64,000 nucleotides of DNA from Cyclobacteriaceae bacterium (GTDB lineage: Bacteria; Bacteroidota; Bacteroidia; Cytophagales; Cyclobacteriaceae), in the NCBI GenBank assembly GCA_958296015.1, contig CATQIH010000001.1, forward strand, positions 62,001 through 126,000. The letters run 5' to 3'. Position numbers and translations under genes: made by a program. The notes beneath the pieces were generated by a model. It was not told the origin of the DNA. It searched no databases and was given only the letters and a program-made list of their open reading frames with translations. Numbering within the stretch: position 1 is the first letter of the stretch; each line of letters opens with the position of its first letter. Shown in pieces: positions 1-64,000 of this stretch.

Positions 1-262
1 GGTTCCATCCGGCATCTCCCTGAAACAGCAACCCATACTCGTTGGTAATCTGGTGCAGCATGAAATGGATTTGGTCTCCGTACAAGTCTACTTCTTTGAG
101 TGGAGTATACGCTCCGTTGATGGCCTGATTGGCAGATTCGTAGTTGTTGAATACCGAACTGGTCACCAGGCTGTTGGGGTCGGTCTTTTCCAGGAAATCT
201 TCTCCACAACCGGTCATCAGCCACAAGCTGATGGCTATTGTTGAAATCAAAATAGTTTTCAT
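1..262 (-). CDS. SusD/RagB-like outer-membrane lipoprotein, N-terminal part
   Basis: Partial gene running off the left edge; 87 residues are visible from an ATG at 262. The N-terminus is a lipoprotein signal ending in a lipobox (LMTGC), followed by GEDFLEK and an NNYESANQAINGAY segment typical of the first TPR-like helices of SusD proteins. SusD caps the SusC channel on the cell surface and binds glycan. It starts 11 bases after the stop of the susC gene, so the two form one leftward transcript. The C-terminal glycan-binding part lies outside the window, so the ligand cannot be guessed. Confidence 0.88.
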   Translation of the reverse strand, partial: MKTILISTIAISLWLMTGCGEDFLEKTDPNSLVTSSVFNNYESANQAINGAYTPLKEVDLYGDQIHFMLHQITNEYGLLFQGDAGWN

Positions 263-273
263 GTGTCTGTTCT

Positions 274-3200
274 TTAAAATTGTAGTTGTAAACCCAGGGT
301 AACAATGCGAGACTGTGGGTACCGCCCCCGGTCAATTCCTTTGTTGGTGTTATTGTTGTCGCCCCCGGCAGCGTCAAACTCCGGGTCAAAGCCCCCGTAC
401 CGGGTGACTGTCAGCAGGTTCTGCACGCTTCCGTATACGCGCAGGGTCGTGATGCCCTTCACCAGTTCCGAGGGAAGCGTGTATCCCAATTGCAGGTTCT
501 TGAGCCGCAGATAAGAGCCGTCTTCCACAAAATAAGAGGATACGCGGGAGCGGTTGCGGTTAGGGTCACCCTGGATAATCCGGGGTTGCTCGTTATTTAG
601 GTTTTCGGCAGTCCATCCTCCCAATGCCCCGGTGGTCATATTATAATCAGCATATAAGTTATGTGTAAGCGACTTAAAGCTGTTGAAGCGATCTACGCCC
701 GTCACTCCCTGAAAGAACAGGGAAAGGTCGAAGGCCCGGTACTTCAGGTTAGCATTGAAGCCGTAAATCCACTTGGGCCAGGGGTTGCCAATGAAGGTCT
801 GATCGGCATCCGTGATCTTGCCGTCGGGATCGGCCACAAAGTCACCGTTATCATCGAATCGCCCGATGTCTCGGTAGCGAAAGTCGCCGGGACCTGTGTT
901 CTTTGCGGTATAGAATCCGTCTGGTGCTCCACCGTTTAGGACATCCAGTTCTGCCTGATTCTGAATGATGCCGTCTACGATGAGTCCGTAAAAAGACCCC
1001 AGCGGCCGACCCACTTCGGTCACTGACACCCGGCCCGATCCGTCCCAGGTGCCACTCACTATTCTTTCATCCTCACTGAGTTTGGTCACCTTGTTCTGGT
1101 TGTAGGAAGCATTGGCGGAAAGGTTGAGAGATAGATTCTCACCCAACTTATTTCTAAAACCCACGGCCATCTCCAGCCCCTGGTTTTGAATCTGACCAAT
1201 ATTGATCACCGGGTCCAAAGCTGATCGGTACCAGGCAAAAGGAAGATACCCGGCGGAAGGGGGCAGCCCCACGGTGAGCAGCAGATCGTTGGTATTTTTG
1301 ACGTAATAGTCAGCCGTAAAGGTGAGTCGGTTTTCCAGCAGAGCCAGGTCTAACCCGATATCGTAGGTTTCAATTTCTTCCCACTTTATGGCACGGTTAG
1401 GAAAGCGAGACGGACTGATGCCCTGTACTACATTCTGCCCTTCTCCAAAGGTGTACAGCGTACCGCCAGCCGAGTAAGAGGCTTGGTATAGGTAGCGGCT
1501 GAGGCCGGCACTATTGCCCAGCACGCCGTAGCTAGCCCGCAGTTTGAGGTCTGACAGAAAGGTGGCCGATTCCATGAACCCTTCGTTGATGATGCGCCAG
1601 CCTACGGAGGCGGAAGGGAAAACTCCGTAGCGTTCGTCCTTGCCAAACTGACTGCTGCCGTCGCGTCTTACATTCGCCGTAAAAAGATAGGTATCGTTAT
1701 AGGTGTAGTTGACTCGGGCAAACTGAGAAAGAATACCGTCGCTAAATACTTTGCCCGAGGAGTTACGGGATTCCGGATCTGCCCCGTCGATGACCTGCAA
1801 TCCCCCGGTAAAGTTGGCTCCGGACGCATTATATCGTTCAATATCGGTTTTGATGGCTTCGTATCCGACCAGTACGCCAACGTTATGCTTACCGATTTGC
1901 TTGTCGTAGCTCAGCACGGCGTTGCCCAGGAGCCTGACGTTTTCTTCGTATGCTTGCTCCAATGAGGCAGACGTACTGAGCACTCCGCCCCCGCCCAAAT
2001 AGGTATTGGTAAAGGTGCGATCATTGGCGATATTATAGTTCGCTCCCAGATTGGTTCGTAGTTTGAACCCCTCCAGTAGATCGAGCTCCAGATACACGTT
2101 TCCTCCCACCCGATATTCCTTATCAAGTTCGTTGGTTCGCAGTTCGCTGGCCAGGGGATTTCCTCCTTCGTACTGGTACTCCAGCCGGTCGACGGTGCCG
2201 TAGCCGCCAAAGCGATTGGTTGGATCAAACACCGGCAGGGCCGGGGTAGCCCGAATCCAATCACGGGAGTCTCCGTTCATGGGGTCGTTGCGTGAGTGCG
2301 TCAGAAAAATAGATTCTCCGATCTTGATATGCTTGCCCAGCTTAAAATCCGAGTTGGCGCGTAGTGAGTAACGCTTAAAGCCGGTTCCTACATAGGTGCC
2401 TGCCTCGTTAAAATAACCTCCGGAGATAAAGTAATTGGAGGTAGCACTTCCTCCGCTCACAGACAGGTCATAGTTCTGAATAGCGGCAGGATCGTAGAGC
2501 ACATCGAGCCAGTTGGTATTTACCAGAGGCAGGTTTGCCGGGTCAGCGTAGGCGGGTATGCGATCGATGCCAGCCAGATCGTAAGCTTCGTTTTTAATGG
2601 TAGCATACTGCTGCGTATTGAGGGGGTTGGGAAGGCCCAGCGGCGAAGAGATGCCTGCGTAAGCGTTCAGGTTGACAACCGTCTTACCATCTGCTCCGCG
2701 CTTGGTGGTGACGATCACCACTCCGTTGGCCGCTGCCGAGCCGTAAATAGCCGCTGCGGAGGCATCTTTGAGGATCTCAATGGAGGCTACGTCATTCATA
2801 TTGAAATTGGGTCCCGGTGTGGTACGCACGCCATCGATGATCCATAGCGGATCGGTGCCCTGGATAGAACCTGCCCCCCGGATTACGATCTGCGCTCCGG
2901 AGCCCGGTGCCCCACTGTTGCGGTTGACGTATACGCCGGCGGCCCGCCCCTGGAGTGCCTGATCGAGCGAAGGCACGGCCATTTCCTGGAGATCTTTGGG
3001 CACTACTGAAGAAACCGAGCCGGTCAGATCACTTTTCTTCTGCGTGCCATATCCTACCACCACTACTTCGGAAAGTGACTTTACATCAGAAGCCATTGCT
3101 ACGTTGACAATGGCTTGGTTGCCAATGGACACTTCTTTTGGGGTGTAGCCTACGGAGGAGAACACCAGCACTTCGGTTTCATCCGGTACGCTCAACCGGT

Positions 3201-3648
3201 AGTTCCCTTCTATATCTGTGACGGTACCGATGGTGGTGCCTTTGACCACGATGTTGACCCCTGGCAAAGGGGAGTTATCGCTAAGATCGGTTACCTGGCC
3301 CGACACCGCCTTATCGTAGGCAGCCGCATTAGGGGCATACGTACTAACGATTACTTGTGCCACAGGTGTAGGCAATGTATTACCGAGGTTTAGCAACTCG
3401 CTTTTCGATTTCTTAGATAGGGTTTTCTGTTGGACAATGTCGTTGTCATTATGAATAGGTTTGTCAAAATAGCCCGGATGCATCGCTACGCCCAATGACC
3501 CAACGAAGGCATCAGACGGTTGGGCTGGAATAGGCTGTGAGAAGGCAGAGGAGCAAAATGCTTTTCCTGACATAAGCATAGCTATGAGAAACCAGGAAAA
3601 AAAGCAGCCAAAGCTGGTTTTTGAATGGTATCGGTAATGCTGTTTCAT
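274..3648 (-). CDS. SusC/RagA-family TonB-dependent outer-membrane transporter
   Basis: About 1124 residues. I chose the ATG at 3648 because it directly precedes a signal peptide (SFGCFFSWFLIAMLMSGKAFCSS); an upstream ATG at 3699 would add 17 residues. A carboxypeptidase-regulatory-like domain spans about 115-190 (SGQVTDL...LPGVNIVVKGTTIGTVTD), followed by the TonB box/plug (SEVVVVGYGTQKKSDLTGSV) and a beta barrel ending in an aromatic-rich strand. It imports oligosaccharide across the outer membrane with the SusD just downstream. It has no STN domain, unlike the second SusC at 6398, so it is probably not controlled through FecR. Its regulatory-like domain is nearly identical to that of the second SusC although the barrels differ. 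Confidence 0.95.
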   Translation of the reverse strand: MKQHYRYHSKTSFGCFFSWFLIAMLMSGKAFCSSAFSQPIPAQPSDAFVGSLGVAMHPGYFDKPIHNDNDIVQQKTLSKKSKSELLNLGNTLPTPVAQVIVSTYAPNAAAYDKAVSGQVTDLSDNSPLPGVNIVVKGTTIGTVTDIEGNYRLSVPDETEVLVFSSVGYTPKEVSIGNQAIVNVAMASDVKSLSEVVVVGYGTQKKSDLTGSVSSVVPKDLQEMAVPSLDQALQGRAAGVYVNRNSGAPGSGAQIVIRGAGSIQGTDPLWIIDGVRTTPGPNFNMNDVASIEILKDASAAAIYGSAAANGVVIVTTKRGADGKTVVNLNAYAGISSPLGLPNPLNTQQYATIKNEAYDLAGIDRIPAYADPANLPLVNTNWLDVLYDPAAIQNYDLSVSGGSATSNYFISGGYFNEAGTYVGTGFKRYSLRANSDFKLGKHIKIGESIFLTHSRNDPMNGDSRDWIRATPALPVFDPTNRFGGYGTVDRLEYQYEGGNPLASELRTNELDKEYRVGGNVYLELDLLEGFKLRTNLGANYNIANDRTFTNTYLGGGGVLSTSASLEQAYEENVRLLGNAVLSYDKQIGKHNVGVLVGYEAIKTDIERYNASGANFTGGLQVIDGADPESRNSSGKVFSDGILSQFARVNYTYNDTYLFTANVRRDGSSQFGKDERYGVFPSASVGWRIINEGFMESATFLSDLKLRASYGVLGNSAGLSRYLYQASYSAGGTLYTFGEGQNVVQGISPSRFPNRAIKWEEIETYDIGLDLALLENRLTFTADYYVKNTNDLLLTVGLPPSAGYLPFAWYRSALDPVINIGQIQNQGLEMAVGFRNKLGENLSLNLSANASYNQNKVTKLSEDERIVSGTWDGSGRVSVTEVGRPLGSFYGLIVDGIIQNQAELDVLNGGAPDGFYTAKNTGPGDFRYRDIGRFDDNGDFVADPDGKITDADQTFIGNPWPKWIYGFNANLKYRAFDLSLFFQGVTGVDRFNSFKSLTHNLYADYNMTTGALGGWTAENLNNEQPRIIQGDPNRNRSRVSSYFVEDGSYLRLKNLQLGYTLPSELVKGITTLRVYGSVQNLLTVTRYGGFDPEFDAAGGDNNNTNKGIDRGRYPQSRIVTLGLQLQF

Positions 3649-3829
3649 CCTTATAAAATATGGTGTAGCGAAAAAAACTATTTGTTTGAATAGGGGCAAG
3701 TGTATTGATTCTGCCCAAAGAAACCATTAAAAAAGCTTTTCAAAACCTTGCTAAAACCTTATTAAAGTGCAAAATTGAGCGTCTAATATGATTTCCTATT
3801 GATGATCTGAATATTTACTTGCTGCTGTT

Positions 3830-5095
3830 ATGAAAAATACGCAACTCTCCGGAAATGAGTCGGAAGAATCCCTTTACCTGACGCACTGCCTCCAGTTGAT
3901 AGAGCATAAAACCGGATGGGGAAATGCTCCCCAATGGACGCAGAGCAACTATGAGCGGCTCAGGGAACAGATAGCAGCAGACTCTGGGACTACCATCAGT
4001 TGTAGCACGCTCCGGCGCTTATTTATGCAGCCCTCCGCCCGCCGCCGACATCCACAAATTGCTACTAGAAATGCCTTGGCTGCTTTTGCAGGATACCACG
4101 ACTGGGACGAATTCGTCCGACAACAATCATTAGACTTTCCTGCCCCTATTGCTGAGCGGCTAACGCCAACACTGCGTCGAAATCGTAACAGAGTACGCAT
4201 TCGGTGGGCAGTGGTGATCACTGGTGCCGTAGCAGGACTGCTCTACTATCACCTCTTCGCCAGCCATCGGCCCAATGTGGTACTGACCGGGCATCAAAAC
4301 TGGGAAAAATCTTCCCAAGTAGTTTTCGACTACGATTTATCTTCTCTGAACGCTGACAGCATCCAAATCGACTTCGGCGACGGAGATATCCAAGGACTTA
4401 GTAAGTTTGACCGTCAGACCGTTCATGAGTATACAGTCCCTAGCGTTCATCGGGTAAGGCTTATTGCAGATAACGAGCCTCTGACCAGTATAATGGTACG
4501 AAAACCTACTCAAGGATGGGATGGTAACGTTTTGTTCGAAGACAGTCTCTGGCATTCACTGTCTGAGTTTCGCCAACCCGATCGATTGTATGCTTCCCCG
4601 GAATCGGTCTACCAAGGAGCACCGGTTTCTAATCCGGTATACTGGACCACCTATTACAATGTCCATGATTTTGGCGTAGACGGCGATGGTTTTGAAGTGG
4701 AGGCACGGGTCAAAAACGACTCGCTCGAAGGAGGGATATCCTGCTATGATGTTACGCTGAACGTCATTTGTGAACAAGGATGGGTAGTAATAAAGTTTAT
4801 GAAGCCTGATTGTACCGTATGGTCTGACCTCATAGTAGGTGAAGTGAAAAGGGACGGTAAAAAGGATGACCTCTCGGCATTTGGACAAGATTTTTCTTAC
4901 TGGCGAACAATTCGGGCCAAGGTACTGGATCATCGCTTGTTGGTTTCATTAGATGGAGAACCTATTTATAAGCCAGTAAGCTATAAGCAATCGCTCGGCC
5001 CTATTCAAGGGGTTGGCTTGGCCTTTAAAGGTTCTGGATCGGTTGATTACGTCAAATTATCGGTGGTACTGCTGGATAAGGTGCCAAATCTATAA
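3830..5095 (+). CDS. Membrane-spanning HTH-like / PKD-like / lectin-like putative glycan sensor
   Basis: 421 residues, not a family I can name. Residues 15-100 include TTISCSTLRRLF and ALAAFAGYHDWDEFVRQQ, a pattern seen at the N-terminus of many Bacteroidota regulators that suggests a cytoplasmic helical DNA-binding or docking domain. One membrane helix lies at about 126-144 after a basic stretch (RRNRNRVRIR), giving an N-in topology. Residues 148-224 look like a PKD domain (DFGDGD at 181-186, then HEYTVPSVHRVRL). Residues 225-421 are beta-rich and resemble a concanavalin/LamG fold. It is divergent from susC/susD and upstream of fecR, where a sigma factor would usually sit. I infer a one-component glycan sensor; a surface-binding or structural protein is the alternative. 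Confidence 0.55.
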   Translation: MKNTQLSGNESEESLYLTHCLQLIEHKTGWGNAPQWTQSNYERLREQIAADSGTTISCSTLRRLFMQPSARRRHPQIATRNALAAFAGYHDWDEFVRQQSLDFPAPIAERLTPTLRRNRNRVRIRWAVVITGAVAGLLYYHLFASHRPNVVLTGHQNWEKSSQVVFDYDLSSLNADSIQIDFGDGDIQGLSKFDRQTVHEYTVPSVHRVRLIADNEPLTSIMVRKPTQGWDGNVLFEDSLWHSLSEFRQPDRLYASPESVYQGAPVSNPVYWTTYYNVHDFGVDGDGFEVEARVKNDSLEGGISCYDVTLNVICEQGWVVIKFMKPDCTVWSDLIVGEVKRDGKKDDLSAFGQDFSYWRTIRAKVLDHRLLVSLDGEPIYKPVSYKQSLGPIQGVGLAFKGSGSVDYVKLSVVLLDKVPNL

Positions 5096-5303
5096 CAGTC
5101 CTGCTTCTATATATTCCGGATGCTCATTCTACCTCCTGCCGTATTTTACACATAGCCTGCTGATAAGAAAGCTGAAGTATCAGAAAATACAATTGCCATA
5201 ATAACAGTAAATTTATAGTTTTCTTGCACTAATTGTAATTGGTTTTCTAAATTTTTGTTTGTATTGTAAATTTTTAAAGTGTAGTAGTTCATGCTAACCG
5301 CTC

Positions 5304-5342
5304 AGAGATATATAGATATGTAAACAAACCATCTATATCTCT
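5304..5342. promoter_or_regulatory. Dyad directly upstream of fecR
   Basis: AGAGATATATAGAT (5304-5317) is mirrored by ATCTATATCTCT (5331-5342) across a 13-base loop, ending two bases before the fecR start codon. It could be an operator or a 5' UTR hairpin limiting translation. The rest of the 249-base gap after the preceding gene is AT-rich with no other clear signal. Confidence 0.45.
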
Positions 5343-5344
5343 AC

Positions 5345-6337
5345 ATGATGCACAAGCAAAAATTACTGGATAGATACCTTAGAAAGCAGTGTAGCCGGGA
5401 AGAACTACAGCAACTTTTCGATGTTCTCAGGGAAGACTCTTCCGCTGATTATCAGGAGGTGATGGATGCCATATGGGAGGAACTGACCATCTATCCGCTT
5501 CTGGAAAAGTCTACCTCAGAAAGCATGTACACCACGATCCGAAAGCAAACGGCAGCCCAAGAGTCCCAATCAGGGCGAGTTCTTACGCTGAGGCACCGAT
5601 TCTTTCACCCCTCCTTGCGTGTGGCCGCCGCTTTTGTGGGCGTTTTTCTTAGTGCTTTTGTGCTTTATATGCTCTTAAACAACCATGATCAGGTGGTTCA
5701 TCAGACCGAATACGGCCAAACCACTACCGTAGAGCTTCCGGATCATTCAGTGATTACACTCAACGGAAATACCCAAATATCTTACGCTGATACCTGGAAA
5801 GAAGATCAGCCACGAGAACTCTGGATCGAAGGAGAAGCCTACTTTTCGGTACAACACACCAAAAACAACCAAAAATTTATTGTGCACGCCAATCACCTGG
5901 ATATAGAAGTGCTGGGTACCGAATTCAACGTCAATAACCGCAGTGGAAATACCAAAGTTATGCTCAGCAGTGGAAAAATCCGGCTCAACGATACCCAAGA
6001 CGAGCGGTTGGTCGACGACGTAATTATGCAACCTGGACAATATGCCGAACTAACGCGTGATCGTACATTTGAACTGAAAAGTGTGAACCCAAAGCGGTAC
6101 ACATCGTGGAAAAACAAAGAGTTGGTTTTTGATCATACCCCGATGACGGAGGTGGTACAGATGATCGAGAATACCTACGGACTGGAGGTGATTATTCAGC
6201 ACGATGACATTAAAAACCGAAAACTGACAGGCTTACTGCCTTCCCAGGATATAGATATGTTGCTGAATATGCTTTCCGATATCTTTCAACTGAAAGTAAC
6301 CCGACAGGATAACCAAGTTTTCATCGATGAAAAATAG
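5345..6337 (+). CDS. FecR-family anti-sigma factor
   Basis: 330 residues. The N-terminal 85 residues form the cytoplasmic sigma-binding part (LLDRYLRKQCSREELQQLFD). One membrane helix spans about 92-111 (RVAAAFVGVFLSAFVLYML). The periplasmic FecR domain starts near 121 (EYGQTTTVELPDHSVITLNGNTQISY...LWIEGEAYFSV), and a DUF4974-type C-terminal domain lies at about 255-328 that should contact the STN domain of a TonB receptor. It precedes an STN-bearing SusC by 60 bases, the usual partner. The cognate ECF sigma gene, normally just upstream, is missing here; the only sigma gene in the window is at 25707-26312. Confidence 0.93.
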   Translation: MMHKQKLLDRYLRKQCSREELQQLFDVLREDSSADYQEVMDAIWEELTIYPLLEKSTSESMYTTIRKQTAAQESQSGRVLTLRHRFFHPSLRVAAAFVGVFLSAFVLYMLLNNHDQVVHQTEYGQTTTVELPDHSVITLNGNTQISYADTWKEDQPRELWIEGEAYFSVQHTKNNQKFIVHANHLDIEVLGTEFNVNNRSGNTKVMLSSGKIRLNDTQDERLVDDVIMQPGQYAELTRDRTFELKSVNPKRYTSWKNKELVFDHTPMTEVVQMIENTYGLEVIIQHDDIKNRKLTGLLPSQDIDMLLNMLSDIFQLKVTRQDNQVFIDEK

Positions 6338-6397
6338 CACTTATCTAAAGCAATGACCCTTTTATGTAACTTTTATTCACTTACACCTACTCATAAA

Positions 6398-9300
6398 ATG
6401 ATGAAAGAAGCCTTACTCTTATTTAAAACCCAAAGCCTTCGGCTCGTGATGCTCAGCCTGTCGTTACTGCTATGGCACACCGCCGCATATGCCCAGTCGC
6501 TTACGGCCAATTTGCATGCTCCAACACGCCAGTCCAGCCCAATGGCGCAAGACGAAAAAGAAGTGGTCTCGCTGGATGAAGTGCTGCAAAAACTGCAACA
6601 ACAACACAGCATCAAGATCACCTATCAGAGTGATATGCTGGACAATAAGTACTTGTCGCTCTCTGAGGCAAATGTACTGTTGGCGGCTTCGAGAAAACGC
6701 ATGGAAGCATCGATACGCCAACTCATGCAATCTTATAGACTGAACTTTAAGAAGTATAACGAAAGCCTATTTACCATTTTCAGACAGGAAATGCTCCCCC
6801 AAAAGGTAGAAAAGAAGCCACTGAATAATACAGAAAGTAAGCTGTTTTCTACGCTAGAAAACCTGGCCGGTAAAGAATATACTGCGGTCAGGCCTCCCCT
6901 GGACAAGTCTATCTCCGGCCAGGTAACCGATCTGTCTACTGGTGAAACCCTGCCAGGTGTCAATATTGTGGCAAAGGGTACCACGATTGGTACCGTGACG
7001 GATATAGAAGGAAACTATCAGCTTAGCGTCCCGGATGAAACGGAGATCCTGGTTTTTAGCTCGGTAGGCTATACTCCCGAAGAAGTATCGATTGGCAACC
7101 AAACCGTGATCGACGTAGCCATGTCTCCCGACATTCAATCTCTATCCGAAGTGGTGGTCATCGGTTATGGTACCCAAAGGAGGGAAAACATCTCCGGGGC
7201 AATTAGTACCGTGGGTACCGAAGCGATTGAGGGAAGACCGGTTGCCGATATTCAAAGTGCGCTTCAGGGCCAGGTGGCCGGTCTGCAAATCACAAAAAAT
7301 AGTGGTACGCCCGGGGGCGGAGCCAATGTCAGGATCAGGGGAACAGGTAGTATTACCGGTGGAAGCGATCCTCTTTATGTGGTTGATGGAAATATCATCA
7401 GTACCGGTATTGGCGGTAGCGGAAACCCCTTTGCCACCTTGAACCCCGCCGATATAGAATCTGTCAACGTATTGAAAGATGCTTCCGCGGCGGCTATATA
7501 TGGAGCGCGTGCAGCCAACGGTGTCATCATCATCACCACCAAGCGTGGGAAAGCAGGTAAAGCCCAGATAAATTTTAATGCCTATGCGGGCCTCCAACAA
7601 ACCACCAATAAGTTGGATCTTTTGAATGCCCAGCAATACCAGCAGGTGTATAATACAGTGAGGGATAACAGCCAAATCCCAAGAATACCAAACCTTGACA
7701 ATACCAACCTCACCACCAATACAGACTGGCAAGACGAGGTGTTTCGGACCGGCACGATTCAAAATTATGAACTCAATGCTTCCGGCGGCGGGGAGAACAC
7801 AAGGTATTATACTTCCCTGAGCCACTATGATGAAGAAGGCACGATCATAGGGACTGGTTTTGAACGTACTTCCCTGAGATTGAATACCGATACCGAGCTG
7901 GGTAGGTTTAGGTTCGGAAATTCATTGACAGTTTCCCAGTCGAAATTTGACAAGGAATTTGAGGTAAACGGCTTTTTCGGAACCTTATTCTTTGCCATTG
8001 CAAATTCACCTGCTATAGGAGTATTGAACCCGGATAATTTAGGAGGTTTTAATGGCCCAACCAGTGATGATGGTGATGTAGGCGTTGTGAATCCGGTAGC
8101 AGCACAAACACTGACTGAGAACAGGAATACCGTCAACCGGATTTTAGGCAATGCATATGCCGAGTATGATCTACTTGAAGAAATTTTAACTTTCAGGGTG
8201 AATTTTGGCACCGACATCAGTCTCTATAAAAATAGATTTTATGCACCCTTATTTGTGACAACACCAGGAGAAGCAGTACGGGGTCTGCCCAATGGCGCCC
8301 AGGTTTCTGAGACGCGGGGTGACAACGTTTCCTTACTGCTTGAAAATACCTTATCCTTTAAAAAGAAATTTGGCAGCCATAATGTCAATTTATTAGCTGG
8401 TTATACCGTGCAAGATGTTGAGCGCTCTGACCTTGGGATCACAGTAGCAGGCCAAAATATTGGCAATAGTTTTCCGGTAATCAGTGCCTCAAACAACATC
8501 GTAGGGTTGCCACTCGGAACGATCATTGAACAAAGAACGCTTTCCTATATAGGCAGGGCAATCTATGATTACGACAATAAATATCTGGCAACGCTAAATT
8601 TCAGAAGAGATGGATCCTCCCTTTTCACCGCTGAAAACTTCTTCGATAATTTCTTTTCAGGCAGTGTAGGATGGATTGTTAGCAATGAGGCTTTTATGGA
8701 AAGTAGCCCGTTTTCAAATTTAAAAATCAGGGCCAGTTACGGGTTTTTGGGTAATGACCAAATTGACCCGAATGCCACAAATGCTGTCCTAAACTCAAAT
8801 GCAAGGTATATTTTGGGAAATCCACAAGCCGTAGCCAACGCGGTGGCACCGGGCGGACAAATTGCTAATCCTGACTTGGTCTGGGAAAAACAGGAGCAGC
8901 TAGACATAGGACTGGATATGAGTTTTATGGACAGTAAGTTGAGCTTTAGCGCAGACTACTTTATCAAAAATTCAAAAGATCTGTTGTTGGATTACAATCT
9001 TCCGGATGCTACAGGTTTTGCAAATATTTTTATCAACGCAGCTGAAGTTCAAAACCGGGGACTTGAGCTTGTCTTGAACTATAATGACAATTTCGGAGCG
9101 TTGAGGTTCGGAGCTGGTTTCAATGTTTCTCTGTTAGATAACAAAGTAGTAAGCTTGATTAATGGGCTTGATGCCATCGAGAGAAACTCAAGCAATGAAT
9201 TTACTTTCAGAAATAGAATAGAGCCTGGCCACTCCCTGTTTTCCTTTTACGGCTATAAGACAGATGGCATATATCAATCCGATGCGGAGTTAGCCAGCGG

Positions 9301-9928
9301 CCCAACACCTATCACCGGTACTGCCCCCGGCGATCTGCGTTATGTAGATGTGAGCGGTCCTGACGGGACACCCGATGGAGTGATCACCGAAGCTGACCGA
9401 ACGTTTATAGGTGATGCCAATCAAGACGTACAATTGGGACTTAATCTAAATTTTGGCTACAAGGCTTTTGACCTTTCCTTGCAAGCTCAAGGAGTATTTG
9501 GCAACGATATTTGGAGCGATACCAAGTTTTATACCCAATCCTATTTTAGAACCAACAACCTCTCGACGGATGTGTTGAATGCCTGGACGCCCGAAAACCG
9601 TTCCAATACCCAACCACGGGCCATAGCGAGTACTGTTGGAAACAACGACTTTGCATCAGACTTTTTTGTGGAAGACGGCAGTTACGTTCGGCTAAAAAAT
9701 CTTCAAATAGGATATAACCTCCCCCAGCAGTCATTAGAAAAACTGGGACTCCGTAAGGCGAGGATTTATTTTGCCGGGCAGAACCTCATCACCATCACCA
9801 ATTACCTTGGTTTTGATCCGGAGGTTGGTGTTTCCACATCTCCAAATGCGACAAATGCTTTAGGTTTTGATAACCTTAGGTATCCTCAAGCCAAGACATA
9901 TACCATCGGTGTTCAATTCGGATTCTAA
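6398..9928 (+). CDS. SusC-family TonB-dependent transducer with STN domain
   Basis: 1176 residues from the ATG at 6398, which starts a good signal peptide (LRLVMLSLSLLLWHTAAYAQ); a start at 6353 would add 15 residues. Domains in order: STN at about 57-128 (SLDEVLQKLQQQHSIKITYQ), carboxypeptidase-regulatory-like at 172-245, TonB box/plug from about 249 (SEVVVIGYGTQRRENISGA), then the barrel. The STN domain lets a ligand-loaded receptor signal to the FecR encoded upstream. It imports oligosaccharide with the SusD encoded 27 bases downstream. The DNA of the barrel region around 7900-9300 is noticeably more AT-rich than the regulatory-like domain, consistent with a mosaic origin. Confidence 0.96.
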   Translation: MMKEALLLFKTQSLRLVMLSLSLLLWHTAAYAQSLTANLHAPTRQSSPMAQDEKEVVSLDEVLQKLQQQHSIKITYQSDMLDNKYLSLSEANVLLAASRKRMEASIRQLMQSYRLNFKKYNESLFTIFRQEMLPQKVEKKPLNNTESKLFSTLENLAGKEYTAVRPPLDKSISGQVTDLSTGETLPGVNIVAKGTTIGTVTDIEGNYQLSVPDETEILVFSSVGYTPEEVSIGNQTVIDVAMSPDIQSLSEVVVIGYGTQRRENISGAISTVGTEAIEGRPVADIQSALQGQVAGLQITKNSGTPGGGANVRIRGTGSITGGSDPLYVVDGNIISTGIGGSGNPFATLNPADIESVNVLKDASAAAIYGARAANGVIIITTKRGKAGKAQINFNAYAGLQQTTNKLDLLNAQQYQQVYNTVRDNSQIPRIPNLDNTNLTTNTDWQDEVFRTGTIQNYELNASGGGENTRYYTSLSHYDEEGTIIGTGFERTSLRLNTDTELGRFRFGNSLTVSQSKFDKEFEVNGFFGTLFFAIANSPAIGVLNPDNLGGFNGPTSDDGDVGVVNPVAAQTLTENRNTVNRILGNAYAEYDLLEEILTFRVNFGTDISLYKNRFYAPLFVTTPGEAVRGLPNGAQVSETRGDNVSLLLENTLSFKKKFGSHNVNLLAGYTVQDVERSDLGITVAGQNIGNSFPVISASNNIVGLPLGTIIEQRTLSYIGRAIYDYDNKYLATLNFRRDGSSLFTAENFFDNFFSGSVGWIVSNEAFMESSPFSNLKIRASYGFLGNDQIDPNATNAVLNSNARYILGNPQAVANAVAPGGQIANPDLVWEKQEQLDIGLDMSFMDSKLSFSADYFIKNSKDLLLDYNLPDATGFANIFINAAEVQNRGLELVLNYNDNFGALRFGAGFNVSLLDNKVVSLINGLDAIERNSSNEFTFRNRIEPGHSLFSFYGYKTDGIYQSDAELASGPTPITGTAPGDLRYVDVSGPDGTPDGVITEADRTFIGDANQDVQLGLNLNFGYKAFDLSLQAQGVFGNDIWSDTKFYTQSYFRTNNLSTDVLNAWTPENRSNTQPRAIASTVGNNDFASDFFVEDGSYVRLKNLQIGYNLPQQSLEKLGLRKARIYFAGQNLITITNYLGFDPEVGVSTSPNATNALGFDNLRYPQAKTYTIGVQFGF

Positions 9929-9955
9929 AAAAGAGTGTACAGGCACTATAACAAC

Positions 9956-11533
9956 ATGACTATGAAAAAAATGAAAGATTATTTTAATTCAAGGATAATA
10001 CATTATACATGCTTACTCATTGCATTGCTCTATATCCCTACCTCATGCAGTGACTCATTTTTGGAAGACGCTAAAGTGTATCGAGAACTTGATGCTAACA
10101 CCTTTTATCAAAGCGAGAGTGATGCCTTATTGGCGATCACTTCGGTGTACGCGCCACTTCAATATCAAGGACTTTTCCGTAGGTACAGATACCTACTGGA
10201 TTTTATGAGCGGAGAACTTGATATCACCAGCGGGGGTTTTCAATTGGTGGAATATACGGGGTTCAGATTCAACGCTTCTTCCCAGCATCTGGTTCCTACA
10301 GCATGGGAAGCTTGTTATGTCGGTATCATGAGAGCCAATACCGTACTGGAAAAAGTGCCCGATATAAAATTTGAAGATGAGCAACTGAAGACACGTATCT
10401 TAGCGGAGGCAAGGTTTTTACGAGGCTTATATTATTTCAACCTGGTACGCTTTTATGGTGGCGTTCCCATCTATACCTCTCCTTTTTCAGGTTCGTTGGA
10501 AGACCCCAGTTTTCGCCCAAAACGCAACAGTGCCGAAGAGGTCTATGCATTTTTGGAGGAAGACCTACGTGCCGCCGCGAAAGATTTGCCCCTATCCTAC
10601 AACGGGGCAGATGTAGGTAGAGCTACTGCCGGGGCTGCCCAGGCATTTTTAGGTAAAGTGCTTTTATACCAGCAAAAATATCCGGATGCCAGGGACGTGC
10701 TCAGACCTATCATAGATGGAGAATTTGGTAGCTATGCGCTGGTAGCTTTTGAACAGAATTTTGACCTGGAACATGAGAATAATGCAGAATCCGTCTTTGA
10801 AATTCAGTTTGAAACTGGTTTTGGAAATGGGTTTTCTGATGGAGATGAAGCAAATACGGCTGAATCAAATTGGATAGCAACAGCACTTAACCCTGGCCGG
10901 GTGAGAGGCTTTGCCAATGGGTTGCCAACAGTAGTGGTCAATGCCTTTTTTGACCAGTTTCCCGAAGAAGAAGCTATTAGGCGGCCTTATACGATCGCCA
11001 GGCCGGGAGACGTTTGGTCTAGTTGGGATCCTATTGCCCAAGACCCTGTAGCTGCCGACCAATGGAGGGATAGAACAGCGGAACGCATTGGCGTACCCTT
11101 TTCCGGAGTAAGAAAGGGTACCGAAGGCCCTGATGTCACGGGCTTTGTGCAGTCGGCCATAAACTTCAGAGCCATGCGCTATGCAGAGGTGCTGTTGCTT
11201 TTTGCTGAGGCTGAAAACGAGGTGAATGGGCCCTCTGCTGCGGCTTATGATGCCATCAACCAGGTGAGACGAAGAGCAAAGGTTGCCGATTTGGAGGGAG
11301 GTCTGGATAAAGAGTCCTTCTTTGAAAAATTGGCGATAGAGCGTAGATTAGAACTAACGTTCGAGTTTCAGCGATATTTTGATTTGGTGAGATGGTCAAG
11401 ACGAGCCAATGTGCCACCAATTGCATCCACCGAAAATATGCCCGGTTTTGTTGCCGGAAAGAACGAACTGCTTCCGATTCCACAGGGAGAACTCATTGCA
11501 AATCCTAACTTAACACAAAACCCTGGATACTAA
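9956..11533 (+). CDS. SusD/RagB-family surface glycan-binding lipoprotein
   Basis: 525 residues from the ATG at 9956; upstream in-frame starts exist but this one gives a proper lipoprotein signal with the lipidated Cys near residue 31 (YIPTSCSDSFLED). Family landmarks include FLRGLYYFNLVRFYGGVPIY, EVYAFLEEDLRAAAKDLPL, ATAGAAQAFLGKVLLYQ and a C-terminal RRLELTFEFQRYFDLVRW followed by LLPIPQGELIANPNLTQNPGY. It acts as the lid of the SusC just upstream. The sulfatase coding region starts 21 bases after its stop, so it is part of the long rightward locus. Confidence 0.96.
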   Translation: MTMKKMKDYFNSRIIHYTCLLIALLYIPTSCSDSFLEDAKVYRELDANTFYQSESDALLAITSVYAPLQYQGLFRRYRYLLDFMSGELDITSGGFQLVEYTGFRFNASSQHLVPTAWEACYVGIMRANTVLEKVPDIKFEDEQLKTRILAEARFLRGLYYFNLVRFYGGVPIYTSPFSGSLEDPSFRPKRNSAEEVYAFLEEDLRAAAKDLPLSYNGADVGRATAGAAQAFLGKVLLYQQKYPDARDVLRPIIDGEFGSYALVAFEQNFDLEHENNAESVFEIQFETGFGNGFSDGDEANTAESNWIATALNPGRVRGFANGLPTVVVNAFFDQFPEEEAIRRPYTIARPGDVWSSWDPIAQDPVAADQWRDRTAERIGVPFSGVRKGTEGPDVTGFVQSAINFRAMRYAEVLLLFAEAENEVNGPSAAAYDAINQVRRRAKVADLEGGLDKESFFEKLAIERRLELTFEFQRYFDLVRWSRRANVPPIASTENMPGFVAGKNELLPIPQGELIANPNLTQNPGY

Positions 11534-11554
11534 TTGTTTTTTGAACCCATTCAA

Positions 11555-12958
11555 ATGAAAATAGTACGCAAAACAAATCACAAAATATTGGGGCTGACTA
11601 TTTTATTATGCCTCTTTGTTTTTGAAATATATGGTCAGGATGCGGTTCGGGCAAAAAAGCCCAATATCGTCATTATTTTCCTGGACGATGCAGGATGGGG
11701 AGATTTTGAGCCTTTTGACAAAAGCATTACCTATACGCCCAATATGCAGCAGCTGTCGGGGGAAAGTAAGGTGTTTTCTAATTTTTATGTCCCCCAAGCC
11801 GTATGTTCAGCCTCAAGGGCAGCTTTGTTGACGGGATGCTATCCCGGTCGCACCAAAATGTTCGGTGCCATTGCCCCAAGGGAACCAGGACTTAGCACAG
11901 ATTTTAAGACGATGGGTGAAATTTTCAAGGCTGAAGGTTATAAGACAGCCTTGTTTGGAAAGTGGCATCTTGGCGATGTTGATGGTGAGAGACCCTGGGA
12001 CCGCGGATTTGACGAAACAGCGGGCCTCCTGTATTCGCACGACATGTGGAAATACCACCCGGAAGAACCGGAAGTCTGGGGTAAATATCCGCTTCAATTC
12101 TGGGAAAACGGAAAGGTGCTGATCCCGGATATGGAGCCTGCGGACCAGAAGACACTGACCCGGAGATATACCCAGTACGCTGTCGATTTTATCCATCACA
12201 ATAAAGATAACCCATTTCTGTTGTACGTTCCCCATAACATGCCCCACGTTCCGATTTATGCCAGTGATAATTTTGCAGGCAAATCAGGGATGGGACTCTA
12301 TGGAGATGTAGTGATGGAGTTGGACTGGTCGATAGGCCGGATTAACCAGACACTCAAAGATGAGGGGCTTGAGGACAATACTATTTTAATCGTAACCACC
12401 GATAATGGTCCCTGGATTGTCTATGGCAATCATGCGGGAAAGACTCCTTTTAGAGAAGGCAAAACAACCTCCTTTGACGGAGGGGTCAAATCCGGAATGC
12501 TCATCAAATATCCAAAAATGATCAAGGGCGGTTCGTTTTCAGAGGCAACACTCTGCTCTATTGATATACTTCCTACCCTGGCCGAACTGGCTGGTATCAA
12601 GTTGGACACCGAAAAGATCGATGGAAAAAGTATGGTGGGCTTGCTTGGGAAAGATGAAGCATTCAAAAACCCCCAGCAATATTATGCCATCAGTAATCTG
12701 AAAGAACTTCAAAGCATGATCAGTGGCGACGGCGAATGGAAGTTGCATGTTGAACATCCGTACAGAACCCTGATAAAAGAAGGAGCAGATAGAATGCCCG
12801 GCAGCTATGAAAATAAAATATTGGAAGCTTCCCTTTTCAATCTGAAGAAAGACCCTTTCGAAAGATTTAACCTCATCAGGGAACAACCCGAAATAGCAAA
12901 GCGACTGATGATGTACTATAAAGAGCACTTCAAAAAATTTTACGGAAAACAACATTAA
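11555..12958 (+). CDS. S1-family sulfatase (first of three)
   Basis: 467 residues from the ATG at 11555, with a signal peptide (GLTILLCLFVFEIYGQ). The formylglycine signature is CSASR at about 84-88, so Cys84 would be oxidised to formylglycine by a maturase not encoded in the window. Metal ligands are visible as the Asp pair in IFLDDAGWGD (about 44-45) and TTDNGPW. It removes sulfate esters from glycans, probably in the periplasm. Motifs FGKWHLGDVDGERPWDRGFDE and NMPHVPIY are typical of S1 enzymes. The next gene starts two bases after its stop, so the two are probably translationally linked. The S1 subfamily and regiospecificity cannot be read by eye. Confidence 0.94.
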   Translation: MKIVRKTNHKILGLTILLCLFVFEIYGQDAVRAKKPNIVIIFLDDAGWGDFEPFDKSITYTPNMQQLSGESKVFSNFYVPQAVCSASRAALLTGCYPGRTKMFGAIAPREPGLSTDFKTMGEIFKAEGYKTALFGKWHLGDVDGERPWDRGFDETAGLLYSHDMWKYHPEEPEVWGKYPLQFWENGKVLIPDMEPADQKTLTRRYTQYAVDFIHHNKDNPFLLYVPHNMPHVPIYASDNFAGKSGMGLYGDVVMELDWSIGRINQTLKDEGLEDNTILIVTTDNGPWIVYGNHAGKTPFREGKTTSFDGGVKSGMLIKYPKMIKGGSFSEATLCSIDILPTLAELAGIKLDTEKIDGKSMVGLLGKDEAFKNPQQYYAISNLKELQSMISGDGEWKLHVEHPYRTLIKEGADRMPGSYENKILEASLFNLKKDPFERFNLIREQPEIAKRLMMYYKEHFKKFYGKQH

Positions 12959-12959
12959 T

Positions 12960-14906
12960 ATGCATCCCAAAAAAAAGATTCTTTATTTATTGGCCTTTGC
13001 TGTTTGTACCATGATCTCCTGTAAGGAAGGCAGCAAAGATGCGGTAAGCCATACCGAAAACCGTCCAATGACCGATAGTTTGTTGGTCAATGACCAATAT
13101 AGTTATGCAAAGCTTGAAGATGTAGCCATGAAAGGTGCGGTAGGTGCTTGTTTGAAAAAAGTCATCGAACAGCGTATCGCCTCAGATTTTGCTGCAAACG
13201 AAATAGCGACCGAAGCCACAAAAGCCTTTGAAATCCGCATGGATGACCAATTTTACGAAGGAAGGGGACTGTGGCAGGGTGAGTTTTGGGGTAAATGGGT
13301 TTTGTCGGCAGTAGCGGCCTACCGTTATACGGGTGACGAACATATTAAAGCGACCATCAAAAAGGAAACCGAACGCCTTATCGCCACACAGGACGATAAT
13401 GGCTATATCGGAAGCTATCAAAATTCGGCCTATGTGGAAGGTGACGTTTGGAATGTTTGGAACAGGAAGTACGCGCTATGGGGGCTTGTAGAAAGCTACG
13501 AATTGCTCAAGGATCCCGCTATTTTGAAAGCTGCCCAGGGCATGATGGACCAGTTAATGACCGAGGTTGGTCCTGACCAGGTACCTATGGTCAATACGGG
13601 TAATTTTTATGGCCTGCCAAGCTCCTCGATACTAACCCCCCTGGTGAAGCTTTATATAGACACCCATGATAAAAGATACCTCGATTATGCAGAATACATC
13701 GTGGCCAACTGGCAATCTGTGGAAGGCAATCCTCCGGCTATTGTGAGCAAAGGATTGACCGGTACGCCCGTACATGAATGGTTTCCTGAGAAGGGCAAAT
13801 GGACGAAAGCCTATGAATTTATCTCCTGTGTGGAAGGCCTGGTGGACCTTTATCAAGTCGTAGGCAACGAAGATTACATCCATGCCGCCAAGAGCATATA
13901 TACTTCTATTCAAAAGAATGAACGAGTCATCACCGGTGGTATTGGTTATCATGATAAGCTGGAGGGTGCCTCCTCGAAACCTGGAGGTCTTAACGAACCC
14001 TGCGATGTGGTATATTGGGAGCGTTTATCGGCAAAACTGTTGGCACTTACCGGCGACCAGACCTATGCGGATGAGATAGAGCGATTGACCTATAACGTGC
14101 TCTTAGCCTCATTTAACCTAGAGGGCAATTGGGGCGTTCGTCGGTTAGGACTCAATGAACCCCATTTGGTATCACCCCTGCACGCATTTACCCATTATCA
14201 TCAATGTTGTGTGGCCAATGTTCCGCGAGGTATGCTGCAATTGGGTGAGGTGGCGGTGATGTCATCCAATACTGCCAACGAACTTTTGGTGAACCTTTAT
14301 TTGCCAGGAAATTATGGCAATACGCTTCATGACGGTACAAAGGTCTCTCTACAGGTAGACACCAAATATCCCAAGACAGGGTTGGTCAACGTAAACGTGG
14401 AAAGTGAAGAAGCGTTTCAGGGAGCTTTGATTTTTCGCAAGCCGGATTGGTGCCATGATTTTTCAGTCTCCGTGAATGGCACTGAAATGGGTGACTCGGC
14501 AGCACATGGGTTGAGCATTGACAGAGCATGGGAGAACGGCGACAGCATTGCCATCAGCATGGATGTTGGGCAACGTATTATAGAAATTCCTGATCGCAAA
14601 GATTTTAAGGCCATCATGTGGGGACCCGTTGTTCTGGCCAGAAGCAGCCTGTTGGAACCCAAAGGCAGCCTGGATACGCCCATTGACTTTGATGGCCTTG
14701 CCATAAAACCAGTTTCAAATGCGGCACTGAACGACAAAATCTGGATGGAATTTACAGCCACCACTAAAACGGGCAAGACCATAACCCTCTGTGATTATTC
14801 TTCTACCGGAAGGGAATACGAGCGACCTAAAGATCCCACCGCCTGGGAAGCAATGATCAACAACCGTGTGGACACTGATCAAAGAGTTTGGCTTAAAACG
14901 AAATGA
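12960..14906 (+). CDS. GH127-type (DUF1680) beta-L-arabinofuranosidase-like lipoprotein
   Basis: 648 residues with a lipoprotein signal (CTMISC, lipidated Cys near 21). The family substrate-pocket region is seen as FYEGRGLWQGEFWGKW (about 98-113). The zinc/nucleophile set of GH127 matches E346-x-C348 (NEPCDV) and the double Cys 416-417 (HQCCVANVPRG), corresponding to the Glu-x-Cys and Cys-Cys of characterised beta-L-arabinofuranosidases. A C-terminal beta-sandwich follows (FRKPDWCHDFSVSVNG). Known members release beta-L-arabinofuranose; related families GH137/GH142/GH146 share the fold, so the exact sugar is uncertain. It sits between two sulfatases, suggesting a sulfated arabinose-containing glycan. 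The next coding region begins four bases after its stop. Confidence 0.85.
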   Translation: MHPKKKILYLLAFAVCTMISCKEGSKDAVSHTENRPMTDSLLVNDQYSYAKLEDVAMKGAVGACLKKVIEQRIASDFAANEIATEATKAFEIRMDDQFYEGRGLWQGEFWGKWVLSAVAAYRYTGDEHIKATIKKETERLIATQDDNGYIGSYQNSAYVEGDVWNVWNRKYALWGLVESYELLKDPAILKAAQGMMDQLMTEVGPDQVPMVNTGNFYGLPSSSILTPLVKLYIDTHDKRYLDYAEYIVANWQSVEGNPPAIVSKGLTGTPVHEWFPEKGKWTKAYEFISCVEGLVDLYQVVGNEDYIHAAKSIYTSIQKNERVITGGIGYHDKLEGASSKPGGLNEPCDVVYWERLSAKLLALTGDQTYADEIERLTYNVLLASFNLEGNWGVRRLGLNEPHLVSPLHAFTHYHQCCVANVPRGMLQLGEVAVMSSNTANELLVNLYLPGNYGNTLHDGTKVSLQVDTKYPKTGLVNVNVESEEAFQGALIFRKPDWCHDFSVSVNGTEMGDSAAHGLSIDRAWENGDSIAISMDVGQRIIEIPDRKDFKAIMWGPVVLARSSLLEPKGSLDTPIDFDGLAIKPVSNAALNDKIWMEFTATTKTGKTITLCDYSSTGREYERPKDPTAWEAMINNRVDTDQRVWLKTK

Positions 14907-14910
14907 TTCA

Positions 14911-16308
14911 ATGAGACATATTTTATTTTTAACCTGTATTTTGTTGACAACCGCATTTTCAAAAGCGCAGACAACAAAAAAGAATACACCCACCAAGCAT
15001 CCCAATATTGTTTTTCTATTGGCTGATGATCTTCGCAAAGATGCGGTGGGCTTCATGGGCAATAGCGTAGTAAAGACTCCCAATTTAGACTCTCTTGCCA
15101 GAAAAAGCTTTGTTTTTGAAAATGCATATGTAACTACGTCCCTTTGTGCGGCAAGTCGTGCTAGTATTCTAACGGGGCAATATGGCGCAAGACATGGCAT
15201 TGTTGATTTTATAGACAAATTGGATCAAAAGGCTTTAAGCAATACCTATCCGGCGATCTTAAAAGCAAATGGATACCAAACGGCGTTTGTAGGCAAGTAT
15301 GGTGTGGGAAATCCAACGCAATCCGAGATAGAGGTTCTCTTCGATGATTGGAAAGGATTTGAAGGCCAAGGCAACTACTGGGTTCCCACCGATGGGAATA
15401 CCTATAAACACCTGACCCGTAAATTGGAAGAAGAGGCTATTCAATTTTTAGAAACCAGAGACACAACGAAACCCTTTTGTCTTTCCGTGAGCTTTAAGGC
15501 TCCTCATGTTGAAAATATCAATGAATTCACCCCTGACCCCGAGTATCAACGCGCATATTGGGACGATTCTATTCCTCCTCCGCGACACGGAACCACCGAA
15601 GACTATCAGCTTTTTCCTGAGTTTTTTAGAAAAAACAGTGAATCTCGTTCCCGTTGGAAAACTCGCTTTCCGACTTATGAAGTATATCGGGAAAATGTAA
15701 AGAAATATTATAGGTTGATCACCGGATTGGATAGAGCCGTTGGGGAGATTATCCGCCAGTTGGACAAAGAGCATTTACTGGAAAACACTGTTATCATATT
15801 TGCCAGTGACAACGGCTTCTTCTTGGGGGAACATGGTTTAGCGGGAAAATGGTTTGAACATCGAGAATCTATAGAAGTCCCTTTTTTTATCTATGACCCT
15901 CGAGAAACGCTTTCTACCAAGAAAAAGATAAGCGTTACCGCACTTAATATAGATATCGCACCGACTATTCTAGCGTTGGCAAACTTGCGTATTCCAAATG
16001 GAATGCAGGGAACAGACCTCACCCCTATCTTGAAAAATCAGAAGATAACACCACGAGATTATTTTTGGTATGAGCAACATTTCGGTTATGAAGGTAAAAT
16101 ACCAAAGGTGCAAGGCATTATCGGTAAGCGATACAAGTATGTTAAATATTACGAGCAACCTGAATATATTTCTCTGTTTGATTTGAAGAAAGACCCGTAT
16201 GAGACCAAGAATCTTTTATACGACAAGACTTACGCTAAGCTTATTCCGGAGCTTGAAGCAAAATACAATGCAATGAAAGCTGAGGTATCAGCAAAGGATG
16301 CCCAATAA
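14911..16308 (+). CDS. S1-family sulfatase (second of three)
   Basis: 465 residues from the ATG at 14911, with a signal peptide ending near TAFSKAQ. Formylglycine motif CAASR at about 79-83 (TTSLCAASRASILTGQYGARHG); metal-binding Asp pair in FLLADDLRKDAVGFMG; later metal site FASDNGFFLGEHGLAGKW, a form typical of the S1 branch that includes choline- and iduronate-sulfatase-like enzymes. The C-terminus carries YKYVKYYEQPEYISLFDLKKDPYETKNL, the usual sulfatase C-subdomain. It differs strongly from the first sulfatase, so it probably acts on a different sulfate position. The locus then pauses with a 130-base gap before the next gene. Confidence 0.94.
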   Translation: MRHILFLTCILLTTAFSKAQTTKKNTPTKHPNIVFLLADDLRKDAVGFMGNSVVKTPNLDSLARKSFVFENAYVTTSLCAASRASILTGQYGARHGIVDFIDKLDQKALSNTYPAILKANGYQTAFVGKYGVGNPTQSEIEVLFDDWKGFEGQGNYWVPTDGNTYKHLTRKLEEEAIQFLETRDTTKPFCLSVSFKAPHVENINEFTPDPEYQRAYWDDSIPPPRHGTTEDYQLFPEFFRKNSESRSRWKTRFPTYEVYRENVKKYYRLITGLDRAVGEIIRQLDKEHLLENTVIIFASDNGFFLGEHGLAGKWFEHRESIEVPFFIYDPRETLSTKKKISVTALNIDIAPTILALANLRIPNGMQGTDLTPILKNQKITPRDYFWYEQHFGYEGKIPKVQGIIGKRYKYVKYYEQPEYISLFDLKKDPYETKNLLYDKTYAKLIPELEAKYNAMKAEVSAKDAQ

Positions 16309-16438
16309 GGCAAAACAATTGATATTAGTATATATGACCGGCAATGACAATTGCACTATTTTGACAATAGCGACTTTTCTCTCTTTCACATGAGTGAACG
16401 ATTACATTTCATAACTATCAACTCTTAAAATTAAAATT

Positions 16439-18721
16439 ATGGTGAAGAATTACCTAAGTCTAGTACTGATGTTGGTATCTGTGCTAGTAACCAATCTGGG
16501 CTATGCCCAAGGAATTGCCAAACTCAGTGGACCTACCATCACTATTCAAAAAGATGAGTTCGGGTTCAACTGCCAGAATTACTTTGATGGCCCGTCTTGG
16601 AAAGATAATGACTTCCAGCATACGGTAACCCGCTTGATGCCAGGCAACCTTCGCTATCCTGGTGGTACCATTGCCAACTTCTGGGATTGGCGCACCGGAA
16701 CGATTATCGAAGAGAAAACAAAGGGTTTTCCCAACTATCAGGGCACTGAGTTTGCCTACACGCCTAAAGACTTCGTAGAGGGCATACCCAAGGGCACAGA
16801 AATCGTGTATGTGGTGAACATGGCCCGGCCTACCGCGGCCACCAAAATTCCTCTTGACACTACGATAGAAGTACTGGAATCAAGGGAGATACTAGACCTA
16901 AAGATCGTAGACATACTGGCCGCAATACAGGAATTTAGCGATGCCGGACATCCCCTGAAATATATAGAACTAGGAAACGAGTTTTATAACGGTGCCAGCG
17001 GTGCTCCAAACTCTTCCGGTGGCATTTACTCCAGTCGGGTAGGTTTGTATATTGAACATGTCAATATTCTTGCTGACACGATTAGTCAAGTCTTTCCTGA
17101 TGCGGAATTGGCCGTAATTGGCGATGCCTATAATGAAGATTCGGAAGATATAGACCAAACTGATACAGGAATATCCGCATGGACCGATTCGATCTATACA
17201 GCCATTGAAGAAGGCAGGTTAAATAACATAGATGCCATCACTTTTCATTGGTATACAGGCCCAGGTGTTGCCACCTTGGATAGTGATTCTCTGGTAGAGC
17301 GAAGTCTGAATCAGACCTTCAAAAAGCAACGTCAGGTGCAACGAACTGATTTTGAAACCAACCGATTGGGTCTGGACTTATGGATCACCGAGTACAATAC
17401 TTTCTCACAACCCAGAACGAGTAAAAACCCCAACAATCCCGGTAATGGTGGGGCGATTCAGGGAAGTTGGACCAATGGAATGTTTGGGGCTAATCTCACC
17501 CTGTTGTATACCATGTTGGGTCCAAGCATAAAATTGCTGGACATTCATGTGTTAAGCGTCAACAATTTGCAATGGGCAATGCTACAGGACAAAAATACAT
17601 TATCAGGAAACGGGGTGGCCCTTAGCCTGGTAGGAACAGCCATGAAAGACATGGACAAAGCACGTGAGGTTAAATTCAGAGGAATCACAAATCCTACCTT
17701 TGGAGAAGATGGCGACCCTTCGCTATATGCCGTCAAATTTTGGAACGGTAAGAAAGAGACGATGATTGTGGTAAACAATACCAAAAGTGCCAAAAATAAT
17801 GTCAATATTTCATGGTTGTTTTGGGGGCTTGGCAACAAACGGAAGACCGTATACTATGATACCACTCCCTATGTAGCTGATAGATTAAATGCAGACACAT
17901 CGCGCGTGAGCGAAGATCAGGGACTGACTTACGATTATGAAGACGATCTGGGCAATGTGGTAGGTTTTCCTCCTTTCTCTATCACCGTGATCGAGCAGGA
18001 TAAGATAAATCTTGTAGCTAACAGTAGTTTTGAGACCAACACCGGCTGGAGCAGGACCAACTTTATTGAAGACAACATCAAGAATGCCTATACCGGAAAC
18101 AGAGCATTACAGCTTACCACAACAAGCCAACGCTTTAGCGGCTCTTTGCAAACAGTTAGCGTGTGGCCAAACCAACCTTATCTTCTCAGTGCAAAAATAC
18201 GAACAGCATTATCCAGCGGTGCAGGTAGACTCAAGGTTAGATTTTTAAACGCAAGAAACCAAGAGGTAGGTAGTCCCTTGTTTAGTAATGATGTACAGGG
18301 TACCAATAGCTACAGAGAAATATCAGAAAGTTTCGTAACTCCTTACAGGGCTACCAAATTGGAGATAACCTTGCAACTTGCTAATGGTACGGGCACCGTT
18401 TGGTTCGATGATGTTTTGTTGAGATGGGACTACAGATATTATCCTTGGTTTAGATCAGAATCACTCTCTACCCATGACAATAGTGACGGTCTGGTATTGT
18501 ATCCTAACCCGGCAGTAGACGGTACATTCAAATTGCAACTAGATGGTAGCCATCAGTTGCCGGATGTCATCGAGATCAAAGATATGACAGGGAAGTTGGT
18601 GAAATATCTAGCAAAACCTACAAGTGAAGATGTCAAAACTGAAGGTCTGGGTAAAGGTATGTATATCATCATAGCAACTTATAACGGAAATAAGTACTCA
18701 GAAAAACTTATAGTAGAATAA
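16439..18721 (+). CDS. T9SS-secreted clan GH-A glycoside hydrolase, paralog 1
   Basis: 760 residues. A signal peptide (LSLVLMLVSVLVTNLGYAQ) is followed by a TIM-barrel-like catalytic region with a GNE acid/base candidate (ELGNEFYN, E181) and a nucleophile candidate (LWITEYNTF, E318), the arrangement of retaining clan GH-A enzymes such as GH39/GH51/GH79. FHWYTGPG fits the same fold. A carbohydrate-binding-like module (NSSFETNTGWS...TGTVWFDDVLLR) covers about 520-660. The last 75 residues (LVLYPNPAVDGTFKL...GMYIIIATYNGNKYSEKLIVE) are a type A T9SS sorting domain, so it should be exported to the surface or medium. The GH family is not identifiable by eye. It is followed by a close tandem copy. 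Confidence 0.8.
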   Translation: MVKNYLSLVLMLVSVLVTNLGYAQGIAKLSGPTITIQKDEFGFNCQNYFDGPSWKDNDFQHTVTRLMPGNLRYPGGTIANFWDWRTGTIIEEKTKGFPNYQGTEFAYTPKDFVEGIPKGTEIVYVVNMARPTAATKIPLDTTIEVLESREILDLKIVDILAAIQEFSDAGHPLKYIELGNEFYNGASGAPNSSGGIYSSRVGLYIEHVNILADTISQVFPDAELAVIGDAYNEDSEDIDQTDTGISAWTDSIYTAIEEGRLNNIDAITFHWYTGPGVATLDSDSLVERSLNQTFKKQRQVQRTDFETNRLGLDLWITEYNTFSQPRTSKNPNNPGNGGAIQGSWTNGMFGANLTLLYTMLGPSIKLLDIHVLSVNNLQWAMLQDKNTLSGNGVALSLVGTAMKDMDKAREVKFRGITNPTFGEDGDPSLYAVKFWNGKKETMIVVNNTKSAKNNVNISWLFWGLGNKRKTVYYDTTPYVADRLNADTSRVSEDQGLTYDYEDDLGNVVGFPPFSITVIEQDKINLVANSSFETNTGWSRTNFIEDNIKNAYTGNRALQLTTTSQRFSGSLQTVSVWPNQPYLLSAKIRTALSSGAGRLKVRFLNARNQEVGSPLFSNDVQGTNSYREISESFVTPYRATKLEITLQLANGTGTVWFDDVLLRWDYRYYPWFRSESLSTHDNSDGLVLYPNPAVDGTFKLQLDGSHQLPDVIEIKDMTGKLVKYLAKPTSEDVKTEGLGKGMYIIIATYNGNKYSEKLIVE

Positions 18722-19068
18722 TAGATTAGATGTTAAGCTGATTTTTTGCAGCAGCGAATCATTTGATAAGCTGCCCTAAAAAAACAAGAATATTTTTTAC
18801 TATCAGTGTGTATTCTGTTTTTTGTTAGTGCGCTCATGGTGGCCTGACTCTCTGTATCAAAAAGATAGTCAGGCCCTACATCGGATGCCATCACCTAGTG
18901 CTATGGATATTTTTTAGAATGAAGTTCGCTGTAAACCAATCTTCTTTCTCACAATTTTAAAGTAGCAGGTAGCTTGGCTACGTGCTCTGTATTTGCGATT
19001 TCACCGTAATATCGCTGATTCCGAAGAAATGTATTTTTATGTTTAACTGATATTTATTTTTTAAAATT
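18722..19068. other. 347-base gap between the tandem glycosidases, with a hairpin
   Basis: No convincing gene. A perfect 9-bp stem (GGCCTGACT at 18841-18849, AGTCAGGCC at 18867-18875, loop of 17) lies mid-gap without a T-tract; it may be a weak terminator or processing site for the first paralog. The end of the gap (TTTTTAAAATT before the start codon) resembles the leader of the first paralog, so the leader may have been duplicated too. Confidence 0.4.
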
Positions 19069-21324
19069 ATGATCAAAAATTACGTAAGTCTAGTATCAAT
19101 ATTGGTCTCTGTGCTAGTGACCAATCTGAGTTTTGCGCAAGGAAGTGCTGCGTTTAACGGACCTACCATCACCATTCAAAAAGATGAGTTCGGGTTCAAC
19201 TGCCAGAATTACTTTGGTGGCCCATCTTGGAAAGATAGTGACTTCCAGCATACGGTAACCCGCTTGATGCCAGGCAACCTTCGCTATCCTGGTGGTACCA
19301 TTGCCAACTTCTGGGATTGGCGCACCGGAACGATTATCGAAGAGAAAACAAAGGGTTTTCCCAACTATCAGGGCACTGAGTTTGCCTACACGCCTAAAGA
19401 CTTCGTAGAGGGCATACCCAAGGGCACAGAAATCGTGTATGTGGTGAACATGGCCCGGCCTACTGCGGCCACCAAAATTCCTCTTGACACTACGATAGAA
19501 GTACTGGAATCAAGGGAGATACTAGACCTAAAGATCGTAGACATACTGGCCGCGATACAGGAATTTAGCGATGCCGGTCATCCCCTGAAATACATAGAAC
19601 TAGGAAACGAGTTTTATAATGGTGCCGATGGTGCCCCAACTTCCTCCGGTGCTATTTATTCCGGTCGGGTAGGTTTGTATATTGAGCATGTCAATATTTT
19701 GGCTGATGCTATCAATAAAACCTATCCTGATGCTAAACTGGCCGTAATTGGCGATGCATCTGATGGAAGTTCGGCTTCTGTATGGACCGATTCGATCTAT
19801 ACCGCCATTGAAGAAGGCAGGTTAAACAACATAGATGCCATCACTTTTCATTGGTATACCGGTCCGGGGATAAAAATCTTGAATAGTGATTCTCAAGCTG
19901 AAAAAAGTCTTAGTCGTCCATTTGTAAAGCAACGTACGGTTCAACGAGCCGATTTTGGAACCAACAGATTGGGTCTGGATTTGTGGATTACTGAGTACAA
20001 CACTTTTTCACAACCTAGAACGAGTAAAAACCCTAATAATCCGGGTAATGGTGGCTCGATTCAGGGAAGTTGGATCAATGGAATGTTTGGAGCCAATCTC
20101 ACGCTGTTGTATACCATGCTAGGTTCAAAAGTAAAACTATTAGACATCCATGCGCTCACTATTAACAACATGCAATGGGCAATGCTCCAGGATAAGAATA
20201 CATTATCAGGAAACGGGGTGGCCCTTAGCCTGGTAGGAACGGCCATGAGGGGCATGAACAAAGCGCGTGAGGTTAAATTCACAGGTATCACAGATCCTAC
20301 CTTTGGAGAAAATGGCGATCCTTCGCTATATGCCGTCAAATTTTGGAACGGCAATAAAGAGAATTTAATCGTGGTAAATAACACCAACAGTGCCAGAAAT
20401 AATGTCACTATTTCAAACATGTTTGCGGGTAACGGTAACAAACGAAAGACCGTATATTACGATACTATTCCATACGTACCGGATATAACGAATCCATCTG
20501 CTTCCCGCGTGAGCGAAGATCAAGGGCTGTCTTACGATTATGAAGACGATTTGGGCAGCGTTGTAAGCTTTCCTCCGTTCTCTATCACTGTGATCGAGCA
20601 AGATAAAGCAAACCTTGTGTTGAATAGTAGTTTTGAGACCAACACCGGCTGGAGCAGGACCAATTTCATTCAAAACAATATAAAGAATGCCTATACCGGA
20701 AACAGATCACTACAGCTTACCACAACAAGCCAAAGTTTTAGTGGATCTTCGCAAACACTAAATGTACAGGCAAATCAAACTTATTTTCTCAGTACAAAAA
20801 TTCGGACAGCACTCTCTAGTGGTGTCGGTAGATTTGTGGTTAAATTTTTTGACGCAGGCAATCAAGTGGTAGGCAGTACCTTGTTTAGTAACGATGTACA
20901 GGGTACCAATAGCTATAGAGAAATATCAAAAAGTTTTGTAACTCCGAACAATGCCACTAATTTAGAGATAATTTTACAACTTACTAACGGTACGGGCACC
21001 ATTTGGTTCGATGATGTTGTGTTAAGACGGGGCAATGGTCCTACCACTACGTTTGTATCCAACTCATTCTCTACCCATGATAATAGTACTGGTCTGGTAT
21101 TATATCCCAATCCGGCAGTAGACGGTACATTCAAACTGCAACTGGGCGGTGCCTATCAGTTACCGGATGCCATCGAGATCAAAGATATATCAGGGAGGTC
21201 AGTCAAATACCTAACAAATCCTACGAGTGAAGACATCAAAACTGAAGGCTTAGGGAAAGGCATGTATATCATTATAGCAACTTATAACGGAGAGAAGTAC
21301 TTGAAGAAATTTATCATAGATTAA
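19069..21324 (+). CDS. T9SS-secreted clan GH-A glycoside hydrolase, paralog 2
   Basis: 751 residues, the same architecture as the gene at 16439: signal peptide ending SFAQ, GNE acid/base candidate E181, nucleophile candidate E309 (LWITEYNTF), carbohydrate-binding-like module and T9SS type A sorting domain. It is nine residues shorter because of a gap in the loop after AVIGDA. The first 180 or so residues are nearly identical to paralog 1 at DNA level, while the loop around 230-310 and the C-terminal half differ at many positions. The pair may cover two variants of one substrate. Its stop overlaps the next start by one base (TAATG), so the DUF1593 protein is translationally coupled to it. Confidence 0.8.
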   Translation: MIKNYVSLVSILVSVLVTNLSFAQGSAAFNGPTITIQKDEFGFNCQNYFGGPSWKDSDFQHTVTRLMPGNLRYPGGTIANFWDWRTGTIIEEKTKGFPNYQGTEFAYTPKDFVEGIPKGTEIVYVVNMARPTAATKIPLDTTIEVLESREILDLKIVDILAAIQEFSDAGHPLKYIELGNEFYNGADGAPTSSGAIYSGRVGLYIEHVNILADAINKTYPDAKLAVIGDASDGSSASVWTDSIYTAIEEGRLNNIDAITFHWYTGPGIKILNSDSQAEKSLSRPFVKQRTVQRADFGTNRLGLDLWITEYNTFSQPRTSKNPNNPGNGGSIQGSWINGMFGANLTLLYTMLGSKVKLLDIHALTINNMQWAMLQDKNTLSGNGVALSLVGTAMRGMNKAREVKFTGITDPTFGENGDPSLYAVKFWNGNKENLIVVNNTNSARNNVTISNMFAGNGNKRKTVYYDTIPYVPDITNPSASRVSEDQGLSYDYEDDLGSVVSFPPFSITVIEQDKANLVLNSSFETNTGWSRTNFIQNNIKNAYTGNRSLQLTTTSQSFSGSSQTLNVQANQTYFLSTKIRTALSSGVGRFVVKFFDAGNQVVGSTLFSNDVQGTNSYREISKSFVTPNNATNLEIILQLTNGTGTIWFDDVVLRRGNGPTTTFVSNSFSTHDNSTGLVLYPNPAVDGTFKLQLGGAYQLPDAIEIKDISGRSVKYLTNPTSEDIKTEGLGKGMYIIIATYNGEKYLKKFIID

Positions 21325-22670
21325 TGAAAACAGCAAGAATCCTACTAATCGCTATCTTGTTAATGGGAAGTTACGAACTACCTGCACAAAAAAATAAAGC
21401 AAAGCCAAGGGTAATCGTCATGACAGACGGCGAGATAGATGATCATAGTTCGATGATTCGTTTTTTGCTTTATTCCTGCGATATAGAGGTTCTTGCGATC
21501 ATTGAAACCAATTCTATGTTTCAAAAAACCGGGCATAGCGATGAGGATTGGTATGAGCAACAATTGGAAGCTTATCAACAGGTTTATCCCAACTTGATCA
21601 AACATAACCCCGACTATCCAAGCTACGAGAAACTTAGAAATATTAGTTATATAGGTGACGAAGACTATGATCATTTAAAGAATTTACGAGAACTCAAAAA
21701 GGATTTGGTACCCGGGTATAACATCACTTTTAAACCTGATGATTGGGCAGATACTCCTGGTTCTGATGCCATTGTAAACATATTATTAAATAGTGATCCG
21801 TCACCAGTATATATACAAGCTTGGGGAGGCGGAAATACAGCAGCCCGTGCATTCTATAAGCTGAAGACAAAATATCCGGAGCAATATGACCGAGCAGTAG
21901 CTAAAGTTGTTATGTACAACATTTGGTATCAGGATGGTGCCGGAAACTATATTGAACAGACGCATCCTAAAATAACCATGCTGTATTGCGCCTCCTTTGC
22001 AGGCACTTGGAATTATGGTAGTCAAAAGAATACGCATGATCTTATTGAAAATGATGTGAAAAATAATCATGGCCCACTGGGAAGTTTGTATCCACAGGAC
22101 TATGTGAGCGAGGGAGACTCCCCTGCGTTCCTGTATACTATCAAAAATGGTCTGAGAGGGTATGAAAATCCTACCTACGGGGATTGGGGTGGTAGATTTG
22201 AGAAGTCCGACAAAGCTAAAAACGTCTATACCGATGCTAAAGACGATGGAGATATAAAGAAACCCCTTCGGAGATGGATAGAGGATGCCAACAGAGACTT
22301 TCAGGCACGCATGGATTGGTGCGTAGCCAAATACGAAGACGCAAATCATGCTCCTGTTGTTGTTGTAAAAGGAAAAGAAAATATCACCGTCAGAAGCGGA
22401 GAAAAAATAACATTGAATGCCAGTAAATCTTCTGATCCTGATGGGAATGATATGCAGTTTGACTGGTGGCAATACAAAGATGCCGGAAGTTATGATGGAT
22501 TGGTGGAATTGCAAGATTCTGAAAAAGCACATGCATATTTTGTGGCACCCGTTGTCAGTAAGCCAAAGACAATCCATATTATTTTGGAAGTCAATGACGA
22601 TGGAAGCCCAGTCCTTCGTTCTTATGAAAGGACCATTATTACTGTTAAACCAAAAGTGTCCTCTCAATAA
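21324..22670 (+). CDS. DUF1593 (nucleoside hydrolase-like, Sde0182-type) secreted protein
   Basis: 448 residues with a signal peptide (ILLIAILLMGSYELPAQ). The N-terminal domain has the nucleoside-hydrolase-like Asp cluster (RVIVMTDGEIDDHSSMIRFLLY) plus YIQAWGGGNTAARAF, characteristic of DUF1593. The C-terminal 90 residues (ITVRSGEKITLNASKSSDPDGNDMQFDWWQYKDAGSY) are an Ig-like domain of the Sde0182 type. These proteins recur in polysaccharide-degradation loci, and a glycosidase activity is plausible because the fold hydrolyses N-ribosyl bonds, but I know of no firmly assigned reaction. Start and stop overlap with the preceding glycosidase gene puts it in the same operon. Confidence 0.83.
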   Translation: MKTARILLIAILLMGSYELPAQKNKAKPRVIVMTDGEIDDHSSMIRFLLYSCDIEVLAIIETNSMFQKTGHSDEDWYEQQLEAYQQVYPNLIKHNPDYPSYEKLRNISYIGDEDYDHLKNLRELKKDLVPGYNITFKPDDWADTPGSDAIVNILLNSDPSPVYIQAWGGGNTAARAFYKLKTKYPEQYDRAVAKVVMYNIWYQDGAGNYIEQTHPKITMLYCASFAGTWNYGSQKNTHDLIENDVKNNHGPLGSLYPQDYVSEGDSPAFLYTIKNGLRGYENPTYGDWGGRFEKSDKAKNVYTDAKDDGDIKKPLRRWIEDANRDFQARMDWCVAKYEDANHAPVVVVKGKENITVRSGEKITLNASKSSDPDGNDMQFDWWQYKDAGSYDGLVELQDSEKAHAYFVAPVVSKPKTIHIILEVNDDGSPVLRSYERTIITVKPKVSSQ

Positions 22671-22718
22671 GAATTACAATTATTCAAAGTTTTGCTTAAC
22701 CAATAAAGGTACGTGCTG

Positions 22719-24197
22719 ATGAGAAGAATGTATATACTACTATTTTCAATGCTTATGCATGGCGGTCTTCAAAATCAGGTCTGCGCCCAGGCTGATAGTG
22801 CCTATGCACAAAAGGAAGTTCCCAACGTTGTGGTTCTCATCGCAGACGATGTGAGTTGGAACGATTTCGGCTGTTACGGAAACACGTTCACCAAAACGCC
22901 CAACATTGATCGATTGGCTAGCACGGGAATGATGTTCAACAATGCCATCCTGACGGCAAGTAGCTGTAGTCCCAGCAGGGTCAGCATCATGACGGGGCGA
23001 TACCCACATAATACGGGTGCCGCAGAACTGCATACGGAGCCAACCGTGGATTTTGCGTCCATTGCCTCTCAATTAAAAGATAACGGCTATTATACAGGAC
23101 AAGCGGGTAAATGGCATATGGGAGAACTATTGCGCAGTGGTTTCGACCGTATCTATGACAAAGGTAAACAGGAGAATGGAGATGGAGGCGAAAAAATGTG
23201 GATTCCTTCCCTGAAAGAAAGGGACAAAGACAAACCCTTCTTCTTTTGGTTCGCATCCTACGATGCCCACCGGCCCTGGGGTCCCAACAGATTCTCCAAA
23301 GCCATTGACCCAAAACAACTTGAAGTACCCATTACCTTGGTAGATAACGACAGTACCCGCTTAGACCTTTCCAAATATTTCATCGAGGTCAAAAGATTTG
23401 ATTTTTACGTAGGAGAAGTTGTGAAAGAACTCAAAAAACAAGGGGTTTATGACAATACAATAATTTTGGTCATGGCTGATAATGGCAGGCCGTTCCCCAG
23501 GGACAAAACCAGGTTGTATGATTCTGGCATGAAGACTCCCTTCATTGTGCATTGGCCCAGGCAGATTACCCAAAGCAGTGTCACCAACAGCCTGATCAGT
23601 AGTGTTGATATCGCTCCTACTTTGTTGGATTTGTGTCAGGTTTCTGCGCCGGAAAGCTTTCAGGGAAAGAGTTTTAAAAAACTGTTTTCCAATCCTACCA
23701 TGCGTTTTAGAAAATATGCTTTTTCCGAACATAACTGGCATGACTATCAGGCATATGAGAGAATGGCCCGGACAGAGGACTTTATCTATATTCAAAATGC
23801 GCGACCCCAACTTGCCAACCAGGGACCAGCGGATGCTGTTAGAAGCCCCTCTTTCAGAACAATGCTGGCAAAAAATAAAGAACATCAGCTTACTCCTGCC
23901 CAGTACGATGTATTTCTATCACCCAGGCCAACTGAAGAACTTTTTTCCTGTAAGGAAGACTCCTTGCAATTGAAAAATTTAATAGGGGAAAAAGAATTTG
24001 AAACGGTTTATGTAACCTTAAAAGGTGTACTGGAAGAATGGATGGATCAAACCGGCGACAACATCCCGACAAGTTTAACCGAAGATTGGTTTGACCGTAA
24101 AACTGGCGAGAAAATAGAAAAAAATCTCAATATCCGGGGCGAGATGCCGGGCGTTAAGAGCGGAGCAGAAAAAAACAATACAAAAGGCGGTTTTTAG
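22719..24197 (+). CDS. S1-family sulfatase (third of three)
   Basis: 492 residues from the ATG at 22719; an in-frame GTG at 22713 would add two. Signal peptide ends near VCAQA. Canonical formylglycine motif CSPSR at about 83-87 (SSCSPSRVSIMTGRYPHNTGA), metal-binding Asp pair in LIADDVSWNDFGCYG, and VMADNGRPFPRDKTRLYDSGMKTPF for the second metal/sulfate contact. The form NNAILTASSCSPSR and FFWFASYDAHRPWG resembles heparan/sulfamidase-like S1 members, but this is only a visual likeness. A Lys-rich low-complexity C-terminus (KSGAEKNNTKGGF) follows. It completes a set of three mutually divergent sulfatases in one locus. Confidence 0.94.
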   Translation: MRRMYILLFSMLMHGGLQNQVCAQADSAYAQKEVPNVVVLIADDVSWNDFGCYGNTFTKTPNIDRLASTGMMFNNAILTASSCSPSRVSIMTGRYPHNTGAAELHTEPTVDFASIASQLKDNGYYTGQAGKWHMGELLRSGFDRIYDKGKQENGDGGEKMWIPSLKERDKDKPFFFWFASYDAHRPWGPNRFSKAIDPKQLEVPITLVDNDSTRLDLSKYFIEVKRFDFYVGEVVKELKKQGVYDNTIILVMADNGRPFPRDKTRLYDSGMKTPFIVHWPRQITQSSVTNSLISSVDIAPTLLDLCQVSAPESFQGKSFKKLFSNPTMRFRKYAFSEHNWHDYQAYERMARTEDFIYIQNARPQLANQGPADAVRSPSFRTMLAKNKEHQLTPAQYDVFLSPRPTEELFSCKEDSLQLKNLIGEKEFETVYVTLKGVLEEWMDQTGDNIPTSLTEDWFDRKTGEKIEKNLNIRGEMPGVKSGAEKNNTKGGF

Positions 24198-24252
24198 GAA
24201 CAACAATCACTAATCGCAGAGTAGATAAATTTTATAATATTACGCTTCAAAA

Positions 24253-25653
24253 ATGAGCAGGAAGTCAGGTTATCAGCAAAAAACGGCAGCAATGAACGGT
24301 AGAATTTTGATAGTAGTTTTGTTGGGCCTTTTGAGCACTCATTGCACCGACACGTCACATGATTTTTCTTATCAAAGTGAAAATCTAACATTGACAGGTT
24401 TTGAGGTGGAAGATTCTCTAAGGAAGACTACCCTGCAAGATATACCCGAAAAAACTCCCAAAAACGATTTAGTATTAACGGAAGGTAATGACATTACCAA
24501 GAAGTTGTGGAAAGCAGCCCTGGCCGATGTAGAATCGAACATCGTGGAAACTCCTCAAGGAAGGTACTTTGGTGCTGGCAAAGAATTTGGCCTGCTCGTT
24601 TATACACGAGACATTAGCTTCTCCGGAGTCTTGGCCTTAAACGAACTCTATCCGCAGGAAATGTTTTCTTCCTTGAAAGTGACGCGGGACGTACGATTAG
24701 CATTGGGACTCAAAGTATCCAAAGGGTACGTGGTGCCAGCAATTAAAGGTAACTGGCAGGAAGAAGACATCAGCGAGCCTGAGTTTATCAGGGAGCACAA
24801 AACAAATTCTTACACGCGCAGGACAGACGACGTAATCTGGCTATGGGCTGCCAGAGACTTGTTTGAAAAAAATCCTGCATTGGCCGACTGGGATTGGCTA
24901 TATGATAAAGGTTCGCAATCTTTTGAAACCCTGTACTGGCCTTTTTATGACACAAGCGATGGTTTGTTTCGCGGACAATCTTCGTTCATAGACATTCATT
25001 ATACAGACAATAAGGCCACGGGTTACCCTCAGGATTTTTCCGTGGCTGATTGTGTGCTGATCAAAGCCTTATCCACCAACTGTTTATATTACCAAGGCAT
25101 GTTGTCGATGGCCGCGGCATCTGAACGTTTGGGAAAGTCAGACGATAAGGTTTTGTGGCAAGAAAGAGCAGAGAAGTTAAAACAAGCGATCCTGTCGCAA
25201 TTGGACTTAGGCAATGGCACCTTCAGCTATTTCAAAGATAAGACCGGCAATCTTCAACCCAGGCGGGATGCATTGGGCTCTGCATTGCTGGTACTCTCTG
25301 GGATCGTTGAGGGTGAGGATGCTAAAAAATGTTTGGCCGGTTATCCCGAATCATGGGCGGGTATTCCCATACTATACCCTTTTTTTCCCTGGAAAACTTT
25401 TTACCATAACAACACCGCGTGGCCCTTTGTAGATACGTTCTACCTATGGGCTAAGGGAATAGCGTATGGCAAAGATTATACCGGCTATAATGCTGCCCTG
25501 TTGGCCAGGACTTGTTTTGATGGGCAAACCTTTCGGGAGCTGGTTAATTTTAAGACCAGGGAACCCTACCGGTCTGCTAGTCAACTTTGGACGGCTTCTT
25601 CTTTTTTGAATGTGTGCTTGAGAAAACCACTAGCTATGAAACAAGAAAGATGA
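24253..25653 (+). CDS. Putative (alpha/alpha)6-barrel glycosidase lipoprotein
   Basis: 466 residues from the first ATG; a second ATG at 24292 gives a tighter lipoprotein signal (ILIVVLLGLLSTHC) and may be the real start. The body is helical with repeated aromatic/acidic motifs: RRTDDVIWLWAARDLFEKN, WDWLYDKGSQSFETLYWPFYDT, YPQDFSVADCVLIKALSTNCLYYQGM, PFFPWKTFYHNNTAWPFVDTFYLWA and YRSASQLWTASSFLNV. These fit six-hairpin glycosidases of the GH63/GH78/GH15 superfamily, but I cannot assign a family. It is the last gene of the rightward locus and faces the sigma-factor gene 53 bases away. Probably periplasmic trimming of imported oligosaccharides. Confidence 0.6.
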   Translation: MSRKSGYQQKTAAMNGRILIVVLLGLLSTHCTDTSHDFSYQSENLTLTGFEVEDSLRKTTLQDIPEKTPKNDLVLTEGNDITKKLWKAALADVESNIVETPQGRYFGAGKEFGLLVYTRDISFSGVLALNELYPQEMFSSLKVTRDVRLALGLKVSKGYVVPAIKGNWQEEDISEPEFIREHKTNSYTRRTDDVIWLWAARDLFEKNPALADWDWLYDKGSQSFETLYWPFYDTSDGLFRGQSSFIDIHYTDNKATGYPQDFSVADCVLIKALSTNCLYYQGMLSMAAASERLGKSDDKVLWQERAEKLKQAILSQLDLGNGTFSYFKDKTGNLQPRRDALGSALLVLSGIVEGEDAKKCLAGYPESWAGIPILYPFFPWKTFYHNNTAWPFVDTFYLWAKGIAYGKDYTGYNAALLARTCFDGQTFRELVNFKTREPYRSASQLWTASSFLNVCLRKPLAMKQER

Positions 25654-25706
25654 CAATCTGACCAAGTGGGTTTTCTCAACTCTGACAGACAGATGATTGA
25701 GCAACC

Positions 25707-26312
25707 TTAGAAAGGGAAGTCAAGTAGCAACCATCCTAAAGCAAGGGTGATGCCGGTGCGCAGATAGAAATGCTTTTTGATGTACTGGGTAGCTTTCACG
25801 AGTTGGGCGCGGACGGTATGGTTGGATAGCCCCAAAGCATGGGCAATCTCTTTGCTGCTCTGCCCTTCAAAACGAAACATCTTGAAAATCAACTGTCGCT
25901 GAGCAGGAAGATGACCAATAGCCTCTTCGGCAATGTCCATGTACTCCTGATAAATTACGGCATCTTCCGTGTGACTCCGGTCGGTCTGGTATCGGGTGAT
26001 GATTGCTTCCTGTAAAGCCACCTGCTGAGCAGCCTGTTTTAGGTATTTAAAGTTCTCATGCTTGTTAAGCGTGTACAGATAGTTTTGAAGGGAAAGATGA
26101 GGATTTAAGTTCTGACGATGCGTCCACAGTTTTAGGAATATATCCTGAATAATTTCCTGGGTAGCCTCCTGAGAATGCGTAAACTTCAGCGAATAATGAA
26201 AAAGCCGGTGATGGTATAAATCATAAACTTCTCGAAAGGCTTTTTCATCGCTATTTTTTAAGCGAATGATAAGCTGGGTATTGTGCGTCGGATTATCGTT
26301 TGCTTCATCCAT
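25707..26312 (-). CDS. ECF-type RNA polymerase sigma factor (sigma-70 family)
   Basis: 201 residues. Region 2 is seen as AFREVYDLYHHRLFHYSLKFTHSQEATQEIIQDIFLKLW (about 24-65), region 4 as IGHLPAQRQLIFKMFRFEGQSSKEIAHALGLSNHTVRAQLVKATQYIKKHF (about 132-185). It belongs to the Bacteroidota type that pairs with FecR and STN-SusC systems. Unusually it is on the opposite strand at the far end of the locus, about 19 kb from the only fecR. It is downstream of repB in the same direction, separated by 57 bases packed with TCATGA palindromes. A short hydrophobic tail (GITLALGWLLLDF) may be a membrane-touching end. Pairing with the distant FecR is inference. Confidence 0.92.
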   Translation of the reverse strand: MDEANDNPTHNTQLIIRLKNSDEKAFREVYDLYHHRLFHYSLKFTHSQEATQEIIQDIFLKLWTHRQNLNPHLSLQNYLYTLNKHENFKYLKQAAQQVALQEAIITRYQTDRSHTEDAVIYQEYMDIAEEAIGHLPAQRQLIFKMFRFEGQSSKEIAHALGLSNHTVRAQLVKATQYIKKHFYLRTGITLALGWLLLDFPF

Positions 26313-26317
26313 AACAT

Positions 26318-26376
26318 TTAATTCATGAGTTAATTACTTAATGGTTTAATTAATTCATGAAATCATGTATTAATTA
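26318..26376. repeat. TCATGA-centred palindromes between repB and sigma gene
   Basis: TTAATTCATGAGTTAATTA (26318-26336), then TTAATTAATTCATGA (26346-26360) and an inverted partner TCATGTATTAATTA (26363-26376) that runs into the repB stop. The same motif occurs at least four times around the parA start (32355-32787). It probably binds a replicon-encoded protein such as ParB or Rep; placed here it could control the sigma gene. Confidence 0.6.
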
Positions 26377-27365
26377 CACTTTTCTTCTAATTTATCCAGA
26401 CACTCTTTGCTGATGTTATGGATTTCGAGCAAGCTGATGTTGCTGCCTGTCCAGTTGGTATATAAGCCATACACACTTCTTCTGAGCACTTTCGGATCAA
26501 TACCAGACTTGTACCGCTCAATGTCGATGAGGGAGAAACCCAGCTGCACCATCCAGCTTTCCAGTCCGGTAGCGGTGCTATTACCCGCACTTTCTTTCTT
26601 GTCGAAGGAGAGTTCTGTCTGATAATGATCTGCTTTCTTTACGGCTTTGGGAGCCGACACAACAGGTTCTTTGGTAGCAGGAACCAACTTGCCAAAATAA
26701 AACTTCAGCTTAACCACGCTGCGGGTAGCATCTTTTACTTCCTTGAACGTAAAGGGGAAACTGTTTTGCTCAAGGTCTTTTTGGACTGGCACAATGATCT
26801 TGCGTTTAAAATCGTAGTAACGGCTGTATTTGTCCTCGATGTAGAGCATCTCTTTTAAGTCTTTGAGGGTTACCTCAAAGTAGCCGGTATCTTCAAACTG
26901 CGCCAGTAGCCAGAAAAAGCGGTAAGAGTAGTATGACTTGATATTGCTCCAGCGTTCGTATTCTACCCCTTTGAAATTTTCGGACAGGTTCAGAAGATAA
27001 GGCGCGGCCTCGGAGTTGAAACTTGCCAGAATATGCCCTTCCCGCTCTGTGTAGGAGCAATAGCTCATCAGGTTGATTTTTTCCCACTTCTTACGACCTT
27101 TGGAGGTGATAGACACAATCTCGATGGCCTTCTTGCTTAGTTCGTCAGCGGCCTCCCGGATTTCCTCATAATGCACCTTTCTTTGCGAGCCGTGCAGCAT
27201 TTGGCAAGGGATACGTATTCTCCTGAAGTTGGTGTCATCTTTTTTGATCTGTAGCAGCATGTAGATGAATATACGCAACTGGTTCATGTTCATGTCGAAG
27301 CGCGCATTGATGAATCTTTTGTGCTGAACGATCAGTTTGTTGGGGTTATCGTATTCTACCAGCAT
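26370..27365 (-). CDS. repB: Rep_3-family replication initiator protein
   Basis: 331 residues. The N-terminal winged-helix domain shows IVQHKRFINARFDMNMNQLRIFIYMLLQIKKDD and the second shows YSYRFFWLLAQFEDTGYFEVTLKDLKEMLYIEDKYSRYYDFKRKIIVPVQKDLEQ, the pattern of iteron-binding initiators (RepB/Rep_3). It should open the adjacent origin by binding the 14-bp iterons at 27451-28022. One inverted iteron lies about 90 bases upstream of its start, suggesting autoregulation. The C-terminal 85 residues after a Lys/Ala/Pro linker (VPATKEPVVSAPKAVKKADHY) form a small extra domain. The symbol is the generic family name. Confidence 0.9.
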   Translation of the reverse strand: MLVEYDNPNKLIVQHKRFINARFDMNMNQLRIFIYMLLQIKKDDTNFRRIRIPCQMLHGSQRKVHYEEIREAADELSKKAIEIVSITSKGRKKWEKINLMSYCSYTEREGHILASFNSEAAPYLLNLSENFKGVEYERWSNIKSYYSYRFFWLLAQFEDTGYFEVTLKDLKEMLYIEDKYSRYYDFKRKIIVPVQKDLEQNSFPFTFKEVKDATRSVVKLKFYFGKLVPATKEPVVSAPKAVKKADHYQTELSFDKKESAGNSTATGLESWMVQLGFSLIDIERYKSGIDPKVLRRSVYGLYTNWTGSNISLLEIHNISKECLDKLEEKCN

Positions 27366-27450
27366 AAGCTCTAAAGGTTAGTTGTACTGCCTAAGATAAA
27401 ATATAAATCACAAAAAAAGGCATGTTGTTGCCGCTACAGCGTGTATTTGT

Positions 27451-28022
27451 GCCCGAAAAAGTCGTTTCTCATGGATGTTTCTTAAAGCAAAAGCACAGGT
27501 TTTTTGTGTAAATACCCGTTTATAAGCCTTTTAAGGGGCTATTCGACAGTCATAGTTCATGGGAGGCTGACTGTAAATTAGTGCCCGAAAAAGTCGTTCG
27601 GGCGCAATGTTAATTCTAATGTTTGAGCAGGAGAAATACTTTCCGGAGCCTGTTAGCTTCTTTTATGCACGTCCTAAAAATTTTAAATAAAAAAAATATT
27701 ATAAACGTTTATTAAGTTTATATTCTATTTATAAGTATTTATAGGGTGTTATAACTCCCTGACAATCAAATAATTACAAACGTCCCGAACGACTTTTTCG
27801 AGGTTGAAAAACGACTTTTTCGGGCACTGAAACGACTTTTTCGAGGTTGAAAAACGACTTTTTCGGGCAACTCAGACGACTTTTTCGGGCACGACGACTT
27901 TTTCGGGCATCAACACGGTTTCAGACGAATCCAGTGGGGTTTTTGGCCAGTTATCAACACTCGAACGACTTTTTCGGGCATCCGGGAAAGTGATGCAAAT
28001 CTGAAAAACGACTTTTTCGGGC
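27451..28022. other. Iteron-type origin of replication
   Basis: The 803-base gap upstream of repB has no gene but a full plasmid origin. Inverted iterons GCCCGAAAAAGTCG lie at 27451 and 27583. Eight direct iterons CGACTTTTTCGGGC (two ending CGAGG instead) start at 27790, 27812, 27833, 27855, 27877, 27895, 27966 and 28009. An AT-rich segment at about 27670-27757 would be the unwinding element. A DnaA-box-like TTATCAACA lies at 27951-27959 in a gap of the array. Spacing of about 20-22 bases between most direct copies is two helical turns, as for Rep-bound iterons. No other strong signal lies between 28023 and the permease gene end at 28170. Confidence 0.88.
27790..28022 (+). repeat. Direct iteron array (8 copies)
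   Basis: Eight copies of a 14-bp unit CGACTTTTTCGGGC; the first and third end in CGAGGTT. Copies 1-5 are spaced 22, 21, 22 and 22 bases start to start, copy 6 follows after 18, and copies 7 and 8 are set apart by 71 and 43. They are the expected binding sites for the initiator encoded at 26370-27365 and, by number, set copy number and incompatibility. Confidence 0.92.
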
Positions 28023-28169
28023 ATAGCAGTTTTCAAGACGCTACGTGCCCTTACTTTTGGCTAACGTATAAAGAATTTATCATCATCTTCGAATAGATTT
28101 GGAACATTCACCAACCTCTGATCACTCATGCTAGTGCTAAATAGTAATAGACCAAGGCAAATCGAGCGT

Positions 28170-30860
28170 TCACTCACTACGCAAGCTATCTACCGGGTTG
28201 GCCAGTGCTGCCCGTAGGGTTTGCGATCCAATAGTCAACAGTCCTAGGCCCAGCAGCAGTAGCGAACCCCAGAGAATAGTACCCAGGCCAAAGTCAACGC
28301 GATTTGGAAAGTTCTGTAGCCATGCATCGTTCACAAAATAACTTATCGGTGCCCCAATCGCTATAGAGACGAGTAGCGTCGTTAAAAATTCTTGTGAGAG
28401 TAATAGTGCCAGGTCGAACTCTCCGGCACCAAGCACTTTTCGAATACCCACCTCTCTGGTTCTTCTTTCGGCTGTGTAGGTAGCCATACCCAGCATCCCT
28501 AAGCAGGCAATCACAATAGCCAGTGATGCCATAAAACCAATCATCGATGCCAAGTCACCCATCCACTGATTGACCTGCACCAGTTGATCGTCAAAAAACT
28601 GGTACTGAAAAATGTGTACCGGGTCTACACGGTGCCAGGCAACGGCTAGTTTGTCCAGGGTACCGGCCACGTCGCTGGCAGTAATCTTTACATTGAGGTA
28701 GGTAAATTGCTCCGGCTGGTAGCGAAACAGTAAAGGGCCGATGCCATCTTCCATCACGGGCGTCTGAAACTTGAAGTCCTTCAGCACACCTATCACCTCC
28801 ACAGGTTCTTTGTAAGCATCTACCTCGAGCACTTGCCCTACAATGTCGGAAGAATACGCAAAACCCAGTGCTTGTGCAGCCGCTTCGTTGACGACTATAT
28901 CTGGGTTGGATGTGCCTTCGTCATGCAGATTTCTTCCAGCGATGATGCGAAGCCCGAAATTGCTGATAAAACCTGTATCCACGCTCATACGCTCAAACGA
29001 TGGATCGGCATCGCTGGGTTCGTTCTCTGCTTTTCTTACCCGTGTGCTGCCAAGCGACATGGCAGTAGCCGGAACGTAGGCACTGGCAGAAACCGCTGAG
29101 ACTTCGGGTACCGCACTCAACTCGTTGCGTAAGCGCTGGTAGTCGTTTCCCTGGAGCGGGATGTTAATCAGGTTGGCGGAGTCAAACCCATACTCAAAAT
29201 TCAGATAATGCCGAAACTGATGGTACACCAGCAGCGAGGTGATGACAAAAAACAGGGAGATCACAAACTGGCTGGCACTCAATACCTTCCGTATTCCCAA
29301 TTTTCCAGGCTTCTCACTATTGTTCTTCAGCACTTTAGTAGGCGAATAGCGGGATAAGTATAGGGCCGGATAGGTACCAGCCAGCAGGCCAATTAGCAAG
29401 GCCAATCCCAGAAATACGAAATAGACTAGCGTATTTCCCCGCAGATTAAAGTCCAGGTACTGATTAGCCCACAGCCCCATAAATGCGGTTTTAACCAGTA
29501 TGAGCAACAGGTAAGCCAGGGTCAGGGCGAACAGCGCAGTTAGCACTGATTCGCTCAAAAACTGGTAGACCAAATCCCTTCGCCTGGCTCCCGTTACTTT
29601 CCGCACCCCAATTTCCTTGGCGCGGGTTAGGGCACGGGCAATGGATAAGTTATTGTAGTTCAGGCACGCTGAAAAGAGAACAATCAATGCCAGAAAACCT
29701 AAGAAATAGTATGCTTCGATGGGTAACTGAAAGCTAAGCGGGTTCCCGGTAAATCGTCCCGGAGTAATGCTATTCAGCGACTGAGGCAGTAATTTCAAGC
29801 CCGCCTGATCTTCCATATCCGCGTACTGATGCTCGGTCAGGTCATTCAGCGAAACCATCAAATCCGGTTCGCTGTTTTCCGGTTTCAGCAGCACATAGGT
29901 ATAACACTGCGAGTATTGGTGCCAGTCACCAGTAAAGTCCGTTACTTTTTCTTGCTGGTACAAAGCCGGAAGCGATGCCGTGGAAACCAGCACATCGAAC
30001 TTGATATGCGATTTGTACTGAGTAGGATCAATTACCCCGGTAATCGTAAAGCTTCCCCAGTCTACAGAGCTGGTACCCGGATCGTTCACAAAATCAAACT
30101 TCAACAAGCGCAATCCCCGGTCAGCAAATTCTATTCTTTTGCCCACGGCATCTTCGTTACCGAAAAGCGATTCGGCCAGTTTGCGGGTGATCACCATCGC
30201 GTTTGGTTGGTTCAATGCGCTGCTTTTGTTCCCGGCTGCCAGATCAAAGCTAAACACATGAAAGAAAGAGGAATCGGCAAAGAAACCACGCATCTCAACT
30301 GACTGCTCACCATAAGTAGCATCACCGCCTATCCCCGGAAACAGGTGCGTGGTCTCTTCCACGGCGGCATATTCCGGCAAGGCAGTGGTCAGTGGAAAAG
30401 GACTTTTTGCACTGGGTATCGCCGAACCTTTCTCCTGAGACAGCACCCTGTAAATCCTATCTTTCTTCGTATGAAACTAATCATAGCTTTTCTGGTCGGC
30501 CAGCATTAGAATGATCAACATACAAACAGACATGGCAACGGCCAATCCGAACACGTTGATAAAGGAAAAGATCTTATATTTCAGGATATTCCTCATGCTT
30601 ACTTTGAAATAGTTCTTAAACATAGCCGTAGGGTTTATTGGGTAAGTGTGTTTTCTCTTTCTAATATAATCCGGGTGTAGAAACATCAGCACATTGAGCC
30701 AGTAGAGCAATTTGGCTTTCCACAATCCTTGCATTTCTACTCTCCGCTGAAACAGCTCGTACAAATCACCTTCCACCTCATCCAGCAAATCCGGGTGACA
30801 ATACCAATGCAGGAAGCGGGTGGCGTGGCGTGGGGGTAAATTGTCTGGATCAGGATGCAT
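28170..30860 (-). pseudogene. FtsX/MacB-like ABC permease with in-frame amber stop
   Basis: Reads as one 896-codon frame from the ATG at 30860 except for a TAG at 30477-30479 (codon 128). The first 127 residues hold a permease-prefix domain (HATRFLHWYCHPDLLDEVEGDLYELFQRRVE) and the first membrane helix (IFSFINVFGLAVAMSVCMLIILMLADQKSYD). After the TAG the frame continues with FHTKKDRIYRVLSQEKG, the usual sequence at this point in the family. The rest has the MacB-type periplasmic domain and two FtsX regions (NYNNLSIARALTRAKEIGVRKVTGARR and TAERRTREVGIRKVLGAGEFDL). Normally such proteins are antimicrobial-peptide or lipid-related exporters paired with a PadR regulator, here also broken. A sequencing error or suppression cannot be excluded. 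Confidence 0.85.
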
Positions 30861-30875
30861 AGGATTTATGAATTT

Positions 30876-31066
30876 TTAATTAAGCTGTATGGAAATCGTA
30901 TCATATGTTTGGTAAATTCTATTTTCATCCTGTTGAGCCCATAATTCTGAAAATCCTGATCCTGACAGTTTGGGAATTGCCAGCCAGAGTGCCTTACACA
31001 TGGTACAAGCTTCCTGCAGAGCTTTTTTACCAGTTCTTCAAATTCACCAAAATGCGTTCCTTTCAT
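30876..31066 (-). pseudogene. PadR regulator remnant with internal deletion
   Basis: The ATG at 31066 starts MKGTHFGEFEELV, the standard N-terminus of PadR regulators that accompany prefix-domain permeases. The middle (most of the winged helix) is missing. About 40 bases later another frame encodes ALWLAIPKLSG and ends at the TAA at 30876, matching a PadR C-terminus just before the permease start. The gene therefore lost about 80 codons and its frame. From here to 31220 there is only a weak inverted repeat (GTTCGG at 31149-31154, CCGAAC near 31182). Confidence 0.7.
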
Positions 31067-31220
31067 GTTTGTTTCGTACATGTCTAACAAATACAAAGAG
31101 GATGCCAATGCTTCAATCGGCTATTTTGGCCGTTAGACTACTTCAGTAGTGTTCGGAACCGGTCATTGGTTGTACGAAGCCGAACAGTGCAGTGGACAGA
31201 CATCATGCAATCAGCACCCC

Positions 31221-31691
31221 TTACAAATCTAAGTTCAATTTGCCATTCTTTTTCAGGTGTTTAATATAATGATCAATAGCCTCATCTACAAATTGATACA
31301 TGGGGGTTTTGGTCAGAGCTGAGCTGATCTTTGCACGATTCAGTGTGATTTGAGTACAGTTCAGGGTGGTGAATTCATTTGGACCATCTGGCAGCTCTTT
31401 TTTCTTTCTGCCACGTTTGCTTTTCTCAGGTACAGGGTCTGCGCCTGCTGACTGTTCAGGCTTTTCATGAGCCGTTGTGTCTATCTGATCATTCTCTTTC
31501 TCAACTTGCTGATTGATTTGTACATCAGGCTTTTCTTTATCTTCGGGCTGTACCTCTTGTGCTGCTTCTTTTACTACCTGGTCGGGATACGCATTCTGAA
31601 AAGTCTCTTTTCTGATAGAATCCACTAACTTTTTGCTGGGCTTTCTTTTTCTTGTATTAGACAGACTTCCCATGACGTTTTTCTTATCCAT
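31221..31691 (-). CDS. Probable ParB-like partition partner (ribbon-helix-helix-like)
   Basis: 156 residues from the ATG at 31691; a longer frame from 31715 would overlap parA. The first 110 residues are charged and low-complexity, probably disordered and rich in Glu/Lys/Gln, with a basic RGRKKK patch near 105. The last 45 residues (FTTLNCTQITLNRAKISSALTKTPMYQFVDEAIDHYI) fit one beta strand and two helices as in ribbon-helix-helix DNA-binding proteins. It begins four bases after the parA stop, so it is the second gene of the partition operon. I infer that it binds the centromere-like repeats upstream of parA and stimulates the ParA ATPase. I do not recognise a named family. Confidence 0.65.
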   Translation of the reverse strand: MDKKNVMGSLSNTRKRKPSKKLVDSIRKETFQNAYPDQVVKEAAQEVQPEDKEKPDVQINQQVEKENDQIDTTAHEKPEQSAGADPVPEKSKRGRKKKELPDGPNEFTTLNCTQITLNRAKISSALTKTPMYQFVDEAIDHYIKHLKKNGKLNLDL

Positions 31692-31695
31692 GATC

Positions 31696-32358
31696 TTATA
31701 CATTAAATTTTTCAATAAACTCTTCGGTGAAAGCTTTCAGTTCTTTCCTGATGGGATTGGCATCATACCCACCTTCAGAGATGAAGCTTTCAAAAGTATT
31801 AAACCGGCTGTAGATAGCCATATTTCTCAGAGAGCTGTCAAAGCACTTGATTCCTACCCTATCACAGTAGTCTGCCATATCCTTTTCTTCCCTCCTACCC
31901 CGTTTTTTATTTTGCATCGCATATATTTCAAATGTTTCTCCCTCACCTTTGTGGTAGTCTTCAATTTTTTTGATAATTTCCACATAGTTTAGTGTTGAAT
32001 ATAAGTCAACTTTATCGGCGATAATGGGTATAAGGATCGCATCCAGCTGGGAGATCAGTGAAATGATTTTATCATCGTCCGTACGACCGGGCATATCAAT
32101 GAGCACTATATCGTAGCGGTCATCCATATTATCGATGAACACTTCTGCTTGCTGAAGCGGTATTTTCTTTATTTCATAAGGGAAGTCGTCTGCGAAATCT
32201 TCGTCTTCAGAGCGAATATCTGATAATGTACCCTGCTCATCTACGTCCATAACCAGGACTTTTTTCTGATAATCTTTGGCCAGGCTGTTGGCAAGCAGTG
32301 CTGTGATGGTGGTTTTCCCTGCCCCTCCTTTTTGTGTTGAAATTGATATTACTTTCAT
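31696..32358 (-). CDS. parA: ParA-family partition ATPase
   Basis: 220 residues. Deviant Walker A at 9-17 (QKGGAGKTT), Walker A' region VLVMDVDEQGTLS and Walker B VLIDMPGRTDDD. The length and absence of an N-terminal HTH fit the short ParA (type Ib) group that segregates plasmids by ATP-dependent nucleoid binding together with a small DNA-binding partner. The start codon lies inside a TCATGAATTAATTAA palindrome, suggesting autorepression by the partner. Immediately upstream is the repeat-rich region 32359-32790. Confidence 0.95.
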   Translation of the reverse strand: MKVISISTQKGGAGKTTITALLANSLAKDYQKKVLVMDVDEQGTLSDIRSEDEDFADDFPYEIKKIPLQQAEVFIDNMDDRYDIVLIDMPGRTDDDKIISLISQLDAILIPIIADKVDLYSTLNYVEIIKKIEDYHKGEGETFEIYAMQNKKRGRREEKDMADYCDRVGIKCFDSSLRNMAIYSRFNTFESFISEGGYDANPIRKELKAFTEEFIEKFNV

Positions 32359-32787
32359 GAATTAATTAATTTTTTATTTAATAGAACCATGGTATAATAG
32401 TTTATTAGAATCACTATATACTTAAATAGTTGATTCATTGAACAAATAAATATTGAATAAATTAAAAAATCAAATTATTAAAACATTAAAGTAATAAATT
32501 AATTTTACATTAACCCATTAACCCATTAACCCATTAACCCATTAACCCATTAACCCATTAACCCATTAACCCATTAACCCATTAACCCATTAACCCATTA
32601 ACCCATTAACCCATTAACCCATTAACCCATTAACCCATTAACCCATTATTTATTAACTTCATGAAATAATCTTTCCAATAATTTATTATTTAATTAAATA
32701 AAAATAAAGTGACTACAATAAATATTAAACTCATGAATTAATTATTAAGTATAAAAATTATTACCGTATTTAATTAACTCATGAATA
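32355..32787. repeat. TCATGA palindrome cluster at parA
   Basis: Four sites: TCATGAATTAATTAA at 32355-32369 (covering the parA start), TTAACTTCATGAAATAA at 32653-32669, a copy at 32729-32742 (CTCATGAATTAATT) and TAATTAACTCATGAATAA at 32771-32788. Consensus approximately TTAAYTCATGARTTAA. The stretch is extremely AT-rich. Likely operator or centromere sites for the partition protein; the same motif lies between repB and the sigma gene. Confidence 0.6.
32511..32646. repeat. 17 perfect tandem copies of TAACCCAT
   Basis: 136 bases of uninterrupted 8-bp repeat, about 150 bases upstream of parA, flanked by TCATGA palindromes. Directly repeated short units upstream of parA are the usual form of plasmid centromeres with ribbon-helix-helix partners, so this is a candidate parS/parC. 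Perfect identity implies active homogenisation or slippage, and copy number may vary among isolates or have been collapsed in assembly. Confidence 0.85.
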
Positions 32788-32861
32788 AAATAAACCATTA
32801 AATAGTGTAGTTAATAAGGCGAGAAAAGCTAGAGAGGTGCAAATGATGGGGTAGGGTAGGG

Positions 32862-33000
32862 GTGAACTACCTGGAAGAAAATGGTCTGGCTGAAAGTGCC
32901 ATTGTAGTGGATACCTCTGACCAGGGATTCCACCTTAGTAAACGTAATTGGTTTGATAGAAGGTTTATGCATGAGCAATGCTTCTCCTTCCGGACACCCT
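32862..33000 (+). pseudogene. Sulfatase gene remnant
   Basis: An isolated stretch encodes NYLEENGLAESAIVVDTSDQGFHLSKRNWFDRRFM and then FRTPLLI. This is the mid-C-terminal part of an S1 sulfatase (compare [22 protein letters not shown]), with the EHG replaced by KRN. The formylglycine region and the C-terminus are absent. From 33001 to 33105 nothing further is recognised. It shows that a sulfatase gene once abutted the partition region. Confidence 0.65.
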
Positions 33001-33105
33001 TGCTCATCTGTAGGTACTTCCAAAGGACAAACACTTCAACAAAATTCCGGTTTCATTATCCCTGGTCATCTGTGAAGCGTGGTTCTTCGGTATATTGCTA
33101 ACATT

Positions 33106-34209
33106 TTATTTTGTAAATGCCTGATAGTCTTCATTGACCTGTTCATCGGAAACCTGCTCACCGGAATAAATGATAATACGATATTTAAAGGTCACCGAAT
33201 CGCCGGCTTCAAGCTTAAAATTGAGTACATCTTTGCCATCGCTCAATGCTTTCTGCCCTAAAGGATTGGCAGCAAATAATCCATACCCTCTGGCATGCCA
33301 ATACGTAGGGAAACCTACATTGCCGGGATGATCGAGGATAGCCACCCCAATATTTTCATGGTTGATATTCCCGGTCAGCAGCATCCATTTACCTCTTGTG
33401 CCCCATACAGCGTCACCTTCCAGTCCTTCACTGCTTCTGTACATGCCACTCACGCCTTCGTTGTTCATCACAGGCACGTCTGTTACTTTGCCACTGGCAT
33501 CGGTGAATAGCTCTGGCTTATTTGAAGGAAGCTCCAATTGGCGCGCCATCCGCATACCCAACATACCTTCCTTGTTGTCTTTCATGGAAACGTCTTTATC
33601 CAGGGCAGTAAGTTTGGTGATCCTGTCTATTATTCGCTTGTGTGCTGTTGCCCTGAAAACAAAGGTAGTGTTTTCCCTAAGCAATGCTATTCCGTCGGGA
33701 CCTACCCAATCCTCGGTCACTTCCAATGTTCCCCGGTCATTGCCGCTGCTGATCTTGTTGATTTCCTTGTGCGCGATAGAACCATAGCCACTTTGCTCAT
33801 TGGCAGGAATGGCATCAGAGTTATTCCAGAAATCCAGCCCGTTCACATCTCCATAGTTAAACCAAAGGCCCACATGGTGGGGATGATCTACACGCTCACC
33901 CGGTCGGGGTTCTAAGGGAAAACCGCGGGTAACAGTTGTGCCTAACGCAGTTTTCAACGGATATAATACGGGTTTTGCAATGGTTTCCGGATAAATGTAA
34001 GAGGTAAAAAGCTCGCCGTCGACCAGCACATCTACTTTCTTTTCCTCATCATTTCTGACCAACGCTATCTTCTGTTTTTCGTTATCAGCCTGCATATTGT
34101 TCGCGACTGCTTCGGTATCTTTTTTCTGACTGCTCCCGCAACCTGCCAGCACGGAGAGTAGGAGCACAGCTGTATATCTGATACAAGATTTTCTAAATTT
34201 TAGGTTCAT
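33106..34209 (-). CDS. DUF6807 (PmoA-like) secreted lipoprotein
   Basis: 367 residues from the ATG at 34209, which starts a lipoprotein signal (YTAVLLLSVLAGCGSS). Family landmarks are LYPLKTALGTTVTRGFPLEPRPGERVDHPHHVGLWFNYGDVNGLDFW and VFRATAHKRIIDRITKLTALDKDVSMKDNKEGMLGMRMA, and near the end NVGFPTYWHARGYGLFAANPLGQ. Members are often annotated as PmoA, but no methane oxidation is implied; they occur with sugar oxidoreductases and may act on carbohydrate derivatives. It follows the Gfo/Idh/MocA gene by 10 bases in the same direction, so the pair probably serves one pathway. Biochemical role unknown. Confidence 0.85.
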   Translation of the reverse strand: MNLKFRKSCIRYTAVLLLSVLAGCGSSQKKDTEAVANNMQADNEKQKIALVRNDEEKKVDVLVDGELFTSYIYPETIAKPVLYPLKTALGTTVTRGFPLEPRPGERVDHPHHVGLWFNYGDVNGLDFWNNSDAIPANEQSGYGSIAHKEINKISSGNDRGTLEVTEDWVGPDGIALLRENTTFVFRATAHKRIIDRITKLTALDKDVSMKDNKEGMLGMRMARQLELPSNKPELFTDASGKVTDVPVMNNEGVSGMYRSSEGLEGDAVWGTRGKWMLLTGNINHENIGVAILDHPGNVGFPTYWHARGYGLFAANPLGQKALSDGKDVLNFKLEAGDSVTFKYRIIIYSGEQVSDEQVNEDYQAFTK

Positions 34210-34219
34210 AAGTATAGCA

Positions 34220-35587
34220 TCATTTGTATTTAAATACTTTTTTTCCGGCCAATACCTGTTGTTTCTTCTCATCAAAGGTAACATACTTGCCTGTTCTTAG
34301 TGCAGCATTGGTCATGATATTGGCAATGGAGTGGTTGTAGCCTGCCAGCACAGGTGCATTGGGCTGCTTTCTGTCCCGTACACATTCCATCCAGTTTCTT
34401 ATATGGGCAGAAGTGAGGCTATCCACACCGGTATCGGCACCGGTTTCGGCTTTTGAGGGTTCGGCAAGCATAGCTTCCTGTAACAGATTGGGCTGCATAT
34501 CCATGTCGGCAGCATGGATTTCGGTAAGCCTGCCGGTAGGGGTGATCTTGTTGGTATCCAGGTTCAGCTCTCCGGCATTGGAGTAATATATTTCTTTAAC
34601 GCCTCCGGCAGAATTGGTAAACCGGGAAGAGTATACCACCTGAAAACCTTTGGATTTATCATCCAGCGGACCATAGTCCATAACAGCTGTCATGGTATCT
34701 GAATTTTCCCTGCCATCTTTCCATTGATAAATACCTCCATTGGCCGCTACACTTCTGGGGTGGTTGAGCCCGGTAAACCAGTGCACCGTATCGATCTGGT
34801 GTGCCATCCACTGGCTGGGAATACCCGATGAATAGGGCCAGAAAAGCCTGAACTCCAGGTATTTCCGTGGGTTCCAGGAGGCTTCCGGACGGTTCATTAG
34901 GTGGCGTTGCCAGTCGGTATCTTCCTTTTTTAGCTCTTTGGTCAGTTCAGGCAGCTGCCATCTTCGGGGCTGGTTTACATTCCAGTTCATCTCTACCATC
35001 ACGATATCTCCGAACTTGCCCGAACGGATGAGATCGTTGGCTGCATGATAGTTGGCTCCACTTCTTCGCTGTGAGCCGATCTGCACGATCTTGCCGGATT
35101 TCTCTACCGCCTCCCGTGCCGCCTTGTTGTCTTCCATAGTCTCGGCAAAGGGTTTCTCCACATACGCATCTATACCGGCTTCTACGGCCTGCTTGTAATG
35201 CAGCGCATGTTGAAAATCTGCCGTGCTGATGACGACAGCATCCACATCATCTCTGTCGTAGAGTTCTTCGTTGTTTCTGGCAGTCTTGATGGCCCTTCCC
35301 GACTGTTCCTGTATATAAGCCACTGCTTCATCCTTTCTTCTGTTCCAGATATCGGAGACGGCGGTAAACTCGAAGTTTATTTCTTTGGCGTGTTTGAGCA
35401 CGGCTGGGATCAGGGCACTTTTGCATCGGTTAGAAAAGTCTACAATACCTATATTGACCCTGTCGTTTGCACCTATGATACGGCCATAACTACTGGCAGG
35501 AAATCCCATAGCACCTATGGTGATGGCTGCTCCCGATAAAGCCGATTTCTTGATAAATGCTCTTCGTGAATTGTTTAGTTCACGCAT
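34220..35587 (-). CDS. Gfo/Idh/MocA-family oxidoreductase with Tat-like signal
   Basis: 455 residues. A twin-Arg leader (NNSRRAFIKKSALSGAAITIGAMGFPASSYG) predicts export of the folded, cofactor-loaded protein to the periplasm. The Rossmann part is altered (VNIGIVDFSNRCKSALIPAV), and the family signature EKP is present (AYVEKPFAETMEDNKAAREAVEKSGKIVQIGSQRRSG). The C-terminal domain includes PSQWMAHQIDTVHWFTGLNHPRSVAANGG. Such enzymes oxidise or reduce sugars with a tightly bound NAD(P); some periplasmic ones act as glycosidases. The Gly-rich nucleotide loop is less canonical (NIGIVDFSNRC) than usual. Operon with the DUF6807 gene. Confidence 0.9.
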   Translation of the reverse strand: MRELNNSRRAFIKKSALSGAAITIGAMGFPASSYGRIIGANDRVNIGIVDFSNRCKSALIPAVLKHAKEINFEFTAVSDIWNRRKDEAVAYIQEQSGRAIKTARNNEELYDRDDVDAVVISTADFQHALHYKQAVEAGIDAYVEKPFAETMEDNKAAREAVEKSGKIVQIGSQRRSGANYHAANDLIRSGKFGDIVMVEMNWNVNQPRRWQLPELTKELKKEDTDWQRHLMNRPEASWNPRKYLEFRLFWPYSSGIPSQWMAHQIDTVHWFTGLNHPRSVAANGGIYQWKDGRENSDTMTAVMDYGPLDDKSKGFQVVYSSRFTNSAGGVKEIYYSNAGELNLDTNKITPTGRLTEIHAADMDMQPNLLQEAMLAEPSKAETGADTGVDSLTSAHIRNWMECVRDRKQPNAPVLAGYNHSIANIMTNAALRTGKYVTFDEKKQQVLAGKKVFKYK

Positions 35588-35678
35588 AATCTTTTGTATT
35601 GGAATTGTTGTATAATCAATGGTCTAAAAATGATAAGAGAAGAAATTTCTGTATTTGTATTACGGTGCCCGATAGTCA

Positions 35679-37436
35679 TCATATAGCCCCTGAAACCCCT
35701 GTTGTATCCCTGGCCGCTATTGCCTGGTAAACCTTTCCGTTGCTCTTGGTAAAGACATACAACTCACCGGCACTGTCTGTGCCCAGCCGAAGGTCTGCCC
35801 GTTTGCTCTGCGCCAGGGTTTCTATATCGGCTTTTTGCCCGTCTATTGTTACCTTGAGTGCATAGACCGCAGCTTGCCTGCCTTGTTGCATGTCGGCCAC
35901 TTCGGCATAAAATAGCCTGCCACGTGGGATGTCACCAAATATGTACTTGCCTTGTAGTAATGGTATCTTTTTGCCGGCGTACACAAACCCACCCGAAATA
36001 GCATTGCCCTCGTCGTGGTCGTATTGCACTACCGGATAGACATAGCCCGAATCATTCTCGGGCAGGGGATACACCAGGTCAGGATTGGCGGTTGCATCAA
36101 ACAGAAAAGTGCCTTCCCGATAAGGCCAGCCGTAGTTGCCTCCGGCCATTCCCAGGTTCACTTCCTCCAGGCTGTGCTGCCCGATGGTGGTGATGAACAT
36201 CTTGCCCGAACCTGTAGCGTCCCAACTGATGCGGTTGGGGTTGCGAAAACCATAGGCCCATACCTCCCCCTGATCATCCCCGTTGTCTACAAACGGATTG
36301 TCAGCAGGAATACCATACTGTCCGTTCTGGCTGTTGTTACCGGCAGGATCAATGCGTAGCACCGTGCTCCACACATTTCTGGGGCTATTGCACAAAAAAG
36401 GGTAGCCAAGTGCGGCTGCGTTGCCATCACCAATGCCTAGGTACAACAGCCCATAGTCTGCCTGACCAGGTTTTGCAAGCGGATTGAATGCCAGCTCCTG
36501 AAAGCCGTGGATACTACTGACCATGTTGGCCCGCAACAGTTCGCGGGGTGTGCCCGAAAAGGCAGGGGCCTGCGGGTCGTCGGCTTTCCATTCGGTCAGT
36601 ACCCATTGCAGGGCCACGTCGATGCTATCGTTGTAGGCAAAGTCGGCGGGAGCGGTGCCTGTGGGTTCGGTGTGTGTGGTATAGAGCAATCCGTTTTTAC
36701 TGAAATCGGGGTGAAAGGCAAAGCTGCCAAAGCCTGTAGCTAATCCGGGGCTGTCAATAAAGTCGGGCTGTTGGGCAGCCAGATTGAGGTAGACTTTTGC
36801 CTGGTTATCTTTTATTTCATACAGGATGCCACGCAAATCGTGGAGAAAGAGCCGTTCTCCTTTGCCGGTATTGATGGCCAGCAGCTTGTTGATGCGCGCC
36901 AATGGCGGGTTGTCGGCAGTGGGAGGTACGGTCAGCCGTTCTTTCAGCACCAGCGTGATGGGCGAGGTCGCTATTTTCTTAGTAACCGGATTTTCAAGCC
37001 CGCCCGGGCGATTGTTCCGGTCTTTTGTCTCGCTCTTAGCATGTTTGTGGATAAAGCCCAGGATATGCTCAATATCTTCTTTGGAAAGCGTGGTGAAGGC
37101 GGGCATGTATTGGTGATACTTTTCATAGAGCTGCCTGGCCCGTTCGTCGCCGCTATCGATCATCCTGGGAGCATTGCTGATAAAGGAGGTAAGCCATTCT
37201 TTGTCTGCACGGGCGGTGGCTCCGTTCAGGTTGGGTCCTATGCCATTTTCATTGAAGTTGTGGCAGGCCGTACAATGTTGGTTGAACAAAGCCTGCCCAT
37301 GCTGTACCGACAAATCATCCTGAACAAAAGACGTTCCCTGTGAAGGGGGTTTCTCAGTATCATCCGTAGGTTTAGGAGAAGTACAAGCTACCATGCCACC
37401 TATCACAACAATTGAAGTGTATAGACTAAAACGCAT
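35679..37436 (-). CDS. Cytochrome c-PQQ-dependent sugar dehydrogenase fusion
   Basis: 585 residues. Lipoprotein signal (VVIGGMVACTS), then a cytochrome c domain with CTACH at 55-59 and a likely axial Met in YMPAF near 111-114. Residues from about 160 form a soluble glucose dehydrogenase-like beta propeller (LATGFGSFAFHPDFSKNGLLYTTHTE, GDDQGEVWAYGFRNPNRISWD, GGNYGWPYREG, AISGGFVYAGKKIPLLQGKYIFGD). The enzyme would oxidise a periplasmic aldose using PQQ and pass electrons to its own haem and on to the respiratory chain. PQQ synthesis genes are not seen. It is upstream of, and co-directional with, the Gfo/Idh/MocA gene, giving a small periplasmic sugar-oxidation cluster. Confidence 0.88.
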   Translation of the reverse strand: MRFSLYTSIVVIGGMVACTSPKPTDDTEKPPSQGTSFVQDDLSVQHGQALFNQHCTACHNFNENGIGPNLNGATARADKEWLTSFISNAPRMIDSGDERARQLYEKYHQYMPAFTTLSKEDIEHILGFIHKHAKSETKDRNNRPGGLENPVTKKIATSPITLVLKERLTVPPTADNPPLARINKLLAINTGKGERLFLHDLRGILYEIKDNQAKVYLNLAAQQPDFIDSPGLATGFGSFAFHPDFSKNGLLYTTHTEPTGTAPADFAYNDSIDVALQWVLTEWKADDPQAPAFSGTPRELLRANMVSSIHGFQELAFNPLAKPGQADYGLLYLGIGDGNAAALGYPFLCNSPRNVWSTVLRIDPAGNNSQNGQYGIPADNPFVDNGDDQGEVWAYGFRNPNRISWDATGSGKMFITTIGQHSLEEVNLGMAGGNYGWPYREGTFLFDATANPDLVYPLPENDSGYVYPVVQYDHDEGNAISGGFVYAGKKIPLLQGKYIFGDIPRGRLFYAEVADMQQGRQAAVYALKVTIDGQKADIETLAQSKRADLRLGTDSAGELYVFTKSNGKVYQAIAARDTTGVSGAI

Positions 37437-37633
37437 AAAGTGATTGATTAATGTATGAGGTTGTATGCTGCTATATTCCCACAGGCTAACTTGTTACGAT
37501 CATGCCAAAATAAAAAAAAACGGTATTAAAGGAAATGGTTATCAAATATTTTCTTTATTATCACTGCAAAGAGGTAGGTCTATTCACGCAGTTGGTTGTA
37601 TATGTCGGACTTATCGTAGTAAATACATTACTT

Positions 37634-39628
37634 ATGAATTTTCTCAAATATTCCGGACTGTTTCTTTTACTGATCGTCACGCTACCTGTTGTTGCTCAAA
37701 AAAACATCACTCTGAAATCGCCCGATGGTCAGCTGGTTTTCTCCTTTGAACTCACGGATAAAGCCCCTCTTTACCGGGTAGCATATCAAGGAAAAACGCT
37801 GATTGAAGATTCACCGCTGGGCCTTTCCTTTCAGGAAAACGGCAACTTCGGGTCCAATCTGAAAATGTCGAAGCCTGGCTTTCGTAAAGTGGATGAAACC
37901 TACGAGCTGGTGGTAGGCAAAGCAAAGACAGTCAGGGACCAGCATCGGCAGGTATTGATTCCGCTCACCGAACAGGGTGGAGCAAAGCGGCAGGTCAATC
38001 TGGCCGTGCGCGTTTTTAATGATGGATTGGCTTTTCGATATGAATTTCCCAGGCAGCAAAACTGGTCTTCCTATACCTTGCTCGATGAACACAGTACTTT
38101 CAACATCGCTGACGACCCAACGGTGCGTACGCTTTTTTGGGGAAATTATACCAACAGTCATGAAGGGTTTTATCAAACATTGCCCCTGAGCCAGGTAAAG
38201 GCCGATACCCTGATGGACATGCCCACGCTGTTTGAATTTCCTGAAAAGATATACATGGCTATCACCGAAGCTAACCTGCGGGATTATGCAGGCATGTATC
38301 TGCTCAAACAAGGAGGTGTGCTGACCAGCCAGCTTTCGCCACTGCCCGGGCAGAAGGAGATCAAAGTAAAAGCGACCCTGCCTCACCACACTCCCTGGCG
38401 CGTGATGATGATCAGCGACCGGATCGGCAAGCTGATGGAATCCAATATTCTAACCAGCCTGAATGAGCCTACGCAATTCAAGGATGTTTCCTGGATTCAT
38501 CCCGGCAAAACTTCTTTTCACTGGTGGAATGGCGATATTACTCCCGATACCACCTTTGCGCCGGGCATCAACTTCGAGACCAACAAATACTATATCGATT
38601 TTTGTGCCCGTCATCATATCGATTATCATGCGGTGATCGGCTATGGAGGCTTTGCCTGGTACACAAGCGATGCAGCCGGCTATGGTGAGGTAGGTCCTCA
38701 TACAGATGTCACAAGACCAGTGCCCAGCCTGGATATGCCACGGGTGTGTGCCTATGCCAAACAACAAGGCGTTGGTATCCATGTGTGGGTACATTGGAAA
38801 GCCATCTATCCTACATTGGAAAAAGCTTTTACACAGTTTGAACAATGGGGTATCAAAGGTATGATGGTAGACTTTTTAGACCGTGATGACCAGGAAATGG
38901 TCAATATACAGGAAGAGATACTACAAAAGGCTGCTGAACATCATCTCTACGTCCAGTTTCATGGTGCCTACAAGCCCACAGGTCTGCACCGTACCTATCC
39001 CAATGAATTTACCAGGGAAGGGGCCTTAAACTATGAGAATAACAAGTGGAGGGAAGAGGGATTGAGTCCGGAACATGACCTCAATGTTGTATTTACCCGC
39101 GCGCTTGCCGGTGCCACCGATTATCATCTGGGAGGCTTTCGGGCAGTGCCTGCCGATGAATTCAAGACCCAGTATACCCGTCCGCTCATGATCGGCACAC
39201 GCTGTCATATGCTGGCCATGTATGTGGTGCTGGAGAGCTACCTGACCTCACTGTGCGATTACCCGGAAGCTTATGAAGGCCAGCCGGGCCTCCAGCCGGG
39301 CCTCCAGCTTCTGACCGAAATGCCCACCACCTGGGACGAGACGCATATTCCTACAGCCGAAATAGACAATTATGTAACCGTCGCCCGCCGAAAAGGCACA
39401 GACTGGTACGTAGGCAGCCTGAACAACAGTGAAGCCAGAACCATCAAAGTGCCTGTGGATTTTTTGCCTTCGGGCAACTACACGGCTGAACTGTATACCG
39501 ATGCTCCGGACGCTGCTCAACATCCCAACCATCTGACTCAGCAAACCCAGACAGTGAGTAGGGGAGATGTGCTTACTTTTACATTAGCTGCGGGTGGCGG
39601 GCAGGTCATGCGGCTGGTAAAGCAATGA
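37634..39628 (+). CDS. GH97 glycoside hydrolase
   Basis: 664 residues from the ATG at 37634, which gives a clean signal peptide (YSGLFLLLIVTLPVVAQ); a much longer upstream frame is unlikely. The N-terminal beta-supersandwich (ITLKSPDGQLVFSFEL...YRVAYQGKTLIEDSPLGL) and FRYEF precede a TIM barrel with FHWWNGDITPDTTFAPG, IHVWVHWKAI and GIKGMMVDFLDRDDQEMVN. The Asp in the latter segment corresponds to the nucleophile of retaining GH97 alpha-galactosidases rather than the Glu base of inverting SusB-type enzymes, so alpha-galactosidase or a related retaining activity is likely. A small in-frame duplication (QPGLQPGLQ) lies near residue 556. Divergent from the PQQ dehydrogenase and convergent with the TonB receptor. 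Confidence 0.92.
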   Translation: MNFLKYSGLFLLLIVTLPVVAQKNITLKSPDGQLVFSFELTDKAPLYRVAYQGKTLIEDSPLGLSFQENGNFGSNLKMSKPGFRKVDETYELVVGKAKTVRDQHRQVLIPLTEQGGAKRQVNLAVRVFNDGLAFRYEFPRQQNWSSYTLLDEHSTFNIADDPTVRTLFWGNYTNSHEGFYQTLPLSQVKADTLMDMPTLFEFPEKIYMAITEANLRDYAGMYLLKQGGVLTSQLSPLPGQKEIKVKATLPHHTPWRVMMISDRIGKLMESNILTSLNEPTQFKDVSWIHPGKTSFHWWNGDITPDTTFAPGINFETNKYYIDFCARHHIDYHAVIGYGGFAWYTSDAAGYGEVGPHTDVTRPVPSLDMPRVCAYAKQQGVGIHVWVHWKAIYPTLEKAFTQFEQWGIKGMMVDFLDRDDQEMVNIQEEILQKAAEHHLYVQFHGAYKPTGLHRTYPNEFTREGALNYENNKWREEGLSPEHDLNVVFTRALAGATDYHLGGFRAVPADEFKTQYTRPLMIGTRCHMLAMYVVLESYLTSLCDYPEAYEGQPGLQPGLQLLTEMPTTWDETHIPTAEIDNYVTVARRKGTDWYVGSLNNSEARTIKVPVDFLPSGNYTAELYTDAPDAAQHPNHLTQQTQTVSRGDVLTFTLAAGGGQVMRLVKQ

Positions 39629-39648
39629 TAGATTGCAACGCCATTAAA

Positions 39649-41943
39649 TTAAAACCTTGCAGTAGCAGTGAGGCCCCACATGCGCGGATTGCTCAACAGA
39701 AATATGCCGGTAGCCCATGTCCGGTATTTTACGTCCGTGAGGTTTCTTACCCAAAATGCCAGCTCGTACTTTTTGTAGGTCAGGCCCATCCGGGTATTGA
39801 ACAGGTGAAAAGGCGGTTGCCTGAGCACATTATCAAAGTTCATGTAATAAGCACCTGTATAGCGGTGCTCCCCACGCACAAAGGCAGAGACATCTCCGAA
39901 AAACTGCGTATACTGAACGGCCAGAAAAGAAGCAAAGCCGGGGTTGAACAAAGGTTTGTTTCCCGAAAAATCCTGATTTTCGCCTCCTGAAAATGTCGTC
40001 AGCCGGACGTACCGGGCATCGCTCACGCTGGCATTCCACATCACCTGAAGTCCCCGTACCGGCAAGGCGGACAGTTCCACCTCAGCACCCAGGTTGTTCA
40101 TGTCTCCGGTGTTGCGGGTCAGGAAGAAGCCATCTTCTATGACGTTGATTTGCTGATCTCGCTGTTGCAGGTAAAAGCCTGTCAGGTTCAGCCGCAGCCT
40201 GTCGGCAAACAAAGTGTTTTTCATTCCAATTTCATAGTTATCCGAATACTCAGGCTGAAAAGGCACATCGGCCAGGGTAGGGGCAAAGGCATTCAAACCA
40301 CCTGCACGAAAACCTCGGGCATACTGCGCATAAGCCATCGTTGACTCATTGAGCTGATTGCTCAGCACCACCTTGGGTGTGAAGGCACCAAACGTGTTCT
40401 CAAAGTCTGTAAAGGGTATGTTCTCTGTCAGGGAGCCATCCGGCTGAATGGTTTGTCGTGCCTGGGCGAGCTTTTGGTTTTCCTTGTCGTAGCGTAGCCC
40501 GGCCGTCACCGACCACTGGTCAGTTAGCGCGTAGGTAGCCTGCCCGAAGAAAGCAATTCCCTGGTTGTTGAATACACTGTTGCGTAGTGCAGTAATTTCA
40601 CCGGCCGGTGCTGTACGGTAGGTAGCTCTGCTATTGGTGCCGTCAGGGGCTGTCCAAAGAAAAGTCCCGATCGTCCAGTCAAACGCTGACGCTGGCCGGG
40701 ATGCAGAGGAAAGCCGGAACTCCTGGGTAAAAGTATTGATCCGGTTGTCGTTTTGCGTTGCAGACAGGTTTTCTGCTGAAAAATCCGTATCCAGTAATTT
40801 CGGAAACCATCGTTGATAATCCAGGTAAGCACTGATCGAATGAAACTGCACCTTGTTGCCCTGATAGTCTGCTTTGACAGAAGCGTTGATGTTGTTTCTT
40901 CGCTCAATGTTGGGAAGATCGCGGCTCACCGTATAAGGGGCTGCAAACAATAGGCTATCGGAAGTAACCCACGGGTAGCTGCCATAGTCTTCGTTGCGCT
41001 CAAAGCGACCATCAAAGCCAAAACTCCACCGGTCTGTGGCCAGGTAGCGAAGGTTCAAACCACCGGTGATACTCTGTGGGCGGTCGAACCAGGTGTTGGT
41101 TACCGTGTTGGTATAAATGCCTTTTCGCTGATTAAATACGCCTGAAACGCCTGCAAACAGTTTGTCTTTGACGATGGGTGTGCTAAAACTCACACTGTAC
41201 CGTTGCTGGTGATAATTACCCAGATCCACCTGCGCAAATCCTGTGGTTTGGTTGGTCGGCTTTTTAGTGATGATGTTGATCACACCACCAAAAGCATTTC
41301 GGCCATACAGTGTTCCCTGCGGACCGCGCAGCACTTCAATACGCTCCACATTATTGAATTGCAGCGGTACCGAGAATGACTCAAACTGGTACACGCCGTC
41401 AATGTAAGTAGCCACCGCCGACTGTGAATGCAGGCCCATCACGCCGCGTATATTGATAAACAGGGAACTGGTACTCCCGCCATGCTCTACGGTTTGCAAA
41501 CTCGGGGCCAGCTCACTCATATCGCTAAAAGACCAGATACGGTAATCCTGTATTTCCTGCGCATTGATGACAGAAACGGCTATCGGAGTTTTCTGTAGGT
41601 TGGTCTCCGATCTTTCGGCAGATATAACTACCTCGTCTAAGGCTTTGGTGCTTTCTGCCAATACAAAACGAAGATCGTTTGGCGTTTCTTTCGCTTCTAC
41701 GCTCACTATTTTGGTAGCATAACCCAGTGCTTTGGCTGCTATTTGATAAGCACCTGGTGCCAGGGTGAGTTGAAAGGCTCCGCTATCGTCTGTGAATGTT
41801 CCCTGGTCATTGTTCAGTACTACAATATTGGCGGAAGGGATGGCCTGGCCGGTGGCAGACATGACCGTTCCGGTGATGTTTTGGGCAAAAAGTGCAGGCA
41901 CTACTCCCAACAATGCGATGATTAAAAATAGATGGGATTTCAT
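39649..41943 (-). CDS. TonB-dependent outer-membrane receptor (not SusC type)
   Basis: 764 residues. Signal peptide (LFLIIALLGVVPALFAQ), a carboxypeptidase-regulatory-like domain at about 21-95 (ITGTVMSATGQAIPSANIVV), TonB box and plug (LDEVVISAERSETNLQKTPIAVSVINAQEI...NNVERIEVLRGPQGTLYGRNAFGGVINIITKKP), then a barrel with YAQYARGFRAGG and a C-terminal aromatic strand. Length and plug are those of siderophore/metal receptors rather than glycan SusC. Its start overlaps the stop of the DJ-1-YHS gene by four bases (ATGA), so the two are translationally coupled. A metal complex is the likely substrate by context. Confidence 0.92.
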   Translation of the reverse strand: MKSHLFLIIALLGVVPALFAQNITGTVMSATGQAIPSANIVVLNNDQGTFTDDSGAFQLTLAPGAYQIAAKALGYATKIVSVEAKETPNDLRFVLAESTKALDEVVISAERSETNLQKTPIAVSVINAQEIQDYRIWSFSDMSELAPSLQTVEHGGSTSSLFINIRGVMGLHSQSAVATYIDGVYQFESFSVPLQFNNVERIEVLRGPQGTLYGRNAFGGVINIITKKPTNQTTGFAQVDLGNYHQQRYSVSFSTPIVKDKLFAGVSGVFNQRKGIYTNTVTNTWFDRPQSITGGLNLRYLATDRWSFGFDGRFERNEDYGSYPWVTSDSLLFAAPYTVSRDLPNIERRNNINASVKADYQGNKVQFHSISAYLDYQRWFPKLLDTDFSAENLSATQNDNRINTFTQEFRLSSASRPASAFDWTIGTFLWTAPDGTNSRATYRTAPAGEITALRNSVFNNQGIAFFGQATYALTDQWSVTAGLRYDKENQKLAQARQTIQPDGSLTENIPFTDFENTFGAFTPKVVLSNQLNESTMAYAQYARGFRAGGLNAFAPTLADVPFQPEYSDNYEIGMKNTLFADRLRLNLTGFYLQQRDQQINVIEDGFFLTRNTGDMNNLGAEVELSALPVRGLQVMWNASVSDARYVRLTTFSGGENQDFSGNKPLFNPGFASFLAVQYTQFFGDVSAFVRGEHRYTGAYYMNFDNVLRQPPFHLFNTRMGLTYKKYELAFWVRNLTDVKYRTWATGIFLLSNPRMWGLTATARF

Positions 41944-42944
41944 TGTTTCTCAAGGTTAGCGGCGTATTGTTCAGGATTTTTGAGGAATTTGCTTTTACAA
42001 TGATTCATGCAGAAGCCTATCACTTTTCCGTGATAATGCACCGTATCTGACACTTGTCCTCTCAGTGTCATCTGGCATACCGGGTCTTTGCTATCATCCA
42101 GTGATTGGACAGCAACGGCCGGGCTATCTCCTGCTTGCATGGCTTGCGTTTCTTCAGGCAGAAAGTTCAGCGTATCTTGCCTGGAGTATACCATCACCTG
42201 GGCAATCATGTCGGCTACCGGTTTTCCTTCATAGGCTTCTACCAGTTGCAAAGCACCATCGATGCCGGAGGTGATGCCAGCGGTCGTTAAATACTTTCCT
42301 GCAATGACAAATCTTGTGCCTTCCATAACCTGAATATTGGGGAACTCACGCTTCATTTGCTGTATGGCAAAATAATGTGTAGTTGCTTTCTGATGATCCA
42401 ATAGCCCTGTCTTCGCCAGTATCAAAGCTCCGGTACATACCGACATGGTGCGCTCTGATTGGTTGGCTTGTTGCTTAATCCATCCAATCATCTCATCGTT
42501 GTCCATCATGTCTTTTATAACTTCAAGAGCAGCACCGGGAATCACCAATATATCGGCAGGTGGTGCATCGGCTATACTATAGGCGGGCACAATTTTTAGT
42601 GAGCCACCCTCTGTATCGATCGGGTCATGACTTTGGCCTACGGTATAGATTTCAAAGGCATCATCAGACATATGCTTAGCTTTGGTAAGTACATCCAATG
42701 GGCCGTTGAGGTCCAGTGCTTCTACCTGATTGTATACCAGAAAAGCCACTTTTATTTTGGCAGTATCAGGTTGGCTCATCGCCGTAGAAGGCTGCTCTTT
42801 TGCGTCTGGCTTTTGACAGGCCGCCAGCATAAATGGCAATAAAAAGATAAGATACAAAGGGGTGGGGATCTTGCTGGCCAATGAGGCGCAAAACCAATTA
42901 TTTAGGCAGCAGGAAATGCTGTACAGATATTTCTGACGATACAT
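41940..42944 (-). CDS. DJ-1/PfpI-domain lipoprotein fused to a YHS domain
   Basis: 334 residues. A lipoprotein signal (YLIFLLPFMLAAC) follows a somewhat long N-terminus with no closer ATG. The DJ-1/PfpI domain has the nucleophile elbow MSVCTGALILAKTGLLDHQKATTHY typical of the AraC-amidase/isonitrile-hydratase branch, with EALDLNGPLDVLTKA at the start. The last 45 residues are a YHS metal-binding domain (DPVCQMTLRGQVSDTVHYHGKVIGFCMNHCKSKFLKNPEQYA) with Cys at both expected positions. YHS domains bind copper or other soft metals in transporters. The fusion between a Cys hydrolase-like domain and a metal-binding domain, followed by a TonB receptor, suggests metal-linked chemistry at the envelope. 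Confidence 0.85.
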   Translation of the reverse strand: MYRQKYLYSISCCLNNWFCASLASKIPTPLYLIFLLPFMLAACQKPDAKEQPSTAMSQPDTAKIKVAFLVYNQVEALDLNGPLDVLTKAKHMSDDAFEIYTVGQSHDPIDTEGGSLKIVPAYSIADAPPADILVIPGAALEVIKDMMDNDEMIGWIKQQANQSERTMSVCTGALILAKTGLLDHQKATTHYFAIQQMKREFPNIQVMEGTRFVIAGKYLTTAGITSGIDGALQLVEAYEGKPVADMIAQVMVYSRQDTLNFLPEETQAMQAGDSPAVAVQSLDDSKDPVCQMTLRGQVSDTVHYHGKVIGFCMNHCKSKFLKNPEQYAANLEKQ

Positions 42945-43054
42945 GTTGATAAATTTTAGAAAATGGTCGATGGATGATAGAAAAAACGCCCGTACAACCC
43001 TATCAGGTAAGATAGGCTATACGTTGTTTTTGTAAGAAATGCTGATCGTAATAA

Positions 43055-43435
43055 TCAACATTGGGGGGGAATAAAAAAATCGGCTGTGTAAGCAGAAAGA
43101 ATCATGGGTATGTAGCCATTCTCGAAGCTGTGAGCAGTGATATAGCGGATGGCTTTTGGAAGTTCGAGCAGTATATTTGAGCAAAACAATACTTCCACGC
43201 TGCTTTTTACAGGGTTCTTGGCTTGCCGTTCTTCTTCGGCGGTCTTTTTCAGTTCTTTGCGAAGCACACACTGACCATAACATGTAGTCATCGGGGCATC
43301 TTTTCGCTCACAGAGGTTTTTGGCAATATAGTCTTGTTGCAGTTTGAAGCTAAGGTACACCACTGGGGCAATGAAGGCTTGTGCTGTCATCAGCAAAGCA
43401 ATCAAGATAGTTCCCAGGTTTGTATAGTGTCTCAT
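43055..43435 (-). CDS. Small Cys-containing membrane protein, probable metal-related
   Basis: 126 residues with an N-terminal signal or membrane anchor (LGTILIALLMTAQAFIAPVVYLSFKL). The conserved part DYIAKNLCERKDAPMTTCYGQCVLRKELKKT is a pattern (LCx(8-9)CxGxC) that I have seen in small Bacteroidota proteins near copper-related TonB receptors; the cysteines could bind metal. The C-terminus is hydrophobic and ends in Cys. It is first in a leftward group with the DJ-1-YHS and TonB receptor genes, with 110 bases between it and the next start. Function unknown. Confidence 0.6.
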   Translation of the reverse strand: MRHYTNLGTILIALLMTAQAFIAPVVYLSFKLQQDYIAKNLCERKDAPMTTCYGQCVLRKELKKTAEEERQAKNPVKSSVEVLFCSNILLELPKAIRYITAHSFENGYIPMILSAYTADFFIPPQC

Positions 43436-43543
43436 TTACGCAAACGTATATGTCCAAAGGTATTTCTTAATCTTTTATCATCAAAACGATGCTATCACTC
43501 TTTTTGATCGGTCATATTTACAATGATAGTTTCCAGTTGAAGT

Positions 43544-43824
43544 GCAAGGACAAGATGGATGAAGAAACTCGTCGGCTTAGCTAGTGTAGCCTTTGTCATC
43601 TGCTTACGTATTGGGTTGCAAGCGGCTATGCAAAAGCAGAGCAAAGTTAAGAGCCATGGCTACAAAGCCGCGCCACGGTGACAAAAAGCTTTTTCAGTAA
43701 CGGACTGCAAATCCTACGATATGCCATAAAAAACCATAGAAGGAAGGTGTATAGTGATGATTTGGCATGGATGGATTGGCTCTATGAACGTTTCCTAATT
43801 CCTAAACTTATTCATAGTCAGTAA
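43544..43824 (+). pseudogene. IS4-like transposase C-terminal remnant
   Basis: One frame encodes RWMKKLVGLASVAFVICLRIG...SKVKSHGYKA, another continues with KSFFSNGLQILRYAIKNHRR and ends DDLAWMDWLYERFLIPKLIHSQ at the TAA at 43822. Together these make the C-terminal helix region of an IS4-type DDE transposase. The frame breaks at a 14-base insertion (about 43670-43683) whose sequence resembles the core of the small GC-rich palindromes elsewhere in the window. The remaining bases of the 43436-43997 gap hold nothing I recognise. Confidence 0.6.
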
Positions 43825-43997
43825 CTTATGAGAATCGTTGGGTAGAGTAGCACCTACCTCTAAACGGAAATAGCAGGGAAATCCTAAATGCACAACTGTA
43901 TCTTTCATTTCTTTGTTAGTAAAATAACCGAACGCACTAAATAGCATCATGGCTGAAATTAAACTTATGGTTGTCCAATAAATTATTTTGTCTTTTT

Positions 43998-44570
43998 TTA
44001 TTTTTTCTTTATTTTGTTATTATATCTAAGTGAATATTTATATTTTTTAGGCTTGATGCCATGATGCTTTTCAAGCAAGCGGGTAAAATGGCTAAGATTA
44101 GTGAAACCAACTTTAAAACCGGTTTCAGAAACCGTAAAGTGATTTAGCAAAAATGCCGCTTCGTCCATCCGTTCTGCCTGGAAATACTTGTAGATACTAT
44201 TACCAAATATTTGACTGAATAATTGCTTGAGTTTGGATTGGCTCATACTTGCGTGGGTGGCAAGCTTTGGCAGCTCCGGTGTAACGCTAAAATCTTTGAG
44301 CATTTCGTCACGAATGCCATATATAATCGCCGCATCTTCTTGGTTTACAAATACTGTATCGTCTTCTTCGTGGCCAAGCAGCTTTGATAGAAGAAAGTAA
44401 ATAAGCTCTAGGGTTTTTGCATTGTACAATAGATGTGAAAGCTGGGCAGTTGGCTCAATGGCGATTAAATGTTTCTGATTGTAACGTTTTGCGGTGATAG
44501 CTAAAAGAAGCCATTGATCGTGCTTACCTTTCGAGTGCGAACAAGAACATAAACCCAACCGCGCGGCGGC
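43998..44570 (-). pseudogene. AraC-family regulator, truncated at N-terminus
   Basis: The C-terminal half is intact: LPKLATHASMSQSKLKQLFSQIFGNSIYKYFQAERMDEAAFLLNHFTVSETGFKVGFTNLSHFTRLLEKHHGIKPKKYK is the double helix-turn-helix. Full members are about 300 residues; here only about 190 are family-like, and homology stops near 44530-44570 at a GC-rich junction (GCGGCCGC), beyond which sequence belongs to a transposase fragment on the other strand. Probably disrupted by a mobile element and then rearranged. A shorter functional product from an internal start is possible. Confidence 0.6.
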
Positions 44571-44575
44571 CGCCA

Positions 44576-44962
44576 GTGGCTCTGAAAGGTACACAAAATC
44601 GGACAATAGTTTTTCATATTCCTGAACCAAGCTACGAAGCGTTTATGCAAGACACTCAGCTAGCCCACCAACAGATTAAGGAAGCTTTTCAAGCTTACCC
44701 TGAACTGTTTCCTAGTGAGATGTCACAAGGGTATACGCTCAACGGTAAGAGTCGGGTATCTAAAAAACTTACGCTGCAACTGCGCAAGATCAAAGTAGAT
44801 GGGATAAGCTATCAGTTGCGGCCCAGCTTTTTGCTACCGGCCATGTGGGCTAAAACCCAAGAGGTATCTAAGCCTTTGTTCCTATTACGCTTGGGTGTAC
44901 CCTTCTGGGCACTCGCCTATGTGTTTGGACGTAATCCCATGTGCCGGGCCGCCGGTTCGTAG
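44576..44962 (+). pseudogene. Transposase N-terminal fragment
   Basis: Encodes NRTIVFHIPEPSYEAFMQDTQLAHQQIKEAF, SKKLTLQLRKIKVDGISYQLRPSFLLPAMWAKTQEVSKPLFLLRLGVPFWALAYVFGRNPM, which I recognise as the start of an unnamed transposase family found in several Bacteroidota and cyanobacteria. The catalytic part is missing; the frame ends just after FGRNPM. Further pieces such as MEEAKQADEQYAALAKQILQ (about 45014-45076) in another frame may be the tail of the same or a second gene. Confidence 0.5.
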
Positions 44963-45205
44963 GCTAGCCGAATGGGTCAAGGAACAGGTGCCTGATATAA
45001 TGAGGAAAAATCAATGGAAGAGGCAAAGCAAGCCGATGAGCAATATGCTGCCCTTGCTAAGCAAATTTTGCAGTAACATTTCTTGTGGAGGCTAGGTAAT
45101 TCCGTGCCGGTCGTGTTGTTTATGTACGAACACCTCATCACAAATGCTTAGCCTTCATACTCAAGCCAACCCTTTGATGGCCATGCTATCACGCATCTGT
45201 AATGA

Positions 45206-45336
45206 ACTATACTACAGTACATTTTCGGTTTGTGAGGACACACGAGGCGTGAGAGCCGTGGGCTGTGCGGGGCGCCCCCTGCCGCCGTGGCCCGATCTTC
45301 ACAGCCCACTTTAAGGCAAATGTACCGTAGCATAGT
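45206..45336. mobile_element. Small palindromic element A (MITE-like, 131 bp)
   Basis: Ends in 19-bp inverted repeats: ACTATACTACAGTACATTT (45206-45224) and the reverse complement of ACTATGCTACGGTACATTT (45318-45336), two mismatches. Inside, a stem GTGGGCTGTG / CACAGCCCAC encloses a GC-rich core containing GCCGCCGTGG at 45281-45290. The arms match element B at 51.1 kb in inverted order while the core keeps the same orientation. No coding capacity. The flanks (44963-45205, 45337-45377) hold decayed sequence only. Confidence 0.7.
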
Positions 45337-45377
45337 AATTGAACATAAGCACAGATAAAGAATCTGCGTAGATAATC

Positions 45378-46310
45378 TTAGTTAAACGACTGCCTGAAGG
45401 CCAAAGGGGAGAGATGGGTCTTGCTTTTGAATAACTTATTGAAAGACTGAGGATGTTCAAAACCTAATGCATACGCAATTTCATTCACGGATAAGTCGGT
45501 GGTTGATAACTTTTCCTTTGCCAGGGCAATTAGCTTGTCGTGTATGAACTGCTGGGTGCTTTGCCCGGTCAATACTTTAAGCAACCGGCTCAGGTAGTTG
45601 GGCGATACATGCAGCGCGTCGGCAATATGATGAACGGTGGGCAATCCTTTGGTTGGCAAATCATCACTTTTGAAGGATGCATCCAGCATTTCTTCCAATC
45701 GGCTTAGAATGGTGTGATTGCTTATCTTCCGGGTGATAAACTGGCGTTCATAGAAACGTTCCGAATAGGTCAGCAACAATTCCAACTGGGCAATGATCAC
45801 ATCCTGACTGAATTTATCAATGTTGGCATGATACTCAGCCTCAATGTTTTGCATGATGCTGGCAAGCATTGCTTCCTCTTTGTCAGAAAGGTGCAGTGCT
45901 TCGTGTAAGCTGTAACTAAAATAATCGTATTGCTTTATTTTTTTTGCCAGAGGCGTATTCCAGAGAAAATCGGGATGAATGAGCAGCAACCATCCTGAGT
46001 GCTCCGGTTTCTCATTTTTATCATACACCACGCTAATCACCTGATTGGGTGCTAAAAAAGCCAGCACGCCCTCGTCAAAATCATACGACTGTTGCCCGTA
46101 TTTCATGCTGGCATTGAACGTCTTTTTCAGCGCAACAGAATAAAAATGATTGATCAGGCTATACTGGCCATCTTCGGGTTGACGTTTTATATCCTCAAAC
46201 TTTATAACACTGATCAACGGGTGTTGTGGCTTGGGCAAATCCATAAAGCGATGGTATTCACCAATGGTTTTGTTCTGATGTGGTTTTATGCCTGTCATGG
46301 TGTTACACAA
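45378..46310 (-). CDS. AraC-family transcriptional regulator
   Basis: 310 residues. The N-terminal cupin-like sensor region is followed by the C-terminal double HTH: LPTVHHIADALHVSPNYLSRLLKVLTGQSTQQFIHDKLIALAKEKLSTTDLSVNEIAYALGFEHPQSFNKLFKSKTHLSPLAFRQSFN. It ends the leftward run of redox genes and lies 107 bases after the aldo/keto reductase. It probably controls that enzyme and neighbours in response to a small molecule. Intact, unlike the truncated relative at 44 kb. Confidence 0.93.
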   Translation of the reverse strand: MCNTMTGIKPHQNKTIGEYHRFMDLPKPQHPLISVIKFEDIKRQPEDGQYSLINHFYSVALKKTFNASMKYGQQSYDFDEGVLAFLAPNQVISVVYDKNEKPEHSGWLLLIHPDFLWNTPLAKKIKQYDYFSYSLHEALHLSDKEEAMLASIMQNIEAEYHANIDKFSQDVIIAQLELLLTYSERFYERQFITRKISNHTILSRLEEMLDASFKSDDLPTKGLPTVHHIADALHVSPNYLSRLLKVLTGQSTQQFIHDKLIALAKEKLSTTDLSVNEIAYALGFEHPQSFNKLFKSKTHLSPLAFRQSFN

Positions 46311-46417
46311 TTGCTATGTATTTCAAAAGAAGAAAGCATACTTGAATAAGATGCTTTCTTTGATTTTTATCTGCGTCATTTTTCGGTTTCATCATTTGTA
46401 CACGAAATGATTTTTAT

Positions 46418-47299
46418 CTATCCCAAAAACGCCATATCTTCTTTGGTCAAGAAGATGTATCTCGCTTGCATGTTCTCTTCTAAGTGCTCTACCGAGGTGG
46501 TGCCCGGTATCGGGAGTATCCAGGCAGATTGATGCAGCAGCCACGCCAGGTTCATCTGCGCCGTAGTGACGCCCTTTTGTTTTGCCAGCTCTTCTATTTT
46601 GTTTTGCCCTTTGGGCAACGAAGTCTGCAAAGAGAAAAAAGGAATCAACGGGATACTGTTTTCCTCGCAGATCGTCAATACTTCCTGGCCGCCTACACCG
46701 CCTTGTGGGCCTGCCATTGTCGTGCGTTGTGCATAACCGTATAAGTTTTGTACGCTGGCGATGTTTCCTTTTTTCATGGCAATTTGTAACTGTTCTGCCG
46801 TCACATTACTGACACCCACATGGTGTATTTTTCCTGCTGCCTGTAGTTCAAACATAGCATCCATGCTCTCTTCAAAACTGGCATCGCTGTTTGGCATCAC
46901 CCGAAAATGCACCAGTGATAACTGCTCCGGCTTGAGTTCCTTCAAATTATTATCAATACTTTGCCGCAGCTCTTCCGGTTTGCTGAACGGCACCCAGCTT
47001 TTATCTTCTTTCCGCCTTGCGCCAATTTTGGTTCCGATGATCAGATCAGCAGGATAAGGGTACAAGGCTTCGCAGATAAGCCGGTTGGTGACGCCTGGTC
47101 CGTAGTAGTCTGCCGTGTCAATATAATTTACGCCTAACGCAACGGCTCTTTTCAATACCGCCAGTGCGCCATTGCGGTCGGCCGGTTCGCCCCATATCTC
47201 TTTTCCGGTGAGGCGCATCGTGCCATAGCCAAACCTGTTTACGGTGGATGGCCGGGCCGAATCTTTACCAATGATGATGGTGGAAGTGTTGTCTGTCAT
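46418..47299 (-). CDS. Aldo/keto reductase
   Basis: 293 residues, a full-length AKR TIM barrel. Landmarks: FGYGTMRLTGKEIWG near the N-terminus, catalytic Asp-Tyr segment NYIDTADYYGPGVTNRLICEAL, the Lys region LIIGTKIGA, the His region LVHFR, and the NADPH-binding C-terminus ILPIPGTTSVEHLEENMQA. It reduces aldehydes or ketones with NADPH in the cytoplasm; the substrate cannot be read from sequence. It lies between an AraC regulator and an SDR gene on the same strand. Confidence 0.94.
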   Translation of the reverse strand: MTDNTSTIIIGKDSARPSTVNRFGYGTMRLTGKEIWGEPADRNGALAVLKRAVALGVNYIDTADYYGPGVTNRLICEALYPYPADLIIGTKIGARRKEDKSWVPFSKPEELRQSIDNNLKELKPEQLSLVHFRVMPNSDASFEESMDAMFELQAAGKIHHVGVSNVTAEQLQIAMKKGNIASVQNLYGYAQRTTMAGPQGGVGGQEVLTICEENSIPLIPFFSLQTSLPKGQNKIEELAKQKGVTTAQMNLAWLLHQSAWILPIPGTTSVEHLEENMQARYIFLTKEDMAFLG

Positions 47300-47356
47300 A
47301 ATTATTATTGTTTAACTATTTGTTTGTGAATCGTATCATAAGAAACTGCCTCCTGT

Positions 47357-48094
47357 TTACCATGGACTAATCCCTGTTTCCGGCGCATTGTCATCGCTAA
47401 AGAATTGCCCTGTTGGGCCATCCGGGCCTAGCACAGCAGCTTTTACCACTCTGGCAGCGGCATCCGGCACGTTGCCAGGACCTGTGTGATCGTTAAAGTC
47501 GGTGGCGGTATAGCCCGGGTCAACGGCATTTACCTTAAAAGAGGTATCTTGCAGGTCAAAAGCCAGCATGATGGTATAAGCATTCAGGGCAGCTTTGGAG
47601 GAAACATAACCGGCAGGCTTCACCTTATAATATATCCAGGTGGGATCATTATGCAAAGTGAGCGAACCCAAGCCTGAGGTAACGTTAACGATTCTTGGTT
47701 CCGGCGACTGCCTTAGCAGGTCTATGAAAGCCTGCGTCACTGCGATGACACCAAAAAAGTTAGTTTCAAATACCTGTCTGAAAACGGTAATATCAGTTTC
47801 TAAGGGAGGCTGCGGTGAAACGCCGTTGATACCCGCATTGTTAATCAGCACATCCAGCACGTTGGTTTTCTGACCAAGCACCTCACGGGCGGCATTTATA
47901 GCATCATGGTTATCTACATCAATCTCTAGGGGTTCCACTTGGGTCAATCCCTCCGACTTTAGCTGACTGACCGCCAGCTGACCTTTTTGCATATCCCGGC
48001 AGCCCAGGTACACATAATACCCTTGCTGTAATAATTGCCTGGCTGTTTCAAAGCCAATGCTTTTGTTTGCTCCTGTTATCAGTACTTTTTTCAT
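47357..48094 (-). CDS. SDR-family oxidoreductase
   Basis: 245 residues from the ATG at 48094; the longer frame from 48160 would add 22 residues that do not look like SDR. Nucleotide loop VLITGANKSIGFETARQL, NNAG motif (LDVLINNAGINGV), catalytic Ser region VNVTSGLGSL and YVSSKAALNAYT as the active-site Tyr-x-x-x-Lys (GYVSSKAAL), then NAVDPGYTATDFN. The TGxxxGxG loop reads TGANKSIG, where Lys replaces the commonly seen Arg of classical SDRs. Cytoplasmic NAD(P)-dependent reductase of unknown substrate in the leftward redox cluster. Confidence 0.93.
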   Translation of the reverse strand: MKKVLITGANKSIGFETARQLLQQGYYVYLGCRDMQKGQLAVSQLKSEGLTQVEPLEIDVDNHDAINAAREVLGQKTNVLDVLINNAGINGVSPQPPLETDITVFRQVFETNFFGVIAVTQAFIDLLRQSPEPRIVNVTSGLGSLTLHNDPTWIYYKVKPAGYVSSKAALNAYTIMLAFDLQDTSFKVNAVDPGYTATDFNDHTGPGNVPDAAARVVKAAVLGPDGPTGQFFSDDNAPETGISPW

Positions 48095-48169
48095 AACTAT
48101 TATTTTAAAATTTATAATAGTGCAAATCTGCTGCTTGCCTGTTTCCCGACTGTAACACATCCACCCGTA

Positions 48170-49060
48170 TTAACGGTACATTTTACGGATATTAGTACGA
48201 TATTCAACAGGGGTTGCACCGGTTTCGCGTTTGAAAAAGCGGTTGAAATAAGAAGCATCCGAAAAGCCAAGGTCATAGGCAATTTCTTTCAAAGAGTTAT
48301 GGGTATGAAAGAGCAAACGCCGGGCTTCCAGTACCAGCCGCTCATGAATATGCTTAATGGCTGGCTTGCCACTTTGTATTTTCACCGTCTCGCTCAAATG
48401 TCCGGCAGAAATATTCAGTAGGGAAGCGTAATCACCTACTTCATGTAGTTCTCGGTAGCATTCATTGATTTTTGCCTGAAAACTTTTCAATAGCAACTTA
48501 TCAATGGAGATTTCGCTATCCTTAAACTGCTCTGTATACAGGCGGCTCAAATAAGTAAGTAATACCGACAGGTAAGCAGCCAGCATACGCTGCTGCCATT
48601 CACTAGGACGCTGATATTCTCCATTAATTTTGGCCAGTATATCTTCTACAAAATTGATATCAGCGTCCGTAAGCAGCAATTCATGACCGTTTTGAGGATT
48701 TTGAATCATCGGCAACTTGCTTAACGAAGCGTTTTCCTGAAACGATAAAAACTCTTTGGTAAAAGCAATACCCGTACTCCACAGCTGTTCAAATCCTTCC
48801 TTTACAATGACCTGATTGGGTCCCGTAAAGTAAATCGTGTTGTCTTCAATGATATAAGGTGCCATGTCTATCCATTGACGGCTGCCAGCCCGCCTGATAA
48901 ATACAATCAGGTAATAATCTTTTCGGTGCGGCATGAGAAGATCTGACTGGTTGGGTAAACTGCCCTCATAGTTATACACTCTAAAATGCTTGTTAGCAAT
49001 TACATCGTCTGGCTCTAAAGAGTAAATAGGAACCTGTTGATTGTCGTTGAGTATATGCAT
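48170..49060 (-). CDS. AraC-family transcriptional regulator
   Basis: 296 residues. The sensor half contains LMPHRKDYYLIVFIRRAGSRQWIDMAPY, a His-containing cupin strand common in this group. The HTH half is SLLNISAGHLSETVKIQSGKPAIKHIHERLVLEARRLLFHTHNSLKEIAYDLGFSDASYFNRFFKRETGATPVEYR. It sits between the SDR gene and two NmrA-like genes, all leftward, with 75 and 39 bases on either side, so it probably regulates this group. Confidence 0.94.
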   Translation of the reverse strand: MHILNDNQQVPIYSLEPDDVIANKHFRVYNYEGSLPNQSDLLMPHRKDYYLIVFIRRAGSRQWIDMAPYIIEDNTIYFTGPNQVIVKEGFEQLWSTGIAFTKEFLSFQENASLSKLPMIQNPQNGHELLLTDADINFVEDILAKINGEYQRPSEWQQRMLAAYLSVLLTYLSRLYTEQFKDSEISIDKLLLKSFQAKINECYRELHEVGDYASLLNISAGHLSETVKIQSGKPAIKHIHERLVLEARRLLFHTHNSLKEIAYDLGFSDASYFNRFFKRETGATPVEYRTNIRKMYR

Positions 49061-49099
49061 TGTTTAAAACTATGAATAACTGTTTGTACGAGTAATTTG

Positions 49100-49987
49100 T
49101 TATTGGTGGCTAAAGGCAGCGGCAAACTCTTTGGCAAATTCTTCCAGTTTGATCTTTCCGGTAAGATCGGGCTTGTGTTTGTAATAGTCTTCAGCCATTT
49201 TACCAGTACGGATAGCGGCATACAGTTCGGTTAATTTTGAAGCGAAATTTGAAGGCATCCCTGCGCTTTCAAGGGCTTTTTTCATGGCTTCATCATCAAT
49301 AAGCTGCCATTGCAGGTCTGGCTTTCCGATGGCTTTGCCCAGTACGCTGGCGATTTCGGCACCGGTGCGCTCATCACTGGCCACATACCTTACTTTTTCT
49401 GCATGGTCGGTTTTTACCAATTCCTCGGCGATTGCGCTGGCAATATCTTCAGGTGCCACCATCGGGGTTTTATCTTTCCCATAATTGGCCATGATGCTGC
49501 CGGTGGCTTTAATGCTGCCAATGAATCCGTATAGATTGTAATAAAACGACGTAGGCCGCATATGGGTGAGGGTAATATCCGGTATTTTATTGAAAAGTTC
49601 TTCCACCCGATGAGAACCTACAATCATCCCGGTACCTTCAGCGTGGTGGGCCCCAAAACTGCTGAGGTGCACCACACGTTTTACGCCAGCATTTTTGATG
49701 GCTTCGGCATAGTTTTTTCCGAGTTCTTCGTAATACTTGATGATATCCGGTTCTCCTTCATAATTGGGCGGAATCATACCATACACCGCTTCGGCTCCGG
49801 TAAAGGTTTTGGTTAAAAAATCTGTGTCCTTTAACGAACCGATCGCTGCCTTTGCTCCAAGAACTTCAATTTCTGTTTTTCGGGCTTCACTGCTGCTAAT
49901 CACTGTGATTGTGTGTCCTTGTGCTACCAATGCTTGCGCAAGTGGCTGACTGATGTGGCCCAATGAGCCTGTAATGACAATTTTCAT
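49100..49987 (-). CDS. NmrA-like atypical SDR (NAD(P)-binding)
   Basis: 295 residues with the N-terminal Rossmann loop KIVITGSLGHISQPLAQALVAQGHTITVIS, then VKRVVHLSSFGAHHAEGTGMI and ITHMRPTSFYYNLYGFI-like segments of the NmrA/HSCARG branch. Such proteins act as quinone reductases, redox sensors or isoflavone-reductase-like enzymes. The loop reads GSLGHIS, so the usual GxxGxxG is kept only partly. Eleven bases separate it from the upstream paralog at 49999, so the two are co-transcribed. Substrate unknown. Confidence 0.9.
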   Translation of the reverse strand: MKIVITGSLGHISQPLAQALVAQGHTITVISSSEARKTEIEVLGAKAAIGSLKDTDFLTKTFTGAEAVYGMIPPNYEGEPDIIKYYEELGKNYAEAIKNAGVKRVVHLSSFGAHHAEGTGMIVGSHRVEELFNKIPDITLTHMRPTSFYYNLYGFIGSIKATGSIMANYGKDKTPMVAPEDIASAIAEELVKTDHAEKVRYVASDERTGAEIASVLGKAIGKPDLQWQLIDDEAMKKALESAGMPSNFASKLTELYAAIRTGKMAEDYYKHKPDLTGKIKLEEFAKEFAAAFSHQ

Positions 49988-49998
49988 AACGATTTATT

Positions 49999-50862
49999 TT
50001 ATAGTGTAAACAAAACATTTAATCCTTCTTTGAGAGCAGTAGGTTTGCGTCCCAGTTTGTTTTCCAGGTCGTCTGTCACCTCAGACTCTTGTCCGTTTTT
50101 GATGTCGAGGTTAAAATCAATGATTTTCTTCACCATGCCTTCCGGCACGCCCCTTTCTTTCATCATGGTCTCAAAGGCAGAGGTTTCAACAGCATGGTAT
50201 TTTACTTTTTTCCCCGACAGCTCGGTGAGTGCGGATGCTACATCATCAAATGAACAGGCTTCATTGCCGGAAAATTGATACGTCTTGTTTTCACATTTCT
50301 CATGCATCAGCACGTTTGCCATCGCTTCACCCTGTTCTTTTCTCAGCGCGTACGCTACTTTGCCGTCGCCCGCCGGTTGAAAAATACCGGTTTCAAATAC
50401 CTGTTTATCCACAAACAACGGAATGGAATCCATATACAAGGCATTTCGGAAAATGGTGTACTTCAGACTACTTTCTTTGATGTAATCTTCGGTCAGAAAG
50501 TGTTCTTTCATCAATTCATTTGATAGCGTCTTCCTGTCGCGTAATGACCGGCTGGTATAGGCAATACAGTCAACCCCGGTTTTTTTGGCAGCATCTACCA
50601 CATTTCTGTGTTGTTGCATCCGGTCGCCTTCGTCACCGGCTGAGATAAGTAAAACAGTATCCACATCCCACATGGCCTTTTCAAGGGCAATGATGTCATC
50701 ATAATCACCCAAGTAGGCATTGAAACCTTTGGATTGAAATTCCGAATGCTTTCCTTCTTTTCTGGTGAGGACAGCAATCTGACTGGAAGGCATTTCTGTC
50801 AATAATTGTTTGATGACGGCACCGCCCAAAATTCCGGTCGCACCTGTGACCAATATTCTCAT
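49999..50862 (-). CDS. NmrA-like atypical SDR (QOR2-like)
   Basis: 287 residues. MRILVTGATGILGGAVIKQLL is a full GxxGxxG loop, followed by DTVLLISAGDEGDRMQQHRNVVDAAKKTGVDCIAYTSRSL, a pattern of NAD(P)H:quinone oxidoreductase 2 (QorB-like) proteins, and FRNALYMDSIPLFV. It reduces quinones or senses redox state with NADPH. First gene of the leftward redox cluster. It resembles the next gene only distantly. Confidence 0.9.
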   Translation of the reverse strand: MRILVTGATGILGGAVIKQLLTEMPSSQIAVLTRKEGKHSEFQSKGFNAYLGDYDDIIALEKAMWDVDTVLLISAGDEGDRMQQHRNVVDAAKKTGVDCIAYTSRSLRDRKTLSNELMKEHFLTEDYIKESSLKYTIFRNALYMDSIPLFVDKQVFETGIFQPAGDGKVAYALRKEQGEAMANVLMHEKCENKTYQFSGNEACSFDDVASALTELSGKKVKYHAVETSAFETMMKERGVPEGMVKKIIDFNLDIKNGQESEVTDDLENKLGRKPTALKEGLNVLFTL

Positions 50863-51070
50863 CGTTTCTACTTTTATTGTTTAGGTAAATGTCCATAGAA
50901 AATAAACAGGATATGTAGCCAAATCTATCCTTGTGTTAGTCAAATCTGATGTGACAAAATCATGGTGGTACATCACCACGAAGATGATGGATATGGGATA
51001 CAACTTTTATTCACACTTCTGATCAATCAGAGCATTTTTGGCGGACATTCGGTGAAGAGGTGGGAAGGGT

Positions 51071-51214
51071 TCCGGAGTATACTCGGTACATTTGCCCGAA
51101 AGTGGGCTGTGGGACACAGCCCACGGCTTCCATACTCTGGTTTGTGCGGGGCACCCCGTGCCGCCGTGGCCCGGTCCCACAAACCGGAAATGTACCGTAG
51201 TATAGTTCCGGAGG
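51071..51214. mobile_element. Small palindromic element B (MITE-like, about 144 bp)
   Basis: Terminal repeats: TCCGGAGTATACTCGGTACA at the left and the reverse complement of CGGAACTATACTACGGTACA at the right. Two hairpins: GTGGGCTGTG-GGA-CACAGCCCAC (51102-51124) and GGTTTGTG...CACAAACC (51139-51185). The second encloses the GC-rich core with GCCGCCGTGG at 51160-51169. The same two stems occur in element A, but there the core sits in the other stem. The rest of the 50863-51301 gap has no recognisable gene. Confidence 0.7.
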
Positions 51215-51301
51215 TAGCCGCAGACCTTGATGGCCTTTTTTGAAGGGTACCCTCAATAACATCTGAGCAGCAAAGCAGACATCCACGACGTTTTATCTCT
51301 T

Positions 51302-51995
51302 CTACTGTTGAAGACGGTCGAGATATAGATAGGATTCTATAAACTTTCTGTGTTCCGCACTGGTCATTTTCTCCAGCAAATGAAGGGCTGAGATGTAGCT
51401 AGTCAAATTTCCGTTGGATGAACTATATTTTCCGTCTTCTACAAAAGTGACCAGAGAGTCGTCCTGCACTTTCAGGTTTGGATAGTCCTTTTGCAATTGT
51501 TTGCCGCCTCCAATGTAGGTCACTATTTTCCTGCCATCTTCAGTTCCGGAAGCCCCAACGAGTTGGGCACCTGCACAATTGCTCACGGTATATTGAGTTT
51601 CTTTGTCTTTTTCTTTGATAAAATCTACGGTTTTTTGGTTGTGAACCTGGGCATACATATCATAGGCACTCGGTTGTCAATCCTTCTTCGGTGGTGATCG
51701 GATGCTTGGTTTCGGCGATGGTGATCACGTTGAAGAGTTGTTTGCCATCCGGTCCGTCCGGTTTGGAGAAAACATCGGAGGTGGCCACCACTTCTGACTG
51801 AAGTACGCCACTATACATCAAAAGACCGATGGTGGGCAAATCCTCCTTGAATGGTTTTAAATGTTTGGTCAGAGTATCGGAAGCTGTAAAATTTTCTTTT
51901 TTAAGTTCTTCTGCATTTTCTTTTTGTGACTGTGAACTATTAGAATTGCAGCTGTAAAACAGCAGGGCAGTTGAAAGAATAAGTATATATTTCAA
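51302..51995 (-). pseudogene. DJ-1/PfpI-family lipoprotein broken by internal deletion
   Basis: The N-terminal part from the ATG at 51995 has a lipoprotein signal (LSTALLFYSCNSN) and IGLLMYSGVLQSEVVATSDVFSKP, ending in a stop after TTEEGLTTECL. The remaining frame encodes PSAYDMYAQVHNQKTVDF, then YTVSNCAGAQLVGASG with the Cys elbow, down to 51302. At about 51677 roughly 20 codons between GLT and PSAYDMY are missing and the frame shifts. Both halves belong to one protein of about 250 residues, so this is a recent pseudogene of a periplasmic DJ-1-like protein. Confidence 0.75.
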
Positions 51996-52051
51996 GATAG
52001 TTGATTTAGTGCTTGTGAAATGCTTTATTTAGGAAATATACGCATTCAACT

Positions 52052-53695
52052 ATGAACCTTATTGTATTGTTACTTCTATCAGGCGGCATACTGCTGACGG
52101 CCTATTTCACTTATGGGAAGTTTGTGGCCAATAAGCTAAAAATCAGCAACAAAAACATTACGCCTGCCCATACCCATGAAGATGGCGTGGACTATATTCC
52201 CAGCAAAACACCGGTGGTCTTAGGTCACCATTTTGCCTCTATTGCCGGAGCAGGACCCATCATCGGGCCGATCATAGCGGTAGCTTTTGGTTGGATACCC
52301 GCGGTGATCTGGATACTGGTGGGTGGTATCTTTTTCGGGGCTGTCCACGACCTCACCAGTATGGTTGCCTCTATGCGTCACGAAGGAAAATCCATTGGAA
52401 TGATCATCCAAAAGTATATTGGCCAGCATGGAAAGCGTCTTTTCCTGATCTTTAGCTTCGCTACTCTGATCCTGGTGATCGGGGTGTTTGCCGACATCAT
52501 CGCCAAAACCTTTGTTAATGATCCAAGTGTGGCCTCGTCTTCTATCTTATTTGTCGTACTGGCCATCGTGTTTGGTCTGGTCAACAAAACAACAGGAAAT
52601 AAAAAAGGAGCTTTTCTGGTGACCTCTGTCATTGGCGTTGTGCTGATGTATTACTTTGTCTACCTGGGCACGCAAATGCCTTTCCTGCTCGATTATAAAG
52701 TGTGGATCGTGTTGCTGATGGTATATGCTTTTATCGCTTCGGTAACGCCCATATCTTTCCTGCTCCAACCCAGAGATTATCTCAATAGTTTTTTGCTATA
52801 CGGACTGATGATTTTTGCTGTCATCGGCATTTTTGTGGCCAATCCTGAGATCAAAATGGATAACCAGGTGCAGCTCAATGCAGAAAATCTGGGTTACCTG
52901 TTTCCGGTGCTGTTTGTCACCATTGCCTGTGGGGCGATCAGTGGCTTTCATTCCCTGGTGGCTTCGGGCACCACCTCCAAGCAGATAGATCAGGAGAAAG
53001 ACGCAAAAGTTATTGGCTACGGCGGCATGTTGATAGAGTCTTTTCTGGCTATACTATCAGTAGGTGCCGTCATCGTCATTAGCAGAACCGAATATGCCAG
53101 CAGGTTGGTGAGTGAAGGTCCTGTCACCATGTTTGCCGATGGCCTTGGCGGCATGATCGCCTCTACCGGTATTTCTGCCACACTGGCTACTACGTTTGTA
53201 GCCCTTACCGTATCTGCTTTTGCCCTTACTACGCTGGATACCTGCACCCGGCTGGCCCGGTTTACATTTCAGGAGTATTTTGAAGATGTAGACCACAAGG
53301 CAGGAAAGCTGTTTGCTACCAACCGCTATCTGGCTACTTTCACTGTGGTGGTGTGCGCCGTACTGCTGCTTACCTCCGGCGAGTTTACCACACTTTGGCC
53401 CATCTTCGGTTCGGCCAATCAGCTGCTGGCTGCCCTGGCACTGCTGGCTGTAGCGGTTTGGCTGATCAAGCGAAAGGTAAAACCCACTTTCGTGCTGATT
53501 CCCATGTTCTTTATGTTTGCTGTCACGCTTAGTTCGCTGCTGTTGTTTGCCATTCAAAATTTCAACAAGGGCGTATATGTTCTTTCTATTCTGGCCGGTC
53601 TGCTTTTCGGGCTTTCGGTGGTGCTTGTTGTGCTTGCCAGAAACAGCCTGAAGAAAGAACTTAACAAGCCAGAGAAAGCCCTGGAAGGTGCCTAA
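52052..53695 (+). CDS. cstA: CstA-family carbon starvation / peptide-pyruvate transporter
   Basis: 547 residues with many membrane segments; landmarks YTYG-like FTYGKFVANKL, THEDGVDYIPSKTPVVLGHHFASIAGAGPIIGPIIAVAFGWIPAVIWI, GAVHDLTSMVASMRHEGKSIG, FHSLVASGTTSKQI and ALTTLDTCTRLARFTFQEYF are all CstA signatures. Known members move pyruvate or short peptides into the cell on carbon starvation. It is shorter than the E. coli protein (about 700) and matches the compact form common in Bacteroidota. It stands alone on the plus strand; element C follows its stop. Confidence 0.95.
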   Translation: MNLIVLLLLSGGILLTAYFTYGKFVANKLKISNKNITPAHTHEDGVDYIPSKTPVVLGHHFASIAGAGPIIGPIIAVAFGWIPAVIWILVGGIFFGAVHDLTSMVASMRHEGKSIGMIIQKYIGQHGKRLFLIFSFATLILVIGVFADIIAKTFVNDPSVASSSILFVVLAIVFGLVNKTTGNKKGAFLVTSVIGVVLMYYFVYLGTQMPFLLDYKVWIVLLMVYAFIASVTPISFLLQPRDYLNSFLLYGLMIFAVIGIFVANPEIKMDNQVQLNAENLGYLFPVLFVTIACGAISGFHSLVASGTTSKQIDQEKDAKVIGYGGMLIESFLAILSVGAVIVISRTEYASRLVSEGPVTMFADGLGGMIASTGISATLATTFVALTVSAFALTTLDTCTRLARFTFQEYFEDVDHKAGKLFATNRYLATFTVVVCAVLLLTSGEFTTLWPIFGSANQLLAALALLAVAVWLIKRKVKPTFVLIPMFFMFAVTLSSLLLFAIQNFNKGVYVLSILAGLLFGLSVVLVVLARNSLKKELNKPEKALEGA

Positions 53696-53706
53696 GGAGT
53701 GGTAAC

Positions 53707-53884
53707 AAAATAAAGTAACATACTTTCCAGGGTTTTTGCGGGCACCCCGTGCCGCTGAGGCCCGTAGCACTCCATGCCGGATGGCGACTACCGGCACTTA
53801 CAAACCAAGCGGAGGTGCCTTGTGAGGACCGCGCCACGGCGGCACAAGCCACGGATAGGTTAAAACAGTTTGTTACTTTGTTTT
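53707..53884. mobile_element. Small palindromic element C (MITE-like, 178 bp)
   Basis: Terminal inverted repeats AAAATAAAGTAACA (53707-53720) and TGTTACTTTGTTTT (53871-53884), one mismatch. It carries two core-like segments: GCGGGCACCCCGTGCCGC near 53738-53755 and, inverted, GACCGCGCCACGGCGGCACA near 53828-53845. So its ends differ from elements A and B while its core is related. A fragment with AAAGTAAC and CTGCCGCCGTGG lies at 54017-54055, with its own CTGCCG/CGGCAG stem. Between them and the GH127 start no gene is seen. Confidence 0.6.
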
Positions 53885-54082
53885 ATCGTTGTTCCTAAGA
53901 TTGATTTTTCGCCAATAATTAAATACAAGTATCCAAAACTATGCTCCCGCACCATAATCTATATCCCCTAAAATTGTTACCTTTAAAGCATCCGGAAAGT
54001 TTAGACAACGATGTATAAAGTAACTGCCGCCGTGGAACGGTCAAAAAGTCGGCAGCAAAATCCATAAAAAATAACACACTAC

Positions 54083-55963
54083 ATGAACTCTGTGCAATAC
54101 ATATTCGCTACCATCTTATCTATCATTGTTTTTATTCAGGGTGCCTATGCCCAACAACAGGTACAACCCTCAGTGAGCGATCGGCTGGCTCCGGCAGAAA
54201 AGGCACAGGTGCAGGGCCACATCGGCGAAAAACTAGACCAATCCTATGAAAACCGGGTGCTGGTGCAGGATGTAGATCATCTGGTAGAACCCTTTCGCCA
54301 TCGTACCGAAACGCACTTATGGCAGAGTGAGTTCTGGGGAAAATGGTTTACCTCCGCTGTTTCCGCCTACAAATACCGTCCGGAACCTGCTATGAAAAAA
54401 GTGCTAAAATCTGCTGTCCAAGCACTAATCGCTACCCAGACTCCCGACGGATATATTGGAAACTACAAAAAGGAAAACCACCTGGAACAATGGGATATCT
54501 GGGGCAGAAAATACACCATGCTGGGCCTGCTGGACTATTATGACCTGACCCATGACCAGGAAAGTTTGACCGCAGCCAAAAAGGTAGCCGATCATTTAAT
54601 GAAAGAAATTAAGGAAGATGATGGCAAAATAGTCAATAAGGGGAACTACAGAGGCATGGCTGCTTCCTCTGTGCTGGAACCCATAGTCCTGTTATACAAC
54701 AGCACCCACAACCAAAAATACCTGGACTTTGCCAAAGAGATCGTAAGAGAATGGGAAACGCCACAGGGTCCCCGGCTGATCAGTAAAGCAGATGTGGATG
54801 TCAGTAAACGTTTCCCCAAGCCGGAGGTCTGGTATAGCTGGGAACAGGGGCAAAAAGCTTATGAAATGATGTCTTGTTACGAAGGGTTGCTGGAACTTTA
54901 CAGAATCACTGGCGATGCCACCTACAAAGAGGCTGTGGAGAAAACCTGGCAGAATATCCGGGACAAAGAAATCAACATAGCAGGCTCCGGAGCTTCTGTG
55001 GAAATGTGGTTTGGTGGAACAGCCCTCCAGACAACCCCGGTGAAGCATTACCAGGAAACGTGTGTGACTGTTACCTGGGTTAAACTCAACCAACAACTGT
55101 TGCGGCTCACCGGCGAGGCGAAATATGCAGACGAAATAGAAAAGTCTTATTACAATGCCCTGCTGGGCGCGTTGAACGATGATGGTTCCGAATGGGCAAA
55201 GTACACACCTTTGAACGGGCAACGCCTTCCCGGCAGCGGACAATGCGGTATGGATCTCAACTGTTGCAATGCCAACGGGCCAAGAGGGCAGTTCACCCTG
55301 CCTCTAACCACCGTGATGTCAACGAAAGACGGGTTGTCTGTGAATTTCTTTGTAGACGGTGCTTATACCCTAAAAACACCGCAAAACAAAAGCGTAAAGG
55401 TGGTACAGCAAACCGACTATCCTGTGTCTGGTAACGTAAAGCTCACGTTGGATCTGCCTTCAGCCGAAGAAATGGTGGTACGGGTCAGGATACCCTCCTG
55501 GAGTAAGAACAGTACGCTGAAGGTAAATGGAAAAGCAGTAGACGTTCAGCCCGGTGACTATGCTGAAATAAAAAGGAAATGGTCGCCAAATGATGTGATC
55601 TCCCTGAACCTGGACATGCGGGGCAGGGTAGCCACGCACGGAGATAATCACCTTTTTGCTGCCATCATGCGCGGGCCAATTTTGCTGGCCCGTGACTCCC
55701 GGCTCCCCGGCCCGCCCCTGGGCACCGTCGACAGCCCGGTTGCTGATGCCGATGGCCACATAGCCTTGAAACCCGTAGCAGCCAATAACAAGGCGTACTG
55801 GATGAAGTATGAGGCTGCGTTCGTTCCTGAATCGTATATGGAGAACCCGGCCGAGCCGATCATGATACCTTTATGCGACTATGCATCGGCGGGTAACGGA
55901 AAAGAAACATCCTCTTTTGAAGTATGGCTGCCCCAGCTCTACAACCCGCAACAACATGAGTGA
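54083..55963 (+). CDS. GH127-type (DUF1680) glycoside hydrolase, second copy
   Basis: 626 residues with a signal peptide (IFATILSIIVFIQGAYAQ) and no lipobox. Same landmarks as the gene at 12960: HLWQSEFWGKWFTSAVSAYKY, Glu-x-Cys at 325-327 (YQETCVTVTWVKLNQQLL) and Cys-Cys at 394-395 (DLNCCNANGPRG), which in characterised enzymes bind zinc and supply the nucleophile. The beta-sandwich follows (VVRVRIPSWSKNSTLKVNG). Sequence identity to the first copy is low, so it may prefer another linkage. Its end is 32 bases from the converging, IS-interrupted glycosidase gene. Confidence 0.88.
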   Translation: MNSVQYIFATILSIIVFIQGAYAQQQVQPSVSDRLAPAEKAQVQGHIGEKLDQSYENRVLVQDVDHLVEPFRHRTETHLWQSEFWGKWFTSAVSAYKYRPEPAMKKVLKSAVQALIATQTPDGYIGNYKKENHLEQWDIWGRKYTMLGLLDYYDLTHDQESLTAAKKVADHLMKEIKEDDGKIVNKGNYRGMAASSVLEPIVLLYNSTHNQKYLDFAKEIVREWETPQGPRLISKADVDVSKRFPKPEVWYSWEQGQKAYEMMSCYEGLLELYRITGDATYKEAVEKTWQNIRDKEINIAGSGASVEMWFGGTALQTTPVKHYQETCVTVTWVKLNQQLLRLTGEAKYADEIEKSYYNALLGALNDDGSEWAKYTPLNGQRLPGSGQCGMDLNCCNANGPRGQFTLPLTTVMSTKDGLSVNFFVDGAYTLKTPQNKSVKVVQQTDYPVSGNVKLTLDLPSAEEMVVRVRIPSWSKNSTLKVNGKAVDVQPGDYAEIKRKWSPNDVISLNLDMRGRVATHGDNHLFAAIMRGPILLARDSRLPGPPLGTVDSPVADADGHIALKPVAANNKAYWMKYEAAFVPESYMENPAEPIMIPLCDYASAGNGKETSSFEVWLPQLYNPQQHE

Positions 55964-57146
55964 TGCCTTTAGGAAGTCCGTGGGTTGGTCGAAGCTTATT
56001 TGCTCTGCTGCTCAGCCCACTGTTCCAGCATTTGGATGGCCTGATACAATACACCGGCAGAACCTCTGAAAGTACCTGATCCATGAGGCTGGTTATCTTT
56101 TGTGTACCATTCATAAAAGCCCTGATTGTCTTTGACTCTTTTGACCATAGGCAGCAGTTGTTCGTAAGCCTGTTGCGACATGTTATTTTTCACCAGCTGC
56201 TGTATCATACGTGCGCCAAACCATGTCCAGTCGCCGCCGTTCTGATAGCCGTAAGGATACATGCCTTTGTTTTTAAAAAAGCCCTTCGGATAGGGAGGAT
56301 AAAGTGTCAGGCCAATAGAAGGTGCTCCTGAAGCTTTTACATTGGCTATCATATGTTGCAAAGAAGCTCTGATCTCTTCCTGGCTGAGCAGTCCTGCCTC
56401 AATGGCGATGGCGGTACCGCCATGATAGTAGATAGTATCTTCCGGGAAATCATCAGGAAAGGGAGAGCCTTTCAGATAAAGATGGGGGATGAACTTCTGA
56501 TGAGATGTATCCCATAAATGCTGTCTGGCATGAGCTGCAATACCGTCTTTAACTGGCTGCCACCGGGCAGATTGCTCAGGAACCAGCTGTACAAAGTCAT
56601 CCAGCGCAATGATGAACATGGCATTGTCGTATATGTCAATCGCCTGGTGCGTACTGTCGGTGAGATACACACCCCAGTCATGTTCGGGTTGCACATCGCC
56701 CCAGTCGGCAGTGGTGGCGCCCCAAAGCAAGCCATAGCGTTTGTTGAAACGGTGGTTCATCAGAAAGTCAAAAGCCCTTTCCATCCGCTGAACTACGGAT
56801 ATACCCCCTATGGTTTCTTTGAGAAAAGCCCGGTCGCCGGTCTTGTGGATGTATTTGTATATGGCTTGCACCAAAGAAGATTCCTGGTCAGTTTCCACCG
56901 TATTTTTATGACCTGCATAAGCTGGTTCAAGTTTGGTGAAACGATAATCGTAGCCTCCCTGGACTTTTTCTTTTGGAATAAAGCCATCTACAATATTGCC
57001 GTCATCGCCCTGAAGCCGGAAAAAGACGCGTAGGTTTTCTTTGATCTGTTCAGGCTCATACACTTCGCAGGACAAGGCAATGAAAGTGTTGTAATCTCTG
57101 ATCCAGACCTCGCCATAACTATCCCCGGCATTAAATCCTGACTTTA

Positions 57147-57998
57147 GAGCATGTTTTAAAATATTATGAAGCTAATCTGTTGATTAAAAAAGAAATAGTA
57201 GCTATTCTAATCATCGCTTCAGAAGATTCTGCGGTTTTCTCATAATCACGACACAAACGCCTTCTAAAGTTGAACCAACCGTAGGTTCTTTCTACCATCC
57301 ATCTGTTCTTTTCAGGAACAAACCCTTTGGTTGATTCTGGTCTTTGTACAATTTCTACTTCCCAGTTGGTCTGCTCATTGATATAATCAATGAACGTGTC
57401 TTTATAGCCATGGTCAGCAGCAATCTTTTGCATACGTGGCACTTTTCCTTTGAGTTGATCTATCAACTGACAGCCACCTTGGTTATCTGAAACATTGGCC
57501 GCTGATACATAGATAGCCCAAGGTAATCCCAGTGTATCTACAGCTAAGTGTCGCTTGCGTCCATTCACCTTCTTTCCCCCATCAATACCTGTATCTAAGT
57601 CTATAAAAGCCACCTTTTTACTGCTTTGGCTATCAAAAGCCAACAAACTAGGGCTATCCTCACGCTCCTGTCTACGACGTTCTTTCACAATTAAGACATC
57701 TACAATTTCTTCCCACATGCCATTAAACTTCCACTTGCGGAAATAATAATACACACTTTGCCAAGGTGGATATTTACTATCCAGATTCCTCCATTGGCAT
57801 CCTGTGTAATTGATCCATAGTATAGCATTTATAATGGTGTGCAAACTATGCTGTCTTTCCCTTTGGTCGTCTAGTACTTTCTCTATAATTTCCCATTGGG
57901 AGTCAAGGAGTTCATGAAACTTTTCTTGCATAAACTTTAGTTTTGGTCAACTACAAGTTTAGCTTGACTCCCGCTTTTTTACAATTCAAAACATGCTC
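57147..57998 (-). mobile_element. IS5-family insertion sequence, 852 bp, complete
   Basis: Ends are GAGCATGTTTTAAAAT at the left and the reverse complement of GAGCATGTTTTGAATT at the right, an 11-bp perfect core of terminal repeat. A TTA target duplication flanks it (57144-57146 and 57999-58001), matching the TNA targets of the IS427 group of IS5. One intact transposase frame fills it. Perfect duplication and clean gene restoration on excision imply a recent insertion. Confidence 0.93.
57164..57931 (-). CDS. IS5-family transposase
   Basis: 255 residues, one uninterrupted frame. N-terminal DUF4096-type region (HELLDSQWEIIEKVLDDQRERQHSLHTIINAILWINYTGCQWRNLDSKYPPWQSVYYYFRKWKFNGMW). DDE residues: Asp in LLAFDSQSSKK (about 100), Asp in IAADHGYKDTF (about 172) and Glu in WMVERTYGWFNFRRRLCRDYEK (about 215). 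It catalyses cut-and-paste movement of the element in which it sits. No second frame or programmed frameshift is needed. Confidence 0.95.
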   Translation of the reverse strand: MQEKFHELLDSQWEIIEKVLDDQRERQHSLHTIINAILWINYTGCQWRNLDSKYPPWQSVYYYFRKWKFNGMWEEIVDVLIVKERRRQEREDSPSLLAFDSQSSKKVAFIDLDTGIDGGKKVNGRKRHLAVDTLGLPWAIYVSAANVSDNQGGCQLIDQLKGKVPRMQKIAADHGYKDTFIDYINEQTNWEVEIVQRPESTKGFVPEKNRWMVERTYGWFNFRRRLCRDYEKTAESSEAMIRIATISFLINRLAS

Positions 57999-58180
57999 TT
58001 ACGATTTCCCTGGCCTTCTGTTTGACATAAGGAAAATAAACGTTTTGCCGGATAGCCTTGGGCAGCGAATCTGAGGTGATATCCTCCGTTGCCCATGCGT
58101 CTGTAGCATACAGATTTAGCAAAAGCAGGATTGGATACAGCAGTAGTAAGTCCGTGTAGTTTCGTTTCATGATTTCATGA

Positions 58181-61100
58181 TTATTCTGTGGAAGGTAGAG
58201 AGCTGATGCCCCATTTTTTGTTGGGGGTATCACCCATTTCCAGTAGTAGTTGGCCTCCTTGGAGCAGTGTTTGGGCCGGAAACCAGAAAGCAGTCAACGC
58301 CTGTCCATTCAGCGTAGCGTGTTGCACGTATTTGTTGGTACGCGAAGCATTCCGTGCTTCAATGGTAAAGGTTTTACCACGGCCATATTGTTCGCCCAGG
58401 TCAATGGTTACTTTTTCAAAGATCGGACTGGCGATCTCGTAGACAGGTGCTGCCCGGCATCCGCCGTCTGTTTGAAAAAGCCCTAAAGCAGCCATGACAA
58501 ACCAGGCACTCATCTGTCCCTGATCTTCATCGCCCAGGTAAGCATTGGCCACGCCATAGCCATAGTAACGATCCATCACAGCACGGCTCCATCGTTGGGT
58601 GAGCCAGGGGCGGCCTACCCAGTTGAACAAAAAGGAAAAATGCATCGACTGCTGGTTGCCCTGTATAACCGGGTAATCCCAGTACTGATCATTGGGCGCG
58701 TTGAAGCGTAGTTTCTCACTTTCCTGAAAGCCCCAGGTCAAACGTTCAATAAAGCGTTCTTTGCCGATCATCTTGGCCAGTTCCGGCACATGCTGGGGCA
58801 CAAAAAAAGTCAGCTGCCAGGCATTCCCTTCCACATACTGTTCATTGCTGCCTGAGCGGAAAGGATCAAAATCCGGAAACCAACTGCCGTCCGAGGCGCG
58901 CATACGGGCATAGCCTATTTTCTTGTCAATCGTATTTTTCCACCAACCGGCGCGTTCGCTAAACACCTGGTAGGGCTTTTCTTTCCCCAAAGCCTTGGCA
59001 AACTGTGCTACCGTCCAGTCATCATAGGCATATTCCAGCGTATTGGAAAAGCGTCCTTTGTCATAAGGCACATAGTGATATTTCAGATAGGCTTCCAAGT
59101 CGCGGTTGCCTGCCAACCCGCCGCCCACGCTTTGTGCTGGCGTAGTTTGCATTTTATGCACTGCCTGAAAAGCTTTCTCCACATCATAATCGCGGATGCC
59201 CATCTGGTAGGCTCCCACTATCAGTGGGATCTCGTGCTCTGCCACCATCACCGGTATGTATTCCATGCCTGCCGGCCCTTTTGCCAGCCATCCGTCAGTA
59301 TCGTACATCGCCAGTTGTGATTTTACCCATCGGGAAGACCATTCCGGGGTCACCAGATTCCAGAACTGGTTCAGGTTCCAGAAGGTATTCCAGAACGCAT
59401 CGCAGCCCAGGGCTACGGCAGTGGTATCTTTTAGCTGCCGGGTATGCTCATTGGCATCTACCCACTGTCCGTTCACATCGCTCCAGGTGTTGCGGCTGCA
59501 CAAGGCCCGGTACATATTGGTATAAAACCGCACTTTCTCCCTGCGGTCTGCACTGCTGATTTTTACCCGCCCAAGCAGCTGATTCCAGGTTTGTTGCTGG
59601 TGGGTGCGTACTGCCTCAAAATCCCAGCCGAAGGGTTTGGTTACTTCTGTTTGTAGGTTCAGACGTGCATTTTCCAGGCTGACCAGCGAGATAGCAGAGC
59701 GTGCCTGCACCACCGGGTTTTGCTGTGTATCAAATACGACGTACGCACCTGCATCTTTAGCATCTTTAGCAGACACCGCATCCTGCTCTTTAACTTTGCC
59801 ATTGAGCCATGTACCAAATGTGCGGATAGGCTGATCAAACTCCATGACAAAGTGCAGGGTATATTCCTGGCTGACGTCCCCTGTCCATACGTTGGGAGAA
59901 TACTGGTGACTAAAGCCTTCCAGCCGATGATCATTTACCTTGCGGAGCTGAATTTCTTTAAGCTGATACCCGTACTCCGCAGGGATTTGCAGGTCGATCA
60001 TCACTTTGGAATCAGCACTTTTTGCGGGGTACGTATAACGCTGAAATCCACAGTGCGTGGTGGCTGTCAGCTCCGCTTTGATGTCATAATCGCTGAGCAA
60101 AACGGAGTAATAGCCAAGCCTCGCCTGCTCGCTTGATTTGTCGATGCGCGACCGGTAACCTTCATCGGGCTGATGCTGATCGCCTATGTTTGTCTTCAGC
60201 GGACCATTGGTAGGCAACATGCCCAGCCCAGACATGGTCCATTCGTGAATGTGGCTGAAGGTGCCAATACTTTCAATGGTGGGGTCATAGCCAGCCTGCC
60301 AGCCTGCATTCTGGTTATCCGGACTGAGCTTGACCATGCTGAAGGGCATCCAGGGACCGGGTGCGATCATCCAGCGCGAATGGGCTGTTCCCATGCGCGT
60401 ATCTACATAGCCGGCTGCTGTGATCAGATGCTGCGGCGCACGCTGTACAGTTCCCTGCGTTACCAGCTGTTTACCGGCAAAAATCTTGTACCGGCTTTCG
60501 ACGGGCACCTTGACCGATGGCATCGGAGCTTCAAAAATATATTGGCCGCTTTCTATCGTATCGGCAAACACTTCAGTACCATCAAGTTGCACACTTATGG
60601 GTGGCCGACCACTAAGATGCGCTACCTCCACCAGCAAAGGCTGGTGTGCTCCCTGCTCATTGATTTCATAATCCGCAGCCTGCACATTCCGTACAAACAC
60701 AGACCCCGTGGGGGATCGTTGAGTACCGGCTGGCCCTTCCAGCCGCACCTGGTCGAAAGCCAGCCATCCTCCCTGTAGGGTGGTCAGCCGGATTTCGTTA
60801 CCTCCTTTTTTGAGCAGCCCTGCTGCTATCGGGATTTCCACGATTTGTTCCTTGGCCAGCCTGAACTTTCCTTCCAAAGTCTGTCCGCTTCCCGCAGAAA
60901 GCTGGATCGTGTGCGACTGGCCATTCACGGTGACTTTAAGCAGTGGAGGATATTGTTTGTCGGTGTCCAGTAAGTCTATGATCAGTTTTGCGGAGCTATG
61001 AGCAGGCAGCGTATCAATGCCAAAAAGGATATTTAGCCTATGGGAACGTATCCCTGCGGTAGGTCCGGTACCGCCCCAGCTATCTTGAGGCCCCGGTAGC

Positions 61101-61324
61101 ACGTAGGGAAAATTCTTCTCAGGGTTGGAGTAGCCAATCAGGTAAAACTGATCTTCCCAGCCGAAGTCGTGGGCCAGGAAATCCTTGTAAGAAGCCGGAG
61201 CCAGTGCCAAACCAGCAGGACTATCATCTGCCGCTCCAATTTGCCAGAGGACTTGTGGCTGCCCCATGACAGGAAAAAATAGGCTGTATAATAGGGTGTT
61301 GAGTAATAGAAATTTTTTTTTCAA
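58181..61324 (-). CDS. GH92-family glycosidase with extra N-terminal domain
   Basis: 1047 residues, longer than a typical GH92 (about 750). Signal peptide (LLLNTLLYSLFFPVMG), then about 280 residues including VLWQIGAADDSPAGLALAPASYKDF and YVLPGPQDSWGG, a beta-rich module like those attached to rhamnogalacturonan-lyase-type proteins. The GH92 part runs from about 300 (AAGYVDTRMGTAHSRWMIAPGPWMPFSMVKLSPDNQ) through FSHIHEWTMSGLG to NAYLGDEDQGQMSAWFVMAALGLFQTDGG, where GH92 enzymes carry their catalytic acids and calcium ligands. Members are calcium-dependent exo-alpha-mannosidases; the asparagine of the usual GNDDxGQ is Asp/Glu here (GDEDQGQ). First gene of the operon with the interrupted glycosidase. 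Confidence 0.9.
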   Translation of the reverse strand: MKKKFLLLNTLLYSLFFPVMGQPQVLWQIGAADDSPAGLALAPASYKDFLAHDFGWEDQFYLIGYSNPEKNFPYVLPGPQDSWGGTGPTAGIRSHRLNILFGIDTLPAHSSAKLIIDLLDTDKQYPPLLKVTVNGQSHTIQLSAGSGQTLEGKFRLAKEQIVEIPIAAGLLKKGGNEIRLTTLQGGWLAFDQVRLEGPAGTQRSPTGSVFVRNVQAADYEINEQGAHQPLLVEVAHLSGRPPISVQLDGTEVFADTIESGQYIFEAPMPSVKVPVESRYKIFAGKQLVTQGTVQRAPQHLITAAGYVDTRMGTAHSRWMIAPGPWMPFSMVKLSPDNQNAGWQAGYDPTIESIGTFSHIHEWTMSGLGMLPTNGPLKTNIGDQHQPDEGYRSRIDKSSEQARLGYYSVLLSDYDIKAELTATTHCGFQRYTYPAKSADSKVMIDLQIPAEYGYQLKEIQLRKVNDHRLEGFSHQYSPNVWTGDVSQEYTLHFVMEFDQPIRTFGTWLNGKVKEQDAVSAKDAKDAGAYVVFDTQQNPVVQARSAISLVSLENARLNLQTEVTKPFGWDFEAVRTHQQQTWNQLLGRVKISSADRREKVRFYTNMYRALCSRNTWSDVNGQWVDANEHTRQLKDTTAVALGCDAFWNTFWNLNQFWNLVTPEWSSRWVKSQLAMYDTDGWLAKGPAGMEYIPVMVAEHEIPLIVGAYQMGIRDYDVEKAFQAVHKMQTTPAQSVGGGLAGNRDLEAYLKYHYVPYDKGRFSNTLEYAYDDWTVAQFAKALGKEKPYQVFSERAGWWKNTIDKKIGYARMRASDGSWFPDFDPFRSGSNEQYVEGNAWQLTFFVPQHVPELAKMIGKERFIERLTWGFQESEKLRFNAPNDQYWDYPVIQGNQQSMHFSFLFNWVGRPWLTQRWSRAVMDRYYGYGVANAYLGDEDQGQMSAWFVMAALGLFQTDGGCRAAPVYEIASPIFEKVTIDLGEQYGRGKTFTIEARNASRTNKYVQHATLNGQALTAFWFPAQTLLQGGQLLLEMGDTPNKKWGISSLPSTE

Positions 61325-61477
61325 AGGCTGATTGTTTAAACAAAAGTACTATTTATTTCAGAATATATGCTGCTTGAAAATTAGCCTATATGCTGTAACA
61401 TTACCCAAAAGTAATTCTTACGTAAATGACTGCTTTCATTAATTTGTGGCTGATTTAAAGGCTTTCCTGATGACAAT

Positions 61478-61672
61478 TCAAATACCTCTCTGAGCTTCTG
61501 GCAATGGCTTATCACCTGTCACAAGTAACCTGGCCCCGGATGTAAGGCAAAGGTCAAACAACAAGGTGTCCTTCACATCTGGGGCTTGGTTAACGATGGA
61601 ACTCATGGGTAGCAATTCACAAAGATTACGGTGCAGGTTTTGAGCAGTCTTTGAGCTTTGATTTGAAATAGT
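61478..61672 (-). pseudogene. PIN-domain (VapC-like) C-terminal remnant
   Basis: Encodes a C-terminal fragment with LHRNLCELLPMSSIVNQAPDVKDTLLFDLCLTSGARLLVTGDKPL, which follows the PIN pattern of DxKD...DLA..SGAxxLVTGDKDLL. The conserved Asp residues near the C-terminus are partly present, while the N-terminal half with the first catalytic Asp is absent. No antitoxin gene is visible. The remaining parts of the 61325-61755 gap contain nothing else I recognise. Confidence 0.5.
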
Positions 61673-61755
61673 TGGAAAAAAGTACTGTTTTTTTAGCAAA
61701 CACAGAACTTCTTTACAAAACTGACGTTGGTGTTAGACATAAGCGTCAAAATAAG

Positions 61756-62367
61756 ATGAAAGCAAAGATGAATGAGTCTACCAAGGAGCAAATTATCAGG
61801 GCGGCCTATGACGTGATGATTGAAAAAGGCTTCAGCGATACAAAGATGCAGGATATTGCAGACCGTGCAGGTATCAACAGGACGGTGCTGAATTACTATT
61901 TCAGAACACGGGACAAGCTATATCAAAAGGTCGCTTCTGACATTCTGCATCAAGGGATGCCACAAATGTTTGAAACGCTCAATGGTGATTTACCCCTTTT
62001 TGAAAAAATAGCAGTGTTTACCGAGCAACACATCAATACAATATTAAAAAATCCTTTTATGCCGCTTTTTATGGTCAGCGAGATTCATAAAACAGATTCC
62101 CCTTTTTTTCAGTCGGTGATAGACAACATAAAACCCAACATTGATGGGTTTGTGACACAAGTGGAGAAAGAAATAGCCCTGAAGCATATTATTCCGATCC
62201 ATCCTATACAGCTGTACATCAATATTATATCGCTATGTGTCTATCCGGTCATGGGAAAACCGCTTTTTAGCATGTTTGCAGGCATTGACGAGCCAGCCAT
62301 GACACAATTGCTGGAAGACCGCAAAAAAGAAGTTGCCCAAATGATTATCAAACTTATTAAAGCATAA
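61756..62367 (+). CDS. TetR-family transcriptional regulator
   Basis: 203 residues from the ATG at 61756; an earlier in-frame start at 61672 adds a stretch unlike TetR and overlapping the PIN remnant. The N-terminal HTH is TKEQIIRAAYDVMIEKGFSDTKMQDIADRAGINRTVLNYYFRTRDKLYQKV. The C-terminal ligand domain is divergent. It precedes TolC and HlyD genes in the same direction, so it probably represses this efflux operon and responds to the exported compound. Confidence 0.93.
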   Translation: MKAKMNESTKEQIIRAAYDVMIEKGFSDTKMQDIADRAGINRTVLNYYFRTRDKLYQKVASDILHQGMPQMFETLNGDLPLFEKIAVFTEQHINTILKNPFMPLFMVSEIHKTDSPFFQSVIDNIKPNIDGFVTQVEKEIALKHIIPIHPIQLYINIISLCVYPVMGKPLFSMFAGIDEPAMTQLLEDRKKEVAQMIIKLIKA

Positions 62368-62417
62368 AAAAATTTACCCAAAAACTGACATGTATGTCAA
62401 ACACTCACGTAAAAACC

Positions 62418-63686
62418 ATGAACATAAATGCTACCATCCTACTAACGCTCTTGTGGATCAGTCCTCTCATCGTTCACTCTCAATCCATTACACTGGATAG
62501 CTGCCTGGCAGCTGTCAGAAAAAACTATCCGGCGACCGACAAAGTAGCACTTCAGCAGAAAATAAATGGGTTGAGCCAGGAAAATATCAGAACAGCCCAT
62601 CTGCCAGGCATTCAGCTTTTAGGTCAGGCAACGTACCAGTCGGAGGTCACCCGGTTGAATATTCCCATCCCGGACTTTCCTAAGATTGAACCACTGAGTA
62701 AAGACCAGTACAAAATTTACCTGGATGTCAGCCAGACGTTGTACGATGCGGGAACGATGCGCATACAAACGGGCCTACAGGAATTATCGTCGCTCCTCGC
62801 GCAGAAGCAAGTGGATATTACCCTGCAGGCTGTAGAAGAACAGGTTGTTAACTATTTTTTCAACGTGCTATCAGCCAATGAAAACACGGCGATCCTCAAT
62901 GCTTCTAAAAAAGTACTTGAGAGTAATGTAAAACAATTGCAATCCGCTTTTGACCACGGCATCGCCAAGCAAAGCCAGGTGGATGTGCTGAAGGTAGAAG
63001 TCTTGAGACTGGATCAAAGTCTGATCGAGCTGGCAGCCAACCGGCAGGTAGCCATACAGGTAATTTCTCTGCTCTCCGGATTGGGCCTTAACCGCCAGGC
63101 TGAGTTTGTCATGCCCGACGATATCAGCCTCTATCCGAGTACCTTCACCAACCGGCCCGAACACCAACTGATTGAGCTACAGCAGGAAGTGCTAATCAAG
63201 CAGAATGCATTGACGGAGGCAGGAACGCGGCCCAGAATCAGTTTGTTTGGACAGGCCGGATACGGAAGGCCGGGATTGAATTTTTTGAGCAACGCTTTTA
63301 CCGATTACTATCTTGGAGGGCTTCGGTTAAGCTGGAATATTTCCTCTTTCTACACCAAAAAGAAAGCGCAGGACATTAACTTGTTTTCTGTGGAAATGGC
63401 AAAAGCAGATGCTGCGGTGCTAGACAAAAATCTAATGTCGCAATATACGGTACTGGCGGCTGAGATCGATAAATCAGAAGCCCTCATTGCCAAAGATAAG
63501 GAGATCATTGCGCTGCAATTAGCTGTTACCAAAGCATCCAACGCCGAACTCAAAAACGGCACGTCCACTTCCTCGGACTACCTCACCGAACTCAACGGGG
63601 AGATCAAAGCAAAGCAGCAAATGTCGCTTCACCAGATTCAGCAGCAATCAGCCAAATACAAACTCAAAATTCTTACAGGAAACTAA
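62418..63686 (+). CDS. TolC-family outer-membrane efflux protein
   Basis: 422 residues from the ATG at 62418, the start of a signal peptide (INATILLTLLWISPLIVHSQ); a start at 62394 is also possible. Helical coiled-coil repeats of the TolC fold are seen: LDSCLAAVRKNYPATDKVALQQKI, DVSQTLYDAGTMRIQTGLQELSSLLAQKQVDITLQAVEEQVVNYFFNVLSANEN and LRLSWNISSFYTKKKAQDINLFSVEMAKADA. It forms the outer-membrane duct of a tripartite pump with the HlyD protein encoded next. Confidence 0.93.
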   Translation: MNINATILLTLLWISPLIVHSQSITLDSCLAAVRKNYPATDKVALQQKINGLSQENIRTAHLPGIQLLGQATYQSEVTRLNIPIPDFPKIEPLSKDQYKIYLDVSQTLYDAGTMRIQTGLQELSSLLAQKQVDITLQAVEEQVVNYFFNVLSANENTAILNASKKVLESNVKQLQSAFDHGIAKQSQVDVLKVEVLRLDQSLIELAANRQVAIQVISLLSGLGLNRQAEFVMPDDISLYPSTFTNRPEHQLIELQQEVLIKQNALTEAGTRPRISLFGQAGYGRPGLNFLSNAFTDYYLGGLRLSWNISSFYTKKKAQDINLFSVEMAKADAAVLDKNLMSQYTVLAAEIDKSEALIAKDKEIIALQLAVTKASNAELKNGTSTSSDYLTELNGEIKAKQQMSLHQIQQQSAKYKLKILTGN

Positions 63687-63725
63687 ACCAAGCCTTTGGC
63701 TTAAACATAGATAAATCTTACTACA

Positions 63726-64000
63726 ATGAAAAAAAAACAAGTAATAGGTCTTAGCATACTAGCCGTTTTTGTGATTGTCGGCGTTTATTTCGGCATCCGG
63801 TGGTACCGATTTGCCGAAACGCATGAGTCGACAGATAATGCACAAATAGAAGGAGACATCAGCCCGATCATTCCCCGAGTAGATGGATACGTCAAGCAAA
63901 TTCTGGTAGACGATAACACCATCGTGAAAAAAGGAGCACTGCTGGCAGAGATTGATGATTCTGATCTGAAGCTGATGCTTGCACGACAAGAAACCACCCT
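63726..64000 (+). CDS. HlyD/EmrA-type membrane fusion protein, N-terminal part
   Basis: Partial gene running off the right edge; 91 residues visible. One N-terminal membrane helix (VIGLSILAVFVIVGVYFGIRWY), then ESTDNAQIEGDISPIIPRVDGYVKQILVDDNTIVKKGALLAEIDDSDLKLML, the first half of the lipoyl/barrel-sandwich domain with the usual TDNAQ start. It would bridge an inner-membrane pump, expected beyond the window, to TolC. Start 39 bases after the TolC stop. Confidence 0.93.
   Translation, partial: MKKKQVIGLSILAVFVIVGVYFGIRWYRFAETHESTDNAQIEGDISPIIPRVDGYVKQILVDDNTIVKKGALLAEIDDSDLKLMLARQETT

Follow-up and report, generated by a model that had tools for sequence, protein, structure and literature searches.

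Bacterial MITEs derived from IS4-family elements share their terminal inverted repeats with an IS4-type element, are flanked by 9-bp duplications and have no coding capacity. The elements described here resemble them in these respects, including an apparent burst of 16 copies, but differ in having two inner hairpins with optional modular palindromic cores at their tips. The GC-rich palindromes known as GC clusters in yeast mitochondria insert into each other; they belong to another type of genome and have other sequences than the present hairpins, and we know of no link between the two. The BrickBuilt MITE of Porphyromonas gingivalis is likewise a Bacteroidetes MITE with variable internal content, but its variation comes from a 23-nt tandem repeat and its ends resemble IS5 elements (PMC4596501), whereas in the present elements the palindrome at the tip of a hairpin varies and the ends match an IS4-type insertion sequence (IS). 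REPs and BIMEs are GTAG- and CGTC-tagged palindromes, and in some species REP elements and their dimers lie within longer palindromes (PMC3733652). Like the present elements they are short hairpins, single or paired, but they have a tetranucleotide tag at one end; here a fixed tip sits on a varying stem, and no association with RAYT was seen.

The window is a stretch of 64,000 nucleotides from a Cyclobacteriaceae genome (G000), and both small palindromic elements reported in it by the first-pass annotation, A and B, are present in the sequence (Table 1). They lie in opposite orientations, and the sequence places the core of A in its hairpin H1 and that of B in its hairpin H2. Within the window, GCCGCCGTGGCCCG occurs without mismatch only at the A and B sites. 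Single-strand DNA folds of both elements are better than those of 200/200 dinucleotide shuffles on both strands, with z from -4.1 to -6.8. In simple ORF calls of at least 100 codons, A lies between an ORF that ends at 44962 and one that starts at 45378, and B between an ORF that ends at 50862 and one that starts at 51302.

Table 1. Features of elements A and B, in coordinates of the window
Feature	Position	Strand	Basis or source coordinates
A: left target duplication GTAATGAAC	45199..45207	.	flank comparison
Element A, MITE copy, H1 side at high-coordinate end	45208..45334	-	G000:C1:107208-107334, strand -
A: terminal inverted repeat, H2 side, TATACTACAGTACATTT	45208..45224	+	
A: hairpin H2, empty AGGA loop, one arm 3 bases shorter	45227..45244	.	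by eye
A: hairpin H1 with core, stem GTGGGCTGTG / CACAGCCCAC	45258..45309	.	sequence and folding
A: loop and core in H1, AAGATCGGGCCACGGCGGCAGGGGGCGCCCCG on minus strand, with GGCAG	45268..45299	-	
A: terminal inverted repeat, H1 side, TATGCTACGGTACATTT on minus strand	45318..45334	-	
A: right target duplication GTAATTGAAC, one inserted T	45335..45344	.	flank comparison
B: left target duplication GTTCCGGAG, exact	51069..51077	.	flank comparison
Element B, MITE copy, H1 side first	51078..51204	+	G000:C1:113078-113204
B: hairpin H1, empty GGA loop, GTGGGCTGTG-GGA-CACAGCCCAC	51102..51124	.	
B: hairpin H2, GGTTTGTG / CACAAACC, with GGA and 28-nt P-q core	51139..51185	.	sequence and folding
B: right target duplication GTTCCGGAG	51205..51213	.	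flank comparison

The genome-wide search proposed in the first-pass annotation, run with each of the two elements and with a covariance model built on copies lacking a core, finds about 50 places in the same genome (a manual count that leaves out a few bare hairpin pairs). The family has ends of the type TATACTACGGTACATTT, 9-bp target duplications and the two inner hairpins H1 and H2, and its terminal inverted repeats, target duplication, multiple copies and lack of coding capacity identify it as a MITE. An early idea of a TA-type target duplication was dropped in favor of 9 bp after flank comparison: the flanks match at 9/9 positions in 26 of 45 elements of this genome and at 8/9 in a further seven, and a good duplication is absent in 12; shuffled flanks match at eight or more positions in 1.6%. 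A form of 102 bp with both loops empty is present in 16 copies, which fall into two groups with two differing positions and have flanks matching at 9/9 (13 copies) or 8/9 (three copies). The near-identity of these copies suggests a recent burst of MITE activity. Copies are also found in a genome of another genus of the same family (G133). No match was found at an E value of 0.001 in the sole other genome of the genus examined; plasmid records gave no match to B, and viral contigs none to the hairpin pattern or to the end plus H1 stem. In a contig collection that may leave out records close to the genome of the window, an exact 21-base P-core pattern matched twice, in Streptomyces and Holophagaceae, in both cases with flanks lacking both the ends and the stems, and these matches were taken as chance.

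Two isolated MITE-like ends belong to a 1213-bp IS present on contigs C11 and C26 in copies that are 99.75% identical. Comparison of the printed sequences shows the 14 bases TATACTACGGTACA to be common to both IS ends and the MITE ends, and one IS end agrees with the MITE end at 24/26 bases. The C26 copy is flanked by the 9-bp duplication GTGCTCGAT; no target duplication was found in the flanks of the C11 copy. The IS product matches the DDE_Tnp_1 and NCBIfam IS4 models, the IS4 matches of the two transposase halves scoring below the curated cut-off. The IS4 family is defined (PMC2266710) by, among other features, a Y(2)R(3)E(6)K motif, together with residues spaced as D(60-110)D(100-150)E; the motif is present in the product (YGYRYRIETMFKHLK), and the D-D and D-E distances of 63 and 108 residues, counted across a frame break, fall within these ranges. 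A duplication of roughly one helix turn, as the family makes at its target, is found as 9 bp at C26 and in the 26/45 MITE copies with fully matching flanks. The transposase frame is broken in both copies, so neither has the intact single ORF of the family. From these sequence relationships we infer that the MITE is moved in trans by an IS4-type transposase, the active enzyme probably being encoded by neither of these two copies.

The H1 stem is GTGGGC-TGTG and the H2 stem GGTT-TGTG, and both end in the tip TGTG-RRGA-CACA; when a tip is filled, the core lies between RRGA and CACA. Cores are built from the modules P (CCGGGCCACGGCGG, 14 nt), q (GGGGTGCCCC, a GGGG/CCCC palindrome) and a longer r found mainly in H1, separated by spacers that are GGCA/GCAC repeats. 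H1 and H2 point in opposite directions within the element, and both orientations are found among copies for short loops and small cores. The first-pass annotation had reported the core as inverted between A and B relative to the arms; this is correct for the arms but not for the core's own loop, in that the order TGTG-RRGA-core-CACA runs the same way in A and B.

All four states (cores in neither hairpin, in H1 only, in H2 only and in both) are found in G000 and also in G133, so that cores are not confined to one stem, the outcome that would have spoken against the first-pass reading, and the empty loops that it proposed to look for exist in both genomes. Both loops are filled in L006, L008, L023, L032, L039, L040 and L041. 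A tree of the element skeletons (46 rows, 32 of them different, and 91 columns) requires at least eight changes of H1 state and at least ten of H2, with low support (3/29 inner branches starred) and with gain and loss indistinguishable. The double-filled copies L006 and L032 have zero-length branches in this tree, as do the double-empty copy L118 of G133 and the 102-bp form within its clade, and the tree neighbor of B is the double-filled L040. Rearranged forms are also recognized by eye: L005 and L076 have deletions between CCACGGC repeats; L079, which is interrupted by IS110-type transposase genes, has an internal inversion between its two cores; and L012, L021/L092 and L022 are chimeric single hairpins.

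The first-pass annotation proposed a mobile core or recombination between stems. The general observations behind the first proposal stand, with cores in different stems, empty loops and cored tips outside the element, but the idea that A and B show a core that moved between stems is not supported. Recombination between stems does occur, as L079 and the chimeric hairpins demonstrate, and the long core in H2 of L080 is of a type otherwise found in H1; nonetheless, a stem switch is unnecessary to relate A to B because copies with both loops filled exist. The core of A itself has GGCAG ahead of its last module q. In a mechanical tally that leaves A out, GGCAG is present in 7/11 H1 cores and 1/10 H2 cores (Fisher P 0.024), or in 8/12 H1 cores (P 0.011) when L006, which the pattern missed, is added. 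All GGCAG cores except that of A contain r or an r derivative, the long GGCAG core of L080 is located in H2, and the H1-side cores of L012, L020, L040 and L041, and H1 cores of G133 such as L114, have GGCAC; GGCAG thus goes with longer cores rather than with H1 as such. This single base suggests that A may carry a native H1 core that was shortened by loss of r between GGCA repeats. Movement of the core from stem to stem within an element, through recombination between stems, is accordingly an unlikely origin for the A and B arrangement, and the simplest reading is that their core did not switch stems.

We consider it probable that A and B are copies of an IS4-mobilized MITE that descend from an older double-filled copy through independent losses of cores or modules, and for these two elements core loss best explains the arrangement. 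The older copy would have had a GC-rich palindromic core at the tips of both H1 and H2, and its descendants would have lost cores or modules independently, either when replication slipped across the hairpins or when the cores of H1 and H2 recombined with each other. B would have lost its H1 core, and A its H2 core together with the r module of H1. By eye, the direct repeats that could turn a P-filled loop into an empty one amount to one base of microhomology, and plain slippage therefore explains this change poorly.

Hairpins that are short and repeated, lie mostly between genes and have a GG foot might also be REP-type elements spread by a RAYT (Y1) transposase, and G000 has 15 Y1 matches. 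This is a very improbable origin. The MITE has terminal repeats and 9-bp target duplications, and no Y1_Tnp match was found in G133, despite its elements, or in the hairpin-rich genome G057. Y1_Tnp matches occur in 19/21 hairpin-rich genomes and in 17/19 hairpin-poor ones, and an intact empty hairpin was found near none of 30 Y1 loci taken from the longer match list (up to 1.5 kb on each side, some flanks ending at contig ends). The RAYT-type transposase that the first-pass annotation proposed to look for therefore shows no association with the hairpins across 41 genomes and 30 Y1 loci, and we rejected a RAYT/REP origin for the genomes and loci examined.

Weak covariance-model matches in other genomes of the family are, in those examined, stand-alone hairpins that have the same tip and lack the terminal repeats. 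The empty-tip pattern matches in 139/295 genomes, one or two matches per genome being about the level of the reversed pattern. At least five matches are present in 42/295 genomes and at least five reversed-pattern matches in none (counted manually from the table). G000 has 55 empty-tip matches and one reversed match; the 55 include at least 16 H1 hairpins of the 102-bp MITE copies, whose H2 escapes the pattern. Six-base stems are fully complementary in 66 of 150 typed hairpins among the matches listed, compared with a mean of 4.2 and a largest value of 11 in 1000 shuffles; among the same matches these 66 comprise 24 different stems in 23/35 genomes. For 20 loci, 15 of the 19 hairpins with at least 5/6 pairs lie outside ORFs of at least 120 codons. 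A search of Rfam over eight loci gave no match at the gathering score, and 21 matches below threshold on six loci, mostly to microRNA families. H1 and H2 of the MITE look like members of a class of hairpins that stand alone in many genomes of the bacterial family and have a variable, covarying stem and the fixed tip TGTG-RRGA-CACA.

Filled tips are also found outside the MITE. A filled-tip pattern that allows GGTY stems only has matches in 33/390 genomes, many of the matches being neighboring hairpins; by eye, 19 tips in 10/390 genomes of five genera are truly filled. Five of these are in MITE copies (L009 and L010 in G000 and three in G133), and the other 14 stand alone, in nine genomes of four genera, with the MITE ends absent from all 13 stand-alone stretches examined. 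The reversed pattern gave one match in the 390 genomes. The cores start with CC in 18/19 filled tips, or in 18/21 once the untidy fillings of G318 and G358 are counted, and end with GG in 13/19. Their sequences vary by genus (CCTGCCT..AGGCAGG, a CCGGGCC type and CCCTCCAGGCCGGA), and the junction of RRGA, core and CACA is constant. In G000, L182 and L277 are copies of one two-hairpin unit, empty in the former and with a 17-nt core in the latter, and otherwise differ, by eye, by three substitutions and one gap. One loop at L281 has two cores in tandem, and L231 is a core-like palindrome outside any hairpin.

These patterns are consistent with insertion of the cores, the tip acting as an acceptor for short palindromes through a putative activity, both in the MITE and in stand-alone hairpins. 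Different palindromes at an identical junction in ten genomes, the filled tips without MITE context, the shared CC starts and GG ends, the rarity of the reversed pattern, the L182 and L277 pair, and the tandem and free cores all point in this direction. Against it, none of the cases found is polarized, no enzyme was found, the 19 tips were chosen by eye with a bias toward tidy CC..GG fillings, and an old, longer hairpin whose inner stems evolve fast may instead account for the cores. We regard insertion as possible but doubtful. The fuller proposal that the conserved tip is a precise insertion site between RRGA and CACA for unrelated palindromes, operating without RAYT, with A and B as a transposable double-hairpin carrier, is similarly tentative, and ancestral double filling followed by loss is the account that we prefer for A and B.

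Literature searches gave no paper describing this design among those listed and none for five hairpin or core strings. What is new here is an IS4-type MITE with two hairpins that hold optional cores, the kind of MITE itself being known; the hairpin class and the fixed core junction would be the part that surprises a specialist. A hairpin class that combines a fixed tip with covarying stems across many genera may point to an unrecognized binding site or RNA structure. Most work on how palindromes arise and disappear in bacteria has used engineered E. coli constructs. If these tips accept or shed palindromes at one fixed junction, they would provide natural empty and filled pairs for studying palindrome birth and loss in bacteria.

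Both IS4-type copies (L098 and L099) are near-identical, and the transposase is broken in each of them, even though the MITE itself has a recent burst; no active enzyme was seen.

In this genome the interior of the MITE copy L079 is inverted and its core is broken up by IS110-type transposase genes or remnants, a hairpin segment is duplicated inside the MITE copies L007 and L051, and the MITE-like loci L080, L083 and L086 carry an H2 core of another type (CGTCCCGGCGGGGAACC...).

Stand-alone hairpins are present at L182, L180 and L280, and in other genomes at L150-L169 and L235-L246; the loci tested gave no Rfam match at gathering score. Their tip is constant (TGTG-RRGA-CACA) and the stem covaries; they frequently have a GG foot and are in some cases clustered. 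CCTGCCT..AGGCAGG-like palindromes also lie outside hairpins, at L231 (genome G050) and L250 (genome G266), and resemble the cores of genera g82, g83 and g70.

Coordinates of loci in the window's own genome (G000)
Locus	Feature	Position
L182	Stand-alone hairpin	G000:C3:72939-73330
L098	IS4-type copy	G000:C11:14109-15321
L099	IS4-type copy	G000:C26:83976-85188
L079	MITE copy	G000:C7:186300-189560
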